A DNA stretch of 64,000 nt from the NCBI GenBank assembly GCA_011525785.1, contig WYBT01000038.1, positions 62,001-126,000 of the forward strand. Reading direction: 5' to 3'. A program made the translations under genes and the position numbers. The notes under the pieces are model-generated. The model saw nothing but the letters and a program-made list of their open reading frames with translations, did no database searches and was not told the DNA's origin. The stretch's first letter is position 1, and the number at the start of each line of letters is the position of its first letter. Positions 1 through 64,000 of this stretch are shown here, piece after piece. The DNA comes from Planctomycetaceae bacterium (GTDB lineage: Bacteria > Planctomycetota > UBA1135 > GCA-002686595).

Positions 1-2232
1 CCGCAAGGCGAGTTCGCGGCCGAAGCGGCGCTTCAGCGCGGGATCCAGCTGCTGCTCGCCGGCGACGCGCGCGGCGCGGCGCAAGCGTTGGAGTCGCGCG
101 CGAACGACCCCGATTCACGCTACTGGCTGGCTCGCGCGCGCCTGGAGAGCGGCGATCCGACCGGCGCACTCGCGGCGCTCGACAGCGCACTGGCAGACAA
201 GCCACAGGGCGAACTGCTGGAGCGCTTGAGCGTGCTGCGCGGGGATGCTCTCGGCGCCCTTGGACGCGCCGACGACGCGGCCGCGGCCTACTCCGCTGCG
301 CGCAGCGACTACGCGCTCCACGCGGCGGCCATCACGGCCTTCAACGCCGGGAAGCTGGACGAGGCGGCCCGCACGGCTCGCGTGCTGCTCCAGCAGTTCC
401 CGCAGAGTTCGTTCGCAGCGCCGATGCGCGTGGTGTGCGGTGAGCACGCGCTGGCGCGCAAGGACTACGCCGCCGCGTTGCGCGAGTTCGACGCAGCCGC
501 CAGCGATGAGCAGGCCCCGGGCGCGACGCGAGCACGCGCAGCGTTGCGCGGCGCATGGTGTGCGCTGCTCTCGGGCGATGCGGAATCGGCGCTCGAACGC
601 GCTCAACAACTGAGTCAGCGTTTCGCCGACTCGCCCGAGGCGCCTCAGGCGCGCTTCGTGCTCGCGTGCGCGGCCGACAAGCTCGGCCGCAGCGAGCTGG
701 CGCTCGAGGCCTGGAGCGACTACCTGCGAGCCGATCCGCGCGGCGAGCACGCGGCCGAAGCGCTCGCGGGGCTGGCGCGCGTCGACCGCGAGCGTTCCGC
801 GCAGTGGAGCGAGCGGCTGGCCGCGGAGTTCCCCGACTCGCCGAGCGTGGTGAGCGTATTGCTCGAACTCGCCGAGCTCGAAGCGCAAGAAGGGCGCGTC
901 GAGCGCGCGCTCGAGCTGTACCGCGACGTGTTGCGGCGCTGGCCCGAGCATCCGCGGGCTGCGCAAGCGCGCTACTCGCTCGCCTGGCGGCTGTTCGAGT
1001 CGGGCGCATTCGCCGAGGCGGCGCGCGAACTCGAGCTGCTCGCGCAGGTCGAAGGCCTCGACGCGGCGCTCGCGAGTTCGGCTGCGGAGCTCGCGGTGTG
1101 GGCCGCGAGCCGCGCGGGCGACGGCGCGGGTGCGGTGAGCGCCTACGAACGATTCCGACGCGTCGGCGGGACGCCGCGCAAGCTGCTCGGCGCCGCGCGG
1201 CTCGCTGGCGCAGCGCTCTCCGACGCGGGCCGCCCGCAGGAAGCGCGCGCGCTGTTCGACGAACTGCTCTCCAAGTCGCGCGGAGATCGCGCCGTGCAGG
1301 CCGAAGTGCTGCTCGAGAGCGCCTGGATCGCGCTCGACGCCAAGGACGTCGACGAAGCCGAGGCGGCGCTGCGCACCGCGCTCAAGTTCGGCCCCGCGCC
1401 CGCTGCGAGAGCGCCGCTGGCCCAGGCCTTGTTCTTCGCGGGCGAGTTGCGTTTCGAGGCCGGCGAGATCGAGGCCGCGCGCGCGCTGTACGAGCTGGCG
1501 CTGCCCGGCGCCGCTGCGGAGGTCGCGGCGCAGGCGCTCTACAAGCTGGGCTTCGCGCACCTGCGCGCGGAGCGGCTCGACGACGCTGCGCTCGCCTTTG
1601 CGCGCGTCGGCGCGGAACACACTGAGCACGAGCTGGCTGGCGAAGCGCGCTACCTCGCAGCCAACTGCCGTTTCCGCCAGGGCCGCTTCGAGGAATGCGC
1701 CGCGCTGCTCGCGAGCTTCGTGCGCGAGTCTCCGCGCCATGCCTGCGCTCCCAAGGCGTTGCTCGAGCTGGGCGTGGCCTGTGGCGAGCTCGGTCGCTGG
1801 AGCGAGTGCGAGGCGGCGTTGGGCGAGCTCGCGCGCCGCGGCTCGAAGGAAGTCGATGTCGCGCAGGCCGATCTGTGGCGCGCCCGAGCCGCCCGTGCGC
1901 GCGGCGACGTGCGCGGCGCACGCGCGTGTCTCGAGCGTGTGCTCGCGGCCGACAAAGGGCTGCAGGCCGCGCGCGCACGGCTCGAGCTGGGCCAGCTCGA
2001 CGCCGAAGCCGGCAAGCACGAGGACGCGCTGGCGCAGTTCCTGAAAGTCGCGCTGCTGTACGAGGGCGGCGACGTCGTTCCGCAGGCGCTGCTGCTCGCG
2101 GCCGGCTCGCTCGAGGCGCTCGAGCGCTTCGACAAGGCGCGCGCGCGCTACGCCGAGATCGTCGAGAAGCACGCGAACTCGCCGCAGGCCGCCCGCGCCC
2201 GCGAGCGGCTCGAAGCGCTCGCGCGCAATTAG
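1..2232 (+). CDS. TPR-repeat protein, 5' end outside window
   Basis: The frame is open from the first base, so the true start is upstream; 743 residues are visible. A TTG at 88 could start a protein but has no special support. The product consists almost wholly of 34-residue TPR-like helical hairpins, with small residues at the packing positions and P-x-x-P/S-x-A turns ending repeats (for example around LYRDVLRRWPEHPRAAQ and ALYKLGFAHLRAERLDDAA). Such arrays are protein-binding scaffolds; the subset with this turn resembles the CpoB/YbgF and BamD group of envelope proteins. The next gene in the same direction is exbB after about 100 bp, so I infer a periplasmic partner of an ExbB/ExbD motor, as CpoB is for Tol-Pal. 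No catalytic motif is visible. The family call is firm; the role is inference. Confidence 0.85.
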   Translation, partial: PQGEFAAEAALQRGIQLLLAGDARGAAQALESRANDPDSRYWLARARLESGDPTGALAALDSALADKPQGELLERLSVLRGDALGALGRADDAAAAYSAARSDYALHAAAITAFNAGKLDEAARTARVLLQQFPQSSFAAPMRVVCGEHALARKDYAAALREFDAAASDEQAPGATRARAALRGAWCALLSGDAESALERAQQLSQRFADSPEAPQARFVLACAADKLGRSELALEAWSDYLRADPRGEHAAEALAGLARVDRERSAQWSERLAAEFPDSPSVVSVLLELAELEAQEGRVERALELYRDVLRRWPEHPRAAQARYSLAWRLFESGAFAEAARELELLAQVEGLDAALASSAAELAVWAASRAGDGAGAVSAYERFRRVGGTPRKLLGAARLAGAALSDAGRPQEARALFDELLSKSRGDRAVQAEVLLESAWIALDAKDVDEAEAALRTALKFGPAPAARAPLAQALFFAGELRFEAGEIEAARALYELALPGAAAEVAAQALYKLGFAHLRAERLDDAALAFARVGAEHTEHELAGEARYLAANCRFRQGRFEECAALLASFVRESPRHACAPKALLELGVACGELGRWSECEAALGELARRGSKEVDVAQADLWRARAARARGDVRGARACLERVLAADKGLQAARARLELGQLDAEAGKHEDALAQFLKVALLYEGGDVVPQALLLAAGSLEALERFDKARARYAEIVEKHANSPQAARARERLEALARN

Positions 2233-2335
2233 CCCTTGCTGACCCACGCGCAGCGCGCGCCCGCGCCGCGCGATTCCCACTGACTGTTTGTCTGCATCCA
2301 CCACGAGGCGCCAGCGCTGCCTCGCCGAGGTCCGC

Positions 2336-3067
2336 ATGTCCTTTGCACTGCAACAAGCCCCTTCGCGTCCGATCACCCAACTCGACAGCGTGTTCGAAAT
2401 GGTCGTCGCCGGTGGTCCGGTGATGATCCCGCTCGCGCTGTGCTCCCTGGTCGCATTGACGTGCGCGTTCGAGCGCGCGCTGCGACTGCGTTCCCGCGCG
2501 CTCGGCGTCGCGGAGCTCGAACGTGAACTCCTGCCGGCGCTCGCTGCGGGAGGCGCGGCCGGCGGAGTCGCCGTGCTCGAGCGCCACGCAACGCCCGCTT
2601 CGCGCGTGCTGCGCGCGGGCTTGAGCCGCTGGGACGCGCCGTACCTCGAGCGCGAAAAGGAGCTCGAAGAGGCTGGTTTGCGCGAAGTCCGCGGGCTGTC
2701 GGCCAACCTCAAGCCGCTGGTCTACATCGCGATGCTCGCGCCGCTGCTGGGTTTCCTCGGCACGGTGTACGGGATGATCGTGGCCTTCTCCACGGTCGCG
2801 CTGAGCGAGGGCCTCGGGCGGCCCGAGTTGCTCGCCGCCGGCATCAGCCAGGCGTTGGTGACGACCGCTGCGGGCCTGACGATCGCCGTTCCCGCGCAGG
2901 TCCTCTACTACTGGCTCAAGTCGCGCGTCGAGCGCTTCGCACGCAACGTCGAGGAGCTGTGGGAGCGCTCCGCGCGCACGCTGCGCTCCGGTGTGACGCC
3001 GCCGCCCGCGGTGTCGAGCGCGCCCCCCGCGTCCGAGCCGATCTCCGGCGCCGCACAACCCGCCTAG
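2336..3067 (+). CDS. exbB: ExbB/TolQ/MotA-family proton channel subunit
   Basis: Inner-membrane proton-channel subunit that, with ExbD, turns proton-motive force into mechanical work on an envelope partner. The 243-residue product has the family layout: one membrane helix near residues 22-45, a long cytoplasmic stretch with charged helices, then two helices near 127-155 and 172-193. The second carries the conserved small-residue motif LLGFLGTVYGMI and the third the pore-lining TTAAGLTIAVPA motif. Start: ATG 2336 puts the first helix at the usual distance; an in-frame extension to 2288 would add 16 residues with no family match. The exbD gene follows after 10 bp. The downstream protein has an SxxxH helix typical of TonB, which favours ExbB over TolQ or MotA. 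Confidence 0.92.
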   Translation: MSFALQQAPSRPITQLDSVFEMVVAGGPVMIPLALCSLVALTCAFERALRLRSRALGVAELERELLPALAAGGAAGGVAVLERHATPASRVLRAGLSRWDAPYLEREKELEEAGLREVRGLSANLKPLVYIAMLAPLLGFLGTVYGMIVAFSTVALSEGLGRPELLAAGISQALVTTAAGLTIAVPAQVLYYWLKSRVERFARNVEELWERSARTLRSGVTPPPAVSSAPPASEPISGAAQPA

Positions 3068-3077
3068 GAGCTGCGCC

Positions 3078-3491
3078 ATGCACCTGCGCGACGAAGAGCC
3101 GCTCGACGAGCAGGCCCTCAACCTGACCTCGATGACGGACCTGGTGTTCCTGCTGCTCGTGTTCTTCCTGTGCGCGACGACCTTCCTCGATCCCGAGCGC
3201 GCGCTGCGCCTCGAACTGCCGGCTGCGCAGAGCGCGGAACGGCGCGATGAGCCGCTCGAGGAGCTGGTCATCAACGTCTCGCGCGACGGAGCGCTGACCC
3301 TCGCGGGCCGTGCGATCGACCGCGCCGCGCTCGGGCGCGAGCTGCGCGCCGCCCGTGCGCGCGATCCGCAGACGCCCGTGACGATCCGCGGCGATCGGCT
3401 CGTGTCGCACGAGAACATCGTCAGCGTGATGGACGCCTGCGGACAGGCGGGGCTCTCGAACCTGGCTGTCGGAACGCTCGAGGGCTCGTAG
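3078..3491 (+). CDS. exbD: ExbD/TolR-family biopolymer transport protein
   Basis: Partner of the preceding channel subunit: a single-span inner-membrane protein with a small periplasmic domain. The 137 residues show a short cytoplasmic N terminus (residues 1-18), the signature TSMTDLVFLLLVFFL with the proton-carrying aspartate at about residue 21, and then a periplasmic region containing V-I-N-V-S-x-D-G, the usual first strand of the ExbD/TolR fold. Length is normal. ExbB and the downstream large gene are each 10 bp away, so the three are surely co-transcribed. The aspartate and the operon make the call solid. Confidence 0.93.
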   Translation: MHLRDEEPLDEQALNLTSMTDLVFLLLVFFLCATTFLDPERALRLELPAAQSAERRDEPLEELVINVSRDGALTLAGRAIDRAALGRELRAARARDPQTPVTIRGDRLVSHENIVSVMDACGQAGLSNLAVGTLEGS

Positions 3492-3501
3492 GAGACGCGC
3501 T

Positions 3502-6500
3502 GTGCTCACTGCCGCCTCGCGCAAGAACGTCGTGATCGCCATGGCGCTCGCCGGCGCCGCGCTATTGGCCTTCAACCGCTGGGTTCTGCCAGCGTTGTTC
3601 GACCTGCGGCCGATCCGCGACGGCGCCGGCGTGTACGCACGCGACGATGCGCGGCTGCGCTTGGCGGTGTGGGAAGCGCCGCGGCCGCTGGCGGGCGAGC
3701 TCGACACTTCCGAGCGCGAGTCGCACGCGCGCACTTCGCCGGACGGACGCTGGCTGGTCTACAGCGCGGGCGAGCCTGGGGCCGACTGCGAGCTGTACCT
3801 CGCCGAAGTGGTGGGGGGCGCGCCCACCGCGCCGCGCGTGTTGGCCGAGCTGAACAGCGCCGCGGACGAGCTGGCGCCGAGTTGGGGCGAGGGTGCGCTC
3901 TACTTCTGCTCCGATCGCGCGGGCGGCGCCGGCGGTTTCGATCTGTATCGCGCGGCCTGGGACGGCGCGACGTTCGGCGCGGTCGAGGCGCTCGCCGCGG
4001 TGAACACCGCCGCGAACGAGTGCGATCCCGCGCCCGGCGATGCGGTGCTCGTGTTCGCGAGCGATCGCGACGGCGCGGGCTTCGACCTGTTCGTCGCGCC
4101 CGCGGGCGGAGCGGCGACGAAGCTCGAGCAGCTCTCCAGCGCTTCCGACGAGCGCGACCCGTTCCTCACGCCCGACGGCCGCGCGCTGTACTTCGCGACC
4201 AACCGCGCGCGCGGCGGCGAGGACTTCGACCTGTGGCGCAGCTTCTTCGACCTCGGCGAATGGCTCGCGCCCGAGCGCGTCGCCGGTCTCGATTCACGCG
4301 CCGCTGAACGCGCTCCGGCGACTTCACCCGACGGCCTGACGCTGCACTTCACGCGCGCAGGCGACTCCGCGGCGGAGCTGCTGGTCTCGCGCTCGATCGA
4401 GCTCTTCCGCGGCGCCGCGCCGGCGCGGGGATGGGCTGACCTGTGGCTGATGGCAGCGCTGTTGCTGCTGGCTCTGGTCGCCGCGCTGTCCAAGCGCTGG
4501 GAAGAGCTCGATCTGCTTTACAAGTGCGCGCTGGCGAGCGTGATCGCGCACTTGCTCGTACTGCTGCTCTTGCGCGAGCTGCGGCCCGACGCGGAGGCCT
4601 GGGACAAGGCGCCGCCAGCGCAACAGCGCATCCGCGTGCGGCTCGAGACTCCGCGCGAGCGCGGCATCGTCGAGCGCGAGGGTCGGCTCGAGACCGAACG
4701 CGTGGCGCGCAGCGAGGCGGCGACCGCACAGCCCGAACGCATCGAGTTCGAAGCGCGCGACGAGGACCCGAGCTCGAGCTCGGCAGCGCCACTCGCGCTC
4801 GAGTCCGCGCCGCTCGCGGCGGCCCCGCAGCCCGAACGCGTCGAGCTGGAGCGCACGGAGTCGGCCAGCGCAGCGCGCGCGCCGGCGGTCGAGCTGCCCG
4901 GGGAGTCGCGCGCGCGTCGCGCAGCTGAGAGCGTCGCCGAGGCGCTGCCGCAGCCAGCTGCGACGCGCGCGGAGCGCAGCGAAGCGCCGGCCCAGGGCCC
5001 CGCGCTCGCGCAACTGACGACGCCCGCGCTCGCGGAGGCCGCGCCAGCGGCTGCCGCGCTCCCGCGCGAGGCGCCCGAGCGCACCTCGGAGCGGATTCCG
5101 GCCGCTCAACCGAGCGCTCCGCCCGAGCGCTCGCTCGACGCCAGCGCGCTGGCCGCGGTTCCGCGCGTCGACTTGCCCGCGGAGGCGCGGGCGCGCAATT
5201 CGGCCGCTGCAGACAACTCACCGCTGGCGCCAGCCCGTTCGTTCGAGCTCCAGCGCGAGGCGGGCGAAGCCACGTCGTCTGAAGCGACGCCCGAGCGCGT
5301 CGAGATCGCCGGGGCCGGCGCCGAGCCCGCGCGCGAGCTCGCGCCGAGCAATGCGCCGAGCAATGCGCCTCTCGAACGCGCGGCGGCGCCGCAACCGGCC
5401 CCCGAGCGCGCGTCGGCCTTCGCATCGGCGGCGAGCGAGCCTGCGTCGCGTGGCGCTGCTCAGAGCGCCGCCCCGCAACTCGAATTGCCGCGCGAAGAGC
5501 GTCAGCTCAGTTCGCTCGAGTCGCGCCCCGCGGACGAAGCGCCCGCGCCGCGCGCGCTCGCTCCGCAACGCCGAGCTGCGCCGGGCGACGCAGCGTCGTC
5601 GGAAGCGACGCCCGAGCGCGTCGAGATCGCCGGGGCCGGCGCCGAGCCCGCGCGCGAGCTCGCGCCAAGCAATGCGCCTCTCGAACGCGCGGCGGCGCCG
5701 CAACTCGCGCCCGAGCGCGCGTCGGCCTTCGCATCGGCGGCGAGCGAGCCTGCGTCGCGCGGCGCTGCTCAAAGCGCCGCTCCGCAGCTCGAATTGCCGC
5801 GCGAAGAGCGTCAGCTCAGCTCGCTCGAGTCGCGCTCCGCGGACGACGCGCCCGCGCCGCGCGCACTCGCGCCGCAGCGACGCGCGACGGCGACGGACGC
5901 AGCTCCCAGCGCGCCGCTGGCCGCCTCCGCGCCGAACGCCGAACCCGCTGAGAGCGCTGCGCCCGCGCTGCAGCCGCTCGAGGCCGCGCCGCGCGCCGCA
6001 GCGCTCGACACACCGCCCGCGCCGCGTCCGCTGGACGACACGCCCTACCGCTCGCGCTTCGGCACGGAGAAGGAGATCGCGCTGCGCGAGCACGGCGGCA
6101 GCGAAGAGACCGAGCGCGCGGTGGCGAACGGGTTGCGCTACCTCGCTTCGCGCCAGCGCCGCGATGGCTCGTGGGGCTCGCGCAGCGACGCGCACGCGAA
6201 GTACCGCGACGTGCGCGTCGGCAAGAGCGGCCTCGCGCTGCTGGCGTTCCTCGGCGCAGGGCACACGCCGGGTTCGCCCGGCGAGTACGCGCGCGTGAGC
6301 GAAGCGGCCGTGAATTGGCTGCTCGCGACGCAGGACCCCGCGACGGGCCACTTTGGCGACTGCGAGGCCTACGGCCACGGGATCGCGACCTACGCGCTCG
6401 CTGAGTGCTTCGCCCTCACGCGCGACGAGCGCTTGGGCGGCGCAGTGCGGCGCGCGGTCGAGCGCATCCTCGCGGAGCAGATCACGCGCGGAGATGCGCG

Positions 6501-7149
6501 CTCGATCGGCGGCTGGAGCTACTTCTATCCCGACGGCGCGATCTTCGACCGCTGGCCGCGCGCTTCGATCGCGGCTTGGCAGGTGATGGCGCTCGAATCG
6601 GCGCGCCTGGGCGGCATCGACGTGCCCGACGAGGCGTTCGCGCGCGCGAGGGAATTCCTGCGCGGCTCGTGGGACGCCGAACTCGGCCGCTTCCGCTACA
6701 GCCACGATCCGCAGCGTCTGCGCTCGGGCTACGCGACCTTGCCCGGCTCGACGCCCGCTGCGCTGTTCGCGCTGTCGCTGCTGGGCGAGGACCTCTCCGC
6801 GCCGCGCTGGCGCCAGGCCGTCGACTTCGTCAGCGCCTGCGCGCCGAACGGCTACCGCTGGGAGGGCGAGGACGCCTTCGTCGAGCGGGCCGGGGGCAAC
6901 CTGTACTTCTGGTACTACGGCAGCCTGGCCCTCTTGCGGCGCGGCGGAGACGCGTGGGAGCGCTGGAACGTCGCGCTGAAGGAGTCGCTGCCGCCGGCGC
7001 AAGCGGAGGACGGCTCGTGGGCGCCGCTGGACGTGTACAGCCAGTACGCCGGCGACGACGAGCGCGACCGGGTGTACTCGACCGCCATGTGCGTGCTGTC
7101 GCTCGAGGTCTACTACCGCTACTTCACGCCGCTGCTCGAGGTGCGCTGA
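3502..7149 (+). CDS. TonB-like transducer with beta-propeller and C-terminal alpha/alpha-toroid domain
   Basis: A 1215-residue membrane protein with an unusual architecture. Visible in order: an N-terminal helix (10-33); PD40/TolB-like propeller repeats (about 60-295; SPDGRWLVYS, TPDGRALYFATNRA, SPDGLTLHFTR); a helix at 311-329; a short basic loop; a second helix at 344-362 containing SVIAH, with Ser346 and His350 in the SxxxH spacing of TonB; a roughly 480-residue Ala/Glu/Pro/Arg linker; and a C-terminal prenyltransferase/squalene-cyclase-like helical domain (about 865-1215; Q-R-R-x-D-G-S-W-G motif). The start is GTG 3502 with GGAG just upstream. Lying 10 bp after exbD, it occupies the place of a TonB. 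I infer that the linker and toroid domain extend into the periplasm. The linker carries a tandem duplication. No catalytic function can be assigned to the toroid domain. Confidence 0.8.
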   Translation: MLTAASRKNVVIAMALAGAALLAFNRWVLPALFDLRPIRDGAGVYARDDARLRLAVWEAPRPLAGELDTSERESHARTSPDGRWLVYSAGEPGADCELYLAEVVGGAPTAPRVLAELNSAADELAPSWGEGALYFCSDRAGGAGGFDLYRAAWDGATFGAVEALAAVNTAANECDPAPGDAVLVFASDRDGAGFDLFVAPAGGAATKLEQLSSASDERDPFLTPDGRALYFATNRARGGEDFDLWRSFFDLGEWLAPERVAGLDSRAAERAPATSPDGLTLHFTRAGDSAAELLVSRSIELFRGAAPARGWADLWLMAALLLLALVAALSKRWEELDLLYKCALASVIAHLLVLLLLRELRPDAEAWDKAPPAQQRIRVRLETPRERGIVEREGRLETERVARSEAATAQPERIEFEARDEDPSSSSAAPLALESAPLAAAPQPERVELERTESASAARAPAVELPGESRARRAAESVAEALPQPAATRAERSEAPAQGPALAQLTTPALAEAAPAAAALPREAPERTSERIPAAQPSAPPERSLDASALAAVPRVDLPAEARARNSAAADNSPLAPARSFELQREAGEATSSEATPERVEIAGAGAEPARELAPSNAPSNAPLERAAAPQPAPERASAFASAASEPASRGAAQSAAPQLELPREERQLSSLESRPADEAPAPRALAPQRRAAPGDAASSEATPERVEIAGAGAEPARELAPSNAPLERAAAPQLAPERASAFASAASEPASRGAAQSAAPQLELPREERQLSSLESRSADDAPAPRALAPQRRATATDAAPSAPLAASAPNAEPAESAAPALQPLEAAPRAAALDTPPAPRPLDDTPYRSRFGTEKEIALREHGGSEETERAVANGLRYLASRQRRDGSWGSRSDAHAKYRDVRVGKSGLALLAFLGAGHTPGSPGEYARVSEAAVNWLLATQDPATGHFGDCEAYGHGIATYALAECFALTRDERLGGAVRRAVERILAEQITRGDARSIGGWSYFYPDGAIFDRWPRASIAAWQVMALESARLGGIDVPDEAFARAREFLRGSWDAELGRFRYSHDPQRLRSGYATLPGSTPAALFALSLLGEDLSAPRWRQAVDFVSACAPNGYRWEGEDAFVERAGGNLYFWYYGSLALLRRGGDAWERWNVALKESLPPAQAEDGSWAPLDVYSQYAGDDERDRVYSTAMCVLSLEVYYRYFTPLLEVR
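5273..5890 (+). repeat. Tandem duplication (about 300 bp x 2) inside the linker of the TonB-like gene
   Basis: Two nearly identical direct copies, roughly 5273-5581 and 5594-5890. The spacing between matching bases is 321 at the start and 309 after a 12-bp difference; the first copy carries one extra APSN unit (residues near 615). Both encode the ATPERVEIAGAGAE ... PRALAPQRRA segment in frame. The copies differ at only a few scattered bases, which indicates a recent in-frame duplication. Confidence 0.9.
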
Positions 7150-7228
7150 TGGACGGCCGGCTCGCGCGCGTACACAAGGCCAACACGCTTGCGTCGATTG
7201 CGTACGGGGCGACCCCTGTTCAGCCGAT

Positions 7229-7244
7229 AACTACCGTAGTAGTT
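7229..7244. promoter_or_regulatory. Palindrome AACTAC-N4-GTAGTT, candidate BlaI-type operator
   Basis: Perfect 6-bp arms around CGTA, in an otherwise GC-rich leader 60 bp upstream of the repressor start. BlaI/MecI repressors bind short dyads in front of their own genes, so autoregulation is a reasonable inference; no matching experimental consensus is claimed. Confidence 0.5.
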
Positions 7245-7303
7245 TTGAGGCGCTGCGAGCCGCACGAGGCGGCCCGCCCGTGCGCGGAGGAATCGAGCGA
7301 GCG

Positions 7304-7711
7304 ATGAAGGACAAGGACCGCATCCACCATCTGGGCGAGCTGCAACACGCGATCATGCGCGTCTTGTGGGCTGAAGGCGAAGCCAGCGTCGCGCGCGTGC
7401 AGGAAGCGTTGCCGCCCGAGGACCGCCGCGCGCTGACGACCATCGCGACCATGCTCACCAAGATGGAGCGCAAGGGCGTGGTGACGCACCGCTCCGAGGG
7501 GCGCTTCTTCATCTACGCGCCCGCGGTCAAGGAGACCGACGTGCGGCGTTCGATGGTCGAAGACCTCACCGAGCGCCTGTTCGACGGCGACGTCGCGGCG
7601 CTCGTGTCGCATCTGTTGACCGAGCAGGAAATCGAGCGCGACGAGCTCGCGCGCCTGCAGAAGCTGATCGAGTCGCGCCGCAAGGGGGACAAGGGCCATG
7701 GGCGCAAGTGA
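7304..7711 (+). CDS. BlaI/MecI/CopY-family transcriptional repressor
   Basis: Winged-helix DNA-binding repressor of 135 residues, the family's usual length. The N-terminal half reads as the BlaI wing-helix (LGELQHAIMRVLWAEGEAS, then TTIATMLTKMERKGVV) and the C-terminal half as the dimerisation helices with FDGDVAALVSHLL. In this family, repression is relieved when a partner M56 peptidase triggers cleavage of the repressor. That partner gene overlaps this one by 14 bp, which supports the assignment. Start: ATG 7304 begins the family's normal N terminus, with GGAGG 13 bases upstream; GTG 7280 would add eight residues. The dyad at 7229-7244 is a likely operator. No beta-lactamase gene is nearby, so the controlled signal is unknown. 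Confidence 0.9.
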   Translation: MKDKDRIHHLGELQHAIMRVLWAEGEASVARVQEALPPEDRRALTTIATMLTKMERKGVVTHRSEGRFFIYAPAVKETDVRRSMVEDLTERLFDGDVAALVSHLLTEQEIERDELARLQKLIESRRKGDKGHGRK

Positions 7712-9623
7712 GTTCGCGCTCAGCGCGCTCGCCTTCGTGCTGACCTACGCGATCCACAGCACGTTGCTGCTCGGCGTGGTGTGCCTGGTGGCGCCGCGCC
7801 TCGTGCGCTCGCTGGCGTTGCGCGAGAAGCTGTGGAAGACCGCCATGTTCGGCGGACTGCTCACGGCCCTCGTGCAAGTGGGCGCGAGCATGGAGACGCC
7901 GCTGTTCCACTGGACGCTGGCGTCGCAGGAAGCTCCTGGCGGGCTCGCTGCCGTCAGCGGGCTCGAACTCGCTCCGACGCCCGCGCCCGAGGCCGCGCCC
8001 GAACAGTCTCGCGCGATTCGGCCGGTCAGCGAGATCACCGCGCCGCGCGCGGAGCAGCGCTGCGCCGCGGAGTCGCCGATCGAAACCGAGCCCGCTGACG
8101 CGCCGCGCGCGGACGAAGCGACCCCGACGCCGGCCGCGCTGGCGTGGCTCGCGCCGGCGGGCGAGCTTGCGTCGCGCGTGTCGACGGCGCTGGGCGCGCA
8201 GCTCATCCCGTCGCTCGCGCGCGGCGACTCGCAGCGGACTCCGCATGTCGAGCTCGCCGACGAGCCTGCTTTCGAGGCGGCCAGCGTGGAGCCTTCGGAA
8301 CCGGCGTCCGACCTGGCGGCGAACGATGGGGGCGCGAGCTGGTCCGCCGCGCTCGCCAATCGCTGGCGCGAGTGGACGGTGCACGGGCTCGCGCTGTGGG
8401 CGCTGTTCGCGCTGGCGGTGCTGGTCGTGTTCGCGTCGATGTGCTGGCGCCTGGTGCGCTGCATGCGCGGTCGCACGGAGCTCGAGAGCGGTCCGCTGCG
8501 CGAGGTGCTCGACCGCTTGGTCCTCCAGGCCTTCCCCGCGGGTCGGCGCATCCGTCTGTACGTCGCGCCCGAGCTGCGCGCGCCGGTCAGCATGGGCTGG
8601 CTGCGGCCGGCGATTTGCGTCCCGCCGCGCGCGCTGGTCGAACTCAGCAGCGACGAACAAGAGAGCATGCTCGCGCACGAGCTCGCGCACCTGGTGCGGC
8701 GCGATCCGCTGTGGCTGTCGGCCGCGTGGCTGGTCGAGCGCGTGTTCTTCTTCCAACCGCTGCACCGCGTCGCGCGCGCCGAGCTGCACGACCTCGCCGA
8801 GCTGGCGTGCGACGAGTGGGCCGCGCGCCGCACGGGCGACCGGCTGGCGCTCGCCAGCTGCCTCGCGCGCATCGCCGAGTGGATCGTCGGCGCGCCGCGT
8901 GCGCTGCCGGCGACCTCGATGGCGGAGCAGCACGGCCGCTGTCGGCTGGCGCAGCGCATCGAACGGTTGCTCGACGACGAGTCGTCGCTCGCGCGCGAAG
9001 ATGGCGCGCGCCGCTGGCTGGCGCCGGCGGTTGCGACGGGTCTGGGAGCGCTGGTGTTCGTCGCTCCGGGTGTGTCGGCGCCTGCGGCCGAAGCCTCGAG
9101 CGCAGTCGCGGATTCCGACGCCGCCGAAGCGTCGGAGAGCGTGGCCGAGGACTCGATCAGCGGTGATGCGCGCCTCGATGCCGCGCTCGACGAGCCTGCG
9201 GCCGCGTGGCCTGCGCCGGCGAGCAGCTGGACGCCCGACGTGTGGGCTGGCGCGCCTGCGCCGGCGGAGTTCTACGGCGCGCAGCCGCCCGAGGCCGTCG
9301 ACACGGCGCCCGCTGCGCCTCCGGCTGAGCCCGCGCCCGCGCTCGACGAGCGCGCCTCGCTCGACGCCGAACTGGCGCGCTTGAACGAGAGCCTGGCCGC
9401 GCTGCGCGATGAACTCGCGCCGCTGCGCGCCGAGGCCCTCGAACTCGGCGACACGTCGGAACTCGCGTGCACGCTGGCCTCCGTCGCGCGCCGCGTCGAC
9501 AACCTGGAGCGCCGTTCGCGCGCGCTCCGCGAAGTGATCCAAGTGCTCGAAAACCTCGAGTCGAAGCCAGCCCATCCTTCGAGCACTCCCTTTGGTTTCC
9601 AAGGTTCCAGGAGTCTTCCGTGA
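7698..9623 (+). CDS. M56-family (BlaR1/MecR1-like) membrane zinc metallopeptidase
   Basis: Integral-membrane sensor peptidase of 641 residues expected to act with the overlapping BlaI-like repressor. Visible parts: helices near 6-33 and 45-62; an Ala/Glu-rich loop (about 75-220); a helix near 226-250; and the cytoplasmic gluzincin core with HELAH, zinc ligands His327 and His331, catalytic Glu328, and a downstream E-L-A-C-D-E segment offering the third ligand. A last helix lies near 438-458. BlaR1 carries a penicillin-binding sensor at its C terminus. Here that region is an Ala/Pro-rich stretch and a short coiled coil, so the sensed signal is probably not a beta-lactam. Its stop overlaps the next start (TGATG). 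Confidence 0.88.
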   Translation: MGASEFALSALAFVLTYAIHSTLLLGVVCLVAPRLVRSLALREKLWKTAMFGGLLTALVQVGASMETPLFHWTLASQEAPGGLAAVSGLELAPTPAPEAAPEQSRAIRPVSEITAPRAEQRCAAESPIETEPADAPRADEATPTPAALAWLAPAGELASRVSTALGAQLIPSLARGDSQRTPHVELADEPAFEAASVEPSEPASDLAANDGGASWSAALANRWREWTVHGLALWALFALAVLVVFASMCWRLVRCMRGRTELESGPLREVLDRLVLQAFPAGRRIRLYVAPELRAPVSMGWLRPAICVPPRALVELSSDEQESMLAHELAHLVRRDPLWLSAAWLVERVFFFQPLHRVARAELHDLAELACDEWAARRTGDRLALASCLARIAEWIVGAPRALPATSMAEQHGRCRLAQRIERLLDDESSLAREDGARRWLAPAVATGLGALVFVAPGVSAPAAEASSAVADSDAAEASESVAEDSISGDARLDAALDEPAAAWPAPASSWTPDVWAGAPAPAEFYGAQPPEAVDTAPAAPPAEPAPALDERASLDAELARLNESLAALRDELAPLRAEALELGDTSELACTLASVARRVDNLERRSRALREVIQVLENLESKPAHPSSTPFGFQGSRSLP

Positions 9624-11398
9624 TGAAACTGGTTTTGTCTCTCTCCGCGCTCGGACTGATCGGCGGCGGGGCCGCTGCGGTCTCGACGCAGAGTTCGTGT
9701 GCGAGCCCCAAGCCGTGCGGGACGACCCTCGCGGCGCAGTCGGGCTCGAGCTGCACCCAGGCCGCGCCGCTGGCGATCTCCATCGCCGCCGGCCCCGCGC
9801 AGGGTGACAAGGTCGCGGCGCGCGCGGCGGAACTCGAAGCGCTCGCCGGCGAGGCGCAGGCTGCCGAGCTCGCTCCGAGCGCGGACGCCGGGCTCGCTAC
9901 GCAGGCGCCGGCAGCTCCGAACACGCGCGTGTTCCGCTACGAAGGCGGCAAGCTCGCGCCCGCAGCCCCTGCAGCGCCGCGTGCTCCGTCGGCCCCGCGC
10001 TCAGCGCTCGCGCCGCGCGCTCCTGCAGCGCCGCACGCGCCGGCCCAACCCTGCGAGCCCTGCCCGCCGACGCCGGCGTGTCCGCCGTGCCCGCCGTGCG
10101 AGTCCACGCCGGCGGCGCCCGCGGCGCCCAATGCGCGGGTCAAGGTGCGCGGCTCGGTCTCGACCGCTCCGGATCGGCGCGCCGACATAGAACGTCAGAT
10201 GGCCAAGGCGCGGGAGGCGCACGAAGGGGCCCTCGAGCGCGCGCGAGAGGCGCAGGAACACGCTCGCGAGCGCATGCGCGAAGCGATGGAGCGCCAACGC
10301 GAAGCGCAACAGCGCGCCCGCGAAGAGTCGGAGCGCGCGCGCGAACGCGCCCTGGCGCAGACCCAGCGTGCGCAGGAGCGGGCGGAGCGCAGCGCGATCA
10401 ACACGCGCGCTCACACGGCTCGCGGCGCCGGGCAGGCCAAGGGTGGCGCAGCGGGCGGTGGAGCGGGCGGTAGAGCGGGCGCAAGTGAGCGCGAGCTGGA
10501 GCTCGAGCGGCGCGTGCAGGAGCTCGAAGCACGGCTGGCGGAGATGGAGCGCGCGCGCGGCGGGCGCTCGGACGCTTCGACCACGACGCCTTCGGCTCCG
10601 CAGGGCTGGTTGGGAGGCCAGCGCATCCGCGCTCGCGCGCTCAGCCCGAACAGCTCCGGCGCGGCGCTGTTCGAGATCTCCCCGGAGTCCGGCGACGAGC
10701 GCGAGTGCAATCCCAGCCGCGTGCGCGTGCTGCGCATGCCGTCGGGGCAGGGCACGGTGATCGTGCCCGGCGAGCTCGGCGCCTTGGAGCAGCTCGAAGG
10801 CCTCGACATCGCGCTGATCGGGCCCGACGGTGAGCAGTTCGAGTGGGCCGAAGACATGGCGAAATGGGCCGAGGACTTCGCGCACAGCCAGGCGCAGTGG
10901 GCCGAACAGTTCGCGCGCGCGCACGCCGGCGAGTGGAGCGAGCTGGCCGAAGAGCAGTGGGAGGGCTTCGAGGAAGCCTTCGAGGAGGCCTGGGAGCGCT
11001 ACGAGGATCAGCTCGAGGAGGCCGAAGAGCTCGAAGACGAACTGCGCGAGGCTGCCGAGGAAGCGGCTGAAGAAGCGGCTGAGGACGCCGCCGACGCGCA
11101 GGAAGCCGCTGACGAGCTCGAGCGTGAGGCCGCCGAGCGGGCGCGCGATACTCGCCAACTGCCGCACGTGGTGAGCAACGGCCAGGCCCGCGCGCTCGCC
11201 CCCGTGGCCGCGCAGAGTCTGCTCGGCGCCCAGGATCCTCTGGGGATCGCGCGTTTGGCCAGCTATCCCGGCGAGTCGAGCGCCGCGCAGCTGCGCAGCG
11301 CCGTGAGCGAGATGCAGAGCGAAGTCGACGGACTGCGCGAAGCCTTGCGCGAGTTGCGCGCGCAGATCGAGCAGCGCAAGCGCCCCGCAGGTCGCTGA
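9623..11398 (+). CDS. Exported Ala/Arg/Glu-rich coiled-coil protein, third gene of the BlaI-M56 operon
   Basis: Unrecognised 591-residue protein. ATG 9623 overlaps the M56 stop by one base (TGATG) and has AGGAG ten bases upstream. A signal sequence runs over residues 1-26 (MKLVLSLSALGLIGGGAAA), followed by a Cys-rich patch around CEPCPPTPACPPCPPC, then long charged helices: an Arg/Glu heptad region of AREAHEGALERAREAQE type (about 190-265), a coiled coil near 290-315, a small folded segment (about 340-410, VRVLRMPSGQGTVIVPGEL), an acidic Trp-containing helix (about 410-500), and a final coiled coil. It ends at a strong terminator. Because it is translated with the M56 peptidase, it may be a substrate or effector of that sensor; that is inference only. 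Confidence 0.75.
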   Translation: MKLVLSLSALGLIGGGAAAVSTQSSCASPKPCGTTLAAQSGSSCTQAAPLAISIAAGPAQGDKVAARAAELEALAGEAQAAELAPSADAGLATQAPAAPNTRVFRYEGGKLAPAAPAAPRAPSAPRSALAPRAPAAPHAPAQPCEPCPPTPACPPCPPCESTPAAPAAPNARVKVRGSVSTAPDRRADIERQMAKAREAHEGALERAREAQEHARERMREAMERQREAQQRAREESERARERALAQTQRAQERAERSAINTRAHTARGAGQAKGGAAGGGAGGRAGASERELELERRVQELEARLAEMERARGGRSDASTTTPSAPQGWLGGQRIRARALSPNSSGAALFEISPESGDERECNPSRVRVLRMPSGQGTVIVPGELGALEQLEGLDIALIGPDGEQFEWAEDMAKWAEDFAHSQAQWAEQFARAHAGEWSELAEEQWEGFEEAFEEAWERYEDQLEEAEELEDELREAAEEAAEEAAEDAADAQEAADELEREAAERARDTRQLPHVVSNGQARALAPVAAQSLLGAQDPLGIARLASYPGESSAAQLRSAVSEMQSEVDGLREALRELRAQIEQRKRPAGR

Positions 11399-11429
11399 AG
11401 CACTTCCCGCGGGCGAAGCCCGTTCGAAC

Positions 11430-11468
11430 AGCCCCGTCGCGCGCCGTTTCCGCGGCCGCGGCGGGGCT
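11430..11468. terminator. Bidirectional terminator hairpin between convergent genes
   Basis: A 12-bp stem (11430-11441 with 11457-11468, one G-U pair) closes a 15-base loop, 32 bp after the coiled-coil gene and 24 bp from the end of the opposing glucosidase gene. A smaller CGGGC-GAA-GCCCG hairpin precedes it at 11410-11422. Confidence 0.7.
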
Positions 11469-11491
11469 GAGCCGTTCTCAGCGCCGTTGGA

Positions 11492-14278
11492 CTACTTGCG
11501 GCGCACTTCGTCCGGCCGCTTGGCGAAGCGCGTCTCGGCCAGGCTCGAGCTCCGCGGTTCGTCGCCGCGCGACCGCGCGCCGTCTTCGATGAGCAGCGCC
11601 ACGAGCGCGGTCCAACCGGTCTGATGGCTGGCGCCCAGGCCGGCGCCCGACTCCGCGTGGAAGTACTCGTGGAACAGCACCAGCTCGCGCCAGTGCGGGT
11701 CGTCGCGGTAGCGCGCGTCGCCGCCGTGGCAGGCGCGGGCGCCGTGCTCGTCGCGCAGGACCAGCCGCGACAGCCGCTGCGCGAGCTCGTGCGCCACCAC
11801 GTCGAGCGTGACGCGCTTGCCGGAGCCGGTGGGGAACTCGACCGTCAGCGACGCGCCGTAGAAGTGGTGGTAGCGCTCGAGCGCTTCGATCACCAGGAAG
11901 TTGATCGGGAACCACACCGGCCCGCGCCAGTTGGAGTTGCCGCCGAACAGGCTGGTGTTGGATTCGCCGGGCGCGTACTCGACGGAGTAGGTCCGGCCGC
12001 TGAGCTCGATGCGGAAGGGCGCGCGCTCGTGCACCTTCGACAGCGAGCGGATCCCGAAGGGCGAGAGGAACTCCTGCTCGTCGAGCACGTAGCGCAGCAT
12101 GCGCTCGAGGCGTTCGCGCGAGGGGATCGCCAGGAGCCGCAGGCCGCGCTGGGTCTGCGAGCACTCCAGGTAGCCGATGCGCTTGGCGAGGTCCTTGCGG
12201 TTCTCGAGGAACCACTGCATGCGCTTGGCGAAGCCCGGCAGGCGCTCGAGCGTCGCGTCGTCGAGGATTTCGACCGCGATCATCGGCATCACGCCGACCA
12301 GCGAGCGCACGCGCAGCGGCGTGGCGCGGCCGTCGAGCTTGAGCTCGTCGTAGTAGAAGCCGTCCTGCTCGTCCCACAGCCCCGAGCCGCCCAGCGAGTT
12401 CATCGCGTCGGCGATGGCCACGAAGTGCTCGAAGAACTTCGAGGCCATGTCCTCGTAGGAAGGGTCCTCCTTGGCGAGCTCGATCGCGATCGAGAGCATC
12501 GTGCCGCAGTAGAACGCCATCCAGGCCGTGCCGTCGGCTTGGTCGAGGTGCCCGCCGCCGGGCAGCGGCGCGCTGCGGTCGAACACGCCGATGTTGTCCA
12601 GGCCCAGGAAGCCGCCGGCGAACACGTGGCGGCCGGCGTGGTCCTTGCGATTGACCCACCAGGTGAAGTTGAGCAGCAGCTTTTGGAAGCAGCTCGCGAG
12701 CCAGCGCCGATCGCGCGCGCCCGGCGGCCCGGACTTCTTGTACACGCGCCAGCAAGCCCAGGCGTGCACCGGCGGATTCACGTCGTCGAGCGCCCACTCG
12801 TAGGCCGGGATCTGGCCGTTGGGGTGCATGTACCACTCGCGCAGGAACAGGCCGAGCTGGTGCTTGGCGAAGTCGATGTCGATGCGCGCGAAGGGCAGCA
12901 TGTGGAAGGCGAGGTCCCAGGCTGCGTACCAGGGATACTCCCACTTGTCGGGCATCGAGATGACGTCGCGGTTGTAGAGGTGCCCCCAGGTGTGGTTGCG
13001 GCCGCGAACGCGCTGCGCGGGCGGCGCGGGCTGCGCCGGATCGCCCTCGAGCCAGTCGGGGACGATGTAGTGATAGAACTGCTTGGTCCAGCACAAGCCC
13101 GCATAGGCTTGGCGCAGTGTCGCGCGCTCGTCGTCGCTCGCGAGCTGCGGCGCGCGCGCGTCGTAGAACTCGTCGGCCTCGCGCTTGCGAGCGGCGAAGA
13201 CGCGCTCGAAGTCGGCGCCGAACGGTGCGCCCGATGAGTTCGCCGGCGAGCTCTCCGACGCGTTCGCTGGTTTCGCGCGCAACTCGCGCAGCCTCAGTCG
13301 CACGCGCACGCTGCCGCGCGCCGGCACTTCCAGTCGATACCAGGCCGCCGCCTTCGTGCCGCGCGGCTCGCGGGCCACGGCCTCGCGCTTGCCGCGGATC
13401 ACGAGCTCGTGGAAGGCGTCCTTGAAGCACGTTCCGCTCGATCCGCTGCCCCACAGCGCGCGCACGTTGCTCTCGTTCTCGGTGAACACCAGCTCCGGCG
13501 GCGCGGCGCCTTCCAGCGGCTCGACGCACAGCTCGTACTCGCCCAGCGTGTCGTGGCGCGTCAGAACGCGACCCTCGCCGGCGCGCTCGAGCAGCGGCTT
13601 GGGACCGTGTTCCTCTCCGCTGCGGCCCCAGCTCCAGGTGTTGCGGAACCACAGCGTCGGCAGCAGGTCGAGTCGCGCGCTCTGCTCGCCGCGATTGTGG
13701 ATCTCGATCGCGATCAGGAGGTCGCCGTCGCTGGCCTTGGCGTACTCGACGAACACGTCGAAGTAGCGCCCGCCGTCGAACACGCCGCTGTCCGCCAGCT
13801 CGAACTCCGGATCGTTGCGCGTGCGCTTGCGACTCTCCTCGACCAGCCGGTCGTAGGGGAACTCCGCTTGCGGGTACTTGTAGAGCGCGCGCAGGTACGA
13901 GTGCGTCGGCGTCGAGTCGAGGTAGTAGTAGCACTCCTTGACGTCTTCGCCGTGGTTGCCTTCGGGCCCGCTCAAGCCGAACAGGCGCTCCTTGAGCATC
14001 CGGTCGCGGCCGTTCCACAGCGCGAGCGCGAAGCACAGTCGGCACTGGCGATCGGTGATCCCCAGCAGTCCGTCCTCGCCCCAGCGGTAGGCGCGCGAGC
14101 GCGCGTGCTCGTGCGGGAAGTAGCTCCACGCGCTGCCGTCGGCGGAGTAGTCCTCGCGCACCGTGCCCCACTGGCGTTCGGAGAGGTACGGGCCCCAGCG
14201 CTTCCAGTTCGCCGCGCGCGACTGGTCCTGTGCGAGGCGCTGGTCCTCGGCGGTGGAGCGTTGACGTTGGCGGGGCAT
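11492..14278 (-). CDS. Glucosidase / MGH1-like glycoside hydrolase (GH63-type)
   Basis: A 928-residue alpha/alpha-barrel glycosidase without a signal peptide, hence probably cytoplasmic. The N-terminal part contains W-G-P-Y-L-S-E-R-Q-W-G-T-V-R-E-D-Y and a beta-rich domain. The C-terminal half is the (alpha/alpha)6 barrel with the family landmarks W-G-H-L-Y-N-R-D, D-K-W-E-Y-P-W-Y-A-A-W-D, Y-E-W-A-L-D-D-V-N-P-P and a late N-x-N-W-R-G-P-V-W. Acid residues in the WDLAFH and YEWALDD segments are candidates for catalysis. This long form is widely annotated as glucosidase and is related to mannosylglycerate/alpha-glucosidases; the substrate cannot be read from sequence. It stands alone, divergent from the sigma-factor gene. 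Start ATG at 14278. Confidence 0.88.
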   Translation of the reverse strand: MPRQRQRSTAEDQRLAQDQSRAANWKRWGPYLSERQWGTVREDYSADGSAWSYFPHEHARSRAYRWGEDGLLGITDRQCRLCFALALWNGRDRMLKERLFGLSGPEGNHGEDVKECYYYLDSTPTHSYLRALYKYPQAEFPYDRLVEESRKRTRNDPEFELADSGVFDGGRYFDVFVEYAKASDGDLLIAIEIHNRGEQSARLDLLPTLWFRNTWSWGRSGEEHGPKPLLERAGEGRVLTRHDTLGEYELCVEPLEGAAPPELVFTENESNVRALWGSGSSGTCFKDAFHELVIRGKREAVAREPRGTKAAAWYRLEVPARGSVRVRLRLRELRAKPANASESSPANSSGAPFGADFERVFAARKREADEFYDARAPQLASDDERATLRQAYAGLCWTKQFYHYIVPDWLEGDPAQPAPPAQRVRGRNHTWGHLYNRDVISMPDKWEYPWYAAWDLAFHMLPFARIDIDFAKHQLGLFLREWYMHPNGQIPAYEWALDDVNPPVHAWACWRVYKKSGPPGARDRRWLASCFQKLLLNFTWWVNRKDHAGRHVFAGGFLGLDNIGVFDRSAPLPGGGHLDQADGTAWMAFYCGTMLSIAIELAKEDPSYEDMASKFFEHFVAIADAMNSLGGSGLWDEQDGFYYDELKLDGRATPLRVRSLVGVMPMIAVEILDDATLERLPGFAKRMQWFLENRKDLAKRIGYLECSQTQRGLRLLAIPSRERLERMLRYVLDEQEFLSPFGIRSLSKVHERAPFRIELSGRTYSVEYAPGESNTSLFGGNSNWRGPVWFPINFLVIEALERYHHFYGASLTVEFPTGSGKRVTLDVVAHELAQRLSRLVLRDEHGARACHGGDARYRDDPHWRELVLFHEYFHAESGAGLGASHQTGWTALVALLIEDGARSRGDEPRSSSLAETRFAKRPDEVRRK

Positions 14279-14395
14279 GTGGGGAGCGCGAGGCGGATGA
14301 AGATGGGCTTTATCGGTCCGGGAAGCGAGCGGCAGGAGTCGCGCGGGGCGCGGCTTCGACAGCGCTTCGACCGCGGGCTACCGTGCGCTTCGTTC

Positions 14396-15037
14396 ATGTC
14401 GCCCATCGAACCCGCGCAGGCCTCGGCGCTCGACGCCTCAGCCCTCGACGAGGCCCAGGAGCGCTCGCTGCTCGCGCGCCTGCGCTCCGGCGACGAGCGC
14501 GCCTTCGAGGAACTGGTCGCGCGCTTCGCGGGCCGCATGCTCGCCGCCTCGCGCCGCATCCTGCGTTCGGACGACGAGGCCCAGGACGCCGTGCAGGACG
14601 CGTTTTTGTCGGCCTTCAAGGCCCTCGAGGGCTTCCAGGGCGACTCGCGCCTGGGAACCTGGCTGCACCGCATCGCGATCAACGCCGCGCTGATGCGGCT
14701 GCGCAGCTCCAAGCGCCGCAGCGAACGCGACGAGCAGTCGCTCCTGCCGCACTTCGCCGAGGACGGCCACCACGAAGTGGCCCCGCGCAAGTGGAGCGAG
14801 CCCGAGACCGATCGCATCGAGATCGAAGAGACGCGCGCGCTGGTGCGGGCGAAGATCGACGAGTTGCCCGAGAATTATCGCCTGCCGCTGGTGCTGCGCG
14901 ACCTCGAAGGACTGAGCAACGAGGAGTTGGCGGAGCGTCTGGGCGTGAGCGTCAACGCGGCCAAGATCCGCGTGCACCGCGCGCGCCAGGCGCTGCGCAC
15001 GCTGCTCGATCCGCACTTCGGAGCGGCGGGAGCATGA
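14396..15037 (+). CDS. ECF-type RNA polymerase sigma factor
   Basis: A 213-residue sigma-70-family factor of the extracytoplasmic-function type. Region 2 (about 30-100) shows GDERAFEELV and the DEAQDAVQDAFLSAFKAL signature; region 4 (about 150-205) shows LPENYRLPLVLRDLEGLS and the helix-turn-helix ELAERLGVSVNAAKIRVHRAR. An acidic/basic linker lies between them. Start: ATG 14396 places region 2 normally; the frame is open upstream, but those codons are Arg-rich and unlike the family. The stop overlaps the start of a 28-codon ORF (ATGA), and the zinc-finger anti-sigma follows, so both are probably translated from one message. Confidence 0.93.
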   Translation: MSPIEPAQASALDASALDEAQERSLLARLRSGDERAFEELVARFAGRMLAASRRILRSDDEAQDAVQDAFLSAFKALEGFQGDSRLGTWLHRIAINAALMRLRSSKRRSERDEQSLLPHFAEDGHHEVAPRKWSEPETDRIEIEETRALVRAKIDELPENYRLPLVLRDLEGLSNEELAERLGVSVNAAKIRVHRARQALRTLLDPHFGAAGA

Positions 15038-15120
15038 AGTTCGTCAAAGCCCTGGTCCCGTGCGAAACCGCCTCTGCGGCCGGGCATCGGATCAAGAGAC
15101 GTGTGAGCCTGCGAGCGTGA
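15034..15120 (+). CDS. Small 28-codon ORF linking sigma and anti-sigma genes
   Basis: This ORF starts with ATG overlapping the sigma stop (ATGA at 15034-15037) and ends with TGA overlapping the GTG start of the anti-sigma gene (GTGA at 15117-15120). A GGAG lies ten bases before the ATG. The peptide is basic and short (MKFVKALVPCETASA then Arg-rich). It has no recognised family. Its exact end-to-end fit suggests that its translation may couple the two flanking genes; whether the peptide itself has a role is unknown. Confidence 0.45.
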   Translation: MKFVKALVPCETASAAGHRIKRRVSLRA

Positions 15121-15491
15121 ACTGCACTCAATTCAAAGCGGCCATCGAAGCCCTGCGCGCTGGCGAGCCCGGCGTCGCGGTGTGCGATCAGTTCCGCGCG
15201 CACGCGCGCTCCTGCCCGGCTTGCGCGAGCGAGTTCGCGCCGTTCCTCTCGACCAAGTGCCAGCAGATCACCGATTTCCTGGCCGAGTACTTCGAGGGCG
15301 AGCTCTCCGCCGATCAGCGGCGCGTGTTCGAGTTCCACATGAACGCCTGCCCCGAGTGCAAGTGCTACCTCGACAGCTACCGCCAGTCGATCCAGCTCGC
15401 GCGCGACTGCGCCCAGCCCGCACCGCCGCCTCCGCAGCGCCTGATCGACGCGATCCTGGCCGCGCGGCGCGGTCAGTGCTCGAACGGCTGA
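15117..15491 (+). CDS. Anti-sigma factor with two zinc-finger (ZAS-like) modules
   Basis: A 124-residue soluble protein, expected to bind the ECF sigma factor encoded just upstream. It contains two copies of the zinc-binding anti-sigma pattern with identical spacing: C3-x25-H29-x3-C33-x2-C36 and C48-x25-H74-x3-C78-x2-C81. Residues 45-95 (KCQQITDFLAEYFEGELS... HMNACPEC) look like a textbook zf-HC2 domain. No membrane helix is present, so it should respond to a cytoplasmic signal, perhaps redox or zinc; that is inference. Start: GTG 15117 is chosen for its overlap with the preceding ORF; GTG 15060 is an alternative. Its last 19 bases overlap the end of the opposing peptidase gene. Confidence 0.85.
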   Translation: MNCTQFKAAIEALRAGEPGVAVCDQFRAHARSCPACASEFAPFLSTKCQQITDFLAEYFEGELSADQRRVFEFHMNACPECKCYLDSYRQSIQLARDCAQPAPPPPQRLIDAILAARRGQCSNG

Positions 15492-16534
15492 GCGCGCGAC
15501 GCCAGCGCAGCCTCGACCTTGCGGGCCCGCTCGTTGCCCGGATCCGCGGCGAGCGCGCGCTGCACGTCGAGTCGAGCCAGCTCGACGCTCTGCTCGTCAG
15601 TGCGCTCGGGGTGCGTCGGCAGGGCCAGCAACGCCGCGCGCAGCGCCAGGGCGTCGGCCATGTCCATCGCGCCGGGTTCGCCAACGCGCAACTCGCTGGA
15701 CCGGACGGCGACTCGCCAAACGCCGAACAGCGCGCGGCGTTGGTAGCGCGCGAGCAACCCGTCGAGCGAACTGAAATCGGGCAGTCGGCGGCTGCGCCAC
15801 GCCGTTCTCCAATCGGCGCCGCGGCTGACGTCGTCGAGCAGGCCCGAGAACTGCGGCAGGTGCTCGTCGATCAACAGGTGCACGAGCAGCCAGCTCCGGC
15901 CGTAGAAGCGGGCCCTGTCGAGCTCGTTCATGCGCTCCGGCCAGTCCGCGAGCACGCGTTCAGCCGGAAGAGCCAGTTGCGACTCGGCGATCTGCAGCGG
16001 ACTGTGGGCGCCGAGCAGGAGTTCGCCGCGCTCGGCGTCGTACTGTGCGGTCTCCATCACCTGCGCCAGGCCTTCGAGCAGCCACAGCGGAGCTCCGCGC
16101 AGGTAGTCCGAACTCACGAAGTGCGCGAGTTCGTGCTTGATCACGGTCGCTCGGAACGCGCCGCTGTCCGCCGGCAGGACGATCATTGGCCCCAGGGCCG
16201 ATGCGTGCGCGAAGTAGCCAGCCGATCCCGAGCCGGCGAGATGCTCGTACTCGCTCTTGTAGCGCACCACGACGACGATCGGCTTGACCTGGGGCGGCCG
16301 TCGACCGAGCAGCGGCGTCATGGCGTACGCCTTCCACAGGCGCTCGAGTTCGAGCGCCACGCGGCGCAGCGGCGCGGAGGAGTCGCTGTTGCTCTCCACG
16401 ACGAAGTGCGCTGTCTCGACGCGCTGCCAGAGCACGCGCCCGCCCTCCTCGATGGCCAGCGGTCGCGGCGTCGAGGCGCAGGCGGCGAGCAGCAAGGTCA
16501 GGCCCAGACACCATCGTCGCAGCGCCCGCGCCAT
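15473..16534 (-). CDS. Lipoprotein with peptidase-MA-like metalloprotease domain
   Basis: A 353-residue lipoprotein. ATG 16534 gives a compact signal peptide with basic n-region, hydrophobic core and lipobox LLAAC; a longer start at 16579 would spoil it. The body (about 45-220) has a gluzincin pattern: VIKHELAHFVSS (HExxH) followed 20 residues later by WLLEGLAQ, which supplies the Glu ligand. This is the layout of the Peptidase_MA_2 / DUF1570-like group common in Planctomycetota. The C-terminal region (about 240-353) is helical and resembles a single TPR unit. It likely acts on the periplasmic face of a membrane; the substrate is unknown. Its 3' end overlaps the anti-sigma gene tail to tail by 19 bp. 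Confidence 0.82.
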   Translation of the reverse strand: MARALRRWCLGLTLLLAACASTPRPLAIEEGGRVLWQRVETAHFVVESNSDSSAPLRRVALELERLWKAYAMTPLLGRRPPQVKPIVVVVRYKSEYEHLAGSGSAGYFAHASALGPMIVLPADSGAFRATVIKHELAHFVSSDYLRGAPLWLLEGLAQVMETAQYDAERGELLLGAHSPLQIAESQLALPAERVLADWPERMNELDRARFYGRSWLLVHLLIDEHLPQFSGLLDDVSRGADWRTAWRSRRLPDFSSLDGLLARYQRRALFGVWRVAVRSSELRVGEPGAMDMADALALRAALLALPTHPERTDEQSVELARLDVQRALAADPGNERARKVEAALASRAQPFEH

Positions 16535-16672
16535 TGCGAATCGAGACCGCTGCAAGTGTGCGGGGAAGTGGAAAAGCACTGCGAGCGCGCGGACTCGACC
16601 GTTGGAGTTCGAGTCGCGCGCGCCCGAGGCTAACCCGAGCGGGAGTCCCTGCCCATCGGCGTCGCTCTGATC

Positions 16673-17104
16673 TCAGTTCAACGCCAGCCGCGCGCCGACA
16701 AGCGGCAGTTGCGCGCGCCGCAACCAGGCGACGAGCGCGCCCGCGGCGAAGGTGACCAGCGCCAGCGCGAACAGGAGGCCGCCGTCGCTCTCGCCGTTGA
16801 CGACGATCTCGATGCCCAGTTGAGTGAGGTGCGAGCCGATCGCGCCGGCCATCACGCCCATCGCGAGCACGCCGCCGACCGCGGCCGTGCGCGGCGTGAG
16901 CAAAAGCACGACGGCGATCAGCTCGACCACGCCGCTCGCGATGCGGCCCCACGGCTCGGCGCCCAGCGTTTCGAAGATGTGCACCGATTCGGGCGCGCCG
17001 CTGAACTTGAAGAACAGCGTCTGGCCGAGGATCACCGCGGCGACGATCTGCGCGCTCCACGCGACGCGCTGGGCGCCGCGGCCCAGAGAAGTGCGCTGCG
17101 CCAT
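16673..17104 (-). CDS. DoxX-family integral membrane protein
   Basis: A 143-residue membrane protein with four hydrophobic segments (about 15-35, 55-75, 80-95 and 110-130). The first shows the DoxX-type pattern I-L-x-Q-T-L-F-F-K-F-S-G, and the F-E-T-L-G x G-R-I-x-x-G x x E motif follows. DoxX proteins take part in thiol or oxidative-stress complexes, but their chemistry is poorly defined. Its start lies 3 bp after the stop of the YHS-domain gene on the same strand, so the two form an operon. Confidence 0.85.
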   Translation of the reverse strand: MAQRTSLGRGAQRVAWSAQIVAAVILGQTLFFKFSGAPESVHIFETLGAEPWGRIASGVVELIAVVLLLTPRTAAVGGVLAMGVMAGAIGSHLTQLGIEIVVNGESDGGLLFALALVTFAAGALVAWLRRAQLPLVGARLALN

Positions 17105-17107
17105 GGA

Positions 17108-17683
17108 TCAGCCCTCCGACCCGACGAACGACGCTTCGCTCGCCTCGAACTGCTTGGGGGCCGGCTTCTCCAGGATCTTCTTCCAGTCCGCGTCCGCCTT
17201 GGTCTTGAGCGCGGACTCGTCCTTGACCCACTTCTCGCGCGTGTCGTTGAAGAACGACTTGTAGAACAAGTACAGCTTGCCCTCGGTGATCTTGAACGAC
17301 TTGGGGTCGATCTCGACCTTCTCGCCCTGCGCCATCGCGTAGGCGCACCAGCCGCCGTACTGCGGCTCGAACTTGTCGGGCGTCTTGAGGAACAGCTCCT
17401 TGTTGGCCTCGCTCGCGAAGCGGTACACGACGCCCTTGTGAGTGACGCTGATCTTGTCGGAGCCCTTGAGCGCTTTGCCTCCGCCCTCGGGGAAGTACGC
17501 GACCGGGTCGTAGCCTTCGATGGCGAGCTTGTTCTTGTCGAGGTTGAAGTGCTTCACGTCGCGTTCGCCGGTTTGTTGCAGGCTGAACTCCGCGGAGTGC
17601 GGCGCGCGCGGCGCGGCGCTGACGAGGGGCAGGGCGAATCCTGTGACGATCAAGAAGGCGGCAAGAGCGGTGGGGCGGAGCAT
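17108..17683 (-). CDS. Exported YHS-domain protein
   Basis: A 191-residue protein with a signal peptide (about 1-23, ending VSAAP). Residues 45-125 match the YHS domain seen in exported 'YHS domain-containing' proteins: L-A-I-E-G-Y-D-P-V-A-Y-F at the start, then S-V-T-H-K-G-V-V-Y-R-F-A-S, F-E-P-Q-Y-G-G-W-C-A-Y-A. Such domains are thought to bind metal, often copper. The C terminus is Lys/Glu-rich helical (NDTREKWVKDE...). The start at 17683 is fixed by the signal peptide. It is followed after 3 bp by the DoxX gene, an arrangement consistent with a small redox or metal-handling operon. Confidence 0.85.
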   Translation of the reverse strand: MLRPTALAAFLIVTGFALPLVSAAPRAPHSAEFSLQQTGERDVKHFNLDKNKLAIEGYDPVAYFPEGGGKALKGSDKISVTHKGVVYRFASEANKELFLKTPDKFEPQYGGWCAYAMAQGEKVEIDPKSFKITEGKLYLFYKSFFNDTREKWVKDESALKTKADADWKKILEKPAPKQFEASEASFVGSEG

Positions 17684-18281
17684 GGCGTTCGGGCGTTGGT
17701 AGCGGTCCTGTTGGCGTCGCCCGGAAGGTCGAGCGGCGGCGCTTGGATGCGGCCTGCGCGCCGCGGGTTTCCCGCGCGTGGATTTCCCGGCGGACGCACC
17801 CCCTGGGCGCCTTGACCGTTTCGAGAAGGGGCGAGTAGTCTCCAAGCGTGCGGCGACCGCGGGGTCGCCCGTCCGAGGCCACCCAACGTCCCCAGCCCGC
17901 TCGAGAGCGGCACGCAACGAGTCAGCCAGCGCCCGTCGATTCCTTCGACCCTTTTGCGCGCCTCGCTGCGACCCACGCCCAGCCTCGACGAATCGCCTCG
18001 ACGATCTGCTTCGACGATCCCGCGTCCCATGGCGTTCCATCGCGCCCTTTCGCTGCCGCAGCGCAGCCACGTGTTGCGCCCGCACTCGCGACCGCTAGAC
18101 CGCGCCGTCCGTTCACTCGCGTTCGATTCGACTGTGTCCAACGCACACAGAGTCGAGCACGTCATCGTCGCTGCCCCCGGCCTCTCGCGCACGACCTCGA
18201 ACGACGGCTGGCGGCCGTCGGCGCGCGTGCAGGCCGCGGAGCGCGCGCTCCACTCGCACATCGAGGTCCCCTGACAGCGTC
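17684..18281. other. 598-bp intergenic region between divergent genes
   Basis: Separates the YHS gene (minus) and the RRM gene (plus). Open frames here are arginine-rich and lack Shine-Dalgarno support, so I call none. Promoters for both genes should lie here, but no consensus element stands out. Confidence 0.5.
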
Positions 18282-18878
18282 ATGGCCTATCGGGCTTACG
18301 TCGGCAATCTCCCCTTCACGTTCACCAAGGCGGACCTCGAGGGTCTGTTCAAGTCGTTCGGCGTCGTGAAGTCGACCGACATCATCATCGACCGCGAGAC
18401 AGGGCGCTCGCGCGGCTTCGGCTTCGTCGAGATGGAGACCCCGGAGCAACTCGCCGCGGCCATCCAAGGCATGAACGGCTCGCTCGTGAACGGGCGTCCG
18501 CTCACCGTCAACGAAGCGCGCGAACGCGAGCGCTCGGCCGGGCCGCCGCGCGGACCGGGCGGATTCTCTCCGCGTCCTGGCGGCGATCGGCCGTTCAACT
18601 CCGACCGTCCGCCGCGCAGCTTCGATCGCCCCGCGGGCGAGCGCTCGTTCGGCGATCGTCCGGCGCCCGGCGGCCCGCCGCGTCCCGCTGGTCCCGCCGG
18701 CCCCGGCGCCGCGCGTCCGGCGAGCGATCGCGGGCCTGCGAGCCCTGGACCCGGCGCCGGCCCGGGCAAGCGCGAGCGCGCTCCCGAGCGCACGCCCGAA
18801 CGCCGTCATCCGAAGATGGACAGCTACGAGCGCGAGCACAAGGACTGGCGGCGCTACAGCGACGACGACGAGAGCTGA
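18282..18878 (+). CDS. RRM-domain RNA-binding protein with Gly/Pro/Arg-rich tail
   Basis: A 198-residue protein with one RNA-recognition motif (residues 3-82). RNP2 is AYVGNL near residue 5 and RNP1 is RGFGFVEM near residue 46, both with the aromatic RNA-contact residues. The tail (about 85-170) is low complexity, made of G, P, R, S, D and F, such as GPPRGPGGFSPRPGG, and it ends in a charged YEREHKDWRRYSDDDES. This is the bacterial Rbp type known from cyanobacteria and found in Planctomycetota, probably an RNA chaperone. The long disordered tail resembles the phase-separating tails of eukaryotic RRM proteins; that likeness is inference. Transcribed alone. Confidence 0.9.
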   Translation: MAYRAYVGNLPFTFTKADLEGLFKSFGVVKSTDIIIDRETGRSRGFGFVEMETPEQLAAAIQGMNGSLVNGRPLTVNEARERERSAGPPRGPGGFSPRPGGDRPFNSDRPPRSFDRPAGERSFGDRPAPGGPPRPAGPAGPGAARPASDRGPASPGPGAGPGKRERAPERTPERRHPKMDSYEREHKDWRRYSDDDES

Positions 18879-18959
18879 GCGAGAGCTCCCCAGCGCGTTT
18901 CGATTCCAACGCCAGCCTCGACGCGCTCTGGCCGTGCGCAGTAGCCTCGCGCGCCTCCC

Positions 18960-20195
18960 ATGCACCACAAGCGCACGACCTGCCGCGCCTGCGGCCGAGC
19001 CGACCTCGAGTTGTTCCTGCCGCTGGGCGACGTCGCGCTGGCGAACTCGTTCCTGCGCTCGCCCGAACAGTTCGCGAGCGAGCGCCGCTTTCCGCTCGAG
19101 GTCTACTTCTGCCGCACCTGCACGATGGTGCAACTGGCGGACGTGATCGATCCCGAGGTGCTTTTCAGCAACTACCTGTACGTCACGGGCACGAGCGACA
19201 CGATCGCGGCGCACAACGTCGGCTACGCCAGGACCGTGGTGGAGTTGACCGCCGCGGGGAAGAGCGAACTGGTGGTCGAGGTCGCGTCCAACGACGGCTC
19301 GCTGCTGCGCCGCTTCCAGGACCACGGCGTGCGCACGCTGGGCGTGGAGCCCGCGACCAACATCGCAGCGGGCGCGAACGCCGCCGGAGTGCCGACGGTC
19401 AATCGCTTCTTCGACTCGCGCTGCGCCCGCGAGTTGCGCGCCGAGCACGGCCCCGCGCGCGCGGTGATCGGCAACAACGTGCTGGCGCACGTCGACGACC
19501 CGGTCGACCTCCTGCGCGGCTTCAAGGAGCTGCTCGACGAGCGCGGCCTCGCCATCGTCGAAGTCCCCGAGCTGGCGGAGTTCGTCGAGCGCCTGGAGTA
19601 CGACACGGTCTACCACGAGCACCTCTCGTACTTCTCGGTGACGAGCCTGATGCGCGTGTGCGAAGAGGCCGGCCTGCGCATCGTGCGCGTCGACCACGTG
19701 CCCGTGCACGGCGGCTCGGTGCGCATGTACGCCGCGCCCGTTGAGCGCGTGCGCGAACACGCGCCGGCCGTGCGCGAGCTCTCGCGCGCCGAGCACGAGA
19801 GCGGCATGGCCAGCCCCGCGCGCCTGCGCCGCTTCGCCGACGACGTGCGCGAGAACCGCCGCGCGCTGCTCGAGCTGCTCGACGGACTGCGCGCGCAGGG
19901 CAAGAGCATCGGCGGCTACGGCGCGCCGGCCAAGGGCAACACGCTGCTCAACTACTGCGGCATCGGCGTCGAGCGCCTGCCCTGGACCGTCGACAAGAGC
20001 CCGCTCAAGGTCGGCCTCTACACGCCCGGCTCGCACATCCCGGTGCTGCCCGCGAGCGAACTGCTCGCGCGCCAACCTGACTACTGCCTGATCCTGGCCT
20101 GGAACTTCGCCGACGAGATCCGCCGCCAGCAGGCCGAGTACGCGCGCCGCGGCGGGAAGTTCATCCTGCCGATCCCGACGCCGCGCGTGGTTTGA
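18960..20195 (+). CDS. SAM-dependent sugar C-methyltransferase
   Basis: A 411-residue three-part enzyme of the NDP-hexose C-methyltransferase family. An N-terminal zinc-binding domain (about 5-60) has the cysteine pairs C-R-A-C and C-R-T-C. The central Rossmann methyltransferase (about 95-260) has V-V-E-V-A-S-N-D-G-S-L-L as SAM motif I, plus the family YHEHLSYFS segment. The C-terminal domain (about 285-411) has I-G-G-Y-G-A-P-A-K-G-N-T-L-L. It would methylate a dTDP- or CDP-sugar used for surface polysaccharide. A CDP-sugar gene pair lies 10 kb away at 30378-32137 and may supply the substrate, though the genes are not adjacent. Start ATG 18960. Confidence 0.88.
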   Translation: MHHKRTTCRACGRADLELFLPLGDVALANSFLRSPEQFASERRFPLEVYFCRTCTMVQLADVIDPEVLFSNYLYVTGTSDTIAAHNVGYARTVVELTAAGKSELVVEVASNDGSLLRRFQDHGVRTLGVEPATNIAAGANAAGVPTVNRFFDSRCARELRAEHGPARAVIGNNVLAHVDDPVDLLRGFKELLDERGLAIVEVPELAEFVERLEYDTVYHEHLSYFSVTSLMRVCEEAGLRIVRVDHVPVHGGSVRMYAAPVERVREHAPAVRELSRAEHESGMASPARLRRFADDVRENRRALLELLDGLRAQGKSIGGYGAPAKGNTLLNYCGIGVERLPWTVDKSPLKVGLYTPGSHIPVLPASELLARQPDYCLILAWNFADEIRRQQAEYARRGGKFILPIPTPRVV

Positions 20196-20333
20196 TGGCA
20201 CCGACCCGCGACTCGAGAACGTCTCCGCGCGTCAAAGCAGTTCGTCGTCTCGTCGAGCCGCGGTGGCCGACGCGACTAGAGGGGCGCGGGCACAGCTCTC
20301 CCAGTCGGGATAGCATCAACCCAGGGAGGCCCC

Positions 20334-20699
20334 ATGATCCGCAGGCTCGATCGACGCTTCACTCGCAGGCTCGCGCTGTCGCTCGCTGCGCTGGCCGCGG
20401 CTTCGACGCTCGCCGGATGTCCGGGAGCGAGCTTCACCGTCCACTCGACCTGGCCCAACGGCCGGCTCTCCGTTCTCCGCGCGGAGGCCGACTCGGCGGG
20501 AGAGCGAATGGGCCTGTGGGTCTATTACGCGCCGGACGGCTCGGTCGAGTACGAGCGCAAGTTCGGGAACGGACACCTCATCACGGGCACGGGCATCTAC
20601 GAGCACGGCAAGCGAGTGCGAATGCCGACCGGCGAAGAACTCGCCGCGGCGCGAGTGCGCGCGGACCTGCTCGAACAGCACCTGCGGCGTCCACGTTGA
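20334..20699 (+). CDS. Small lipoprotein with MORN-variant-like repeat
   Basis: A 121-residue lipoprotein: basic n-region with several arginines, hydrophobic core LALSLAALAAAS and lipobox LAGC at about residue 28. The mature part contains W-P-N-G-R-L-S-V and G-L-W-V-Y-Y-A-P-D-G-S-V-E-Y-E-R-K-F, which resembles the toxin-antitoxin-type MORN variant repeat (beta hairpins of G-x-W-x-Y-x-x-x-G). No enzymatic motif is present. A GGGAGG Shine-Dalgarno precedes ATG 20334. A hairpin follows the stop. Confidence 0.7.
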   Translation: MIRRLDRRFTRRLALSLAALAAASTLAGCPGASFTVHSTWPNGRLSVLRAEADSAGERMGLWVYYAPDGSVEYERKFGNGHLITGTGIYEHGKRVRMPTGEELAAARVRADLLEQHLRRPR

Positions 20700-20700
20700 G

Positions 20701-20722
20701 CCACGCGACAGGTCGCGCGTGG
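20701..20722 (+). terminator. Hairpin after small lipoprotein gene
   Basis: A 7-bp perfect stem CCACGCG / CGCGTGG directly after the stop codon, with an 8-base loop. No clear U-tract follows. Confidence 0.45.
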
Positions 20723-20889
20723 GCCTCCGACATCGAGTAGGCCCGACAGCGGCACTCTGTTCGATGTCCGCGCGAAGCCGCGCCGCCGACGGCTCCGCAG
20801 GTTCGCGAGCCCTGCGAAGCTGCACTGGCGCCGCGACCGGGTGCAACGTCGGCGCCGCTCGCGAACGGCAAGTACGATGACTTCCGCTC

Positions 20890-20906
20890 GGCCGCGCAGT
20901 GCGGCC
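20890..20906 (+). promoter_or_regulatory. 5'-UTR hairpin before exported-protein gene
   Basis: GGCCGC-GCAGT-GCGGCC, a 6-bp stem with a 5-base loop, six bases before the Shine-Dalgarno (CCCAGGAGCC). A similar hairpin with the same downstream CCCAGGAGCC context precedes the gene at 27474. Confidence 0.4.
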
Positions 20907-20927
20907 TACTCCCAGGAGCCAATTTCC

Positions 20928-21932
20928 ATGCGAACCCTTCTCCTTGCGATGACTGTTGCGGCTGCAACGGTCGCGCTCCCGTCCGCGGCGGCGCAGTGCA
21001 GCACGCTCACAACGCTCGTAGCGCCGAACAACGGCCTCAGCGGCAACTCACAAGTGCTGTTCGACATGCAGGTCTTGAACCCTGCCGGCATTCAGATCCA
21101 AGCGATCGATTCCGTGCCGTCGTCAGGCGCCGGCGTCGCGTTCACGATCGACTTCTACACCTGCCCGACGACCTACATCGGCAACGACCTGAACTCGGCG
21201 GTCTGGACCTTCCGCGGGACGGGCCAGGGCGTGTCGAACGGCAACACGGTGACGGCCTTCGTCGATCTGTCGGACTTCACGCTACCGCCGGGGAGCTACG
21301 GCGTCGCGCTCAACGCCACGACGGGCGGGTTCCGCTACACGAACGGGACCGGCTCGAATCAGAACTTCGCCAACGCCGATCTCTCGCTCTCGCTGGGGCT
21401 CTCGCACAGCATGTGGTGGGGCGGCACCACCAACACGCCGCGCGTCTGGAACGGAACGATCCGCTACTGCGCCGGCGGTCCGCCGCCTCCGCCGACGACG
21501 TACTGCACGGCGGGAACGAGCACCAACGGCTGCGTTCCGTCGATCAACGCCTCCGCGCAGCCCTCGGCGAGCTTCGCGACGCCGTGCGTGATCACGACCT
21601 CGAACGTGGAGGGCCAGAAGGCTGGTCTGACTTTCTATGGCATCAACAACAGCGGGTTCAGTCCGCTGCCGTGGTCGCCGACGAGCAGCAGCTTCTTCTG
21701 CGTGAAGGGGCCCACTCAGCGCACGTTCGCGCAGAACTCGGGCGGAACGGCGAATCAATGTGACGGCGCTCTGACGCTCGACTGGAACGCGTTCCACGGA
21801 GCGTTCCCCGGTGCGCTGGGCACGCCCTTCAGCCCCGGCGACAACATCTACGTGCAGGCCTGGTACCGCGATCCGCCGGCGCCGCGCACCACCAACCTCA
21901 GCAACGGCGTCGAGCTGACCGCGACGCCTTGA
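20928..21932 (+). CDS. Exported protein with shared YCT...NGC C-terminal domain
   Basis: A 334-residue secreted protein. The signal peptide is residues 1-22 (MRTLLLAMTVAAATVALPSAAA). Residues 23-180 form a beta-rich domain of unrecognised family (VAPNNGLSGNSQVLFDMQVL ...). A proline-rich hinge (PPPPPTT) then leads to a C-terminal domain, residues 192-334, starting YCTAGTSTNGC and ending W-Y-R-D-P-P-A-P ... N-L-S-N-G-V. The same domain closes the proteins at 27474-28937 and 55511-59197. Start: ATG 20928 with AGGAG ten bases upstream; upstream in-frame codons are Arg-rich. It is followed by a 16-bp terminator. Probably extracellular or surface-attached; the function is unknown. Confidence 0.82.
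   Translation: MRTLLLAMTVAAATVALPSAAAQCSTLTTLVAPNNGLSGNSQVLFDMQVLNPAGIQIQAIDSVPSSGAGVAFTIDFYTCPTTYIGNDLNSAVWTFRGTGQGVSNGNTVTAFVDLSDFTLPPGSYGVALNATTGGFRYTNGTGSNQNFANADLSLSLGLSHSMWWGGTTNTPRVWNGTIRYCAGGPPPPPTTYCTAGTSTNGCVPSINASAQPSASFATPCVITTSNVEGQKAGLTFYGINNSGFSPLPWSPTSSSFFCVKGPTQRTFAQNSGGTANQCDGALTLDWNAFHGAFPGALGTPFSPGDNIYVQAWYRDPPAPRTTNLSNGVELTATP
21501..21929 (+). other. Conserved C-terminal domain, copy 1
   Basis: Residues 192-334 of the preceding protein. Shared landmarks with the other copies are Y-C-T near the start, N-G-C-x-P, a G-L-x-x-Y/W-G core, an F/L-C-V-K strand, an R-T-x-x-x-x-S-G-G turn, a C-D/T-G pair, W-x-R-D-P and a final T-N-L-S-N-x-(V/L). About 140 residues. Confidence 0.75.
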
Positions 21933-21981
21933 GCGACGCCTCGGGCGGCCTGCGCTGCCCGCGGATCGACGACAACATCCA

Positions 21982-22018
21982 GCGCCGCCGCCGCAGGAGC
22001 TCCCTGCGGCGGCGGCGC
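21982..22018 (+). terminator. Strong terminator hairpin
   Basis: A perfect 16-bp stem (21982-21997 with 22003-22018) closes the 5-base loop AGCTC, 50 bp after the exported-protein stop; a CTCTTTTC tract follows shortly. It separates that gene from the Tricorn gene. Confidence 0.8.
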
Positions 22019-22110
22019 GCGCTTACGCAGCTCTTTTCTGCGCTGCTGGCCCCGGGCTGGCGGCAGGGCCACAATCTCGGCCCCGCCACGCCGGAATCCC
22101 CTCGCCGAGC

Positions 22111-25100
22111 ATGAACTCACTTCACACCGCCGCGTTCGCGCTGCTCGCCTGTTCGCAACTGGCCCTCGCCCAATCGACCGAGCCCGCGCGCCCCGATGCG
22201 GTGCTGCTGCGCATGCCGGATGTGAGCGAGACGCAGGTCGTGTTCCGCTACGCGAACGATCTGTGGCTCGCGCCCAAGGAGGGCGGCGTCGCGCGCGCGC
22301 TGGCGTCGCCTGAGGGCGAGGAGTCGTTCCCCAAGTTCAGCCCTGACGGTCGGCGCATCGCGTTCGTCGCGGGCTACGACGGCGGCGCCGACCTGTACGT
22401 GCTCGACATCGACGGCGGCGTGCCGCAGCGCGTCACGTATCACCCGTTCCCTGAGACGCTGTGCGACTGGCATCCCGACGGCAAGTCGCTGATCTACTTC
22501 TCGTCGCAGGCGTCCGGCCAGCAGCGCGCGCCGCGCCTGTTCCGCGTGAGCGCCGCGGGCGGGGCGAGTGAGCCGCTGCCCGTTCCGTATGGCGTGTTCG
22601 GCGCGATCGACGACACGGGCTCGTGGCTGGCCTACACGCCGACTGCGGCCAGCGAGTTCCGCACGTGGAAGCGCTACCAGGGCGGCCTCGCCCAGGACGT
22701 GTGGCTCTTCAACCTCGTCACGCTCGAGGCGCGGCGCGTGACCGACCACCCGGGCACGGACGCGCTGCCGCTGTGGCACGGGCACGAGCTGTACTTCCTC
22801 TCCGATCGCGACTCGAACGCGCGCGCGAACCTGTGGGTCTACGACACGCAGCGCAAGACCACCGCGCAGGTCACCGACTTCGTCGAGGCCGACGTGCGCT
22901 TCCCCTCGGTCGGTCCGCTGGACATCGTGTTCGAGAACGGCGGCAAACTGCAGCGCTTCGAGTTCGCCACGCGGCGCACGCACCGCATCGAGATCGCGAT
23001 CGGCGGCGAGCGCCCGAGCCTGCGCCCGCAGGCGATCCGCGTCGAGCCGAACATCGAGAGCGTGACGCTCGGGCCCAACGCGCGTCGGGTGGTCGTCGAC
23101 GCGCGTGGAGAGCTCTTCAGTGCGCCCGTCGACGAGGGCGTGACGCGCAACCTCACGCGCACCGACGGCGTGGCCGAGCGCTATCCCTCGTGGAGCCCCG
23201 ACGGCAAGTGGATCGCGTACTTCAGCGACGAGAGCGGCGAGTACGAGCTGTGCGTGATGGACGCGGACGGGCGACCGTTCCGTTGGCCCGGCGCGAGCGA
23301 AGATCAAACGCGGCGCACGCTGACCTCGATCGGCCCGGGCTGGAAGTACCGGCCGACCTGGGCGCCCGATTCGCGCAGCCTCGCCTTCTGCAACCACGCG
23401 GGTGAGTTGTGGCGGCTCGAGCTCGAGAGCGGCGCGCTCACGCGCCTGGCGACGAACCCCGACGGCCAGCCGATGCCGATCGACTGGTCGGCCGACTCGC
23501 GCTGGATCACCTGGTCGATGCGCAGCACGCGTTCGCGCCTGAGCGCGCTGTGGGTGTGCGACACGCGCGATGGCAGCGTGCGCGAGCTCACCAGCGGGCT
23601 CTACGACGATCGCAGCCCCAGCTTCGACCGCGACGGCAAGTGGCTGTACTTCGTTTCGACGCGCACCTTCGAGCCGACCTACTCGGGCATCGACGAGACC
23701 TGGATCTACGCCAACGGCGTGAACCTGATGGCGTTGGCGCTGCGCAAGGACACGCAGAATCCCTTCGCGCCGCGCGACGAGCGCGAAGTCGAGTCCGCGG
23801 AGTCGAGCGACAGGAAGGACAAGCCGGACGAGAAGAGCGGCGACGAGGCGGAGTCGAAGCCTGCAGAGAAGCCGGCTGAGGCTGCTGAGGCGCCCGTAGC
23901 GGCGACGGAGCAGGAGAAGGCGCCCGACACTGCCGCCAAGATCGACAAGCTCGCGGTCGAGATCGACTTCGACGGCCTCGAAGCGCGCATCGTGCAGCTG
24001 CCCGTCGACGCCGGCGTGCTCGACGCGCCGGTGGGAGGCGCTTCGAAGGTCTTCTACCTGCGCCGGCCGCGCGCCGGCTCGGGCGGCCGCGATGCGACGC
24101 TCGCGCAGTTCGCGATGAGCTCGAAGAAGAAGGAGCGCGTCGAGAAAACCGTGCTGAGCGGCGTGCGCTCGTTCCAGCTCGCAGACAAGGCCGAGAAGCT
24201 GCTCGTGCGAGTGAACGACGGCTGGGCCGTGATCGAAGCCAAGCCCGAGCAGAAGGTCGAAGGCAAGCTCGACCTCGCGCGCCTGGAGGCGAGCATCGAT
24301 CCGCGGCGAGAGTGGAAGCAGATCCTCGCCGACGCGCACCGGCTGATGCGCGACTTCTTCTACGAGCCCACGTTGCACAGCGTCGACTGGGACAAGGTCC
24401 ACGCGCGCTTCGCGCTGGCGCTCGGCGATGCGACGCACCGCGCTGATTTGCACTACCTGCTCGGCGAGATGATCTCCGAGCTCAACGTCGGCCACGCCTA
24501 CAACCGCGGTCCCACCGAAGAGGCCAATCCGCGCGCGCTGCTCGCGGGCCTGCTCGGCTGCGATTTCGCGCTGGAGGATGGCGCGTACCGCATCACGCGC
24601 ATCCTCGGCGCGGGCTCGCCCGAGATCGACGCGCGCGGGCCGCTCGCGCAGCACGGCGTCGACGCGCGCGTCGGCGATTGGCTGCTGGCGGTCAACGGGC
24701 AGGCGCTGGACACGGCGCGCGACGTGCACGCGGCCTTCCTCGGCCTGGCGGGCGCGCCGGTCGAGCTCACGCTCAACGCGCGGCCGGTGCTCGACGGCGC
24801 TGAGCGGCGCGTCGTCGCGACGCCCATCGAGAGCGACGCCGAAGTGCGCTATCGCGATTGGGTCGCGTCGCGTCGCGAGCAGGTGGCGGCGCTCTCCAAT
24901 GGCCGCGTCGGCTACGTCCACGTCCCCGACACGGGTTTCCGCGGCCAGAACGAGCTCGTGCGCCAGTTCGAGTCGCAGATGCACAAGGACGCGCTCTTGA
25001 TCGACGAGCGCTGGAACGGCGGCGGCCAGATCCCGACGCGCTTCATCGAGCTCCTGAACCGCCCGCGCACGAACTTCTGGGCCGTGCGGCATGGCGAGGA

Positions 25101-25530
25101 CTGGAACTGGCCGCCGAGCGCGCACCATGGCCCCAAGGCGATGCTGATCAACGGCTCGTCGGGCTCGGGCGGCGACGCGTTCCCGTACTACTTCCGCCAG
25201 GCGAACCTCGGCAAGCTGATCGGCCAGCGCACCTGGGGCGGACTGGTCGGCATCTCCGGCAATCCTTCGTTCGTCGACGGCGCGGGCATCACGGTGCCGC
25301 GCTTTGCGTTCTACGAGAAGGACGGCACGTGGGGCGTCGAGGGCTACGGCGTCGCGCCGGACATCGACGTGCTCGACGATCCGGCGCTGATGGCGCACGG
25401 CGAGGACCCGCAGCTCGTCGCGGGAGTGCAGCACCTGCTGCGCGAGCTCGAGACCTTCCCCTTCGAACGCGCCAAGCGCCCCGCTCCGCCCGACCGCCGC
25501 GGCGCGGGCGTGACGCCGGCGGATCGGTGA
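22111..25530 (+). CDS. Exported Tricorn-type protease homologue (S41 family)
   Basis: A 1139-residue protein with Tricorn architecture. A signal peptide (1-22, ending LALAQ) is followed by two PD40/WD40-like propellers (about 30-540; motifs FSPDGRRIAFVAGYDG, WSPDGKWIAYFSDESGEYEL and WAPDSRSLAFCNHAGELW). An acidic Lys/Glu/Ala linker covers about 550-615, then come a helical core (about 720-800), a PDZ-like domain (about 815-905) and an S41 catalytic domain. Likely catalytic parts are H795 in NVGHAYNRG and the nucleophile segment G-S-S-G-S-G-G-D at 1015-1022, most probably S1019. Archaeal Tricorn is cytoplasmic and degrades oligopeptides from the proteasome; this exported form likely processes peptides outside the inner membrane. 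In Tricorn a Ser precedes the His; here it is Gly794. Confidence 0.9.
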   Translation: MNSLHTAAFALLACSQLALAQSTEPARPDAVLLRMPDVSETQVVFRYANDLWLAPKEGGVARALASPEGEESFPKFSPDGRRIAFVAGYDGGADLYVLDIDGGVPQRVTYHPFPETLCDWHPDGKSLIYFSSQASGQQRAPRLFRVSAAGGASEPLPVPYGVFGAIDDTGSWLAYTPTAASEFRTWKRYQGGLAQDVWLFNLVTLEARRVTDHPGTDALPLWHGHELYFLSDRDSNARANLWVYDTQRKTTAQVTDFVEADVRFPSVGPLDIVFENGGKLQRFEFATRRTHRIEIAIGGERPSLRPQAIRVEPNIESVTLGPNARRVVVDARGELFSAPVDEGVTRNLTRTDGVAERYPSWSPDGKWIAYFSDESGEYELCVMDADGRPFRWPGASEDQTRRTLTSIGPGWKYRPTWAPDSRSLAFCNHAGELWRLELESGALTRLATNPDGQPMPIDWSADSRWITWSMRSTRSRLSALWVCDTRDGSVRELTSGLYDDRSPSFDRDGKWLYFVSTRTFEPTYSGIDETWIYANGVNLMALALRKDTQNPFAPRDEREVESAESSDRKDKPDEKSGDEAESKPAEKPAEAAEAPVAATEQEKAPDTAAKIDKLAVEIDFDGLEARIVQLPVDAGVLDAPVGGASKVFYLRRPRAGSGGRDATLAQFAMSSKKKERVEKTVLSGVRSFQLADKAEKLLVRVNDGWAVIEAKPEQKVEGKLDLARLEASIDPRREWKQILADAHRLMRDFFYEPTLHSVDWDKVHARFALALGDATHRADLHYLLGEMISELNVGHAYNRGPTEEANPRALLAGLLGCDFALEDGAYRITRILGAGSPEIDARGPLAQHGVDARVGDWLLAVNGQALDTARDVHAAFLGLAGAPVELTLNARPVLDGAERRVVATPIESDAEVRYRDWVASRREQVAALSNGRVGYVHVPDTGFRGQNELVRQFESQMHKDALLIDERWNGGGQIPTRFIELLNRPRTNFWAVRHGEDWNWPPSAHHGPKAMLINGSSGSGGDAFPYYFRQANLGKLIGQRTWGGLVGISGNPSFVDGAGITVPRFAFYEKDGTWGVEGYGVAPDIDVLDDPALMAHGEDPQLVAGVQHLLRELETFPFERAKRPAPPDRRGAGVTPADR

Positions 25531-25565
25531 GCGCTTCCATCCAACGCAAGACAGTGAGTGACCAC

Positions 25566-25985
25566 ATGAACATGGCAACTCGTACTCGACTCTCCGCTCT
25601 GACGCTCGGCGTTGTCTGGCTGACGGCCAGTTGCGAGACCCGAGTCGCTCCGGCCGCGACAACCACGGTCACTTCGACCACCACGGTGACGAACGTCGAC
25701 GAGCACGGAGTCGCGCACGTCGTCCAGCAGGGCTGGACGCTCGAGGTGGGGCCGGATGTCCGTTACCAGTCCGTCTCGAAGAGCGGCGCTGGCGACCAGT
25801 CCGGTGTGACCACGACGATCAACGGCGTTCCGTTCGAGGTGCGCGACGGCCGGCTGCTGCTCGACAAGCTCGACCTCGGGCCGGTTCCGAGCGGCGCGAA
25901 GCTGCGCGTGTCCGCTGAAGGCGTCTTCGTCGACGGCGAGCGGCGCGGCGCGACTCCCAAGCTCGTCGAGTCCGGCGGCGATTGA
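25566..25985 (+). CDS. Putative lipoprotein of unknown function
   Basis: A 139-residue protein with a lipoprotein signal (MNMATRTRLSALTLGVVWLT then ASC, Cys about 23). After a Thr/Val-rich spacer (TTTVTSTTTVTNV) there is a small beta-rich domain with T-T-I-N-G-V-P-F-E-V-R-D-G-R-L-L-L and A-E-G-V-F-V-D-G-E-R-R-G. No family is recognised. ATG 25566 is chosen because it begins the signal; ATG 25572 is equally possible. It lies 35 bp after the Tricorn gene and could be co-transcribed with it. Confidence 0.7.
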   Translation: MNMATRTRLSALTLGVVWLTASCETRVAPAATTTVTSTTTVTNVDEHGVAHVVQQGWTLEVGPDVRYQSVSKSGAGDQSGVTTTINGVPFEVRDGRLLLDKLDLGPVPSGAKLRVSAEGVFVDGERRGATPKLVESGGD

Positions 25986-26009
25986 GTCACTCAGCCGCGC
26001 GAGTTGCGG

Positions 26010-26999
26010 CTACGCGTCGACAAGGTGCGCGAGCACGTGTTCGAGCCCTTCGACGATGCGCGCCATGCGCTCGTAGTCGAGCTTCTCCGGCGTGTCCGCG
26101 CGCGTGTGGTAGTGCGCGTAGCGGAACGGCGCCGTGTCGGTGACCATCAGCGCGCGATAGCCCTGCGCCCAGAACGAGCGATGGTCGCTCCAGTCGACGC
26201 CTTGGATCTCTCGTGGCAGCGCTGCGCCTTCGCTGGGAAACGCCACGTTCGCGCGAAAGTGGCGCACGAGCTTCCTCACGAGCTCCGCTGAGTCGGTGTC
26301 GCCCACGAAGGCGATGAAGTTCGCTGTCGAAGGGTAGAGCCAGCTCAAGCCGGGCGCTGGATAGCGCTGTGAGTCGGGCGAGTCGCTGTAGCAGCCCAGC
26401 GTCTCGAGGCTGAGCATCGCGAGCACGTTCTCGCCGCGTTCGCGACAGCCGCGCGCGCAGCGGGCGCTGCCCATGTCGGTCGTGCCGAAGTAGGGCGGCT
26501 CCTCGTTCGCGAAGGCGGCGAAACGCAGCGTGCGCGCAGTCGGCTGGCTCGCGAAGCGCCGCGCGAGCGCCAGCAGCGCCGCCACGCCGCTGCCGTTGTC
26601 GTTCGCGCCCGGGCAGTCGGTGGCCGAGTCGTAGTGCGCGCCGACGAGCGCGATCTCGGACGAGCCGCGCCGCTCGGCGATGACGTTGGCGCACTCGACG
26701 CCGCGCTCGATCCAGACCTCTTCGCGCACTTCGTAGCCGGCGCGCGCGAACTCCTCGCGCAGGAACACTCGCGCTGCGTGCAGTCCGGCTGGAGCTGACG
26801 TGTTGCGCACCCCGATTCGCGTCGCGAGGACGGCGACATCGTGCTCGAGCTCGCTCGCCAGCGCCCGCTGCGCTTCCGTCAGCGGCTCGAGCGGGCCCGT
26901 GTGGCTCTGGCCCGGCATCCACACGCGCGAGCAGGTCGCCCAGCCCGCCACGAGCGCTGCTACGACGAGCGCGATCACGAACGGCCGGCGGATGCGCAT
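26010..26999 (-). CDS. M28-family zinc aminopeptidase-like protein
   Basis: A 329-residue peptidase with an N-terminal signal anchor (about 6-24, FVIALVVAALVAGWATC; the Cys at 23 could also be a lipobox). The catalytic domain carries the M28 metal ligands in order: GAHYDS (His, Asp), PGANDNGSG (bridging Asp), NEEPPYF (the Glu pair), a later SLETLGCYSDS segment and a final YHTRADTPEKL (His). The His-Asp-Glu-Asp-His set is therefore complete. It faces the periplasm or is lipid-anchored and probably releases N-terminal amino acids. Its stop is 24 bp from that of the preceding convergent gene. ATG 26999. Confidence 0.9.
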   Translation of the reverse strand: MRIRRPFVIALVVAALVAGWATCSRVWMPGQSHTGPLEPLTEAQRALASELEHDVAVLATRIGVRNTSAPAGLHAARVFLREEFARAGYEVREEVWIERGVECANVIAERRGSSEIALVGAHYDSATDCPGANDNGSGVAALLALARRFASQPTARTLRFAAFANEEPPYFGTTDMGSARCARGCRERGENVLAMLSLETLGCYSDSPDSQRYPAPGLSWLYPSTANFIAFVGDTDSAELVRKLVRHFRANVAFPSEGAALPREIQGVDWSDHRSFWAQGYRALMVTDTAPFRYAHYHTRADTPEKLDYERMARIVEGLEHVLAHLVDA

Positions 27000-27473
27000 G
27001 CGGCTCGGGGACGAGTCTCGCGCGGGCTTCTTCCATGACGCGGCTCAGTCGCCGTTGAGCGCCGCGCGCAGTGCTCCATGCTCGAGCGCCGTCGCCGCGG
27101 CACGCCAGTCCGCGGGACCTCGGTCCCCGGCCTCTCCGGCCATCTGCAGATCGAGTGCGCCGCCGCTGATCGACAGCGATGCGCTCCCGCGCTGTTGGCA
27201 GGCCGAAGACCTGCACCCTGTCGGCGGGATGCAAGTCCGGTCGGTCGAACTCGAAACCCGTCGTCGAGCGCGCCGATCGTCCCGCGTGGACGGAGCGCAC
27301 AGGCTCACGCGCGAGTGCGGCGGAGCTTCGCGATCGTCCAGCTCCTGGATCGGCGCCGGCCCACAGGCCGCGCGGCAGGCGCTGGGCGCGGGGGCTCGCG
27401 GATTGCGGTGCGGACTTGTTCGCGCCGGAGTGGTCAACTCCGGCGCCAGTTGTCCCCACCCAGGAGCCCCCCG
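27000..27473. other. 474-bp divergent intergenic region
   Basis: Lies between the M28 peptidase and beta-propeller genes. It holds no convincing gene. The only structured element seen is the perfect hairpin near its right end. Confidence 0.5.
27422..27446 (+). promoter_or_regulatory. Perfect 10-bp hairpin in the leader of the beta-propeller gene
   Basis: GCGCCGGAGT-GGTCA-ACTCCGGCGC, a 10-bp stem with a 5-base loop, 15 bases before the AGGAG Shine-Dalgarno. It could be an operator or an mRNA leader structure; the leader of the gene at 20928 has a comparable one. Confidence 0.45.
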
Positions 27474-28937
27474 ATGACGAGCCTCTCGCTTCGCGCTGCA
27501 TCCAGCGCAGTCCTCGCCCTTTCGATCCTGCCTGCAGCCGCCAGCGCCTTCGCCGCGCCGCAGACCGACGCCTACGTCTCGGTTTCCGGCGGCGACCGCG
27601 TCGCGGTGCTCGACACCGTGACCGCGACCGCCAGCGCCTCGATCCCCGTCGGCGACGGGCCCTCGCGCGCTGCTTTTTCGCGCGATGGCGCGCGCGCCTA
27701 CGTGTCGAACACGAGCGCCGACACGGTCTCGGTGATCGACACCGAGGCGCTGGTCCAACTGACGACCATCCCGGTCGGCGACGCGCCCGGTGAGCTCGCG
27801 GTCTCGCCCGATGGGGCGCTGGTCTACGTGATGGTCGCGAACGGCGTCGTGCAGGTGCTCGACACAGCGGCCGGAGCGGTGGTCGACGCGATCGCGACGG
27901 GCAGCGGCTCGGGCGGCATCGCGCTCTCGAGCGACGGCTCGCGCCTGTACGTCGCGGGCGGCGCCATCAGCGTGATCGACACCACGACGCGCACGGTGAT
28001 CGCTTCGCACATCGTGGGCACGGCTGCGCTCGACATCGCGCTCACGCCGGACGACTCGCGGGCCTACGCGAGCTTCTACACCTTCTACTTCTCGCCCGTG
28101 TTCAGCGCGGGCGGGGCGGTCGCCGTGCTCGATACCGCCACCAACACGATTCAAGCCTACGTGAACACCGGTTCGCTGCCGTCGGCGGTGGCGGTGTCGC
28201 CCGACGGCGAGCGCGTGTACGTCGGACTCACGGACACGTGGGTCAACACCGGTTACGGCGCCGGCTTCCTGCCGACCAAGATCGTCGCGACCATCTCGAC
28301 CGCCACCAACACCTACAGCGGCTCGACGCTGCTCGCCAATCGCCCCGCGGGCATCGCGGTGAGCGCCGACAGCTCGCGCGTGTACGTGGCCGTGCCGAGC
28401 TCCAACCACGTGGCCGTGATCGACGCCGCGACGTCGGCGGTGACGACGACCATCCCCGTCGCCGGCACGCCCGGGCACGTCGCCATGGCGCCGCGCGTGA
28501 GCGTGACGACGAGCTACTGCACCGCGGGGCTCACGACGAACGGCTGCACGCCGAGCGTGAGCGCGTCGGGCTTCGCGGGCGCGAGCGAGGGCTTCGGATT
28601 TCAACTGCGCGTCGAAGGCGTCGAAGGTCAGCGCGCGGGCTTGCTGATCTACGGCGTGAGCGGACCGAGCTCCTCGCCCTGGGGCAGCGGCACGAGCACC
28701 CTGTGCGTCAAAGCGCCGCTGCAGCGCACCGCGACGCAGACTTCGGGCGGCACGGACGGCGCTTGCGACGGTGCGTTCGTGCTCGACTTCAACACCTACC
28801 TCGCCGAGCACCCCACGGCGCTCGGCCAGCCCTTCGCGACGGCGACCAGCGTCTGCGCGCAGGGTTGGTTCCGCGACCCGCCGGCGCCCAAGGGCACCAA
28901 CCTCTCGAACGCGCTGGAATTCGTGGTCCAGCCGTAG
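27474..28937 (+). CDS. Exported YVTN-type beta-propeller protein with shared C-terminal domain
   Basis: A 487-residue secreted protein. ATG 27474 follows AGGAG by seven bases and begins a signal peptide (1-28, ending ASAFA). Residues 30-345 are about seven repeats of the YVTN/40-residue propeller type (A-Y-V-S-N-T-S-A-D-T-V-S-V-I-D, V-S-P-D-G-x-x-V-Y-V, A-V-I-D-A-A-T-S-A-V-T-T-T-I-P-V). Residues 348-487 are the YCTAGLTTNGC domain shared with genes at 20928 and 55511. YVTN propellers are common on cell surfaces and mediate binding. A strong hairpin ends the unit. Confidence 0.88.
   Translation: MTSLSLRAASSAVLALSILPAAASAFAAPQTDAYVSVSGGDRVAVLDTVTATASASIPVGDGPSRAAFSRDGARAYVSNTSADTVSVIDTEALVQLTTIPVGDAPGELAVSPDGALVYVMVANGVVQVLDTAAGAVVDAIATGSGSGGIALSSDGSRLYVAGGAISVIDTTTRTVIASHIVGTAALDIALTPDDSRAYASFYTFYFSPVFSAGGAVAVLDTATNTIQAYVNTGSLPSAVAVSPDGERVYVGLTDTWVNTGYGAGFLPTKIVATISTATNTYSGSTLLANRPAGIAVSADSSRVYVAVPSSNHVAVIDAATSAVTTTIPVAGTPGHVAMAPRVSVTTSYCTAGLTTNGCTPSVSASGFAGASEGFGFQLRVEGVEGQRAGLLIYGVSGPSSSPWGSGTSTLCVKAPLQRTATQTSGGTDGACDGAFVLDFNTYLAEHPTALGQPFATATSVCAQGWFRDPPAPKGTNLSNALEFVVQP
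28515..28934 (+). other. Conserved C-terminal domain, copy 2
   Basis: Residues 348-487 of the propeller protein: YCTAGLTTNGCTP at the start, C-V-K-A-P-L-Q-R-T and S-G-G-T-D in the middle, and W-F-R-D-P-P-A-P-K-G-T-N-L-S-N-A-L-E-F at the end. This is the closest relative of the copy at 21501. Confidence 0.75.
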
Positions 28938-28979
28938 GTGCGTTCTCGACCGCGGGAAAGCCGCGGGCTGTCAGCACGT

Positions 28980-29015
28980 GAGCCGGGTTGCAGCGAGAAG
29001 GCTGCGGCCCGGCTC
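28980..29015 (+). terminator. 15-bp terminator hairpin
   Basis: Stem 28980-28994 with 29001-29015 (13 Watson-Crick pairs and two G-U), loop GAGAAG. It lies 42 bp after the propeller gene. A TTG at 28988 that could begin the next gene falls inside the stem, which argues against that start. Confidence 0.65.
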
Positions 29016-29032
29016 GCGCCGACAAGGGAGCG

Positions 29033-30334
29033 GTGCTCCACCCGACTCGACCTCGCGCGCGGATCGCTGCCGTCGGCGCGGCGGCCAGTTTCCTGAGCGT
29101 CGCGGCGTGCGATCTCGTCGTCGGCGATCGCCGCGCGCGCGCGGAGCTCGATCACGTCGGCTTCCGCAACGACGTGCCCGACAGCGAGCGCGGCAACGCG
29201 GTGTTCGACGACGCGTGGTGGAGCGACGACGGCGCGCTGCTGGTCACGCAGCACCACCTCGCCGATGGGCTGCGCGTGTGGGACGGGCGCGACGGGCGGC
29301 TCTTGAGCACGCTCTCGGCCAGCCCGAACGATGGCGAGTTGCTGGTCCACGGCGCGCGACACTGCATCGTGGCGCACCAACGCAGTTCGTCGACGCTGGA
29401 ACTGCAACTGGTCGATGCCCGCGACGGGAAGGTGCTTGCCTCCGCGCCCGACGACCCGGATCGGCCGACCGCGTTGATCGGATGGACAGACCAAGGTGCG
29501 GGGATCGTCGTGGCGCGCCCAGCGGGCATCCAAGTGCTCTCGAGCGACGACCTGCGTGTCCTCCGCGGCGTGGAGTTGCCCGCCGACTCGCATCGCTATC
29601 GTCCGACGGGTGCGCTGCTCGCGGGTTCGTACAACGACAAGCGATCGGCAGAGCTCTCGCGCAGCGGCGCGTGGCTCGCTCGCGCGGCGGCGGTCTACGA
29701 CGACGGACAACGCTGGTTCTACGACCTCGCCGACCTGCGCAGCGTGCGCGTGGCGAACCTGGAGTCGCCCTCGCCGCAGGCCGGCTTCGCATCGTTCGCG
29801 TTCTCCGGCGACGAGCGCTGGCTCGCACTCGGACTCTCCGACGGGCTGTGGCTGTACGACCTCGCCGAACGCGCGTTCGTGCGCAGCGTGAAGATCAGCG
29901 GCCGGCGCAACAACTTCATCGCGCCCATGGCGTTCACCGACGGAGATCGGCGGCTCGTCGCGCTGTGCGACCAGCTCGAGGTGCTCGCCATCGACGTCCA
30001 CACGGGCGAGATCGTCGGCCAGCATCCCGCGCCCTTCGAAGACTGGGAGGGCGTGTTCCGCGCGAGCGCCGACGGATCGCGCGTGGCGCTGTACCACTTC
30101 ACCAGCGACACGCTCGAGGTCCTCAGCGGCGCCGACGCGACCCGAATCGGCTGGGTGTGCGCCTACTTCTGCAATCGCTTGCACAACCCCGTGCGCGTGC
30201 ATTTCGAACTCAGCCCCGACGGCCGCACGCTCGCCGCAGCGCATCGCTACGGCGCGGCGCTGTGGGGCACGGACACCGATCGCCTGATCGCGGCGCTGCA
30301 GGATCCCACGCTCGCGCCCGTTCGCCCGCGCTGA
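29033..30334 (+). CDS. WD40-like beta-propeller lipoprotein
   Basis: A 433-residue protein. GTG 29033 is preferred to TTG 28988 because the latter lies inside a terminator stem; AAGGGAG precedes the GTG, although very closely. The N terminus has a lipoprotein-like signal ending SVAAC (Cys about 26). The rest consists of propeller blades with D/G-turns: D-A-W-W-S-D-D-G-A-L-L-V-T, L-R-V-W-D-G-R-D-G-R-L-L, F-A-F-S-G-D-E-R-W-L-A-L-G-L-S, F-E-L-S-P-D-G-R-T-L-A-A-A. No catalytic domain is visible. It is probably a periplasmic or surface binding protein of unknown partner. Confidence 0.75.
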   Translation: MLHPTRPRARIAAVGAAASFLSVAACDLVVGDRRARAELDHVGFRNDVPDSERGNAVFDDAWWSDDGALLVTQHHLADGLRVWDGRDGRLLSTLSASPNDGELLVHGARHCIVAHQRSSSTLELQLVDARDGKVLASAPDDPDRPTALIGWTDQGAGIVVARPAGIQVLSSDDLRVLRGVELPADSHRYRPTGALLAGSYNDKRSAELSRSGAWLARAAAVYDDGQRWFYDLADLRSVRVANLESPSPQAGFASFAFSGDERWLALGLSDGLWLYDLAERAFVRSVKISGRRNNFIAPMAFTDGDRRLVALCDQLEVLAIDVHTGEIVGQHPAPFEDWEGVFRASADGSRVALYHFTSDTLEVLSGADATRIGWVCAYFCNRLHNPVRVHFELSPDGRTLAAAHRYGAALWGTDTDRLIAALQDPTLAPVRPR

Positions 30335-30357
30335 CGCGCGCTATCCTCCCCGCCCCG

Positions 30358-30381
30358 ATGAAGTGGAACGAGCCCCGATGA
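30358..30381 (+). CDS. Seven-codon leader ORF overlapping cytidylyltransferase start
   Basis: ATG 30358 encodes MKWNEPR, and its TGA (30379-30381) overlaps the ATG of the cytidylyltransferase (ATGA). The sequence around the two ATGs is a short direct repeat (CGATGAAGTGGAA twice, 20 bp apart), so the leader may simply be a duplicated start region. It could couple or attenuate translation; this is speculative. Confidence 0.3.
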   Translation: MKWNEPR

Positions 30382-31166
30382 AGTGGAAGAAAGAACAAGT
30401 CGTGATCCTGTGCGGCGGCGAAGGCACGCGCCTGCGCGAGGAGACCGAGTTCAAGCCCAAGGCGCTGGTCGAGGTCGGCGGGCGGCCGATCCTCTGGCAC
30501 TTGATGCGCATCTACTACCGCTGGGGCTACCGGCGCTTCGTCCTGTGCCTTGGCTACAAGGGCGAGCAGATCAAGGACTACTTCCTCAACTACCAGTGGC
30601 ACGACTCGAACTTCACGCTCGAGCTCAAGTCGGGCCGCAAGTCGCTGGCGGCGGGGGACGGCGATGTCGAGGACTGGGAGATCACGTTCGTCGAGACCGG
30701 CGCGAAGACGCAGACCGGCGGGCGACTGTTCCGCGCGCGCGACTACGTCGAGGGCAAGACGTTCCTCTTCAACTACTGCGACGGTCTGTCGGACATCGAC
30801 CTCGATGCGCTGGTCGCGCACCACAAGAAGATGGGCAAGCTCGCGACGCTGACAGGCTTCCACCCGCGCTCGCGCTACGGCGAGGTCGCGGTCGACGAGC
30901 GCGGCATCGTCACGCACTTCCAGGAGAAGCCGATGATGAACTCGCTCACCAGCGGCGGGTTCTTCGTGATGAACCGCGGCGTGTTCGACTACCTCGACCC
31001 CGAGTGCATCCTCGAGACCGGGCCGCTGTCGGCGATGAGCGTCGACCGCGAGCTCGCGCTGTACCAGCACGACGGTTTCTGGTTCTCGATGGACACCTAC
31101 AAGGAAGCGCTGACGCTCAACGAGCTGTGGAACGGCGGCAACGCGCCGTGGAAGGTGTGGAAGTGA
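30378..31166 (+). CDS. rfbF: Glucose-1-phosphate cytidylyltransferase
   Basis: Makes CDP-glucose from CTP and glucose-1-phosphate, the first step to CDP-linked deoxysugars. The 262-residue protein has the nucleotidyltransferase signature G-G-E-G-T-R-L-R-E-E-T (about 11-21) and then F-K-P-K-A-L-V-E-V-G-G-R-P-I-L-W-H, as in RfbF/DdhA enzymes, with the metal-binding D in YCDGLSDID and the QEKP motif. Length matches the family (about 257). Start: ATG 30378; GTG 30363 would add five residues. Its stop overlaps the start of the following dehydratase gene (GTGA), so the two are coupled. Confidence 0.93.
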   Translation: MKWKKEQVVILCGGEGTRLREETEFKPKALVEVGGRPILWHLMRIYYRWGYRRFVLCLGYKGEQIKDYFLNYQWHDSNFTLELKSGRKSLAAGDGDVEDWEITFVETGAKTQTGGRLFRARDYVEGKTFLFNYCDGLSDIDLDALVAHHKKMGKLATLTGFHPRSRYGEVAVDERGIVTHFQEKPMMNSLTSGGFFVMNRGVFDYLDPECILETGPLSAMSVDRELALYQHDGFWFSMDTYKEALTLNELWNGGNAPWKVWK

Positions 31167-32137
31167 GCGTCTGGAAGTCCAAGAACGTCTTCGTCACCGG
31201 CGCGAGCGGGTTGCTCGGCAGTGCGCTGGTCGAGGAGCTCATCGCGCGCGAGGCGAACGTCACCTGCCTGATGCGCGACTGGATCGCGCAGTCGCGCCTG
31301 TTCTCGGGGCGACTCGTCGAGCGCGTCAACGTCGTGCGCGGCGAACTCGAGGACTACGAGCTCGTGCTGCGCGCGCTGAACGAGCACGAGATCGAGTGCG
31401 TGTTCCACCTCGGCGCGCAGACCATCGTCGGCACCGCCACGCGCTCGCCGCTCTCGACCTTCGAGGCCAACATCAAGGGCACGTGGGTGCTGCTCGAGGC
31501 CTGCCGCCAGCTCCCGCGCCTGGTGAAGCGCGTGCTCGTCGCCTCCAGCGACAAGGCCTACGGCTCGCACGACGTCCTGCCGTACCGCGAGGACGCGCCG
31601 CTCATCGGCCGCTTTCCGTACGACGTCTCGAAGTCCTGCGCCGACCTGATCTGCGCGAGCTACTTCCACACCTACAAGCTGCCCGTCGCGATCACGCGCT
31701 GCGGCAACCTCTACGGCGCCGGCGATCTCAACTGGAACCGTCTGATCCCCGGCACGATCCGCTCGCTGCTCGCCGGCGAGCGCCCGATCGTGCGCTCCGA
31801 CGGCTCATTCGTGCGCGACTACTTCTACGTGAAGGACGCAGCGCTCGCGTACCTCGCGCTCGCCGAGCGCCTCGGCGAACCGAAGTTCCACGGCGAAGCC
31901 TTCAACTTCGGCACCGAAGAGCCGCTCGACGTGCTCAACATCGTCGCGCGATTGCAGAAGGCCGTGGGCCGCACCGACCTCGCGCCCGTGATCCTCGGCG
32001 AAGCCAGCCACGAGATCCCGCGCCAGTACCTCGACTGCTCCAAAGCGCGCGAGTGGCTCGCCTGGAAGCCGCAACGCACGCTCGACCAGGGGCTGGCTGA
32101 AACGGTTGCGTGGTATCGACGGGCGCTCGGCGCTTAG
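31163..32137 (+). CDS. NAD-dependent sugar-nucleotide epimerase/dehydratase (CDP-glucose 4,6-dehydratase-like)
   Basis: A 324-residue extended short-chain dehydrogenase. The N-terminal nucleotide-binding loop is V-T-G-A-S-G-L-L-G-S (about 10-19). The catalytic pair is in YDVSK (Tyr and Lys spaced by three) with a preceding SSDKAYG. Downstream are R-C-G-N-L-Y-G-A-G-D-L-N-W-N-R and R-D-Y-F-Y-V-K-D, typical of sugar 4,6-dehydratases. It follows the CDP-glucose-forming gene with a four-base overlap, so CDP-glucose 4,6-dehydratase is the most likely activity. RfbG itself is somewhat longer, so another CDP-sugar dehydratase or epimerase is possible. GTG 31163 has GGAAGG upstream. Confidence 0.85.
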   Translation: MSVWKSKNVFVTGASGLLGSALVEELIAREANVTCLMRDWIAQSRLFSGRLVERVNVVRGELEDYELVLRALNEHEIECVFHLGAQTIVGTATRSPLSTFEANIKGTWVLLEACRQLPRLVKRVLVASSDKAYGSHDVLPYREDAPLIGRFPYDVSKSCADLICASYFHTYKLPVAITRCGNLYGAGDLNWNRLIPGTIRSLLAGERPIVRSDGSFVRDYFYVKDAALAYLALAERLGEPKFHGEAFNFGTEEPLDVLNIVARLQKAVGRTDLAPVILGEASHEIPRQYLDCSKAREWLAWKPQRTLDQGLAETVAWYRRALGA

Positions 32138-32459
32138 CGGCTCTGGTTCGTTGACCGCGCGCGCTTCGATCTTCGCGTCCGGGACGCACGCTGTCGCACG
32201 TCGAAGAACGGCTCGAGCTTCTGACCCCATTGGTTGCTGAACGCGTGGTTCGGGCGGCGTCGCTCAGTTGCTCGTCGTCGCCGACGAAGTGACGGTGCTC
32301 GCTTGAGCGATCGCGCAAGCGCGCCGCGCCGCACAGGCAGTCAGATGAACTCAAGTGCGGTGCGGCGCGCGTTAGTTGGGCCAGCGAACTACTCGCTATC
32401 CAAGAGCATCTTGTCTCTGGTGTCGGCGCAGTCGTCGGCGTGTGCTCGCGCTTTTCCTG
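32138..32459. other. 322-bp convergent intergenic region
   Basis: Boundary between the chromosomal CDP-sugar operon and the accessory region. It contains the terminator hairpin at 32319-32370 and no convincing gene. A short basic open frame on the minus strand (32134-32334) lacks support. Confidence 0.5.
32319..32370. terminator. Bidirectional 16-bp terminator hairpin
   Basis: Arms 32319-32334 and 32355-32370 pair over 16 positions with one G-U, loop of 20 bases. It lies between the convergent dehydratase and radical SAM genes. Confidence 0.7.
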
Positions 32460-33788
32460 CTACGTCCCGCGTACCCGAACCAACTGGTTCGAGGCGTCCG
32501 GCTCTGCCGGGACTGAAGCCACGCTCGGCTTGATGCGTCCATGGCCCTCCGTGCGTGGCCTGGTCGCGACCTCCAGATTGTCCGCCAGGTTGTGCATCTG
32601 GAGCCACTCGGCGTGTGTGAACGACGAAGACTGGGTGACGACTGGAATGGCGTCGTTGCTCTCCACGAGCTTCCAGCGCTCGCGCTCTTGCTCAAGCGCA
32701 GTGCCCCGCAGAAGCATGAGCGGGAAGGCGCGAACGACCGAGACGCCGCGCTGGTGGCACCAGTCCACGCTCGCGCGGAACGAGTCCAGCGTCTGCTCGG
32801 GCAGTCCGTAGATCAGAGACACTTCGAAGGGGATACACGATGCACGGAGCATCCCAAGCGCAGCATCGACCTTCACCAGGTTGTTGGGCCGTCCGATCGC
32901 GCGCATCTCGCGCTCATGAATCGTCTGAAGACCAAACTCCAGGTGAACGTCAAGGCCGCTGCATGCATCCAGGAACGATGCCGTGAGAAGCTCGAACCGG
33001 CACTGAAGCGAGACGCGCCCTCGGTACCCGAGATCTGCGAGTGTCCGGAGAATGGCCTCGGCGTGCGGGTTTATGTTGAAGACGGGATCGAGGACTGCGA
33101 GGTCCTTCACGCCGGCGGACGCGATGACCTGCAATTCCCTGAGCACGCGTCCCTGCGGGAGAACGCCGAACCGCATGCGCGAGCCCGACTCACGGTGCTG
33201 GCAGAACGAACAGGAGTATGGGCATCCACGCTGCGCCTCCCAGCGCAGGAACGCGCTGGGACGGAGCACTCCCGTCAGCAGCGGTGAGGGCAGATCTGCG
33301 AGATCGGGACGAGCCGAGTGCGCGGAGTGATCCGCACCGCGCAACGTCACACCGAGTGGAAGCAACGCACCATCTGAGGCAACGAAGTCGGCGAGCGCGT
33401 CTTCGGCGTAGCCGCGGATGAACACGTCGGCATCCGGGTACAGAGCATCGACCCCGATCGGGCTGAAGCTCACTTGAGGGCCGCCGAGAATGATGCGCCC
33501 TGTGAAGCCTGCTCTGCGAAGGGCCGGGAGCAGCCACCGGATGACTGGCTCATTCCAGATGAACGCACCGATCGCGACGAACGCAGCGCGACCTCCGGTT
33601 GCGTCGAGGATCGCCGCAAGCACGCTCTCCTTGCAGAAGGTTGGCGCGTTGACGGCGAAGGACAGCGACGTGACTTGGACCGAGGGCTCCACGGCCAGCC
33701 GTGCGAGGAGCGATGCGTGCCCGAGGGAGAGCGAGGGGTCCTTGGCCCTGCCCCAGTCGAGCGACAGGACGACGAGGTGAGCAGTCAC
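32460..33788 (-). CDS. B12-binding-domain radical SAM protein
   Basis: A 442-residue protein. The start is GTG 33788, supported by GGAGG six bases upstream and a GTGA overlap with the stop of the preceding small gene. The N-terminal half is a cobalamin-binding Rossmann-like domain (about 3-150), with I-I-L-G-G-P-Q-V and Y-P-D-A-D-V-F-I-R-G-Y-A-E-D as in B12-binding radical SAM enzymes. The cluster motif is C189-P-Y-S-C193-S-F-C196, followed by the TIM-barrel motifs H-L-E-F-G-L-Q-T-I and L-I-Y-G-L-P. The substrate cannot be told. Base composition is less GC-biased than in the flanking chromosome. It belongs with the two upstream minus-strand genes. Confidence 0.85.
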   Translation of the reverse strand: MTAHLVVLSLDWGRAKDPSLSLGHASLLARLAVEPSVQVTSLSFAVNAPTFCKESVLAAILDATGGRAAFVAIGAFIWNEPVIRWLLPALRRAGFTGRIILGGPQVSFSPIGVDALYPDADVFIRGYAEDALADFVASDGALLPLGVTLRGADHSAHSARPDLADLPSPLLTGVLRPSAFLRWEAQRGCPYSCSFCQHRESGSRMRFGVLPQGRVLRELQVIASAGVKDLAVLDPVFNINPHAEAILRTLADLGYRGRVSLQCRFELLTASFLDACSGLDVHLEFGLQTIHEREMRAIGRPNNLVKVDAALGMLRASCIPFEVSLIYGLPEQTLDSFRASVDWCHQRGVSVVRAFPLMLLRGTALEQERERWKLVESNDAIPVVTQSSSFTHAEWLQMHNLADNLEVATRPRTEGHGRIKPSVASVPAEPDASNQLVRVRGT

Positions 33789-34168
33789 TTGCCACCTCCA
33801 AGGGAACGCGAGTCGCGACTGGGATGACCGGCAGCCAGTCGGGCACACAACGCGTTCGGATGAGGAATACGCCGGAACGGCAACCAGGGAAGGCCGAAGC
33901 GGGCACACAGCTCGCGGATCTTTCGTCCGTGGCTCGTCCGAGTGAGGCCGGACAGCCACAAGACGAGCGAGATGTCGCGTCGCTGAAGCGTTGGCTCGAA
34001 GCTGGATGCTGAAGCATCGGTTCTCCGTGTCGGGCAATGCACGACAGCGGACAGTTCAAACGCGCGCGCGAGGCGATCGAGGGCCGGATCGCGGGGGTCG
34101 CCCCCGATGACCACGAGCGTGCCTCCGCGCAGCGCGGAGACGTGAAGAGAATCAGATTGTGAGTGCAT
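33785..34168 (-). CDS. Small DUF2325-like protein
   Basis: A 127-residue protein translated with the radical SAM gene (GTGA overlap). The core T-L-V-V-I-G-G-D-P-R-D (about 16-26), then R-D-I-S-L-V-L-W-L-S-G-L-T-R-T-S-H-G-R-K-I, then F-G-L-P-W-L-P-F-R resembles DUF2325. In that family a GG loop, a strand ending in a Thr/Ser-His pair, and a final hydrophobic strand recur. The match is by eye and not certain. ATG 34168 has no clear Shine-Dalgarno; the frame stays open upstream to 34396, overlapping the 606-residue gene, so the start is unsettled. Function unknown. Confidence 0.5.
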   Translation of the reverse strand: MHSQSDSLHVSALRGGTLVVIGGDPRDPALDRLARAFELSAVVHCPTRRTDASASSFEPTLQRRDISLVLWLSGLTRTSHGRKIRELCARFGLPWLPFRRIPHPNALCARLAAGHPSRDSRSLGGGK

Positions 34169-34283
34169 GTGAAAACCAGAGCCATGCGAGAGACCGGAAC
34201 CGTGTGGTCCGATCGAAGCGGTTTCGTGCGACGCCCAAGGGGCAACGGAGGCCAGTTGGTCCTCCAAGTCGCGGATCGAGTTG

Positions 34284-36104
34284 TCAGTCGGAGTTCGGTG
34301 CGCAGCCGTCGAATCGCTCGGCCTCCTTCGTGCGGGAGAGTTCCTTCTCGCGCGTTCTCTGCGCGAGGTCGTGGTCGGGCTGGATTCCCAGCCCAAGCAG
34401 GTGTGCCTGTCGCAACCACCAAAGCGCGGACATCACCGCACGTCGCGGCGAGACGCGCTCGGGGAGTCCTCGCGCGTGGCGAATGGTCTCGTACGCCCGC
34501 TTGGCTGCGTCGCGAACGTGCTGGTGAGGGTCGTGCTCTGACGACCAGTAGAGCGCGCGGTGACCTCGGCCCTCCGGGTTGGACCGAAGGTCCATCACGG
34601 CGCGGACCATGCAATAGCGCCACTCGTGCGACGGCTCCACCATGTCGGCGTCCACACGCGCGCGGCGTCCGCTCTTCAGTTCATTCCGCACGTCCTTGCG
34701 ATCTGTCAGCCTCTCCAGGCAATAGGCTGCGAACGCCTCGCGAAGTTCAGACAACTCGGGATCGGACTCTTGCTCGTGCTTGGCAAAGGCATGCACGAGA
34801 CCCGCGAGTCGCGCTGGGAACTCGGACCAAGGTGCTGGCGCCGGACCCTCCACGTAGTCGTCCCAGTAACGCAGGTCTCGGGCCACGCACGGCGTGCCGA
34901 GCGCCCGCATGCCGAGCAGCAACGGCTTCATCCCGCGCCAGATACCACCATGCCTCCCGAGCGTCTCGATGCATTGGTCGAAGTGAGGGCGCATTCGTGA
35001 GAACTGGCGGGCTTCTGGCGTATCACCCTCGACGCGGGCTCCCGCGAGCATCGGCCGGAGACGCGAGAGTTCCTCGGTCGCCATCGACAACGCGCGGGCC
35101 TTGAGGGCATCCGGGCAAGCCTCTGGCCGTGAATCCCACGACATCCGGAAGTAGAGCAACCACATCGGCCGGAGGGCGTGTGCTGTGGACCCCTCCGCGG
35201 CTTGAAGCACGCCGTCCAGGTGCTCGAAGTAGGGGGCAATTGTCTGCCGGAAGGCTTCGTCCGCCTCGTGGAACGCAGTGAAGTGCCGCTCGCACAGCGC
35301 ACCAAACTTGTCGACGATCGCCTCTGCGAACGAGGTTGCCAACGCAGGCAGCGACTCGGAATCTGCACTGGTGAAGGCGGGCAAGGCCTGTCTCAATGCC
35401 TCGTCCCCCATGTACCACACCCAAGTACGCAGTGAGCGCGTGCTGCGCCAGGACACACCGTCGTTCCATGTGATGGCCGCGTTGCAAATGGACGCACCTG
35501 GTGGATTCCACTGCCCATCTGCACCGGCGGTTACCATTGCTTCGACGTCGATGACGCAGGCGAGGTCAACAGCCCGTGTGGAGAGAAGCACATCACCAAG
35601 CCTGCGAAAGCGGTCGTACTCGAGAAGTCCGAAGTCTCGTGTCCAATCCCGAATCAAGTGGTCGGGCCATCCCTTGCGTAGGAGACGGTTGAAGTCGACG
35701 CCATGGCTCTGCATCTCCGAGACCACGCTTGTCCAGCTTGACTTCGGGAGCGACCACACACCGGCATAGCCGCGAGGTTCCCGCGGGTAGCTCAGGTTGG
35801 GAAGTTGGACGCAGGTGGCCAGCGCACCCAGTACGAGCAAAGCGGCAGCATCGCGGTCGTCGTTCCCCGCGAGAGTCCAAGCCGAGGCAAACGCCTTAAC
35901 GTTGGACTGCTGGCGATCGAACTGACTTCCGGAGTCGGCCCCGGTTGTTGGCAGCACTCGGAGCAACAGAGGAGCGAGCCATGCAGCATCCTCCTTGGGC
36001 CAACCGCTATCGATCAGCAGGCGTTCGGCCAACCGTTGATCGCGGCCCGGTGTCGGCGCGTCCGGGTCGACGATGTAGCTCGGCGGCTTTGTGAATTTCG
36101 GCAT
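34284..36104 (-). CDS. Uncharacterised 606-residue protein
   Basis: I do not recognise this protein. It is soluble, has no signal peptide or membrane helix, and is rich in Trp, Arg and Leu, with predicted helices throughout. Conspicuous segments are W-P-D-H-L-I-R-D-W-T-R-D-F-G (about 150), a region around C-N-A-A-I-T-W-N-D-G-V-S-W-R-S-T-R-S-L (about 210), R-D-L-R-Y-W-D-D-Y-V (about 420) and L-Y-W-S-S-E-H-D-P-H-Q-H-V-R-D (about 535). No nuclease or ATPase motif is evident. GGAG lies nine bases before ATG 36104. With two downstream minus-strand genes it may form an operon, beside a Type III restriction-modification locus. Codon use is less G/C-ending than in most of the window, consistent with transfer. 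Confidence 0.7.
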   Translation of the reverse strand: MPKFTKPPSYIVDPDAPTPGRDQRLAERLLIDSGWPKEDAAWLAPLLLRVLPTTGADSGSQFDRQQSNVKAFASAWTLAGNDDRDAAALLVLGALATCVQLPNLSYPREPRGYAGVWSLPKSSWTSVVSEMQSHGVDFNRLLRKGWPDHLIRDWTRDFGLLEYDRFRRLGDVLLSTRAVDLACVIDVEAMVTAGADGQWNPPGASICNAAITWNDGVSWRSTRSLRTWVWYMGDEALRQALPAFTSADSESLPALATSFAEAIVDKFGALCERHFTAFHEADEAFRQTIAPYFEHLDGVLQAAEGSTAHALRPMWLLYFRMSWDSRPEACPDALKARALSMATEELSRLRPMLAGARVEGDTPEARQFSRMRPHFDQCIETLGRHGGIWRGMKPLLLGMRALGTPCVARDLRYWDDYVEGPAPAPWSEFPARLAGLVHAFAKHEQESDPELSELREAFAAYCLERLTDRKDVRNELKSGRRARVDADMVEPSHEWRYCMVRAVMDLRSNPEGRGHRALYWSSEHDPHQHVRDAAKRAYETIRHARGLPERVSPRRAVMSALWWLRQAHLLGLGIQPDHDLAQRTREKELSRTKEAERFDGCAPNSD

Positions 36105-36916
36105 TCTTTCGGTCTCCTCTCCTGGAGATGACCCCCCATGGCACGCGGTCGTGGTCGACCAGCATCACGTCTGGGTGAAGCCCCCGTGGAGGGCTCCCGG
36201 TAGGAACCATGTCGATTCCAAGCACCCGTGACGCCCATAGAGTGTCGGCCGGTCGCTGGCCCGTCAAGCCCCCTCGGAACGGCTACGTGCTCGACTGTTC
36301 AAAGGCAATGCGCGGGCGAGGACGACGGAGCCCGATGGGCGCAAGTACGTCTTCAACTCCGACAGCGGGACCACTTGCTGCGACGCTCAGCGGGCTCCGT
36401 CCGTCGAGGATGTGGGGCCGCAGTCGCACGCAGCGGATGTCGAGGTCGGGGTCGCGCTCGTTGAGCCGTGGCACGGTGGTCAAGAGTTCGCGCGAGACGA
36501 CCGCGGCGACGAGCACGACGCGGGCGGCGCTCGCGAACGGCCTATCGCTGGCCGACGTCCGCTGCAGGTGCGCGAGGATCGCGTCCCCAGCGTCTCCGCC
36601 AAGTCCCGTCGCCTCGCGAAAGCGCGCGTGCGCGCGCACGGCAGCCTCGAAGGTCATCGTCGAGACCATCGCCGCGTAGCGCAGCGTCGGCAGACCCAAT
36701 CCGGGAACTCCTCGGCCAGCACCATGCACGTCGGCGCCACCGCCTCGATGCGCGCGCGTAGCAGTCGCTGCAGGTTGTCGCGCCGCGCGCAGATGCGGGC
36801 GCAGGTCTCGGGGCGGCAACGGCGTCGTTCGGGCTTTCAACCTGGGGGCGAGCCCGCGATACTCCGCCTCACGCGTCGCTTGGCGGTGACAGGCGCCCGC
36901 AGCTCGAGAGGGAAAC
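36105..36916. other. 812-bp region with nuclease-gene remnant
   Basis: Separates the minus-strand trio from the restriction-modification operon. It contains the decayed fragment described at 36283-36690 and GC-rich sequence without a gene. A short minus-strand open frame (36007-36267) overlaps the start of the 606-residue gene and is not supported. The promoter of the mod operon should lie near its right end. Confidence 0.5.
36283..36690 (-). pseudogene. Remnant of a DUF91/NucS-like or related nuclease gene (C-terminal part)
   Basis: The minus-strand frame encodes a stretch with T-M-T-F-E-A-A-V-R-A-H-A-R-F, then V-V-L-V-A-A-V-V-S-R-E-L-L-T-T-V-P-R-L-N-E-R-D-P-D-L-D-I-R-C-V-R-L-R-P. The 'T-T-V-x-x-L-N-x-x-D-L-D-I-R-C-V-R-L' pattern is familiar from the C-terminal part of nuclease-like proteins that couple to defence islands. 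The N-terminal part is missing, and a second frame upstream (A-R-I-E-A-V-A-P-T-C-M-V-L-A-E-E-F-P) looks like it belonged to the same or another gene before a frameshift. I read it as a truncated, inactive leftover; the family name is tentative. Confidence 0.4.
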
Positions 36917-39775
36917 TTGGCGAAGAGAAGAACCAGTCCGAAGGCGGATGCCGTCCGCGAGACCGAGGCCACCAGCTACCTCCATCCGGAGGCGCGCTCG
37001 CTCCTGCGGCCCGACGTGGGCACGCAGGCGCAGTTCAAGAAGAAGCAGCCGCCGGCGACGTACCGCTACGACAGCTCGCTCTCGCCCGAGCTCGCGTGGG
37101 ATGGGCAGAACAGCGCGCGCGAGCTGGGCGAGTGGTTGCTGGCGCGCATCGAGGAGGCTGCCGAGCTGCCGCCGCCGCAGCGCTTCGAGCGCCCGGCGGA
37201 GTTCCGCGGCGCGGACGGTGCGGTGCTGCTGCGCGTCGAGGGCCTGGTCGACGCCGTCGAGCAGCTCAAGCGCCTGTCGAAGCCCTTCCTGAACTGGACC
37301 GGCAAGGCCGAGCGGCTGTCCTTCGACGTCCCGACGCTGCCGCTGTTCGTGCACGAGCGACTGTCGACGGCCGCGGTGCTCGATTCGGTGCGCTCCAAGA
37401 AGCGCGACAAGCAGGTGACGATGTACGACCTGTTCGGCGACGCCGAGCTGCCGATCCACCAGCAGGTGTTGAAGGCCTACGAGCATCCGGCCGGCTGGAC
37501 CAATCGCATGGTGCTGGGCGACTCGCTGGTCGTGATGAACTCGCTCGTGCGCTACGAGGGTCTGGGCGGCAAGGTCCAGATGATCTACATGGACCCGCCC
37601 TACGGCGTGAAGTTCGGCTCGAACTTCCAGCCCTTCGTGCGCAAGCGCGACGTCAAGCACGGCGACGACGGGCACATGACGCGCGAGCCGGAGATGGTCA
37701 AGGCTTATCGCGATACGTGGGAGCTGGGGCTGCACTCGTACTTGACCTACATGCGAGATCGGCTGCTGCTGGCGCGCGAACTGCTCACACCGAGTGGGAG
37801 TGTGTTCGTGCAGATCGGGGAGGCAAACCTGCATGTAGTGCGGTCATTGCTCGACGAAGTGTTCGGTGCGGAGAATGCCGTCGCGACGATCGCCTACAAG
37901 AGTGCGGTTGGAGCGGGCGCGAAGTACCTCGACACAGTCGCGACCTACATCCTGTTCTACGCGAAGAACCTTGAGGCACTTAAGTTCCACAAGCTGTACC
38001 GAGTGCTTGAGCTTGGAGACCCTGGAGCTACCAGGTACTTGCTTGCGGAGAGCCCGGCGGGAGAGGTTCGTCGTCTCTCCCTTGAAGAGCAGGCAGATCC
38101 ATCAAAGGTTCCCACGGGTTGGCGTCCGTACTTCAAGCAGGGGCTCACCTCCCGAACCGGAGGAGACTCGACGAGCTTTCCGGTTGAGTTCGACGGACAA
38201 CAATATCGACCGACAGCTGGAGGTTGGAGAACCGGCGAAGCGGGCATGAAGCGTTTGATCGACGCGAATCGGATCGCTGTCGAGGGCAACCGACTGACCT
38301 TCAAGAAGTACTTTGACGACTTTGGTGCCGCGGAGCTGAACAATGTGTGGGACGACATCAGCGGGGGCATCAAGTCTCGAAGCGATCCCAAGATCTACGC
38401 GGTTCAGACCTCGGCGACAGTCGTCCAGCGCTGCATGCTGATGACCACCGACCCTGGCGACCTAGTCCTCGACCCCACTTGCGGTTCCGGCACGACCGCT
38501 TACGTCGCCGAACAGTGGGGCCGCCGCTGGATTACGATCGACACCTCGCGCGTGCCGCTCGCGCTCGCGCGCCAGCGCCTGCTGACCGCGACGTTCCCGT
38601 ACTACCAGCTCAAGGAGCCCGCGCGCGGACCGGCTGGCGGCTTTGTGTACGTGCGCAAGCAGAACAAGAAGGGCGAAGAGGTCGGCGGCATCGTGCCGCA
38701 CGTCACGCTCAAGTCGATCGCCAACAACGAGCCGCCGGCCGAGGAAGTGCTCGTCGACCGTCCCGAGAGGGACGACAAGATCACGCGCGTCACAGGTCCG
38801 TTCTGCGTCGAAGCGACGATCCCCACGCCGATCGACCTCGACGGCGACGGCGCGGAGGACTCCGGCGTCGATCCCAGCGAGTACGGCTCGTTCGTCGACC
38901 GCATGATCGAGGTGCTGCGGCGCGCGCCGGTCCTGCAGGTCGGCGGCGGCGCGACGGTCACGCTCAAGAACGTGAAGACGCCGGCCAAGACGCTCTCGCT
39001 CTCGGCGGAGGCGTTGGTCGAAGCCACCGCGCCGGGACAGAAGGCGACGCTGGCCGACGCGGCCCAGGAGTCGATCGAACGCTCGAGCGGGGGGCTGCCG
39101 CTCTCGCTGCGGCCCGTGGCGATCGTGTTCGGCCCCGAGAACGGCGCGGTGTCCGAGAAGCTCGTGTTCGAGGCGGCGCGCGAGGCCTACGCCAAGAGCT
39201 ACTCGCACCTGTACGTGATCGGCTTCGCGATCCAGCCCAACGCGCGCGAGCTGGTGCAGAGCTGCGAGGCCGCCGTGGGCGTGCCCGCGACCTACGTGCA
39301 GGCGACGCCCGATCTGATGATGGGGGACCTGCTCAAGAACCTGCGCTCGAGCCAGATCTTCAGCGTGTGCGGCCAGCCGGACGTCAAGCTGCGCCGGGCA
39401 GCGCCCAAGAAGGAGAAGGGCCAGCCGGACGAGCCGCAGCGCTTCGAAGTCGAGCTGCTCGGCCTGGACGTGTTCGACCCGACGACGATGGAGGCCAAGC
39501 CCTACGTCGGCTCGGAAGTGCCATGTTGGATGCTCGACAGCGACTACAACGGGCTGTGCTTCCACGCGCGCCAGGTCTTCTTCCCGCGCACCGCGGCGTG
39601 GGACGACTTGAAGCGCAGCCTGCGCGGCGCCTACGACGACACGGTCTGGGAGCACCTCGCTGGCACGACCAGCATGCCCTTCGAAGCCGGCGAGCACCGC
39701 ACGATCGCGGTCAAGGTGATCGACGACCGCGGGAACGAGTTGCTGGTGGTCAAGAAGCTCGCGGAGGCCAACTGA
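36917..39775 (+). CDS. mod: Type III restriction-modification methyltransferase (Mod)
   Basis: A 952-residue site-specific DNA methyltransferase that would methylate adenine (less likely cytosine N4) and carry target recognition for the complex. Catalytic motif IV is M-I-Y-M-D226-P-P-Y229. SAM-binding motif I is D519-P-T-C-G-S-G-T-T. Motif IV before motif I is the beta-class order used by Type III Mods, with the target-recognition domain between them (about 290-500). The C-terminal 350 residues are an extension seen in large Mods of this kind. The start is TTG 36917 after GAGAGGGA. Bases 37750-38470 are distinctly less GC-rich than either side, pointing to an exchanged recognition domain. Only one base separates it from the ATPase gene. 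Confidence 0.92.
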   Translation: MAKRRTSPKADAVRETEATSYLHPEARSLLRPDVGTQAQFKKKQPPATYRYDSSLSPELAWDGQNSARELGEWLLARIEEAAELPPPQRFERPAEFRGADGAVLLRVEGLVDAVEQLKRLSKPFLNWTGKAERLSFDVPTLPLFVHERLSTAAVLDSVRSKKRDKQVTMYDLFGDAELPIHQQVLKAYEHPAGWTNRMVLGDSLVVMNSLVRYEGLGGKVQMIYMDPPYGVKFGSNFQPFVRKRDVKHGDDGHMTREPEMVKAYRDTWELGLHSYLTYMRDRLLLARELLTPSGSVFVQIGEANLHVVRSLLDEVFGAENAVATIAYKSAVGAGAKYLDTVATYILFYAKNLEALKFHKLYRVLELGDPGATRYLLAESPAGEVRRLSLEEQADPSKVPTGWRPYFKQGLTSRTGGDSTSFPVEFDGQQYRPTAGGWRTGEAGMKRLIDANRIAVEGNRLTFKKYFDDFGAAELNNVWDDISGGIKSRSDPKIYAVQTSATVVQRCMLMTTDPGDLVLDPTCGSGTTAYVAEQWGRRWITIDTSRVPLALARQRLLTATFPYYQLKEPARGPAGGFVYVRKQNKKGEEVGGIVPHVTLKSIANNEPPAEEVLVDRPERDDKITRVTGPFCVEATIPTPIDLDGDGAEDSGVDPSEYGSFVDRMIEVLRRAPVLQVGGGATVTLKNVKTPAKTLSLSAEALVEATAPGQKATLADAAQESIERSSGGLPLSLRPVAIVFGPENGAVSEKLVFEAAREAYAKSYSHLYVIGFAIQPNARELVQSCEAAVGVPATYVQATPDLMMGDLLKNLRSSQIFSVCGQPDVKLRRAAPKKEKGQPDEPQRFEVELLGLDVFDPTTMEAKPYVGSEVPCWMLDSDYNGLCFHARQVFFPRTAAWDDLKRSLRGAYDDTVWEHLAGTTSMPFEAGEHRTIAVKVIDDRGNELLVVKKLAEAN

Positions 39776-39776
39776 A

Positions 39777-41000
39777 ATGGCGCACTTGGAAGGGCTGACG
39801 ATCCGCAGATACCGAGCGCTCGCGGATGTGACGCTCGGCATGACGTTTGAGCACCAAGACGCCGATCCCCTCGCGCGGATCATCGCGGTGATCGGACCCA
39901 ACGGAGCGGGGAAGTCGACGCTTCTCGATGCGCTCGGGTTCCTCGGGGACTGCATGCGTGGTGGAGTCGACGAGGCATGTGATGCAGCACACCGTGGCGG
40001 GTTCGAGCGCCTGCGCACGAAGGGCGAGCGTGGGCCGATCGAGTTCGAGCTGTACTACCGGGAGACCGAGGACTCTCGCCCGATCAGTTACTCGCTGGCC
40101 ATCGATCTGGACCGAAAGGGACGGCCGTTCGTGGCCAAAGAGCGACTTCGGCAACGAAGGAAGGGACTGAAGCGTGGAATGCCGTTCTCTTTCCTCGAAC
40201 TGAAGAGAGGCCGGGGGCTGGCTTGGGCGGGTGATGCGACGAGTGAGGAGGAAGCTGCTGACAAGCTCTCCGTGAACCTGCCCGATCATCAACGCTTGGG
40301 GATCGTGACGCTTGGCAACCTCGCGGAGCATCCAAGAATCGTTGCGTTCCGCGAGTTCTTGGAGGGGTGGTACCTCTCTTACTTCGTGCCCCAGAGCGCA
40401 CGGCTGCTGCCGATGTCGGGGGCGCAGAAGCACCTCGACCGCGCCGGCCAGAACCTCGCCAACTACGTGCAGCATCTGGAGCGCGCGCACCCGGATCGGT
40501 TCGCCAAGGTTCTGGCGAGGATCGCGAAGCGCATCCCCGGCGTGCGCACCATCAAGACCGCCAAGTCGGACGACGGCAGGTTGCTCATCCAGTTCAACGA
40601 CCGCGGCTTCGAAGACCCGTTCTACGCGCAGGACGTGTCCGACGGATCGCTCAAGCTGTTCGCCTACCTGCTGCTTCTAGAAGACCCGGAGCCTGCGCCG
40701 CTGATCGGCATCGAAGAGCCGGAGAATGGGCTCCATCACCAACTGCTCCCAACCCTCGCGGACGAGATGCGCAAGGCCGCGGAGAGTCCGCGCGGCCCGC
40801 AGATCTTCGTGACGACGCACTCGCCGTATTTCGTCGATGCCCTGAGCGCGGAACAGGTTTGGATCGTCAACAAGGACGAGCGCGGTCACTCGCGGTTCGA
40901 GCGCGCCGCCGATCAGCCCACTGTGAAGGACCTCGTGGCGGAAGGGATGCCGCTCAGCAGCCTCTGGTCAGCAGGTGACTTCAAGCACGCCAACCCATGA
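39777..41000 (+). CDS. AAA (ABC/OLD-like) ATPase embedded in the restriction-modification operon
   Basis: A 407-residue ATPase of the AAA_21/OLD-like type. Walker A is G40-P-N-G-A-G-K-S-T; an ABC-type signature appears as D-V-S-D-G-S-L-K-L-F; Walker B is L-I-G-I-E313-E-P-E-N-G-L; and a switch histidine lies in T-T-H-S-P-Y-F. No nuclease domain is fused, so the effector is probably the next gene product, a TOPRIM-like DUF4276 protein that overlaps it by four bases. ATPase-TOPRIM pairs of this sort (OLD, PARIS and AbiL types) are phage-defence effectors. It starts one base after the mod stop, and codon use is less GC-biased than in res. Confidence 0.85.
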   Translation: MAHLEGLTIRRYRALADVTLGMTFEHQDADPLARIIAVIGPNGAGKSTLLDALGFLGDCMRGGVDEACDAAHRGGFERLRTKGERGPIEFELYYRETEDSRPISYSLAIDLDRKGRPFVAKERLRQRRKGLKRGMPFSFLELKRGRGLAWAGDATSEEEAADKLSVNLPDHQRLGIVTLGNLAEHPRIVAFREFLEGWYLSYFVPQSARLLPMSGAQKHLDRAGQNLANYVQHLERAHPDRFAKVLARIAKRIPGVRTIKTAKSDDGRLLIQFNDRGFEDPFYAQDVSDGSLKLFAYLLLLEDPEPAPLIGIEEPENGLHHQLLPTLADEMRKAAESPRGPQIFVTTHSPYFVDALSAEQVWIVNKDERGHSRFERAADQPTVKDLVAEGMPLSSLWSAGDFKHANP

Positions 41001-41626
41001 CGTTCTTGAGGGTGTGCGTGGAGGGCGCGTCCGATGAGCCGGTCGTGCGCGAGGTGCTCGTGCGGAAGCTGGGGCTTGCACGGGATGCCGATTTCGTCGT
41101 GCTGGTGCACGACGGAAAGGGCAAGCGTCGGACGCAGGTATCCTCGCCGCCGGCAGGTCGTCGGGGCTTGCTCGATCTCCTACCGAATCGGCTGAGCGCA
41201 TGGTCGAAGGCAGCTCGCACCCAAGACTTGGCGATCGCGGTTCTCGTAGACGCGGACGACGAAGACTGCCGTGATCTGAAGCAGCACCTTCTTTCGCTGG
41301 ATCATCGCCCATCGCGGACTCTATTCCGCATCGCGGTCGAGGAGACCGAGTCGTGGTTTCTCGCGGATCCCCAGGCTATTTGCTCCGCGTATCCCAAAGC
41401 CCATGTTGACCGCATACCGCGCAGTAGCATCGATCGAGTGATCGGCGCGACGGAAGTGCTAGCGCGCGTGCTCGGCGACTCTACGGGGCGACCGAGCGAG
41501 ATCAGGAAGAAGGAGTGGGCAGAGGCAATTGCTCCGCACCTCAACCTCGACCAACCTGCTTCGCCCAGCTTGCGTGCCTTCATCACTGGACTCGAGCGCT
41601 TGCTCGAAATGGACGGTCGTTCATGA
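40997..41626 (+). CDS. DUF4276-like (TOPRIM-related) protein, partner of the ATPase
   Basis: A 209-residue protein overlapping the ATPase stop (ATGA) and the res start (ATGA). It begins C-V-E-G-A-S-D-E-P-V, a TOPRIM-type acidic N terminus (E9), then contains A-I-A-V-L-V-D-A-D-D-E-D (DxD) and R-I-A-V-E-E-T-E-S-W-F-L-A-D, the signature I associate with DUF4276. The Glu and DxD acids could bind metal for nuclease activity; this is inferred from the TOPRIM fold and not shown. It most likely acts with the upstream ATPase as an abortive or nuclease effector. Confidence 0.75.
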   Translation: MTFLRVCVEGASDEPVVREVLVRKLGLARDADFVVLVHDGKGKRRTQVSSPPAGRRGLLDLLPNRLSAWSKAARTQDLAIAVLVDADDEDCRDLKQHLLSLDHRPSRTLFRIAVEETESWFLADPQAICSAYPKAHVDRIPRSSIDRVIGATEVLARVLGDSTGRPSEIRKKEWAEAIAPHLNLDQPASPSLRAFITGLERLLEMDGRS

Positions 41627-44600
41627 GCCGCTTCGAAGTTCCGCAGCCGATCCTCAACTCGCCCTACGAGAAGCCGGCGAAGCACTGGTACCTCGAAGAG
41701 GGGCGCGAGCCGCAGCTCCGCGATGGGCGGCGCATGGCGCTGTACTACTACCGCGCTGCGAGGGCGGCCGCGGAGTCCGACGCGGAAGACGTGGGGACCG
41801 CGATCGAGCTGAAGCTCGTGAGTCGCATTCGGGGGCGGCTCGAACGCTGGCGTGCGGAAGGTTGGCCGGGGACCACGCGCACGACGCGCGAGTTGCTCGA
41901 GTACTGGACGCGCGAGGGCCGCAAGCACCGGCTGTTCTTCGCGCAGATCGAGGCGGCGGAGACGGTGATCCTGCTCACCGAGGCGCGCGCAGACTTCCTC
42001 CATGGGATCGACGTGCCGTGGGACGAGCCCAGCGACGACCGCAAAGCTGCCGGCGTGCGCGCGTTCCGGCGCTACGCGTGCAAGATGGCCACGGGCAGCG
42101 GCAAGACGACCGTGATGGGGATGCTGGCCGCGTGGAGCATCCTCAACAAGGTCCACGACCGCGCCGACGCGCGCTTCTCGGACATCGTGCTAGCGGTGTG
42201 CCCGAACGTCACGATTCGAGAGCGGCTCAGTGAGCTCGACCCCAAGCGCGGCGAGGCCAGTCTCTACCGCACGCGAGATCTCGTGCCGCCGCACCAAATG
42301 GCGGACCTCGCGCAGGGAAGCGTCGTCGTCACCAACTGGCATGCGTTTCAGCCGCGCGAGCTGCAGGTGTCGGGAGTCAGCGCCCGAGTCACGAAGCTCG
42401 GCAAGCCCAAGCGCATCGAGGAGACGATTTACCTCGGGCCGAAGACCACGACGGCGCGCGGCAAGCGCTACATGACCTCGGACGAGCTGCGCCGCCAAGT
42501 CGACGGCAAGCAGATCAGCGTGATCGCGGAGGAGACCGACGCGGCTGGCAATGTGATTCGCGTGAAGACCGAGCGCTACGAGTACCTCGAGAGCGACGCG
42601 AAGATCGTCGAGCGCGTCCTGGGGCGCGAAGTGGGGCGCAAGCGGAACGTGCTCGTGTTCAATGACGAAGCGCATCACGCCTACCGCATCCGCAAGCAGC
42701 GGGAGGAGGCGGCCGAGGTCGACGAAGACGAAGATCCGGAGGTCGACTTCGACGCGGAGCTCGACGAGGAGGCCACCGTCTGGATCGAGGGACTCGACCG
42801 CATCCACAAGCTGGCCGGGATCAACGTCTGCGTCGATCTCTCCGCTACGCCGTACTACCTCTCGACCGCGGGCGCCGAGGCGAACCGCCCGTTCCCGTGG
42901 GTCGTGAGCGACTTCGGCCTGGTCGACGCGATCGAGTCGGGTCTGGTGAAGATCCCGCAGTTCGCAGTGCGAGACACGAGCGGCGCAGCGGTGCCCGGCT
43001 ACTTCAACATCTGGCGTTGGATCGTGCCGCAGCTCTCAACCGCCGAGCGCGGCGGCGCGCGCGGCAATCCCAAGCCCGAGGCGGTGCTCAAGTGGGCGCA
43101 CACGCCGATCGCGATGATCGGCGGACTGTGGCAGGAGAAGTTCGCGCAGTGGCGCGCAGAAGGGAACCCGCGCCCCCCGATCCTGATCCTGGTGTGCAAG
43201 AACACGAAGATCGCAAGGGTCGTCTACGAGTGGATCGCCGAGGGCAAGGGGCCGTACGGCATTCCACCGTGCCGGATCACCGAACTGCGCAACGCGGAGG
43301 GCGCGCAGGTCACGATCCGTGCTGACAGCAAAGTGGTGAGCGAGACCGACAGCGGTTCCGCCAAGAGCGATGAAGACGCCTGGATGCGCTTCCAGCTCGA
43401 CACGGCGGGGCGTCTCGACTGGCCGCGCGACTCGCAGGGCAGCCCCATCTACCCGGAGGGCTTCGAGGCGCTGGCGAAGAAGCTCGAGCGGCCCCTGCAT
43501 CCGCCCGGGCGCGACGTGCGCTGCATCGTCAGCGTCGGGATGCTCACCGAGGGTTGGGACTGCAACACAGTGACTCACATCATCGGACTGCGGCCGTTCA
43601 TGTCGCAGCTGTTGTGCGAGCAAGTCGTCGGGCGCGGACTGCGCCGTGAGAGCTACGCGGTGGGGCCCGACGACAAGATGAGCGAAGAAGTCGCGAAGAT
43701 CCTCGGCGTGCCGTTCCTCGTCATTCCGACCAAGGAGAACGAGGGCGCCACGAAGGCGGCGGCGGTCGAGCGCAAACACGTCTGCGCACTGCCCGAACGC
43801 AGCAAGCTCGAGATCCGCTACCCGCGCGTCGAGGGCTACATCCAACAGGTCCGCAACCGCGTGCGCTTGGGGTGGGATCTGGTGCCGCGTCTCGTGCTCG
43901 ATCCTGCGAACATCCCGCCGGCAATCGAGATGAAGGGGCTCCTGCCGACGAACAAGGGCGTGCCGTCGCTCACGGGACCGGGGCGACTCGAGAACGTCAC
44001 GCTCGACGCATTCCGCAAATCGGTGCGCGAGCAGGAGCTCGTGTTCCGCATGGCGCGTGACTTGACCAACGACTACTCGTCGCGGCCCTCGTGCACCGTG
44101 CCACCGCACGAGCTGTTCCCGCAGTTCGTTGCGCACGTGCGCCACTACCTGGCGGAGAAGGTCGAGCCGCGGGCGCCGGCGGTGCTCGTCGACGTGTTCT
44201 TGTCGCCGTACTACGGCTGGGCGCTCGAGCGACTTGCAGAGTCGGTGCGCCCGGACACGACTGCTGGTGAAGCCCCGGAGTTACCGCGCTACGAGGCGTC
44301 TCGCGGGCCGGGTTCGACGAGCGAGGTCGACTTCTGGACCGCGAGGGATGTGCGCCCGACGACGAAGTCACACGTGAACTTCGTTGTTGCGGACACGCCC
44401 AAGCTCGAGCAACAGGTCGGTCAGCGACTCGACGCAGATCCGCGCGTGCAGACGTTCGTGAAGAACGCGGGGCTGGGCTTCGCGGTTCCCTACCTGCACA
44501 ACGGACAGGCGCGGGAGTACCTGCCGGATTTCATCGTCCGGCTCCAGGCGGCCGGCGGCGCGGCGCACCATCTGATCCTGGAGACGAAGGGCTACGACCC

Positions 44601-44742
44601 CCTGGCTGCGGTCAAGTCGGAGGCCGCTCACCGCTGGGTGGCTGCGGTGAACGCCGACGCGTCATTCGGCCGGTGGAGCTATGCCGTCATCGCGCGGCCG
44701 GAGGAGCTCGAGCGCGCCCTAGCCGGCTGCGGTGCGCCCTAG
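41623..44742 (+). CDS. res: Type III restriction enzyme subunit (Res), SF2 helicase plus PD-(D/E)xK nuclease
   Basis: A 1039-residue ATP-dependent restriction subunit. Superfamily-2 motifs appear in order: Walker A M-A-T-G-S-G-K161-T (155-162), DEAH box N-D348-E-A-H-H-A-Y, motif III S407-A-T-P, and motif VI Q-V-V-G-R-G-L-R-R (667-675). A C-terminal nuclease core follows, Y-L-P-D969-F-I-V and L-E987-T-K989-G. It cuts DNA after ATP-driven communication between unmethylated sites recognised through Mod. The ATG overlaps the DUF4276 stop (ATGA); the frame extends upstream to 41515 but that region belongs to the other gene. All catalytic motifs are intact, so the enzyme should be active. Confidence 0.93.
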   Translation: MSRFEVPQPILNSPYEKPAKHWYLEEGREPQLRDGRRMALYYYRAARAAAESDAEDVGTAIELKLVSRIRGRLERWRAEGWPGTTRTTRELLEYWTREGRKHRLFFAQIEAAETVILLTEARADFLHGIDVPWDEPSDDRKAAGVRAFRRYACKMATGSGKTTVMGMLAAWSILNKVHDRADARFSDIVLAVCPNVTIRERLSELDPKRGEASLYRTRDLVPPHQMADLAQGSVVVTNWHAFQPRELQVSGVSARVTKLGKPKRIEETIYLGPKTTTARGKRYMTSDELRRQVDGKQISVIAEETDAAGNVIRVKTERYEYLESDAKIVERVLGREVGRKRNVLVFNDEAHHAYRIRKQREEAAEVDEDEDPEVDFDAELDEEATVWIEGLDRIHKLAGINVCVDLSATPYYLSTAGAEANRPFPWVVSDFGLVDAIESGLVKIPQFAVRDTSGAAVPGYFNIWRWIVPQLSTAERGGARGNPKPEAVLKWAHTPIAMIGGLWQEKFAQWRAEGNPRPPILILVCKNTKIARVVYEWIAEGKGPYGIPPCRITELRNAEGAQVTIRADSKVVSETDSGSAKSDEDAWMRFQLDTAGRLDWPRDSQGSPIYPEGFEALAKKLERPLHPPGRDVRCIVSVGMLTEGWDCNTVTHIIGLRPFMSQLLCEQVVGRGLRRESYAVGPDDKMSEEVAKILGVPFLVIPTKENEGATKAAAVERKHVCALPERSKLEIRYPRVEGYIQQVRNRVRLGWDLVPRLVLDPANIPPAIEMKGLLPTNKGVPSLTGPGRLENVTLDAFRKSVREQELVFRMARDLTNDYSSRPSCTVPPHELFPQFVAHVRHYLAEKVEPRAPAVLVDVFLSPYYGWALERLAESVRPDTTAGEAPELPRYEASRGPGSTSEVDFWTARDVRPTTKSHVNFVVADTPKLEQQVGQRLDADPRVQTFVKNAGLGFAVPYLHNGQAREYLPDFIVRLQAAGGAAHHLILETKGYDPLAAVKSEAAHRWVAAVNADASFGRWSYAVIARPEELERALAGCGAP

Positions 44743-44802
44743 ACGGCCCATGGCGCCCGCGCGTTCGGACCCCGTGCCGCGCTGAATCGGGCTGTTCGGG
44801 CC

Positions 44803-44835
44803 CGGCGCCTGCAGGTTCCCCGGGCTCGGGCGCCG
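44803..44835 (+). terminator. Possible terminator after res
   Basis: A 7-bp stem CGGCGCC / GGCGCCG with a 19-base loop, followed by AAAAGGGC, 60 bp after the res stop. The stem is modest in a GC-rich background. Confidence 0.35.
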
Positions 44836-44966
44836 AAAAGGGCTTTCGAAGGGCGCAAAGCTCTAGCGCGCGGAAGGGTTTGCCCGAACCATAGGGGGAC
44901 GGTGGCCCGAGCGCGCGGCTGCCCGACTCCCCCAAGCTCCCCCAGGCCGCCCCGCCGTCCGACTCC

Positions 44967-47015
44967 ATGCGCATCTACCTGGCCGACCTCGGCCACAACC
45001 TGCTCACGAAGAGTTCGGATGTGTATCCGCTCGGAGTCGCGAACCTGGCGATGTTCGCGAAGGCTCATTTCGCGGCGCATCGCCCGCAAGAGCCGCTGGA
45101 GGTCGAGCTCTTCCGAGAGCCGCAAGATTTGAAGCGCGCGCTCGATGCGCGGGCGCCCGACGTCCTGGGGCTGTCGAACTACGCCTGGAACGAGGAGCTC
45201 AGCTACCACTTCGCGCAGTACGTGAAGGCGCGGTCGCCGCGGACGCTCGTAGTGATGGGCGGGCCGAACTATCCGCTCGTCGACAGCGTGCGCGAGAGCT
45301 TCCTGCGCGCGCTACCCAAGGTCGACTGCTACGTCGACGGCCCGACCTACGAAGGCGAGCGAGCGTTCGTGAACCTGCTCGAGCGCTTCCTCGCGGCCGG
45401 GCGGCGCGTCGAAGGGCTGCGCGAGGAGCGCACCGCGGGCGTCGACTGGATCGACTCGCGCTCGGGTGAGTTCGTGCGCGGCGGCGAAGTCGAACGCATT
45501 CGCGACCTCGACGAGATCCCCAGCCCCTACCTCGCGGGCCTGATGGATCCGTTCATCCCCACGGGCTACTTCCCGATGATGCAGATCTCGCGCGGGTGCC
45601 CGTTCACCTGCGCCTTCTGCAACAGCGGCGTGCGCTCGAACAACCGCGTCTTCGCGCACTCGATCGACAACGTCAAGGCCGACCTCGACTACCTCGCGCA
45701 GCGCATCAAGCCGCAGATCACGCTGTGCTTCGCCGACGACAACTTCGGCATGTTCGAGCGCGACGAGGAGATCGCGGACTACATCGGCTGGCTGCAGGAC
45801 CAGTACGGCTGGCCGCGCTACATCCGCACGACGACCGGCAAGAACAAGGGCGAGCGCATCATCAAGGTCATGCGCAAGGTGCGTGGCGCGCTGCCCATGA
45901 CGGCCGCGGTGCAGTCGATGAACCCGGTCGTGCTCAAGAACATCAAGCGCGACAACATCAAGCTCGAGACCTACCGCGAGATCCAGCGCGAACTCGAGAG
46001 CCAGGGGATGCAGAGCTACGGCGAGTTGATCCTGTGCTTGCCGGGCGAGAGCAAGCAGAGCTTCCTCGACGCCGTCGAGAAGCTGCTCGACGCCGGCGCC
46101 AAGCGCATCTCGGCGCACCAACTGATGCTGCTGCACGGCGCGGAGCTCGCCAATCCCGACGAGCGCGCGAAGTTCGGCTTCGACACGCGCTTCCGCGTCG
46201 TGGCGCGCAACATCGGCGACTACACCGGAGAGCCGGTGATCGAAGTCGAGGAGATGGTGGTCGCGACGCCGGATTTCAGCTTCGCCGACTACCTCGAAAC
46301 GCGCGTCTTCCACCTGCTCCTCACGATCTTCCACTACGAGGGCAACTACGACGAGCCGTTCCAGTACGCGCGCCAGCGCGGCGTCAAGCCGTTCGAGCTC
46401 GTGCGGCACATGCAGACGCTGCTTGCGTCGGCGCCAGCGGCGTTCAAGCGCGTGCTCGACGACTTCGTCAAGGAGAGCCAGGAGGAGATCTTCCCCACGC
46501 GCGAGGCCTGCCTGGAGTGGGCGCGCGCGCACTACGCGCAGCTCGTCGACGGAACGCTCGGCGGCAACCTGCTCTCGAAGTACTCGATGCTCGGCCGCTT
46601 CTACACCACGCGCGAGTCGCTCGACTTCCTCCGCGCCGCCATCGCCAGCGCGCTGGACGCGAAGAACGGCTCGCACGACGCGCGCGAGCTCGCTGCCGTG
46701 ATCGACCACGTCCGCAACCTCGCGCTGCACGTGCCCTTCGCGCAAACCGCGCTCGAGCGCAAGCGCTGGACCTCGCACTACGACGTCGAGGCCTGGGCCG
46801 GCGCCGGCTACTCGCGGCCGCTGGCGGAGTTCGCCTTCGAGCGGCCGCGCGAGCTGTCGGCCGAGGCCACCGACGCGACCCGCGCGCTGATCCTGGCCAA
46901 GGTCGAGGCCTTCGGCGAGCACGCTTCCGGCCTGGGCAAGTTCACGCGTACGATGTTCGCGCGGGATCTGCGCCGCGCGCTGGTGCGCGAGGGAGCGGCG
47001 CTCGCACGCCCCTGA
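44967..47015 (+). CDS. B12-binding-domain radical SAM protein
   Basis: A 682-residue protein. The N-terminal cobalamin-binding-like domain (about 1-150) has L-G-L-S-N-Y-A-W-N-E and V-V-M-G-G-P-N-Y-P. The radical SAM core starts with C211-P-F-T-C215-A-F-C218-N-S-G, and the metal-and-substrate face includes C-F-A-D-D-N-F-G and L-I-L-C-L-P-G-E-S. A 200-residue helical C-terminal region follows. ATG 44967 starts directly with the expected first strand, MRIYLADLG. The glycosyltransferase gene begins 17 bp after its stop, so the pair may modify a lipid or polysaccharide; the reaction is unknown. Confidence 0.85.
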   Translation: MRIYLADLGHNLLTKSSDVYPLGVANLAMFAKAHFAAHRPQEPLEVELFREPQDLKRALDARAPDVLGLSNYAWNEELSYHFAQYVKARSPRTLVVMGGPNYPLVDSVRESFLRALPKVDCYVDGPTYEGERAFVNLLERFLAAGRRVEGLREERTAGVDWIDSRSGEFVRGGEVERIRDLDEIPSPYLAGLMDPFIPTGYFPMMQISRGCPFTCAFCNSGVRSNNRVFAHSIDNVKADLDYLAQRIKPQITLCFADDNFGMFERDEEIADYIGWLQDQYGWPRYIRTTTGKNKGERIIKVMRKVRGALPMTAAVQSMNPVVLKNIKRDNIKLETYREIQRELESQGMQSYGELILCLPGESKQSFLDAVEKLLDAGAKRISAHQLMLLHGAELANPDERAKFGFDTRFRVVARNIGDYTGEPVIEVEEMVVATPDFSFADYLETRVFHLLLTIFHYEGNYDEPFQYARQRGVKPFELVRHMQTLLASAPAAFKRVLDDFVKESQEEIFPTREACLEWARAHYAQLVDGTLGGNLLSKYSMLGRFYTTRESLDFLRAAIASALDAKNGSHDARELAAVIDHVRNLALHVPFAQTALERKRWTSHYDVEAWAGAGYSRPLAEFAFERPRELSAEATDATRALILAKVEAFGEHASGLGKFTRTMFARDLRRALVREGAALARP

Positions 47016-47032
47016 AGTCCGCCGCGCGCAAC

Positions 47033-47824
47033 GTGAACGTCGACGAGCCCGAACTGTCGTTCGTGATGCCCTGCTACAACGAGCAGGAGTCGATTCCCTT
47101 CACGATTCCGCCCTTCTGCGAGGCCTTCGCCAAGGCCGGCGTGAAGCTCGAACTCGTCGCCTGCGACAACGGCTCGAAGGACCGCACCGGCGAGATCCTG
47201 CGCGCGCTGCAGCACAAGGGCTTGCCGATCGTCGTCCACAAAGTCGAGGTCAACGAGGGCTACGGCAACGGCATCCTGCAGGCCTTCGCCTCGTGCCGTG
47301 CGCCGTGGATCGGGATGATCCCGTGCGATGGCCAGGTCGACCCCGAGGACGTCGTCAAGCTGTTCCAGGCCGTGCGCTACACCGACGGCAAGGTGCTCGG
47401 CAAAGTGCGCCGGCGCTTTCGCATGGACGGCCCGCTGCGCAAGGTCGTGAGCGTGCTCTACAACCTGCTCGTCTTCACGCTCTACCCGGGCCTGGGCTCG
47501 ATCGACGTCAACGGCAGCCCCAAGATCCTGCACCGCGAAGTGCTGCGCCGCCTCGACCTCAAGAGCAAGCGCTGGTTCCTCGACCCCGAGCTGATGATCA
47601 AGGCGCACTACCTGGGCGTGCGCACGCTCGAGATGAACGTCTTCGCGCGCATGCGCGGCCACGGCCTCTCCCACGTGCGCGCGAGCACCTGCGTCGAGTT
47701 CTTCACCAACCTGATCTCCTATCGCTTCGGCGGCGCGCTCTCCGACTGGCGCAAACGGGCCGAACCGCTGCCCGCGGGGCCGCTGCACGAGGCGCCCGAG
47801 TTCGAGCTGCCTGGTGCGCGCTGA
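47033..47824 (+). CDS. Family 2 glycosyltransferase (DPM1-like)
   Basis: A 263-residue GT-A enzyme with no membrane helices. L-S-F-V-M-P-C-Y-N-E-Q-E-S (about 7-19) is the N-terminal GT2 strand, V-A-C-D-N-G-S-K-D-R-T the nucleotide-sugar contact, and I-P-C-D-G-Q-V-D supplies the metal-binding acids. The layout fits polyprenyl-phosphate mannosyl/glucosyltransferases and GT2 enzymes of surface polysaccharide assembly. GTG 47033 is chosen as the first start giving the normal N terminus; no ATG is available. Probably co-transcribed with the preceding radical SAM gene. Confidence 0.85.
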   Translation: MNVDEPELSFVMPCYNEQESIPFTIPPFCEAFAKAGVKLELVACDNGSKDRTGEILRALQHKGLPIVVHKVEVNEGYGNGILQAFASCRAPWIGMIPCDGQVDPEDVVKLFQAVRYTDGKVLGKVRRRFRMDGPLRKVVSVLYNLLVFTLYPGLGSIDVNGSPKILHREVLRRLDLKSKRWFLDPELMIKAHYLGVRTLEMNVFARMRGHGLSHVRASTCVEFFTNLISYRFGGALSDWRKRAEPLPAGPLHEAPEFELPGAR

Positions 47825-47925
47825 GTCGGGCCGGGCAACGCAGGTCCGGGCGCCTGCAGGCTCAGGCGGCGCCGGGAGGTTGGTGAATTCGCCCTGGGGC
47901 CCCGGGCTACGCGCGGGGGGCTGTC

Positions 47926-47982
47926 CGGGCATTTGGATTGAAAAATGAACGCAGCGCGTCGATATTTCAAGCTAAATGCCCG
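47926..47982. promoter_or_regulatory. Inverted repeat overlapping the start of the AAA_14 ATPase gene
   Basis: Two 18-base arms (47926-47943 and 47965-47982; CGGGCATTT-n3-TTGAAA and its complement) differ only in the central three bases. The sequence is AT-rich for this genome. The ATG of the ATPase (47976) lies in the right arm, so a bound protein or an mRNA hairpin here would block translation or transcription. Confidence 0.55.
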
Positions 47983-49142
47983 AATCGGTCGTCCGCCTCG
48001 CGCTCCTCGAGCTGCTCCACCAGCGCTTTCGGGGAGCACCCATCGTCGCCCTGCTCGGTCCGCGCCAGGTCGGCAAGACCACGCTCGCGCGGCAGCTGGC
48101 GGCGGCTGCCGACTCAGCCACCGTCTTCGACCTCGAGGATCCGCGCTCGCTCGCGCGCCTCGAGCATCCGCTGAGCGCGCTCGAGCCGCTCGAGGGCTTG
48201 GTCGTGATCGACGAGATCCAGCGTCGGCCGGAGCTGTTCGAGCTGCTGCGCGTGCTCGTCGACCGCGAACTCTCGAAGACGCGCTTCCTCGTGCTCGGCA
48301 GCGCCTCGCCAGCGCTCATCGCCGACGCGACCGAGACGCTCGCCGGGCGCGTGTCGTTCGTCGACGTCACGGGCTTCGATCTCGGTGATGTCGGAGGCGA
48401 GCACTTCGACTCGCTGTGGCTGCGCGGCGGCTTTCCGCGCGCGTACCTGGCCGAGTCCGACGAGCACAGCGCGCAGTGGCGCGAGGACTTCGTCCGCACC
48501 TTCCTCGAGCGCGACCTGCCGCAACTGGGCGTCAAAGTTCCCGCGCCGACTCTGCGCCGCTTCTGGACCATGCTCGCTCACTGGCATGGGCAGGTCTGGA
48601 GTTCGGCCGAGTTCGCGCGCTCCTTCGGCGTCTCCGATCCAACGGTGCGTCGCTACCTCGACACGCTCAGCGCCGCCATGGTCGTGCGCCAGCTCGCGCC
48701 CTGGCACGAGAACCTCTCCAAGCGCCAAGTGAAGTCGCCCAAAGTCTACGTGCGGGACAGCGGCCTGCTGCACGCGCTGCTCGACTTGCGCACACACGAC
48801 GAGTTGCACAGCCACCCCAAGCTCGGCGCCTCGTGGGAGGGCTTCGCGCTCGAACAGACTCTCGCGATCACAGGCGATCGCAACGCCTACTTCTGGGCCA
48901 CGCACGCCGGCGCCGAACTCGACCTCCTGTGGATCCGCGGCCCCGCGCGCTACGGATTCGAGTTCAAGTTCGCCGACGCGCCGCGCACCACGCGCTCGAT
49001 GCAGCACGCGCTCGCCGACCTGCGCCTCGAACGTCTCTTCATCGTGCATCCAGGCCGCGAGTCGCACGTGCTCACCGAGCGCATCGACGCGCTCTCGATC
49101 AAAGACCTGCCCGTGCGGTTGCGCGAGCTTGCTGGGCGTTGA
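47976..49142 (+). CDS. AAA_14/DUF4143 ATP-binding protein
   Basis: A 388-residue predicted ATPase of the accessory 'ATP-binding protein, DUF4143' type. Walker A is G-P-R-Q-V-G-K-T-T (about 29-37), Walker B is L-V-V-I-D-E-I-Q-R, and a sensor-like L-G-S-A-S-P follows. The central part contains a winged-helix-like F-A-R-S-F-G-V-S-D-P-T-V-R-R-Y-L-D-T-L. The C-terminal DUF4143 region ends in a nuclease-like G-A-E-L-D-L-L-W ... F-E-F-K-F-A pattern with acidic and lysine residues. Function is unknown and the family is widespread in mobile regions. Its start is embedded in an inverted repeat. Confidence 0.88.
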   Translation: MPESVVRLALLELLHQRFRGAPIVALLGPRQVGKTTLARQLAAAADSATVFDLEDPRSLARLEHPLSALEPLEGLVVIDEIQRRPELFELLRVLVDRELSKTRFLVLGSASPALIADATETLAGRVSFVDVTGFDLGDVGGEHFDSLWLRGGFPRAYLAESDEHSAQWREDFVRTFLERDLPQLGVKVPAPTLRRFWTMLAHWHGQVWSSAEFARSFGVSDPTVRRYLDTLSAAMVVRQLAPWHENLSKRQVKSPKVYVRDSGLLHALLDLRTHDELHSHPKLGASWEGFALEQTLAITGDRNAYFWATHAGAELDLLWIRGPARYGFEFKFADAPRTTRSMQHALADLRLERLFIVHPGRESHVLTERIDALSIKDLPVRLRELAGR

Positions 49143-49173
49143 GCGAGTCCCTCACGGGGCGGACTCCAGTTGC

Positions 49174-49224
49174 GGTTCCGGTGCGTGGGTAAATTGCATG
49201 GCGTTCTACCCACGCGACAGAACC
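49174..49224. terminator. Terminator hairpin between convergent genes
   Basis: A perfect 9-bp stem GCGTGGGTA (49183-49191) / TACCCACGC (49207-49215), extended by an outer GGTTC (49174-49178) / GAACC (49220-49224). It lies between the ATPase and LamG genes, which converge here. Confidence 0.65.
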
Positions 49225-49238
49225 GCCGCGCGACGTCG

Positions 49239-50423
49239 CTACGGCACGAAGATCACTTCCAGGCCGCTCGTGAGGTTCGAGCCCGAGCCGCCGGCGTGGT
49301 TGTCGCGGAACCAGAACTGGTAGTACCAGCTGCGGCCGGCCGTGATGGGGCCGACGGCGGGCGTGCCGGCGAAGTCGATGGCGCAGGTGCAGCCGCCGGT
49401 GAGGCCGATCTGTTGGATGGCGCCAAGGCGTTGCAGGCCTGGCTGGAAGGGCAGGATGCAGAGGTAGCCGTCGGCGAAGGGGATCTGCGTCGGCTGGAGA
49501 CCGAAGATGAACTGGCCGGGGCGGCCGGCGGGAGCGCCGGAGACTTCGAGGAGTGCGTTGTTGCTGCTGATCGAGAGCTCGCCGGTGAGGCGCAGCGCTG
49601 CGGCGGCGCCCGAGGAGTTGAGCGAGCTCGCGCAGTAGCTCGTTCCGAGGCCGCCGTCGCCGAGCAGGGGGACGCTCGAGGCCATCCACTGCGGGTCACT
49701 CGCTTCGGCGGCGCTCGTCCAGCCGAGGCGTCCGTGGTGTCCGAGTCCAGACGAGTCGCTCGCGATCTGACCTGCGCCGTCGTCGAAGCGCCAGTACGCC
49801 ACGAGGCCGGGCTGCGGCAGCTCGAGCGAGCGGTTCCAGGTGTTCGCAATCTCCACGGCGCTGCGCACGCGGTTGAAGAGGCGCACCTCGTCGATGCGGC
49901 CGCGGAAGTACTCGTTCTGCAGCAGCACGGGCAGGCCGGCGCCGATGCACAGGTCCGTCGGCGCCGCGTGGGTCAGCGCGCCCATCGTGTGCGGCTCGCT
50001 CGCGACGCGCACGCCGTCGACGAAGAACTCGGCGCGATCGAGCGCCCACACGCCAGCGAAGTGATGCCACGCGCCGACGTACGTCGTGTGCGGCTGCGTA
50101 TCCGTGGCCGAAGCGCGGAACTGCGTGCCGCGCGTGGCCATGATCTGCATGCGTGCGTCGAAGTCCTGGTCGGCGGTCAGGAAGTACGCGTCGTGCTCGC
50201 CCTTGCGCAGCAGGCGTGTGTTCCAGTCCTGCGGGCCGTCGAGCCAGGCCCACAGCTCGATGGTGATCTCGCCCGGCTCGAGGTGCGCAGTGCGATCGAC
50301 GAGCACGAAGTCGTCGACGCCGTCGAAGGCGAGGCATCCTCCTGCTGCGGTCTGCGCGGCAGCGGGCAGCGCGAGCAACAAGGGCAGGCACAGGACGGTG
50401 CGCGGCAGCGATCGAGTGGACAT
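49239..50423 (-). CDS. Exported LamG-domain protein with planctomycete-type C-terminal domain
   Basis: A 394-residue secreted protein. ATG 50423 follows GGAGG by five bases and begins a signal peptide (1-24, ending LPAAAQ). Residues about 25-230 form a LamG/concanavalin-like domain (C-L-A-F-D-G-V-D-D-F-V-L-V, then E-I-T-I-E-L-W-A-W-L and G-R-I-D-E-V-R-L-F-N-R-V). The C-terminal 135 residues begin near Y-C-A-S-S-L-N-S-S-G and end in W-F-R-D ... S-N-L-T-S-G-L-E-V. This type is related in ending, but not clearly in sequence, to the YCT domain of the other exported proteins here. The role is probably extracellular binding of carbohydrate or protein. Confidence 0.85.
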   Translation of the reverse strand: MSTRSLPRTVLCLPLLLALPAAAQTAAGGCLAFDGVDDFVLVDRTAHLEPGEITIELWAWLDGPQDWNTRLLRKGEHDAYFLTADQDFDARMQIMATRGTQFRASATDTQPHTTYVGAWHHFAGVWALDRAEFFVDGVRVASEPHTMGALTHAAPTDLCIGAGLPVLLQNEYFRGRIDEVRLFNRVRSAVEIANTWNRSLELPQPGLVAYWRFDDGAGQIASDSSGLGHHGRLGWTSAAEASDPQWMASSVPLLGDGGLGTSYCASSLNSSGAAAALRLTGELSISSNNALLEVSGAPAGRPGQFIFGLQPTQIPFADGYLCILPFQPGLQRLGAIQQIGLTGGCTCAIDFAGTPAVGPITAGRSWYYQFWFRDNHAGGSGSNLTSGLEVIFVP

Positions 50424-50700
50424 GGCGGCCTCCGAGTGGGGAGCGGGGTGGTGCGCTGCGAGCTGCGACTCGCGGTGCGCACGCAATCTCGCTCGCGCGC
50501 ATCGCGCGGACCATGCGATGCACAGCCCCAGGCGGTGCGAACGAGTGGGCGCCGCTGCCTACGACCCTTTGGGCACGAGCGCACTGCCGCGGCGGCGCGA
50601 GTGGTCTTCGACGGCTCGCGATCTGCACGGCCATGCTGCGAGCGGGGGAAAGAACGCGCGCGCGCGTTCGTCGATCCGCGAGCCCCCGGGCTCGGTTCCC
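50424..50700. other. 277-bp divergent leader region
   Basis: Lies between the LamG gene (minus) and the large repeat protein (plus). Promoters for both are expected; no individual element could be defined. Confidence 0.4.
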
Positions 50701-53223
50701 ATGGAACGATGCCTGCCCCGTTTGCACTCGAAGTCCAAGTTCTCCTCAGTCCTGCTCGCGTTCCTGTTGCTGATCACCGCGCTCGTTTCGCGAGCGCCGG
50801 CCCAGGAGCGCCGCCCCGTCGACGAGGCCGCGACCTCGCGCGTTTTCGGCCGCGTCGTCGACGCGAAGGGCGTCGCCGTGCGCGGCGCGCGAGTCGAGCT
50901 TCACGCGGTCATCTCGCCTTGGAGTCCCGAAGAGCAGCGCGAACGCTTCGAGGTCGCGAGCGACGCGACCGGCAAGTTCGAGCTACTCGTGCCCACGCCG
51001 ACGAGCGACTGGGTTTCGCTGTGGATCCGGCCGAGCAGTTATCTCGACATCGCCGCGCGCGACTTTGGGCCTGCCGGCGGGCGCAAACGGCCGCGGCTCG
51101 TGCGCGGCGACAACGACCTCGGCACGTTCGAGCTTCAGTCGACGGGCGCGTTCGCGGGCCGCGTCGCTGGCGCGCAGGGCGAGCCGATCGTCGGCGCCCA
51201 GGTGCGCTTGGCGGGCCGCTCTCCCGGCGGACTCGGGCGGGGAGCGCTTTCGAACGAGCGCGGCGAGTACGAGGTTGGCCACGTGCCCGCGGGCGAGTTC
51301 GCGATCGAGGTGCTCGCAGAGGGCTACCAGCTCGCCAAGCGCAGAGAGGTCGTCGTTGCGACTGCGCAGACCACCGCTGGCGTCGACTTCGTGCTCGAAC
51401 GCGCGACGACCATCTCGGGCGTCGTCGTCGACGAGAGCGGCGTCGGCATCGCGAACGCGCGCGTGTGGGGCTGGCCGAAGAGCAGCGGCGCGGGCTCGGG
51501 TGCGCGGACCGACGCGCAGGGCCGGTTCGTCGTGCACCTCAAGCAGAACGAGCCCCATGTGTTCGAGGTCGAGGCCGCGGGCTTCGCCAAGCTCGACTCG
51601 TTCGGCGCGCTGCTCGGCGAGGTCGAGCCCAGTGATGACGACGCCGACGAGTTGGGCCTGATGTCCGAGCTGCTGTCGAGCCGCGGCAAGCATCATGCTC
51701 CGGGCGCAAGCGACGTGCGGTTCGTGCTCCAGCGCCCCGTGCTTACGCGCTTCGTCGTGCTCGACGCGCAGACCTCCGCGCCAGTGACGGAGTACGCAGT
51801 GCGCCTGGAGTGGAAGCTGATCGGCTCGATGACCCGCAGCGGTGGCGAGCCGGAGTTCCTGCGCGGCCAGCATCCCGGCGGCGAGTTCGAGTGCGAGGCG
51901 GACCCGGCGCGGCACACCTATGTCATCACAGCGCCCGGCTATGGGCCGGCGCGCGGCGAGATCGTGCACGACTCGCCTCAGACGCGGCGCTGCATCGTGC
52001 GGGTCACCAAGGGCGGCGGTCTCGTCGGCCATGTGACGGTCGATGGCAAGCCGGTGGAGGGCGCGAAGGTGATCTTGCGCGACACGACGTTGGAGGAGTT
52101 GTTCGGAGAGCCAGTAGCGGACGAGGACCACGCCTACTGGCACGTCTGGGATGGATGGGTCGACCCCTTTCTGGGCGATGAGGGCGAGCGCATGGTGGAG
52201 AGCGACGCGCAGGGTCGCTTTCGCTTCGACTCCCTCGAATCCGGCGAGCACCGGCTCGAGATCACGACCACGCTCGGCGAGCGGCGCTCGATCGAGCCCA
52301 TTCGCATCGACGCTGCGACGCCGCTCGACCTGGGCCAAGTCGAGCTGTTCCTCGCGGGCGAGCTCACGGGGCGCGTGCTCACCCCGCCGGACACTTCGCC
52401 CGCTGGGCTGAAGCTCACAGCGACCGTGTTCGACATTGCGCGCCACGCGACCACCGACGCCGAAGGCAGGTTTCGCATCCCGATGCTTCCCGCGGGGCTC
52501 GCGCACGTGAGCGTGCACAACCAGCCAGGTGTGCTCGCGTGGTTCCCGACGCAGCACTTCAGGCTCGCGCCCGATCAGGCTTTGGAGGTCGTGCTCGACG
52601 CCAGCGGCTGCGCTGGCGCGTCGGTCGCGATCGTCGCGCGCATCGACGGACAGCCCGCCGAGAAGCTCAACGTCTACCTCAACGCCGCTCGAGACCCCAA
52701 GCAAACGGCGCGCTTGAACAGCACCGACACGAAGGGCGCGACGAGCGGCTGGGTCTCAGCCATCGGCGAGTCCGATCTCGAATTCCACGCGCCCAGCCGC
52801 ATGTTGGTCGCTGCGCTGCCTCGCGCTGCCGTGCTCAGCCCCGGCGCCTCGGTGTCGCTCGAGCTCGACCTCGCCGTCGGCCAGCTCGCGTTCGAGTGGC
52901 CCGCGCTGCCGCCGGGCGAGAAGCTCCAGCAGGTGGAGTTCGAAGGCCGCCGCGCCGATCGGGCGCAGCCTGTGCACGCGGTGTGGTTCCGTCGGCAACG
53001 CGGCTTCGACGCGGACCTCGTCCAGCGCAGCGAGCAGCGCTGCGAGTTCCGCTGGGTCCATCCGGGTGAGTGTGAGTGGAAGGTGCGCGTGATCTCGAGC
53101 TCGGCCGCCGCGGAGCACATCGAGCGCAACTATCGGCGCTCGGTCACCGTCGTGGCCGGCGCGCTCGCCGAGTGCGTCGTCGGCGTCGAGCACCAGTTCG
53201 AGCCGCCGCGCGAGGAGCGCTGA
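50701..53223 (+). CDS. Exported protein with carboxypeptidase-regulatory-like repeats
   Basis: An 840-residue secreted protein. ATG 50701 begins a signal peptide (about 1-35, with SVLLAFLLLITALVSRAPA). The body has at least five carboxypeptidase-regulatory-like beta-sandwich units: V-F-G-R-V-V-D-A-K-G-V-A-V-R-G-A-R-V, F-A-G-R-V-A-G-A-Q-G-E-P-I-V-G-A-Q-V, I-S-G-V-V-V-D-E-S-G-V-G-I-A-N-A-R-V, then L-V-G-H-V-T-V-D-G-K-P-V-E-G and L-T-G-R-V-L-T-P-P-D-T. No catalytic domain is evident. Such proteins are usually structural or adhesive surface proteins. Transcribed alone. Confidence 0.85.
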   Translation: MERCLPRLHSKSKFSSVLLAFLLLITALVSRAPAQERRPVDEAATSRVFGRVVDAKGVAVRGARVELHAVISPWSPEEQRERFEVASDATGKFELLVPTPTSDWVSLWIRPSSYLDIAARDFGPAGGRKRPRLVRGDNDLGTFELQSTGAFAGRVAGAQGEPIVGAQVRLAGRSPGGLGRGALSNERGEYEVGHVPAGEFAIEVLAEGYQLAKRREVVVATAQTTAGVDFVLERATTISGVVVDESGVGIANARVWGWPKSSGAGSGARTDAQGRFVVHLKQNEPHVFEVEAAGFAKLDSFGALLGEVEPSDDDADELGLMSELLSSRGKHHAPGASDVRFVLQRPVLTRFVVLDAQTSAPVTEYAVRLEWKLIGSMTRSGGEPEFLRGQHPGGEFECEADPARHTYVITAPGYGPARGEIVHDSPQTRRCIVRVTKGGGLVGHVTVDGKPVEGAKVILRDTTLEELFGEPVADEDHAYWHVWDGWVDPFLGDEGERMVESDAQGRFRFDSLESGEHRLEITTTLGERRSIEPIRIDAATPLDLGQVELFLAGELTGRVLTPPDTSPAGLKLTATVFDIARHATTDAEGRFRIPMLPAGLAHVSVHNQPGVLAWFPTQHFRLAPDQALEVVLDASGCAGASVAIVARIDGQPAEKLNVYLNAARDPKQTARLNSTDTKGATSGWVSAIGESDLEFHAPSRMLVAALPRAAVLSPGASVSLELDLAVGQLAFEWPALPPGEKLQQVEFEGRRADRAQPVHAVWFRRQRGFDADLVQRSEQRCEFRWVHPGECEWKVRVISSSAAAEHIERNYRRSVTVVAGALAECVVGVEHQFEPPREER

Positions 53224-53282
53224 TCCTCGTCGCCTCGACCGCGGACGGGCCGGTCGCTCCACAGCTCGTCCGCGAACTCGCG

Positions 53283-53552
53283 TCAGGAGAGCAGCTCGAT
53301 GCCGTCGACCGCGCGGCCGCGCGGTTTCTGGCGAGCGACGACGTAGCGCGCGAGCAGAGCTTCTCCTTCGAGCGCGGCGAGGCGGCGCGAGTTGATCTTC
53401 GCGGAGGTCTTCGTCCTGACGCCGACCGCGCCGCCGAGGCCGCCGTCGACTTCGAAGCCGACGCGCGAGCGCCACAAGCACAGCTCCGCGCCTTGGCAGC
53501 GGCAGGCGCCGCTCTCGAACAGGTTGATCTGACGCGTGTCCGCGAGCTGTCA
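53283..53552 (-). pseudogene. Possible degraded coding fragment
   Basis: The minus-strand translation contains a varied, non-arginine-rich stretch: Q-L-A-D-T-R-Q-I-N-L-F-E-S-G, then V-G-F-E-V-D-G-G-L-G-G-A-V and K-T-S-A-K-I-N-S-R-R-L-A-A-L. It is interrupted by a TGA (53550-53552) and lacks a good start. It may be an old gene remnant or chance; no family is recognised. Confidence 0.2.
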
Positions 53553-53748
53553 GCGGACGATCGTGTTCTCGCCGGTGTGGCGGACCCGAAGAGGAACAGG
53601 AAGCGCTTCTGAATCTCAGTCTTCGGATCGACGCCTCGAACGACATCAACGACGGCCGCATCGCCGCCAGAGTCGGAGACTTGCGAGGCCAAGCGCCGGG
53701 AGCGCCGGCGATTCGCGTCTCGCGTTGTCGGCGCCGGCCGCAGAAGCG

Positions 53749-53785
53749 CTCGGGGCCACGTCCCGGCGAGGGACGCGGCCCCGAG
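53749..53785 (-). terminator. 16-bp terminator hairpin after thioredoxin gene
   Basis: Arms 53749-53764 and 53770-53785 pair with one mismatch around the loop GGCGA, 51 bases past the stop of the minus-strand thioredoxin gene. Confidence 0.7.
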
Positions 53786-53836
53786 TGAGTCGCGCGTGAG
53801 CCCCGAGTGTGTCGGGCGCGCACGCAAGCGCGGCCG

Positions 53837-54904
53837 CTACTGCGCCATCTTCGCCTTGTACTCGTCGAGGACCTTTTGCAGCTCCTCCTTCATCTTGTCC
53901 TTGGCGAGTTCGACGGCCAGCGTCTGGATCTCGACCGCCTTGGCGAGTTCACCCTTCCAGGCGTGGACGCGCGCGAGCGTGTCGAGGATCGCGGGGTCCT
54001 TGCGCTCGGTGATTTCGACGGCCGCCTCCGCGGCGCGCAGTGCGAGCACGAGGTCGCGCTTGGCGACGTTCGCGTCGGGATCGACGATGCCCCAGGCGAT
54101 CTGATTGAGCTGCGGGGCGCTCTTGGACTTGATCGCGGCCTCGACTTGGCGGCCGAGGATCGCGTAGGCCTCGTCCCACTTGCCGTTCGCCTTGAGCAGC
54201 TCCAGGCGCAGGTCGTCCTGGTGCTTGGTCATGAACGGATACTCGGCCGCGAGCTTCTCGAACTCGGCCTGCGCGGCCGCGCCGTCCTTGCGCAGCTTCG
54301 CGCGGATCGCGCTGAGCCGACCGTTCACTTCCTTTTCGCGCTGCGGCCCGGTGGTGAGGTCCCACTTGCCCTCGACGATCTCGTGCAGCGCGAAGTCCAT
54401 GCTCCCGGGATGCCCCATCCAGGCGATCACGCCCTTCTGATCGACGATGAAGGCCGAGGGGATGCCGTTGCGACCCGCCGCGCGCATGAAGCTCGTGTCC
54501 ATCGCCTTCGAGGTCCCGTCGTAGGCGACGGCGTAGGCCATGCGCTCGCCCTGCGCCTCGACGAACTTCTCGATCATCGCGAGCGTGGTGTCGTCGTACT
54601 TGCGCTCCCAGATGTTCGTGCCGATGACGGTCGCCTTGCCGGCGTACTCCGCCTGCAGCGCGGAGATGTGCGGCATGCTCGCGATGCACGGGCCGCACCA
54701 GGTGGCCCAGAACTCGACGACGTACACGTGGCCGGGCTCGAACTTCGCGATCGGGCCGCCCTTGACCCAGGTCTCGACCTTCAGCGCGGGCGCGGGGTCG
54801 CCGACCTTGAGCGTGGCCTGCTGAACGAACGCCGGCGCCGGCTCGCTCGCAGCGTGGGCGACGGGGACGGAGGCGAACAGCGCGAATGTGAGGGTGCGGA
54901 GCAT
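53837..54904 (-). CDS. TlpA-type thioredoxin-like protein with TPR-like C terminus
   Basis: A 355-residue protein with a signal peptide (about 1-19, ending AHAA). The thioredoxin fold (about 30-175) has the redox motif W69-C70-G-P-C73 after V-E-F-W-A-T, and the cis-proline loop G-I-P-S-A-F-I-V-D. This is the TlpA/ResA redoxin group, which reduces or isomerises periplasmic disulfides or acts in cytochrome maturation. The remaining 170 residues are helical with TPR-like repeats (K-A-N-G-K-W-D-E-A-Y-A-I-L-G, A-R-V-H-A-W-K-G-E-L-A-K-A-V-E), probably a partner-binding part. ATG 54904. Confidence 0.9.
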   Translation of the reverse strand: MLRTLTFALFASVPVAHAASEPAPAFVQQATLKVGDPAPALKVETWVKGGPIAKFEPGHVYVVEFWATWCGPCIASMPHISALQAEYAGKATVIGTNIWERKYDDTTLAMIEKFVEAQGERMAYAVAYDGTSKAMDTSFMRAAGRNGIPSAFIVDQKGVIAWMGHPGSMDFALHEIVEGKWDLTTGPQREKEVNGRLSAIRAKLRKDGAAAQAEFEKLAAEYPFMTKHQDDLRLELLKANGKWDEAYAILGRQVEAAIKSKSAPQLNQIAWGIVDPDANVAKRDLVLALRAAEAAVEITERKDPAILDTLARVHAWKGELAKAVEIQTLAVELAKDKMKEELQKVLDEYKAKMAQ

Positions 54905-55156
54905 TGCGATCTTCCTTTGGGGACCTGTGCGGAGGCGGCCAGAGCCGCCCGATCACAGTAGCGTCCGGCGCCCGCCGTGAGCGTTGCCGCTGCGTACGGC
55001 CGAGGCGGCCAGCGCCGCCGGCGCGCCGCTCGGCAAGCGCCGTTCGCGCGCACGAGCGCACCGCTCGCTACAGACAGCGCGCAGAGCTGGAGGAAGCGCC
55101 GCGAGTCGGCGTCAATGCCCGCGTTCGCCGTCCCCGATCGCGAGGAGCACTCCGCC

Positions 55157-55348
55157 ATGTCTCGAGCCCACCGCCGCTACTGCGCCACCCTGGTCTACGC
55201 CCTGGCCGCGGTGCTGCTCTGGCTCGCGCTCGGCGCCGCACAGCGCTCGCCCGCGTTGGCGCGCTCGGAGCGCGGAAGCCGCCTCGAGCGACCGGCGAGC
55301 GCCAGTGAACTCGTCGCGCCGAGCGCCGAGCGACCGCGCAGCGGTTGA
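55157..55348 (+). CDS. Small single-span membrane protein
   Basis: 63 residues. GAGGAG lies nine bases before ATG 55157. A basic N terminus (MSRAHRRY) is followed by one hydrophobic helix (about 10-28, LVYALAAVLLWLALG) and then a polar, arginine- and proline-rich tail. Unrecognised; the good Shine-Dalgarno and clear helix suggest a real small gene. No partner is evident from context. Confidence 0.45.
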   Translation: MSRAHRRYCATLVYALAAVLLWLALGAAQRSPALARSERGSRLERPASASELVAPSAERPRSG

Positions 55349-55432
55349 GCCGTTCGCGCGGGCGCCGGGCCGCAGCGGAGTAGCACCGACGCGGGATAGC
55401 TCCGACACCCAGTACGACTGGCTTCAACGCAG

Positions 55433-55469
55433 CACGGGCGCGCCGCCGAGGTTCGGCGACGCGCCCGTG
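55433..55469 (-). terminator. Strong terminator hairpin after subtilase gene
   Basis: A 10-bp stem CACGGGCGCG (55433-55442) / CGCGCCCGTG (55460-55469), one mismatched pair, then a 6-bp inner stem closing a 3-base loop. It lies about 40 bases after the subtilase stop and 85 bases after the small membrane protein, so it may serve both. Confidence 0.7.
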
Positions 55470-55510
55470 TTCGATCTACGCGGCCGCGCTATCGCGGCGC
55501 GCGTGGCGCA

Positions 55511-58500
55511 TCACTGGCAGACGGTGAAGCGGACCGCGTTCGACAGGCCCGTGGTCGACGGGCTGGCCGGATCGCGCATCCACCACTGGCCGTACAGCGT
55601 CTGACCGGGGTTGATGCCGTTCGCGTTCAGGTACGCGGTCGAGAACGTGAAGGCGTAGCTGCCCGTGCAGGAGTTGCCGCTGCTCGCGCCGCCGCTCGAG
55701 AGCGAAGCGGTGCGGATGGTCGGCGACGCCACGCACAACGTGCCGCCTTGGAAGGGCGTCGAGAGCGGCGCGAAGCCCCAGAACAGCAGGCCGAACTTCT
55801 GGTTGAGGACGTTGGTGCACGTCACGGTGAAGTTGCCGTTCGACTTGTCGGGCTGCACGCCGTTCGTGCCGATCGCCGGCGTGCAGCCGAGCGAGTTGAC
55901 CTTGCCGGTGCAGTAGATCACCACCGAGTTCGCGTTGGCGAGCACGGGGCCGTAGTGCCGCGTCGCGCTCCAGTTGCCGGCGTTGTCGAGCGCCCGCAGG
56001 TGGAAGTAGCGCGGCGTAGTCGACGAGCCGATGTTGAGCGCGTAGCTCGTGCTCGCGGCCGAGATGTTGGTGGCGCCGGTCGGGTCGGTGGTGGGGTTGG
56101 TGTCCCACACGCCGCGGTAGCCGGCGAGACCCGAGAGCGAGTCGCTCGAGGCGGCCCAGTTCACCGTGACGGTCGTGCCGCACTGCTGCACGTTCACCGG
56201 GTGCGTGGTCGAGCTGATCACGCCCGGCTGAGTCGGAGCGGCCGTGTCGATGCGGTACGGGCCGACTTCGCGGTTGGTCGTCTGCCAGTTGCCCGAGTTG
56301 TCGACCGGACGCAGCGCCCAGTACCACGTGCCATCGACCATCGTGCGGGTGAAGCTCGTGACCTCTTCCATGTCCTTGGCATTGGCGACACCGACCGGTT
56401 GCACCGAGCCGTAGGCCTCGCCGTAGCCGTCGACGCCCGAGACGTTGTCCGTGGACGCCGTCCAGGTGAAGTCGACCGTGTTGTCGTTCGACCACACGTT
56501 GACCGTGTGCGACGTCGAGACGAGGTTCGTCGGCAGCGCCGGCGGCGTGCCGTCAACGTAGACCGTCAGCGAATCCGTCTCGCTGATCCAGTTGTCCGAG
56601 CGCGCGTTGACACTCCAGAGCTTGGCGCCTTCCGTGGCCCAGCGCGTGACCCACGAGATGCTCTTGCTGTCGCCGGGGATGATGTCGCCGAGCAGCACAT
56701 CGCGTCCCGCGTGCTCGTTGTCGGCCAGGCTCGCCGAGACGCCGTCTTCGAGCACCACCGTCGCCGACTGCAGCGTGTCGCCGCTCGAAGTCGAGTCGAG
56801 GAACAGCGCCGAAGCGACCGCGCCGGTGCTCGGGTTGGAGACGCTCGCGGTGAGCGTCACGTTGTCGTTCGGCTGAACGTAGATGTCGCTCGCCGTCAGC
56901 GTCTGCGTGCCATCCGGCGTGGTGTCGCCGTAGATCACCTGCACGGCGACGCCCGTGTACACGTTGCCGGTCGTGGACTGGTTGAAGATCTTCCAGCGCC
57001 ACGTGCCGAACACGCCCGGGTTGTCGATGATGCGGATCTCGCAGTTGTTGATCGACGACTGCTGCGCGACCCACTCACCGGTGTTGTTGGCGGCGGTGTC
57101 GAGCGGCGGCTGGTCGATGTACAGGTCGTAGTTGTTGACCAGCGCCTGCGACGCGCCGGACGAGGCCGCGGGCTCGCTGTAGAACATGCACACCACCACG
57201 CGCGTGGCGCCGCTGTTCACGGCGAAATCACCGTTGGTGGAGGTGTTGTTCAACCCGAAGTTCCACACGTACCAGGCCGTCTGCGCCGACGGGAAGTGCG
57301 CGCGCCAGCCCTGCACGCGGCCCGCGCCGTAGGTGTCGAGGTGCACCGAGGACTGCGAGGTGATGACCTGGTTGTCCTTGGTCGTCGCCGAGGCCATCAA
57401 CAGCGCCGCCGTCGCCTCGGGCCAACCGCCGAGCCAGTTGTAGTGGTCGAGGAGTTGGGCCGCGAGGCCGGCCACGTGCGGCGCCGCCATCGAAGTGCCC
57501 GACTTGTCCGTGTAGCCGTTGCTCGTCGCGGAGTCGACCGACGAGATCCAGCGCCCCGGAGCGGTCACGTTCGGCTTCCACCGGCCGTCGCCGGCCGGGC
57601 CGGTGCTCGAGCTCGACCAGAGCGTGCCCGGATCGCCGATCGCGTCGCGGTACGACAGCACGTTGCCGACCGTGAAGGCGTTCTTCGCCGCAGCTTGCAG
57701 CAGGAGCGAGCCCGCGGTGTTGTTGCCCTGGTTGCCGGCCGCCCAGACGTGCATCTGCGCGTTGTTGTGCACTTCGTTGTCGATGGTGCGCGCGTCGGCT
57801 TCCGTGCCGCTGTACGGGCCGCCGGAGGTGCCCCACGAGTGGTTGATCACGTGCGGGGCCGGCGTCGTTGCGCCGCCGCCGTCGGTGAAGGGCGAGTTGA
57901 GCACGTCCATGATCGACGCCAGCGACGATCCGGAATAGCCGCAGGTGTCGTTGAAGATGCGCGCGTTGAAGATGCGGCCCGTGCCGCCCCAGCCCAGGCC
58001 GGGTGCGTTGCCGCGCTTGCGAGCCTCGCCGAAGCCGCGGCCGAACATCGTGCCCGCGACGTGGCTGCCGTGGCCGCAGCCGTCGTCCCACATCGAGCCC
58101 GAACCGGTGAAGTTCCAGCCGACGCCGAAGATGCTCAGGTCGGAGTGCGTGTTCTTCACGCCCGAGTCGGCGATGCCGCCGACCGCGAAGCTGCTCGTGC
58201 CGCCGGTGTACGACGCACGCGTGCGATCGGTCGTGATCATCGGGATCGACTCCTCGTGCGGCGCCGCAGCGCTCATCAGCTCGGGCGGCAGATCCGCCTC
58301 GACGAACTGCACGAAGTCTTGCCCGACGAGCAGCTCGAGCGCCGCCGGCGCGATCTTGGCGCGGAAGGCGCGGATCGAGTCGACGTACTCGGTCACGTCA
58401 GCGCCGAGCGCCTCGAGCGCGCGCTGCTGCCAGCCGTTGCTCATCCAGCGCGCGGCGGCCTTCGAGTCGTCGGGGTCCTCGACCAGCGCGCCGTTCTCGT

Positions 58501-59197
58501 CGACGGTCACGGCGCGGCCGATGATCTCGCGCACCGACGCGTCGCACAGGTCTGAGTCGAAGACCGAGATGTAGACCTCGGCGAGCTCGCCCTCCTTGAG
58601 GTTCTCGAGCTCGCGGGTCAGCACCGGGTGGACCTTCTGCCACGTGCGCGGCGCACCGACCCAGCGCACGAAGTCGAGCGCCGCGACCTGATCGACGAGC
58701 GCGGGCGCGAGCGCGACCTTCATCGTGTAGTGCGGGTGGAACTCGATCACGCGCACGCCCAGGTCGCGCAGCGCCTCGAGGCGCGCGGAGGTGATCCGCT
58801 TCTGGAACATCACGAAGGCGTAGGTCTCCTGCGTCGGGCGACCGTCGGCGTAGTGCGAGAGCAGCGAATCGGAGAGCTGCGGGTCGATGCGCTCGCCCGC
58901 GGGCGGGAAGTGCTTTCCGGCCACGAATCCGAGGAAGTAGGGGTCGCCCGAGGCCGGCGCCACCAGGACGTCGCCCCCGCCATCGGCGGACGGTTCGTAG
59001 ACCGCGTCGACGGGCAGCGGGACCGAGTCGTCGAGGGCTGTTTCGACGGCCGGCGCGGTCGCGAAGGCCGCGTTGGGCAGCAGGCGGCGGCCGGCGCCTG
59101 TGGGCGCGTCCTGGGTCTGCAGGGACCAGGCGCACGGGGCTGCGAGTGCGCAGCACAACGCCGAGACGAGGGGGCGGTGGGTCAAGCTGTTGGACAT
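55511..59197 (-). CDS. Exported subtilisin-like (S8) serine protease with shared C-terminal domain
   Basis: A 1228-residue secreted protease. A signal peptide (about 1-25) is followed by a long propeptide-like region (about 26-330). The S8 domain has catalytic Asp344 in G-I-A-D-S-G, His376 in G-C-G-H-G-S-H-V-A-G, oxyanion Asn489 in A-A-G-N-Q-G and nucleophile Ser569 in S-G-T-S-M-A-A-P-H-V-A-G. After it come a beta-sandwich region with repeated S-N-P-S-T-G-A-V type strands (about 755-860) and two fibronectin-like segments (about 880-1090; T-W-T-A-S-T-D-N-V-S-G and N-W-A-A-S-S-D-S-L-S-G). The final residues 1095-1228 are the YCTGKVNSLGC domain. All catalytic residues are present, so it should be active outside the cell. 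It ends at a strong hairpin. Confidence 0.93.
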   Translation of the reverse strand: MSNSLTHRPLVSALCCALAAPCAWSLQTQDAPTGAGRRLLPNAAFATAPAVETALDDSVPLPVDAVYEPSADGGGDVLVAPASGDPYFLGFVAGKHFPPAGERIDPQLSDSLLSHYADGRPTQETYAFVMFQKRITSARLEALRDLGVRVIEFHPHYTMKVALAPALVDQVAALDFVRWVGAPRTWQKVHPVLTRELENLKEGELAEVYISVFDSDLCDASVREIIGRAVTVDENGALVEDPDDSKAAARWMSNGWQQRALEALGADVTEYVDSIRAFRAKIAPAALELLVGQDFVQFVEADLPPELMSAAAPHEESIPMITTDRTRASYTGGTSSFAVGGIADSGVKNTHSDLSIFGVGWNFTGSGSMWDDGCGHGSHVAGTMFGRGFGEARKRGNAPGLGWGGTGRIFNARIFNDTCGYSGSSLASIMDVLNSPFTDGGGATTPAPHVINHSWGTSGGPYSGTEADARTIDNEVHNNAQMHVWAAGNQGNNTAGSLLLQAAAKNAFTVGNVLSYRDAIGDPGTLWSSSSTGPAGDGRWKPNVTAPGRWISSVDSATSNGYTDKSGTSMAAPHVAGLAAQLLDHYNWLGGWPEATAALLMASATTKDNQVITSQSSVHLDTYGAGRVQGWRAHFPSAQTAWYVWNFGLNNTSTNGDFAVNSGATRVVVCMFYSEPAASSGASQALVNNYDLYIDQPPLDTAANNTGEWVAQQSSINNCEIRIIDNPGVFGTWRWKIFNQSTTGNVYTGVAVQVIYGDTTPDGTQTLTASDIYVQPNDNVTLTASVSNPSTGAVASALFLDSTSSGDTLQSATVVLEDGVSASLADNEHAGRDVLLGDIIPGDSKSISWVTRWATEGAKLWSVNARSDNWISETDSLTVYVDGTPPALPTNLVSTSHTVNVWSNDNTVDFTWTASTDNVSGVDGYGEAYGSVQPVGVANAKDMEEVTSFTRTMVDGTWYWALRPVDNSGNWQTTNREVGPYRIDTAAPTQPGVISSTTHPVNVQQCGTTVTVNWAASSDSLSGLAGYRGVWDTNPTTDPTGATNISAASTSYALNIGSSTTPRYFHLRALDNAGNWSATRHYGPVLANANSVVIYCTGKVNSLGCTPAIGTNGVQPDKSNGNFTVTCTNVLNQKFGLLFWGFAPLSTPFQGGTLCVASPTIRTASLSSGGASSGNSCTGSYAFTFSTAYLNANGINPGQTLYGQWWMRDPASPSTTGLSNAVRFTVCQ
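55514..55915 (-). other. Conserved C-terminal domain, copy 3
   Basis: Residues 1095-1228 of the subtilase: Y-C-T-G-K-V-N-S-L-G-C-T-P, a G-L-L-F-W-G core, L-C-V-A-S-P-T-I-R-T, S-C-T-G-S-Y-A-F, and W-W-M-R-D-P-A-S-P-S-T-T-G-L-S-N-A-V. The 'C-x-G-S-Y-x-F' segment is also kept in the remnant at 59414-59585. Confidence 0.75.
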
Positions 59198-59816
59198 GGG
59201 GCAGAGGGCATGGGGGAGAGCGTTTCACGGGCGGCAAATGCGCCGTCCTACCCAGGTGGAACGGAGCCCCGACGCGGGCGTGACACGGCCTTCTTGCGGC
59301 GCCCGAGCCCCAGCGGCGACAGGCCCGTCACGGACCGCGCGACAACCGCTCGAATCGCCCGCAGCACCCGCTCCAGCGCGCGCCTGCGCCCACCCGACGC
59401 GGCCGAGGCGCTGCTACGGCGCGATCTCGAAGTGCACCGAGTCACTCAGGCGCGTGGCCGAGGGGGGACTGCCCGTCGCGCATCCACGACTGCGTCAAGA
59501 CGTCGGCGCCGACGGCCAGTTGGGAGTCCACGCCGCTCTGGATCCGGGCGTTCCTGTTGAAGCTGTAGCTGCCGCTGCAGTCGTTGGTCCGTGCCGGCGA
59601 CCGCGTTGCGGGGCAGTCCCAAGACCAGCCACTCGCCCTCGAGTTGCAGCGCCGCGCCGAAGCTGGCGACGCCAGTCGAGCCGCCATCCGGGAGTTCGGG
59701 TTCGAGCGTCCGCGCGCCGCGCGAGTCGAGAGACGCCGGCCGACAGAGAGCTTCGATTCGCCGCACTTGTCGCGCTGCGCCGCAGGAGTGGACGCCGCCC
59801 GCAGCGTGAGGCGTCG
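59198..59816. other. 619-bp divergent region
   Basis: Between the subtilase (minus) and a small membrane-protein gene (plus). It contains the frameshifted remnant of the shared C-terminal domain, otherwise nothing recognisable. Confidence 0.5.
59414..59585 (-). pseudogene. Frameshifted remnant of the shared C-terminal domain
   Basis: The minus-strand frame gives N-D-C-S-G-S-Y-S-F-N (starting at 59585) through Q-S-W-M-R-D-G (near 59465). The neighbouring frame then continues S-A-T-R-L-S-D-S-V-H-F-E-I-A-P and a stop at 59414. These match the subtilase ending (C-T-G-S-Y-A-F ... W-M-R-D-P ... T-G-L-S-N-A-V-R-F). The frame changes at a run of six G on the plus strand (59462-59467). Upstream parts lie in yet another frame. 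A decayed exported-protein gene, or possibly a sequencing error at the homopolymer. Confidence 0.6.
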
Positions 59817-60281
59817 ATGCTGCTGGGCATGTTCAATCTCGAACTCGCGCGCCTGGGCCCGGCGCTCGGCGGAGTTTCGCCGCCCGCGCCTGAATCGCTG
59901 TGGGGGAGCGCCTGGGCGCTCGTCGTGCTCGGACTGGCGAGCGGCGCGCTGCTGGGTCTGCGCTTCCACGACGAGCAGTTCCTGGGCGGCTACGGCTCGT
60001 GGCGGCGGCGGCTGGCGCGCCTGGGGCACATCGCCTGCATCGCGCTCGCACTGCTCCAGATGGCGCACGAACTCTCGCCGGCCGGCGCGCTGGTCGACGC
60101 GGCGAGCGAGTGGCGTCGCGCGCTGTGGACCGTGGGCGGCTTCGCCATGCCGGTCGTCTGTTGGCTCGCGGCCTGGCGGCCGTCGTTTCGACAGTTGTTC
60201 TTCCTGCCGGTGACGTCGCTGTGCGCGGCCGCGACGCTCACCTCGATCGCTGTCGGCCGCGCGAACGGAGTTGTCTCATGA
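59817..60281 (+). CDS. Four-helix membrane protein of unknown function
   Basis: 154 residues with four hydrophobic segments (about 30-50, 70-90, 105-125 and 130-150; L-V-V-L-G-L-A-S-G-A-L-L-G-L, I-A-C-I-A-L-A-L-L-Q-M). ATG 59817 has GAGG upstream at good spacing; ATG 59829 is a less likely alternative. No family is recognised. Its stop overlaps the start of the radical SAM gene (ATGA), so it is translated with that enzyme and may anchor it or act on the same membrane substrate. Confidence 0.75.
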   Translation: MLLGMFNLELARLGPALGGVSPPAPESLWGSAWALVVLGLASGALLGLRFHDEQFLGGYGSWRRRLARLGHIACIALALLQMAHELSPAGALVDAASEWRRALWTVGGFAMPVVCWLAAWRPSFRQLFFLPVTSLCAAATLTSIAVGRANGVVS

Positions 60282-61630
60282 AGATCGGCCTACTCGCACT
60301 GAGCGGAATTCGCGCGCACGACCCGGAGCTCTTGAAGCTCGGACTCACGCTGCCGGGCTTCGTCGAGCGCTCCAAGCAAGTCGCGGCGCTGCCGAGCCTG
60401 GGACTCCTTCAGCTCGCCGCTGCGACGCCGCCGGGCCACGAGGTCCAGTACTTCGAGGCCAGTGAGGACCGCGCCGAGCCCGACGTGCTCTACGACTGCG
60501 ACCTGGTCGCGATCAGCACGTTCTCGGCGCAGATCTTCGAGGCCTACTCGATCGCCGATCGGCTGCGCGCGGCCGGAGTGAAGGTCGCCATGGGCGGGCT
60601 GCACGTCTCGGTGCTGCCCGAAGAGGCCGCGCAGCACGCCGACTACGTCGCCGTCGGCGAGGGCGAGCACGTCTGGCCGCAGATCGTCGAAGCCGCCGAG
60701 CGCGGCGCGGGCCGGCGCATCTTTTGCGCGAGCGACGCGGCGCCAGTCGACGTCTCGCGCCTGCCGGTCCCGCGCTACGACCTGCTCGAGCAACGGCCGT
60801 ACAACCGCTTCACGGTGCAGACCTCGCGCGGCTGTCCGTGGCGCTGCGACTTCTGCGCTTCGACCGTGATGCTCTCCCAGCGTTACCGCAAGCGTCCGGT
60901 GGAAGACGTGATCCGCGACGTGATCGCCATTCGACGCTTGCGCCCCAACGCCTTCATCGAGTTCGCCGACGACAACACCTTCGTCGACAAACAGTGGGGC
61001 AAGGAGCTGTGCCGCGCGCTCGCGCCGCTGGGAGTCAAATGGTTCACCGAGACCGACATCTCGGTCGCGGACGACGAGGAGCTGCTCGAGTTGATTGCAT
61101 CCAGCGGATGCCGGCAATTGCTTATCGGACTCGAGAGTCCGGAGGGCTCGGCGCTCGAGGGCCTGGAGCTGCGCGCCAACTTCAAGGCGCGTCGAGCCGA
61201 AGGCTACGTCGAGGCGATCGAGCGCATTCAGCGCGCCGGCGTGACGGTCAATGGCTGCTTCATCCTCGGTCTGGACCACCAAGGTCCCGACGTGTTCGCG
61301 CGAGTGCTCGAGTTCGTCGAGCGCACGCGGCTGTACGAGGCGCAGATCACCTACCTCACCGCGTTTCCGGGCACGCCGCTGTATGCGCGGCTCGAAGCGG
61401 AAGGGCGGCTGCTCGAGCCGCGCCGCTGGGAGCTGTGCACGCTGTTCGACGTGAACTTCCGCCCCGCGCGGATGACGCCACAGGAACTGCGCGCCGGCTT
61501 CTTCGAGCTGACCGAGAAGCTCTACTCGCGTGAAGCGCTGGAGCGGAGGCGCTCTGGCTTCTTCAGCGACCTGCGCGCGCGTCAACGCACGCACGGCTCG
61601 AACGCGGCTGTGCGTGCGAGCCGTGCGTGA
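60278..61630 (+). CDS. B12-binding-domain radical SAM protein
   Basis: A 450-residue enzyme of the same general class as those at 32460 and 44967, but clearly distinct in sequence. The N-terminal cobalamin-binding domain (about 1-150) has A-M-G-G-L-H-V-S and D-Y-V-A-V-G-E-G-E. The radical SAM motif is C186-P-W-R-C190-D-F-C193. Downstream are F-A-D-D-N-T-F-V-D, L-I-G-L-E-S-P and a substrate-facing G-C-F-I-L-G-L-D. Enzymes of this type methylate or otherwise modify lipids, hopanoids and natural products; the substrate here is unknown. GGAG precedes the ATG by seven bases. Confidence 0.88.
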   Translation: MKIGLLALSGIRAHDPELLKLGLTLPGFVERSKQVAALPSLGLLQLAAATPPGHEVQYFEASEDRAEPDVLYDCDLVAISTFSAQIFEAYSIADRLRAAGVKVAMGGLHVSVLPEEAAQHADYVAVGEGEHVWPQIVEAAERGAGRRIFCASDAAPVDVSRLPVPRYDLLEQRPYNRFTVQTSRGCPWRCDFCASTVMLSQRYRKRPVEDVIRDVIAIRRLRPNAFIEFADDNTFVDKQWGKELCRALAPLGVKWFTETDISVADDEELLELIASSGCRQLLIGLESPEGSALEGLELRANFKARRAEGYVEAIERIQRAGVTVNGCFILGLDHQGPDVFARVLEFVERTRLYEAQITYLTAFPGTPLYARLEAEGRLLEPRRWELCTLFDVNFRPARMTPQELRAGFFELTEKLYSREALERRRSGFFSDLRARQRTHGSNAAVRASRA

Positions 61631-61639
61631 AGGCCGCAC

Positions 61640-61656
61640 GAGCGCGGGTCGCGCTC
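61640..61656. terminator. Hairpin between convergent radical SAM and hydrolase genes
   Basis: GAGCGCG-GGT-CGCGCTC, a 7-bp stem with a 3-base loop, lying in the 24-bp gap and reaching two bases into the hydrolase stop codon. Confidence 0.45.
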
Positions 61657-63052
61657 ACTTCTCGTTCATCACGTCCGCCGTCCAGTCGAGCAAGATCTTC
61701 TCGAGCGAAGCGCTGTACACGCCTCGCTGGAAGTTGCGCATGCTGTCCGGCTCGGTCTCGAAGGCGTGGAGCAGGTGATCGCAGTTGGGCGCGATCACGA
61801 ACTTGCCGCGGCCGGGATGGCGGCGATTGACGATGTCGGCGATCAGCTTGTGGTCGACCTCGTAGACCACGAAATCGCTGGCGCCCTTCACCGCGAGCAC
61901 ATGGCAGTCGAGCCGACTCCAGTAGGACGCAAAATTGACCTCGTTGAGCTGACGCCAGAAGTCCAGGGTCTTGTCGTTGAACAGGCCGTTGGGGAAGAAG
62001 CCGTCCACGAGCGGCGCCAGCTCGGGGAGCGCGGACTTGACCTCCGCCGGGGAGCGCTTCTCGAGCATCACCTGCGCCATCACCCGCGCGCCGTGGCGCG
62101 CGCTTTCGTCGGCGGCTTCGAAACTCGCGCCGCCGACCAGGCCCTGGTAGCGGATCGTGTCGAGCAGATACTCGAACCACGTGCGCGCGGCCGTGCCGTA
62201 GACCGCGATGCCCTTCACGGGGTCATCCACCGCGATCATCGGGCCGAACGAGCCTCCCATGCTGTGACCGAAGATGAAGACGTTGTCGACGTCGACTTCG
62301 GGCGTGCGCTTGAGCTGCGCGAGCGTCTCGCGGTAGATCCCGATTTCGCCCTGGTAGTCGAGCTCGGCGAACGGACCGCCCTCGCTGTCGCCCACGCCCG
62401 GCTTCTCCACGCGGATCGTGACGAACCCGGAGTTCGCGAAGCTGTGGAGCAGCGGGCCGTCGATGGTCGAGACGTCGCCCTTGGAGGTCGAGAGGACGTA
62501 GTCGTACGAAACCGGCGAGAAGCCCTGGATGAACATGAACCCGGGGTGTTTTCCGGGCTTGCGCGGCTTGGTCAGGATGGTGCGCATCCGCTGACCGTTG
62601 TGGGTGATGTGGCTGTAGACGACTTCGTAGTTCGCGTTGCCCGGATCGCGAGGCTTCTCGAGCAGCGCGCCCTTCAAGGTCAGCGGCTGGCCCTTGCGCG
62701 AGATCTCGAAGCTCAGTTCCGCGCCTGCGGAGAGTGCGCGGACAGCGGCGCCGATGGTCGCCACCGCGACCGGTGCGCCGTTCATGCGCAGGACGACATC
62801 GCCCGCCTGGACGCCGAGCCTCTCGGCCGTGAGGCCCGGAGTGGGCGCGTTGGCGATCAGGCCCTCTCCGGCCGCGAGACCGAGCTTCCCGGCCTGCGAG
62901 CGCGGCAGGGCGGAGAAGCTGAGCCCGAGTGCGCCGCGGCGAGGCAGCGGCTGTTCCGCGCTCGTGTTCGGCGTTGGACTCTGCGCCGAGGGCGGAGTGG
63001 GAGATGCGGCAAAGACAAGAGACAGCAGGAGACTCAGTGCGGTGGATGACAT
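61655..63052 (-). CDS. Exported alpha/beta hydrolase with PDZ domain
   Basis: A 465-residue protein with a signal peptide (about 1-16, TALSLLLSLVFAAS). A PDZ-like domain (about 40-130) is recognisable by L-G-L-S-F, V-Q-A-G-D-V-V-L-R-M-N-G. An alpha/beta hydrolase domain follows: oxyanion-loop region H-P-G-F-M-F-I-Q-G-F-S, nucleophile elbow G-H-S264-M-G-G, an Asp in G-A-S-D-F-V, and the catalytic His in N-C-D-H-L-L-H-A-F. The PDZ may bring a peptide or protein substrate. Start: ATG 63052 begins the signal; upstream in-frame sequence is Arg-rich. A peptidase or esterase acting in the periplasm is likely. Confidence 0.88.
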   Translation of the reverse strand: MSSTALSLLLSLVFAASPTPPSAQSPTPNTSAEQPLPRRGALGLSFSALPRSQAGKLGLAAGEGLIANAPTPGLTAERLGVQAGDVVLRMNGAPVAVATIGAAVRALSAGAELSFEISRKGQPLTLKGALLEKPRDPGNANYEVVYSHITHNGQRMRTILTKPRKPGKHPGFMFIQGFSPVSYDYVLSTSKGDVSTIDGPLLHSFANSGFVTIRVEKPGVGDSEGGPFAELDYQGEIGIYRETLAQLKRTPEVDVDNVFIFGHSMGGSFGPMIAVDDPVKGIAVYGTAARTWFEYLLDTIRYQGLVGGASFEAADESARHGARVMAQVMLEKRSPAEVKSALPELAPLVDGFFPNGLFNDKTLDFWRQLNEVNFASYWSRLDCHVLAVKGASDFVVYEVDHKLIADIVNRRHPGRGKFVIAPNCDHLLHAFETEPDSMRNFQRGVYSASLEKILLDWTADVMNEK

Positions 63053-63497
63053 TGCGAAAGCGGCTCTTTGGCTTGTGGAAGCGCCGCTTCCTCGCCGCGC
63101 CTGTTCGTGGCCAGCGGCGAGTCGCCAAGCGTGTTGCGGCGCTTTGTTGAGGGGGCAGTGCTTGAAGTGCGCCAGTCGCCGCCGCGCGCCGACCGCGTGA
63201 GCTCTGCGGCCGCTGCAAGCTCCGAGCGTCGCGCGACACGATGCGCGCTTTTCTCCTGCTTGCAAGCCAATTCTGTGTCGACGTGGCGCGCTCACCGCAC
63301 TCGCGCGAAGACGCTCAACGGGCCGGAATCGCCTCACGCGCAACTCCACGCAACAAGTTTGGAAATCGCGTCGCGGCTTTACCCACGTTCAGCGCGGGCG
63401 CGGTGCGTGGAACGTCGCGGTGCGGCTGGCGCGCAGAATTCGCGTCTCGTCCGCGTCATGGGTTTCTGAACCGCGCGTCGGGCGACGCGCCGTTACG
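63053..63497. other. 445-bp intergenic region
   Basis: Upstream of the hydrolase and downstream of the last gene, both on the minus strand. It carries the terminator hairpin for the latter and, presumably, the hydrolase promoter. No gene is convincing. Confidence 0.5.
63473..63490 (-). terminator. Terminator hairpin after the last gene
   Basis: GCGCGTC-GGGC-GACGCGC, a 7-bp stem with a 4-base loop, eight bases beyond the stop of the minus-strand gene at the right edge. Confidence 0.5.
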
Positions 63498-64000
63498 TCA
63501 CGGCTTCGCGTAGGGCGCGAGCTTGTTCAGCAGGATCTTGTGCGAGCCGTCGATGAAGTAGCCGGGCCACTCGCTGCCGGGCGTCGACTGCGGGCGACCG
63601 ATGATCCAGGCGCCGGGCTCGTCGTGGGCGATGCGCGCGACCATCGGACTTGCGGCGGCGCCGCGGTCGCTGGCGGTGAAGCCCCAGCCGACGATGCGTT
63701 CGGCGCGTTCGCCTACGAAGTCGTGCACGCTCCCCGAGGTGTTCGGGTGGTTCTGCAGAAAGAGCCCGGGCTTGCCCGGCGCTCCGTGGTCGTTCTCGAA
63801 CGCCCAAGTCATCGACCGCAGCGGAATCTGCGCGGCCTGGGGCCCGCTCAACCGCGGCCAGATCGCGACCTCGAAGCGGCCGTTCTCGATGGAGAACGTG
63901 GCGGCGCCAAGGCCCGCGGGCGCAGCGAGGCGTCCCTTGACGCGTCCAGTCCGAGGGTCGACCTCGACGCTCGTGGGGTCGACGTCCATGGCGTGAGCGA
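63498..64000 (-). CDS. Uncharacterised protein, possibly continuing beyond the window
   Basis: The minus-strand frame ends at 63498 and stays open to the right edge. An ATG at 63989 would give 163 residues, but the codons before it are open too, so the true start may lie outside. The sequence has a beta-rich look (T-G-R-V-K-G-R-L-A, F-S-I-E-N-G-R-F-E-V-A-I-W) and G-A-W-I-I-G-R-P near the end. No family is recognised. A hairpin follows its stop. Confidence 0.6.
   Translation of the reverse strand, partial: AHAMDVDPTSVEVDPRTGRVKGRLAAPAGLGAATFSIENGRFEVAIWPRLSGPQAAQIPLRSMTWAFENDHGAPGKPGLFLQNHPNTSGSVHDFVGERAERIVGWGFTASDRGAAASPMVARIAHDEPGAWIIGRPQSTPGSEWPGYFIDGSHKILLNKLAPYAKP

Follow-up and report, generated by a model that had tools for sequence, protein, structure and literature searches.

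The closest published kind of protein to the one described here is the transducer headed by a von Willebrand A (vWA) domain, which Williams-Jones et al. (2025; PMC12204202) proposed from the PVC group. It has an SHLS helix and a disordered linker, the genes around its own encode a TPR protein, TolQ and two TolR proteins, and a role in gliding was suggested for it. In the same work, 93% of the TolA sequences that passed validation were found to have a "motor box" similar to the D-box of TonB, which binds the ExbD dimer by strand recruitment and was defined in that context (PMC10907165). A proton-path Asp and Thr and a TM3 Pro have been described for the Ton and Tol motors (PMC12905483), and in planctomycetes the Tol-Pal system is described as largely reduced (PMC8871954). 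Here we analysed a gene within a 64,000-nt stretch of DNA (the window) from the 6.8-Mb draft genome of a planctomycete. The gene probably encodes part of a PMF-driven machine of the cell envelope that belongs with TolQRA and ExbBD-TonB in kind but has a new head, an alpha/alpha toroid. A toroid-headed family is not described in the text of PMC12204202, and a search of open-access papers for ExbD with squalene cyclase or for planctomycete TonB toroids returned nothing relevant. Against the searchable open-access literature, the claim of a new kind of periplasmic head, made in a first-pass annotation of this DNA, therefore holds.

Gene order and layout of the transducer

The first-pass annotation placed the gene directly after exbB and exbD, and Pfam matches to the two upstream genes agreed (Table 1). 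It had also proposed looking for the same architecture in related genomes. Among related Planctomycetota loci, 51 extended far enough upstream to be judged; all of them kept the order TPR, ExbB/TolQ-type, ExbD/TolR-type, transducer, and encoded propeller and toroid in a single ORF. No homologue with sufficient sequence had this ORF interrupted, and a gene-call artefact was rejected on this ground.

Alignment of homologues showed that D21 of the ExbD-type protein and T159, T192 and P202 of the ExbB-type protein are conserved; by our reading, these would be the proton-path Asp, the pore/proton-path Thr residues and the TM3 Pro of Ton/Tol motors. The TM1 Trp of ExbB that takes part in the E. coli contact network was not obvious in this ExbB. 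When ranked by NCBIfam models, the ExbB-type protein scored better as TolQ (E 3e-19) than as ExbB (6e-13) and the ExbD-type protein better as TolR (2e-14) than as ExbD (1e-10), the TolQ and TolR scores both being below the equivalog cut-off. The top NCBIfam model for the TPR protein was YbgF/CpoB (TIGR02795; 218.7 bits, cut-off 90.1), a score summed over seven tandem stretches.

The transducer itself reads, in order, TM1, TolB-like propeller, TM2, TM3 with S346-x3-H350, Ala/Pro/Glu linker and alpha/alpha toroid. Hydropathy, together with an AlphaFold model that covered residues 1-401 (mean pLDDT 85.5, from an alignment of 59 sequences), indicated that the propeller lies between the first two of three membrane helices. 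The Ser-x3-His motif had been noted at first pass as lying in a membrane helix, and its exact positions were enclosed by a modelled helix that is also hydrophobic by hydropathy.

Table 1. Features of the locus, with positions in the window.
Feature	Position	Strand	Evidence
3' part of periplasmic TPR protein (1030 aa, signal peptide; gene begins upstream of window)	1..2232	+	CpoB/YbgF- and BamD-like TPR repeats
ExbB/TolQ-type motor pentamer subunit	2288..3067	+	PF01618 E 1e-24
ExbD/TolR-type motor subunit	3078..3491	+	PF02472 E 3e-26
Toroid-headed force transducer (putative), whole gene, 1215 aa, GTG start	3502..7149	+	
TM1, residues 4-33, N-terminus predicted inside	3511..3600	+	hydropathy, AlphaFold, charge bias
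TolB-like PD40 beta-propeller, ~5 blades, residues 55-300, predicted periplasmic	3664..4401	+	Pfam, PDB match, AlphaFold, Foldseek
TM2, residues 311-330, then short positively charged loop (predicted cytoplasmic)	4432..4491	+	hydropathy, AlphaFold, charge bias
TM3, TonB/TolA-type helix, residues 338-359	4513..4578	+	hydropathy, conservation, AlphaFold
Codon of S346, within TM3	4537-4539	+	
Codon of H350, within TM3	4549-4551	+	
Putative D-box/motor-box strand I377-R-V379-R-L381-E-T, 27 residues past H350	4630..4650	+	homologue pattern count
Long Ala/Pro/Glu/Arg/Ser linker, residues 384-851	4651..6054	+	composition
Tandem duplication inside linker, ~107 aa	5261..5903	+	repeat comparison
Alpha/alpha toroid head, residues 852-1215	6055..7146	+	alignment, model, Foldseek
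BlaI/MecI-type repressor, recurrent neighbour, not core	7280..7711	+	Pfam scan, neighbour comparison
BlaR1-like M56 membrane peptidase, recurrent neighbour, not core	7698..9623	+	Pfam scan, neighbour comparison

Putative motor contacts, topology and linker

The histidine of the TM3 motif was invariant in all 82 aligned rows (80 distinct sequences), and in the 59-sequence alignment only five positions up to residue 401, H350 among them, did not vary. The serine position held Ser in 76 of the 82 rows and Ala in the other 6; loss of SxxxH among homologues, which the first-pass annotation had said would tell against its reading, was not seen, though with this exchange at the serine. Of 797 TM segments taken from these loci as background, only nine (~1%) had SxxxH, three of them in toroid proteins that the filter had missed, and given this rate a chance occurrence was rejected. 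A second putative motor contact, absent from the earlier annotation, is the D-box strand, with every second residue hydrophobic (I377, V379 and L381). Of 59 homologues, 56 had this pattern between His +25 and +29, versus 4.6% of equal windows in the remaining linkers; in the E. coli K-12 genome, the D-box of TonB (ISVTMV) lies at His +25 and that of TolA (IDAVMV) at +28. At the level of motifs, then, the protein has both features of a TonB/TolA-type transducer, i.e., a TM helix with Ser-x3-His and a D-box shortly after it. The full SHLS motif was not found, since the residue at His+11 (position 361) is R in the window protein and R, E or Y in homologues, never Ser; the SHLS Leu at His+7 corresponds to L357, with F or L in most homologues. 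The D-box at this spacing, the gene order and the conserved motor residues all strengthen the first-pass reading, and coupling of the transducer to the motor is very likely. Both putative contacts are held at fixed spacing across a phylum, so the coupling is directly testable.

Mean net charge over 59 homologues was +1.8 before TM1, -0.7 after TM1, +1.5 in the loop between TM2 and TM3, and -1.8 after TM3. By the positive-inside rule, this bias puts the N-terminus and the TM2-TM3 loop inside and assigns the propeller, the linker and the toroid to the periplasm. The linker and C-terminal head are thus predicted to be periplasmic; a cytoplasmic linker, the other outcome named at first pass as contrary to its reading, was rejected on the same charge bias.

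The long Ala/Glu/Pro linker recorded earlier was borne out, with 28% Ala, 14% Pro and 12% Glu over residues ~371-850 (~470 residues), and among orthologues the spacing from TM3 to the toroid ranged from 365 to 642 aa. Since the linker is several times longer than that of TonB, efficient pulling is not self-evident. The tandem duplication within it is recent, with 242-nt copies 91% identical and 97-nt copies 95% identical.

Propeller, toroid head and distribution

The propeller reported earlier on the N-terminal side of the SxxxH helix was recovered by Pfam (PD40, E 5e-16) and modelled with about five blades. TolB was the best PDB match of the N-terminal profile (E 2e-7), and the 14 top Foldseek matches of the N-terminal model were TolB or putative TolB (best E 2e-12); the TM-scores were modest (~0.4), which is partly due to the TM helices in the query. 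TolB_N did not exceed its cut-off in any of 41 genomes, the E. coli control being positive, and Pal does not belong to the conserved four-gene unit; two OmpA-domain lipoproteins encoded elsewhere in the genome, unlinked to the locus, could serve as Pal. In the full transducer, no match at E ≤ 1 was found to the C-terminal domain of TolA (PF06519), in whose place the toroid stands, nor to that of TonB (PF03544/PF13103). Given these results for the TonB/TolA C-terminal domains, TolB_N and Pal, the protein appears to be a motor-driven transducer that is a member of neither Ton nor Tol-Pal. With TolB as the nearest solved relative of the propeller, and with motor proteins whose scores favour TolQ/TolR, the machine would be nearer to Tol than to Ton in its working. 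The earlier label "TonB-like" is incomplete in that it leaves out the TolB-like propeller, the TolQ/TolR-scoring pair and the CpoB/YbgF-scoring TPR protein.

A squalene-cyclase-like C-terminal domain had also been proposed, and the toroid model (pLDDT 92, pTM 0.93) agreed, its best PDB match being squalene-hopene cyclase; Foldseek matches included class II cyclases and glycan-active (alpha/alpha)6 enzymes. The toroid profile matched squalene-hopene cyclases (E 4e-5). Pfam SQHop_cyclase_C matched the window protein below cut-off (E 3e-4) and 51 of 55 homologues at E ≤ 0.1 (best 8e-14). A Pfam scan of the transducer found no vWA domain. The toroid is the most conserved part of the transducer (61-65% mean column identity), with many invariant aromatic and polar residues. 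Invariant toroid residues were not significantly enriched at one mouth of the barrel (Fisher p 0.22), and for this reason we make no claim of a pocket. No alignment column conserved DxDD; such strings occurred in 9 of 55 rows, at differing columns, and not in the window protein.

Homologues were sought with the toroid alone as query. Almost all named relatives were Planctomycetota or unclassified bacteria, among them the isolates Pla86, Poly30 and Pla163, and across 294 Planctomycetota genomes 26 toroid matches exceeded 450 bits, the rest reaching at most 246 bits. Most of the more distant Planctomycetota toroid proteins examined also have a TM helix with SxxxH (A-x3-H in locus L141), which suggests a phylum-wide class. 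Of these distant loci, L137, L141 and L142 keep TPR-ExbB-ExbD, and in L138 and L144 the gene comes after that of ExbD. Many other distant SxxxH toroid proteins, including one in the genome that contains the window (L151), have no adjoining motor genes. The propeller looks like an added module, since no clear propeller was found in L138, L142 or L144. A broader scenario, which we put forward as speculative and rather unlikely as a whole, is that Planctomycetota evolved a phylum-wide set of toroid-headed PMF-driven transducers; in the lineage of the window, a TolB-like propeller would have been fused to a TolA-like transducer, replacing Tol-Pal in organisms that lack a canonical TolB, with the toroid gripping envelope glycan or lipid and the machine contributing to FtsZ-less division and shape change.

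Proposed mechanism and relation to known systems

In the mechanism that we propose, a TolQ/TolR-type motor would hold the transducer through TM3, with S346 and H350 against the periphery of ExbB/TolQ, and again through the D-box strand, which would pair with the periplasmic dimer of ExbD/TolR. Cycling of the motor would tug the long disordered linker and hence the toroid. At the outer membrane or the cell wall, the toroid may bind a partner, be it a glycan, a lipid or a protein; that its target lies in the outer envelope is somewhat more likely than not. The propeller would stay tied to the periplasmic face of the inner membrane and might regulate the machine or act as its scaffold, a role inherited from TolB. 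The periplasmic TPR protein may be a CpoB-like partner of the transducer and could, with the propeller, modulate pulling. The overall task would be Tol-like, i.e., coupling of the outer envelope to the inner membrane in growth, division or shape change. A Tol-like rather than an uptake role has, in our estimate, slightly below an even chance, and it is nonetheless the most likely task, with motility or shape change as its main rival. If so, bacteria that lack TolB, among them isolates related to the shape-changing Saltatorellus clade, have in this machine a candidate for the Tol function that they are missing.

The machine might instead drive movement over surfaces or a change of shape, its toroid head serving for adhesion or coupling, in the manner of the AglRQS-Glt gliding motor or of the suggestion made for vWA transducers; such a role seems to us unlikely but deserves weight. 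A TolQR-type motor with a TPR protein and a non-Tol head would suit it, and orthologues are present in Pla86, Poly30 and Pla163, which we take to belong to the Saltatorellus clade. It is the main rival because drastic shape change has been reported for that clade (PMC11481906, PMC11032199), and a gliding role has been suggested for vWA transducers (Williams-Jones et al., PMC12204202). However, the conserved unit has no gliding outer-membrane components, and it is also found in many MAGs of unknown behaviour; the link with shape change is a correlation only. Less probable still is a TonB-type uptake transducer, which would power the import of nutrients by contact of its toroid with TonB-dependent receptors or with some other transporter of the outer membrane. 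SxxxH and the D-box are common to TonB, the ExbB/ExbD model scores are significant too, and the linker contains Pro; against this, the transducer has no TonB_C domain, the four-gene unit has no receptor gene, and the propeller and TPR protein point to Tol. Moreover, an ExbB-ExbB-ExbD-TonB-like cluster distinct from this locus is present in the genome, where it adjoins a TonB-dependent-receptor-like gene on a different contig (assigned by reading the sequences), and an ordinary TonB was rejected on this basis. Finally, the toroid could be a membrane-anchored enzyme (terpene cyclase-like or glycan-active) with the SxxxH helix as its mere anchor, as its high conservation, invariant aromatic and polar residues and Foldseek matches might suggest, but this is very improbable given that DxDD lies at no conserved column and that a helix serving only to anchor the protein should have no need to preserve the His, a D-box at the spacing of TonB/TolA or strict linkage to motor genes.

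As a putative Tol-like machine, the locus resembles Tol-Pal (TolQ-TolR-TolA-TolB-Pal-CpoB) in its TolQ/TolR-type motor, S/H TM helix, D-box, long linker, TolB-like propeller and periplasmic TPR protein, all in one cluster. It differs in that the propeller is fused N-terminal of the TolA-like part and lacks the TolB N-domain, the toroid replaces TolA domain III, and there is no Pal in the cluster. With ExbB-ExbD-TonB it shares the motor, the SxxxH helix, the D-box (25 residues past the His in TonB) and a Pro-containing linker; unlike that system, it has no TonB C-terminal domain and no linked receptor, and it has an extra propeller, two extra TM helices and a several-fold longer linker. Foldseek and profile place the head in the alpha/alpha toroid fold of the squalene-hopene cyclase/prenyltransferase superfamily; here, however, it has no DxDD, is tethered to the membrane via the transducer helix and would serve as a head. 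The vWA-headed transducers are alike in the TM helix with the His of SHLS, the disordered linker, a head that is neither TolA nor TonB, and the TPR-tolQ-tolR context, whereas the present family has a toroid head, one ExbD rather than two and an N-terminal TM-propeller-TM module. The heads of TolQR/ExbBD-type motors, hitherto the TolA and TonB domains and the recently proposed vWA domains, would thus be extended to an alpha/alpha toroid.

Motif and linker of the transducer

The SxxxH serine of the transducer is replaced by alanine in six orthologues (L065, L066, L091, L097, L131 and L134), all of which retain the histidine. The linker ranges from 365 to 642 residues among orthologues and, in the window, contains a recent tandem duplication of ~107 residues.

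BlaI/BlaR1-like neighbours

A pair encoding a BlaI-type repressor and a BlaR1-like M56 peptidase recurs beside the four-gene TPR-ExbB-ExbD-transducer unit (loci L163, L164, L165, L040, L057, L058 and L125). In the window genus the pair lies on the downstream side of the unit, with a coiled-coil protein after the peptidase; at least three other genera have the pair on the upstream side. In some further genera, the unit has no adjoining repressor/peptidase pair. The pair may regulate the unit in response to envelope stress.

Other proteins and a second motor cluster

SxxxH-toroid proteins without adjacent motor genes were found at L143, L145-L150 and L151, and these may share motors encoded elsewhere. 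The window also encodes a protease of the Tricorn type, which combines a PD40 propeller with PDZ and S41 domains.

Coordinates of features in the source genome (G000)
Feature	Location
Tandem duplication in linker	window 5261-5903
BlaI-type repressor, BlaR1-like M56 peptidase and coiled-coil protein	window 7280-11398
Tricorn-type protease	window 22111-25530
Stand-alone SxxxH-toroid protein	L151:3676-5256 (G000:C44)
Second motor cluster (L009)	G000:C26:45000-56000

The second motor cluster of the source genome is ordered TPR-ExbB-ExbD-ExbD, resembling the TPR-tolQ-tolR-tolR context of the proposed vWA-headed transducers (PMC12204202); however, its next gene is secretin-like, unlike that context.

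Follow-up and report, generated by a model that had tools for sequence, protein, structure and literature searches.

The window, a 64,000-nucleotide stretch of contig WYBT01000038.1 from a Planctomycetaceae bacterium, contains three successive minus-strand genes, which we will call P1, P2, and P3. P1 (34284-36104) encodes the constant protein of the loci described here, with 606 amino acids and no known family. P2 (33785-34168) encodes a DUF2325-like, Rossmann-type protein of 127 amino acids and is here the first gene of an effector cassette. P3 (32460-33788) encodes a radical-SAM enzyme of 442 amino acids, probably of the cobalamin type, that belongs to the PADLOC family PDC-M51A. Between P1 and P2 lies a conserved structured RNA (34175..34276, minus strand; model R1). 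An earlier note on this DNA had described a GTGA overlap of the P2 and P3 genes and a spacing of 115 bp from the end of P1 to the start of P2 on the same strand, and both are correct (33785-33788 and 34169-34283, respectively). A 4-base overlap of this type (ATGA or GTGA) is present in 4 of 4 genomes (the window, L032, L033, and L034), with the start codons of the relatives in L032, L033, and L034 assigned by us.

The base composition of the set deviates, as had been noticed: third-position GC is 0.75 in P1, 0.67 in P2, and approximately 0.78 in P3 (with columns shifted by one), while five of six other genes that we measured are at 0.87–0.94 and the sixth, HEC-01A, is at 0.80. The set does adjoin the Type III locus, which additionally carries a HEC-01A/B pair. 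A terminator had also been placed at the edge of the set, but the sole terminator-like match falls within P1, and there were fewer matches than in shuffled sequences.

We searched 154 genomes of the class and found all three genes together in 4 of them, including the window's own. The order is identical in the three further genomes, so the arrangement is not due to chance. In a reverse test with 84 genomes of Poribacteria, P1 lay directly upstream of 4 of 5 viperins and of all 6 M51A-type enzymes. Given the conserved order and this reverse test, we ruled out chance adjacency. By the earlier note's own account, its reading would suffer if the three genes never co-occurred or if the large protein belonged to a housekeeping family; the genes do co-occur, and P1 matched no housekeeping family.

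P1 had been described as an unknown helical protein, which fits our results. Searches of Pfam, NCBIfam, PADLOC, and PHROGs gave no match for it, and none of its PDB matches rise above noise. The predicted structure (pLDDT 85.6) is helical almost throughout, and P1 is predicted to be an all-helical alpha-solenoid. In a comparison with solved solenoids of the HEAT/ARM type, the best Foldseek hit has E = 0.027 and the best VIA Z is 9.2, where the advised level for helical repeats is 13; these fold relatives are helical solenoids in general, and no particular family stands out. P1 is found in about six phyla. We found no relatives in plasmid or phage records, and a scan of genome contigs using P1 alone gave no match.

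The description of P2 as DUF2325-like holds only beneath the Pfam cut-off. Four of eight family members have weak matches to PF10087 (best E = 7.2e-5; two scores are 20.4 and 14.9 bits, against a cut-off of 33.6), but the P2 of the window itself does not match this Pfam model. P2 has no match in PADLOC either, and the titles and abstracts of the DUF2325 papers that our search found describe no defence role. The top VIA rows for P2 are Argonaute/PIWI MID domains (Z = 8.5 over 105 residues at 3.4 Å). We also considered that P2 might be a relative of the MID domain. However, unrelated Rossmann folds reach a VIA Z of 7.4, and Foldseek favours aminotransferases, so we do not propose this relationship.

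P3 is a radical SAM enzyme and, as had been proposed, probably one of the B12 type. It contains the radical-SAM domain (PF04055, E = 1.2e-14), and the cysteines of its CxxxCxxC motif (C189, C193, and C196) do not vary among the 10 aligned members. The B12-binding domain PF02310 scores 23.9 bits, which is under the cut-off of 32.1. The match to PDC-M51A (PDLC04689) covers 405 residues (458 bits, E = 5e-138). In NCBIfam and the PDB, the best relatives of P3 are KedN5, TokK, and CysS, and among solved structures the P3 profile comes closest to TokK (7.9e-38) and CysS (5.4e-34), which are cobalamin-dependent radical-SAM methylases of antibiotic biosynthesis. In both proteins, the profile covers the N-terminal two thirds. 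They are about 200 amino acids longer than P3, which also differs from them in its defence-like context. Of the 28 NCBIfam families that matched P3, 25 were listed, and none of these is a viperin family; pVip is absent from its PADLOC matches at E values of up to 1. PDC-M51 is a PADLOC candidate system that combines M51A, which is P3, with the kinase M51B. The window differs from this candidate in that M51B (PDLC04690) had no match among the 11 window proteins scanned, and in that neither P1 nor P2 matches a PADLOC family; no kinase was listed close to P1 in the window slice. No paper in the collection that we searched names PDC-M51.

Across 46 distinct P1 loci, P1 was present in all 46 and the gene next to it varied. 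A radical enzyme is next to P1 in 27 of the 46: 13 loci have viperin, 11 have an M51A-type enzyme, 2 have another B12 radical-SAM enzyme, and 1 has a protein that resembles class II ribonucleotide reductases. The others have P2 alone (3), a beta-CASP nuclease (7), or nothing recognised within reach (9, of which 3 end at most 1.1 kb from the end of the contig). P2 is directly downstream of P1 in 9 of the 46. Cassettes at other P1 loci include viperin, alone or together with a nucleotide kinase, and an M51A-type enzyme without P2. When the P1 profile blindly picked up two Verrucomicrobia, viperin was the next gene in both. Downstream of another P1, viperin is fused to a PDC-M51B nucleotide-kinase domain (pVip, 1.7e-67; M51B, 3e-28), which ties both M51A and viperin to kinases. 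The tree of P1 has 20 changes of effector label, and strongly supported sister pairs have different effectors (viperin and M51A, or M51A and nuclease). This swapping was not in the earlier note, and neither was the RNA in the 115-bp gap.

The RNA has a three-way junction (approximately 34228-34272) and a second hairpin domain that runs from there to the start of P2. It shows compensatory changes: alignment A10 has 10 compensatory cells and alignment A12 has 19, and 0 of 500 shuffles scored as high. Model R1 was built from 8 seeds, one of which is the window, so the window matches R1 by construction. Across 392 genomes, strong matches to R1 were at P1 loci only; weak matches (<29 bits), in 10 of the 13 genomes listed, were treated as chance. 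A similar RNA, modelled as R2, lies upstream of effectors in Poribacteria. Weak matches to R2 in G563, G574, and G513:C167 overlap coding ORFs (antisense in G574), and we treated these as chance as well. Neither model finds the other's sequences, so the link between the RNAs of Planctomycetota and Poribacteria is based on position and shape only. In 11 divergent gaps that were not seeds, three-way junctions beat those of shuffled sequences (Fisher p = 4e-7), and none of 55 control windows did so at p = 0.05; for L033, L055, L141, L048, and L049, the best computed junction differs from the one identified by eye. For L044, L046, and L045, the junctions in the gaps do not outperform those of shuffles, the gap of L050 has no three-way junction under strict rules, and at the nuclease-only loci the RNA is weakened. 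A DNA-pattern scan of viral contigs gave no match.

This element might be a DNA recombination site, similar to the attC sites of integrons, that exchanges cassettes and has no function as RNA. There is one copy per cassette in several loci, effectors swap at syntenic loci, and in alignments of sister loci, homology spans P1 (and the RNA as well in L067/L068) and stops at the effector, so that it breaks near the element. However, the paired positions include 40 G-U but only 12 A-C (p = 1.3e-4), and this excess implies selection on one strand, with the gene-sense RNA as the functional strand. P1 and the flanking chromosome also align as ordinary homologous DNA. In the Poribacteria loci that we inspected by eye, we noticed no integrase immediately next to the effectors, and one recombinase-like gene downstream in L065; in Planctomycetota, some loci are flanked by genes of mobile islands or phages. 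We consider a recombination site to be quite unlikely.

Alternatively, the RNA might be an ordinary cis-regulatory leader (a riboswitch or attenuator) that responds to a metabolite such as a nucleotide, SAM, or cobalamin, while P1 has a separate role, such as a scaffold for the effector. The RNA sits just before the start of each effector, with one copy per effector in several loci; an R2 copy also precedes a viperin without an adjoining P1; and the size of its three-way junction is within the range of riboswitches. But the same RNA precedes viperin, the B12 enzyme, and the nuclease, whose cofactor needs differ, so a common signal fits better than a cofactor. Also, the gaps of 7 loci have no match to Rfam at the gathering score, and relaxed E-values gave only noise for L068 and the window. 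Finally, strong copies of the RNA were found only at P1-type loci and at that one viperin. An ordinary leader is possible, if somewhat doubtful.

Several P1 loci are found in settings that suggest defence. In L042 and L141, P1 with P2 and P1 with viperin are inverted cargo between the portal and terminase genes of prophages. Other loci adjoin BREX or restriction genes; next to the copy in L032 is an island that carries BrxC. The earlier note had allowed for a defence role, in which a protein, nucleotide, or DNA would be modified, as well as for an unrelated metabolic island. An island in which P3 is a C-methyltransferase for a secondary metabolite would account for KedN5, TokK, and CysS as P3's best relatives. 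It seems inconsistent with the interchange of P3 with viperin, with the loci that lie within prophages or beside BREX, restriction, and HEC-01 genes, and with the patchy distribution; nor did we notice further biosynthetic genes in the loci that we inspected. A metabolic island is improbable. The prophage cargo, the defence-island neighbours, and the exchange with viperin favour defence, and the exchange with viperin favours a nucleotide as the substrate. The gene set appears to represent a family of virus-defence systems that has not been described before.

Specifically, we propose with moderate confidence that this is one member of a modular and probably anti-phage family. P1 and a three-way-junction RNA immediately before the effector gene are its constant parts, and the effector cassette can be exchanged. 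The cassette of the window consists of P2 and P3. P1 would sense infection, either together with the leader RNA or by way of it, and release the synthesis or activity of the effector. Viperin is an antiviral enzyme that produces chain-terminating ddh-nucleotides, and by analogy P3 is probably a viperin-like radical enzyme that acts on a nucleotide; it would modify a nucleotide or a related small molecule by viperin's logic. P2, with its Rossmann-type fold, may bind or deliver the nucleotide. More tentatively, P1 and the leader could form a new kind of ribonucleoprotein switch that responds to infection and drives interchangeable antiviral effectors, among them viperin and a second, cobalamin-dependent class of radical enzymes that makes antiviral nucleotide analogues.

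The family resembles several known systems. CBASS and retrons are immune systems with a constant sensor and variable effectors, and retrons include an RNA. P1 loci likewise combine one conserved module with exchangeable effectors, but among the genes of the loci that we inspected by eye we noticed neither a cyclase nor a reverse transcriptase, and P1 and its RNA match no family that we searched. As in pVip systems, viperin is the effector at 13 of the 46 P1 loci, in some cases accompanied by a nucleotide kinase, and P3, likewise a radical-SAM enzyme, fills viperin's slot, although it is of the cobalamin type. Kinases appear as pVip context in PADLOC names, but P1 and the RNA do not. The published contexts of pVip that we saw include HicA and RelE (PMC10865869), with no mention of P1 or the RNA. 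Similarly, we found no description of P1 or the RNA in passages from that article, PMC10907252, or PMC10732462, and a term search of PMC11291487 gave no match.

Viperin, a B12 radical enzyme that is unrelated to it, and an RNA nuclease are all preceded by a constant protein and an RNA. The swap pairs, with closely related P1 proteins and differing effectors, are natural controls. If our proposal is correct, then it predicts a second chemistry for antiviral nucleotides, and the way in which bacterial viperins are switched on would take a concrete and testable form.

The three genes lie on the minus strand and fit the description in the earlier note: P1 (34284..36104) encodes 606 amino acids, P2 (33785..34168) 127, and P3 (32460..33788) 442; 115 bp separate P1 from P2, and the end of P2 shares the four bases GTGA with the start of P3. 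(We used our own gene caller and picked the start codons in high-GC loci ourselves; effectors, meaning the gene or genes next after P1, were assigned by profile or single-sequence search; and the entire analysis was computational.) P3 is a full-length match to PADLOC's candidate defence family PDC-M51A (5e-138). It contains a radical-SAM domain (1.2e-14) and, below threshold, one for B12 binding; the solved structures nearest to its profile are the cobalamin-dependent methylases TokK and CysS. When PDC-M51A was run against 154 genomes of the class, background radical-SAM matches were numerous, but just four exceeded 340 bits, the window's among them. P1 and P2 are present in identical order at 4/4 of these loci: all three genes, which the earlier note had grouped, occur together in four genomes. 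The next-best match in these 154 genomes (160 bits; L006, or L035 in a wider reading) is without P1. The three genes form one set.

P1 is the constant element of the system. The earlier note could not name it, and indeed the window's P1 matches no family in Pfam, NCBIfam, PADLOC, or PHROGs; 31 relatives (alignment A6) have nothing in Pfam above noise, and the profile has no credible match in the PDB. The predicted structure is nearly all helical (pLDDT 85.6, pTM 0.84). Foldseek gives nothing significant for it and VIA Z reaches only 9.2, so "ARM/HEAT-like" is a description and not a membership. The P1 profile finds 5/392 genomes of its own phylum (6/392 with a wider profile, one of these marginal), 17/84 Poribacteria (two fragmentary or weak), and 3/240 genomes from the phylum of the Verrucomicrobia locus, counting the starting genome. 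A scan of genome contigs gave 34 loci from Planctomycetota, Poribacteria, Latescibacteria, Verrucomicrobia, Deltaproteobacteria, and, distantly, Spirochaetia. (The relatives in Spirochaetia MS499, L078 and L079, score 87 and 77 bits and have no recognised effector.) The window's P2 likewise has no match in those four collections; its proposed likeness to DUF2325 survives as weak, below-cut-off matches in 4/8 relatives and not as a Pfam match of P2 itself. P2's predicted structure is Rossmann-like (pLDDT 79).

What follows P1 varies. Of 46 distinct P1 loci, 13 continue with a viperin and 11 with an M51A-type enzyme, which in four is accompanied by P2. Two have P2 together with a different B12 radical-SAM enzyme, and one has a class II ribonucleotide-reductase-like protein. 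P2 stands by itself in three and a beta-CASP nuclease in seven; the remaining nine have no recognised effector. (We left out repeats (L051, L052, L053, L058, and L060, all from the contig scan; L110 = L069; and L126 = L080), loci without P1 (L035, L127), duplicate copies among L081–L122, and marginal P1 matches in G532, G581, and G278; the near-copies L047 and L140 were both kept.) Three of the nine loci with no recognised effector (L069, L077, L123) stop at most 1.1 kb from a contig end, and in L077 the start of a nuclease gene is visible. The window's P3 thus occupies the viperin slot. The viperin of L044 carries a fused kinase domain that is PDC-M51B, so PADLOC's own naming pairs P3's family with a viperin-type nucleotide kinase; kinases encoded by separate genes come after viperin in L062, L063, L066, L067, L072, and L073.

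The association also holds in reverse. In 84 Poribacteria genomes, 4/5 viperins above the family cut-off and 6/6 M51A-type enzymes passing 1e-60 are directly downstream of P1; the sole viperin exception is in G572, whose P1 is on a different contig. As a blind test, two Verrucomicrobia-phylum genomes were found via P1 alone, and viperin was next in 2/2.

The ribonucleotide-reductase-like protein (L046:3587-5350) matches NrdJ_Z at 6.9e-98, under the model's cut-off. Its active-site region reads APCAE in place of the expected NPCGE, so its chemistry may differ. Possibly further effector types, each after P1, are a GRDP-like protein whose tail is Cys-rich (L054:6021-6476; PF07173, 2.3e-13) and an ORF without a Pfam match (L048:12001-12396). 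Small ORFs near viperin genes (L127:6181-6456, L139:3524-3790) look RelE-like by eye, which agrees with the viperin–RelE/HicA linkage described in PMC10865869.

A P1 tree of 42 loci (omitting L077, L078, L079, and L140) requires at least 20 changes of partner, versus a minimum possible of 7. Sister pairs with support of at least 100/97 differ in effector: viperin versus M51A in L073/L075 and L067/L068, and M51A versus nuclease in L059/L064. The DNA of L067 aligns with that of L068 along the chromosome, across P1, and over the RNA of the P1–effector gap; the alignment breaks across the effector, and homology returns beyond it. L073 and L075 are homologous through P1, and the leader of L075 matches the second leader of L073 (before its nuclease).

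The P1–effector gaps share a fold: an outer stem enclosing two hairpins, then an extra hairpin ahead of the effector start. Because this structure was derived from the same alignments, their pair counts are biased towards structure (A10, 8 Planctomycetota gaps: 7 pairs and 10 cells with both partners altered, pairing kept in 90.8% of cells; A12, 14 Poribacteria/Latescibacteria gaps: 8 pairs, 19 cells, 91.5%). For A10, 0/500 shuffles were as high on cells or score, and sliding the partners abolishes the signal in both alignments. G-U cells outnumber A-C cells (40 vs. 12), as expected for an RNA on the gene strand. Model searches and shuffles of unseeded gaps are free of the bias. The Planctomycetota model, R1, has strong matches (E ≤ 3e-16) in 392 genomes only at three P1 loci, all seeds; the next is at 0.004. 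The Poribacteria/Latescibacteria model, R2, has 11 matches below 1e-10 in 84 Poribacteria genomes: 10 fall in P1–effector gaps, and the other lies ahead of the viperin of G572. Two weaker matches (3e-9, 7e-6) precede nuclease genes placed after an effector. In 11 divergent non-seed gaps, three-way junctions beat dinucleotide shuffles (7/11 at p ≤ 0.05; Fisher p 4e-7), versus 0/55 control windows. Conservation resembles that of adjacent coding DNA (68–83% vs. 67–86%, six loci). No Rfam family matched, and neither model detects the other's sequences. Second copies (L066:13317-13387, L073:12212-12285, L074:6247-6307) lie just upstream of beta-CASP nuclease genes after the first effector. A script search found a small ORF, mostly 45–60 amino acids, between P1 and the RNA in 15/18 Poribacteria/Latescibacteria gaps (such as L061:5059-5223 and L062:4767-4925). 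The ORF has a strong ribosome site, AAGGAGGTGA, and its product is usually rich in Gly, Lys, and Asn; the two searched against Pfam had no match.

Some sets lie near phage genes. Portal (phrog_12, phrog_21) and terminase (phrog_9, phrog_38) genes flank an inverted pair in L042 (P1+P2) and in L141 (P1+viperin; the contig is from IMG/VR); in L043, a phrog_9 terminase adjoins P1+P2; and a phage-type integrase is near the L033 set. The L032 set is followed by BrxC and by genes that, judged by eye, also belong to BREX. The Type III locus that the earlier note placed beside the window's set is there, with methylase, HEC-01A/B pair, and nuclease adjoining. The pair (39777-41626; the first is also AriA-like) lies within the restriction operon, between methylase and nuclease. 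Beyond the locus are a second, distant radical-SAM protein (44967-47015; PDC-M51A, 71.7 bits) and, farther along, a PDC-S01 protein (47976-49142).

P1 and the RNA are constant, the effector varies, and the setting is phage cargo and defence islands. Viperins produce ddh-nucleotides that halt viral RNA synthesis, according to PMC10732462 and PMC10865869. P3 would alter a nucleotide through radical B12 chemistry, and P2 might bind nucleotides. The RNA could be the means by which P1 acts on expression of the effector, or a riboswitch working independently; most tentatively of all, P1 might be a sensor or regulator. Taken singly, most effectors belong to known families. What is new is that a constant protein outside all classified families, an RNA not described before, and exchangeable effectors occur together.
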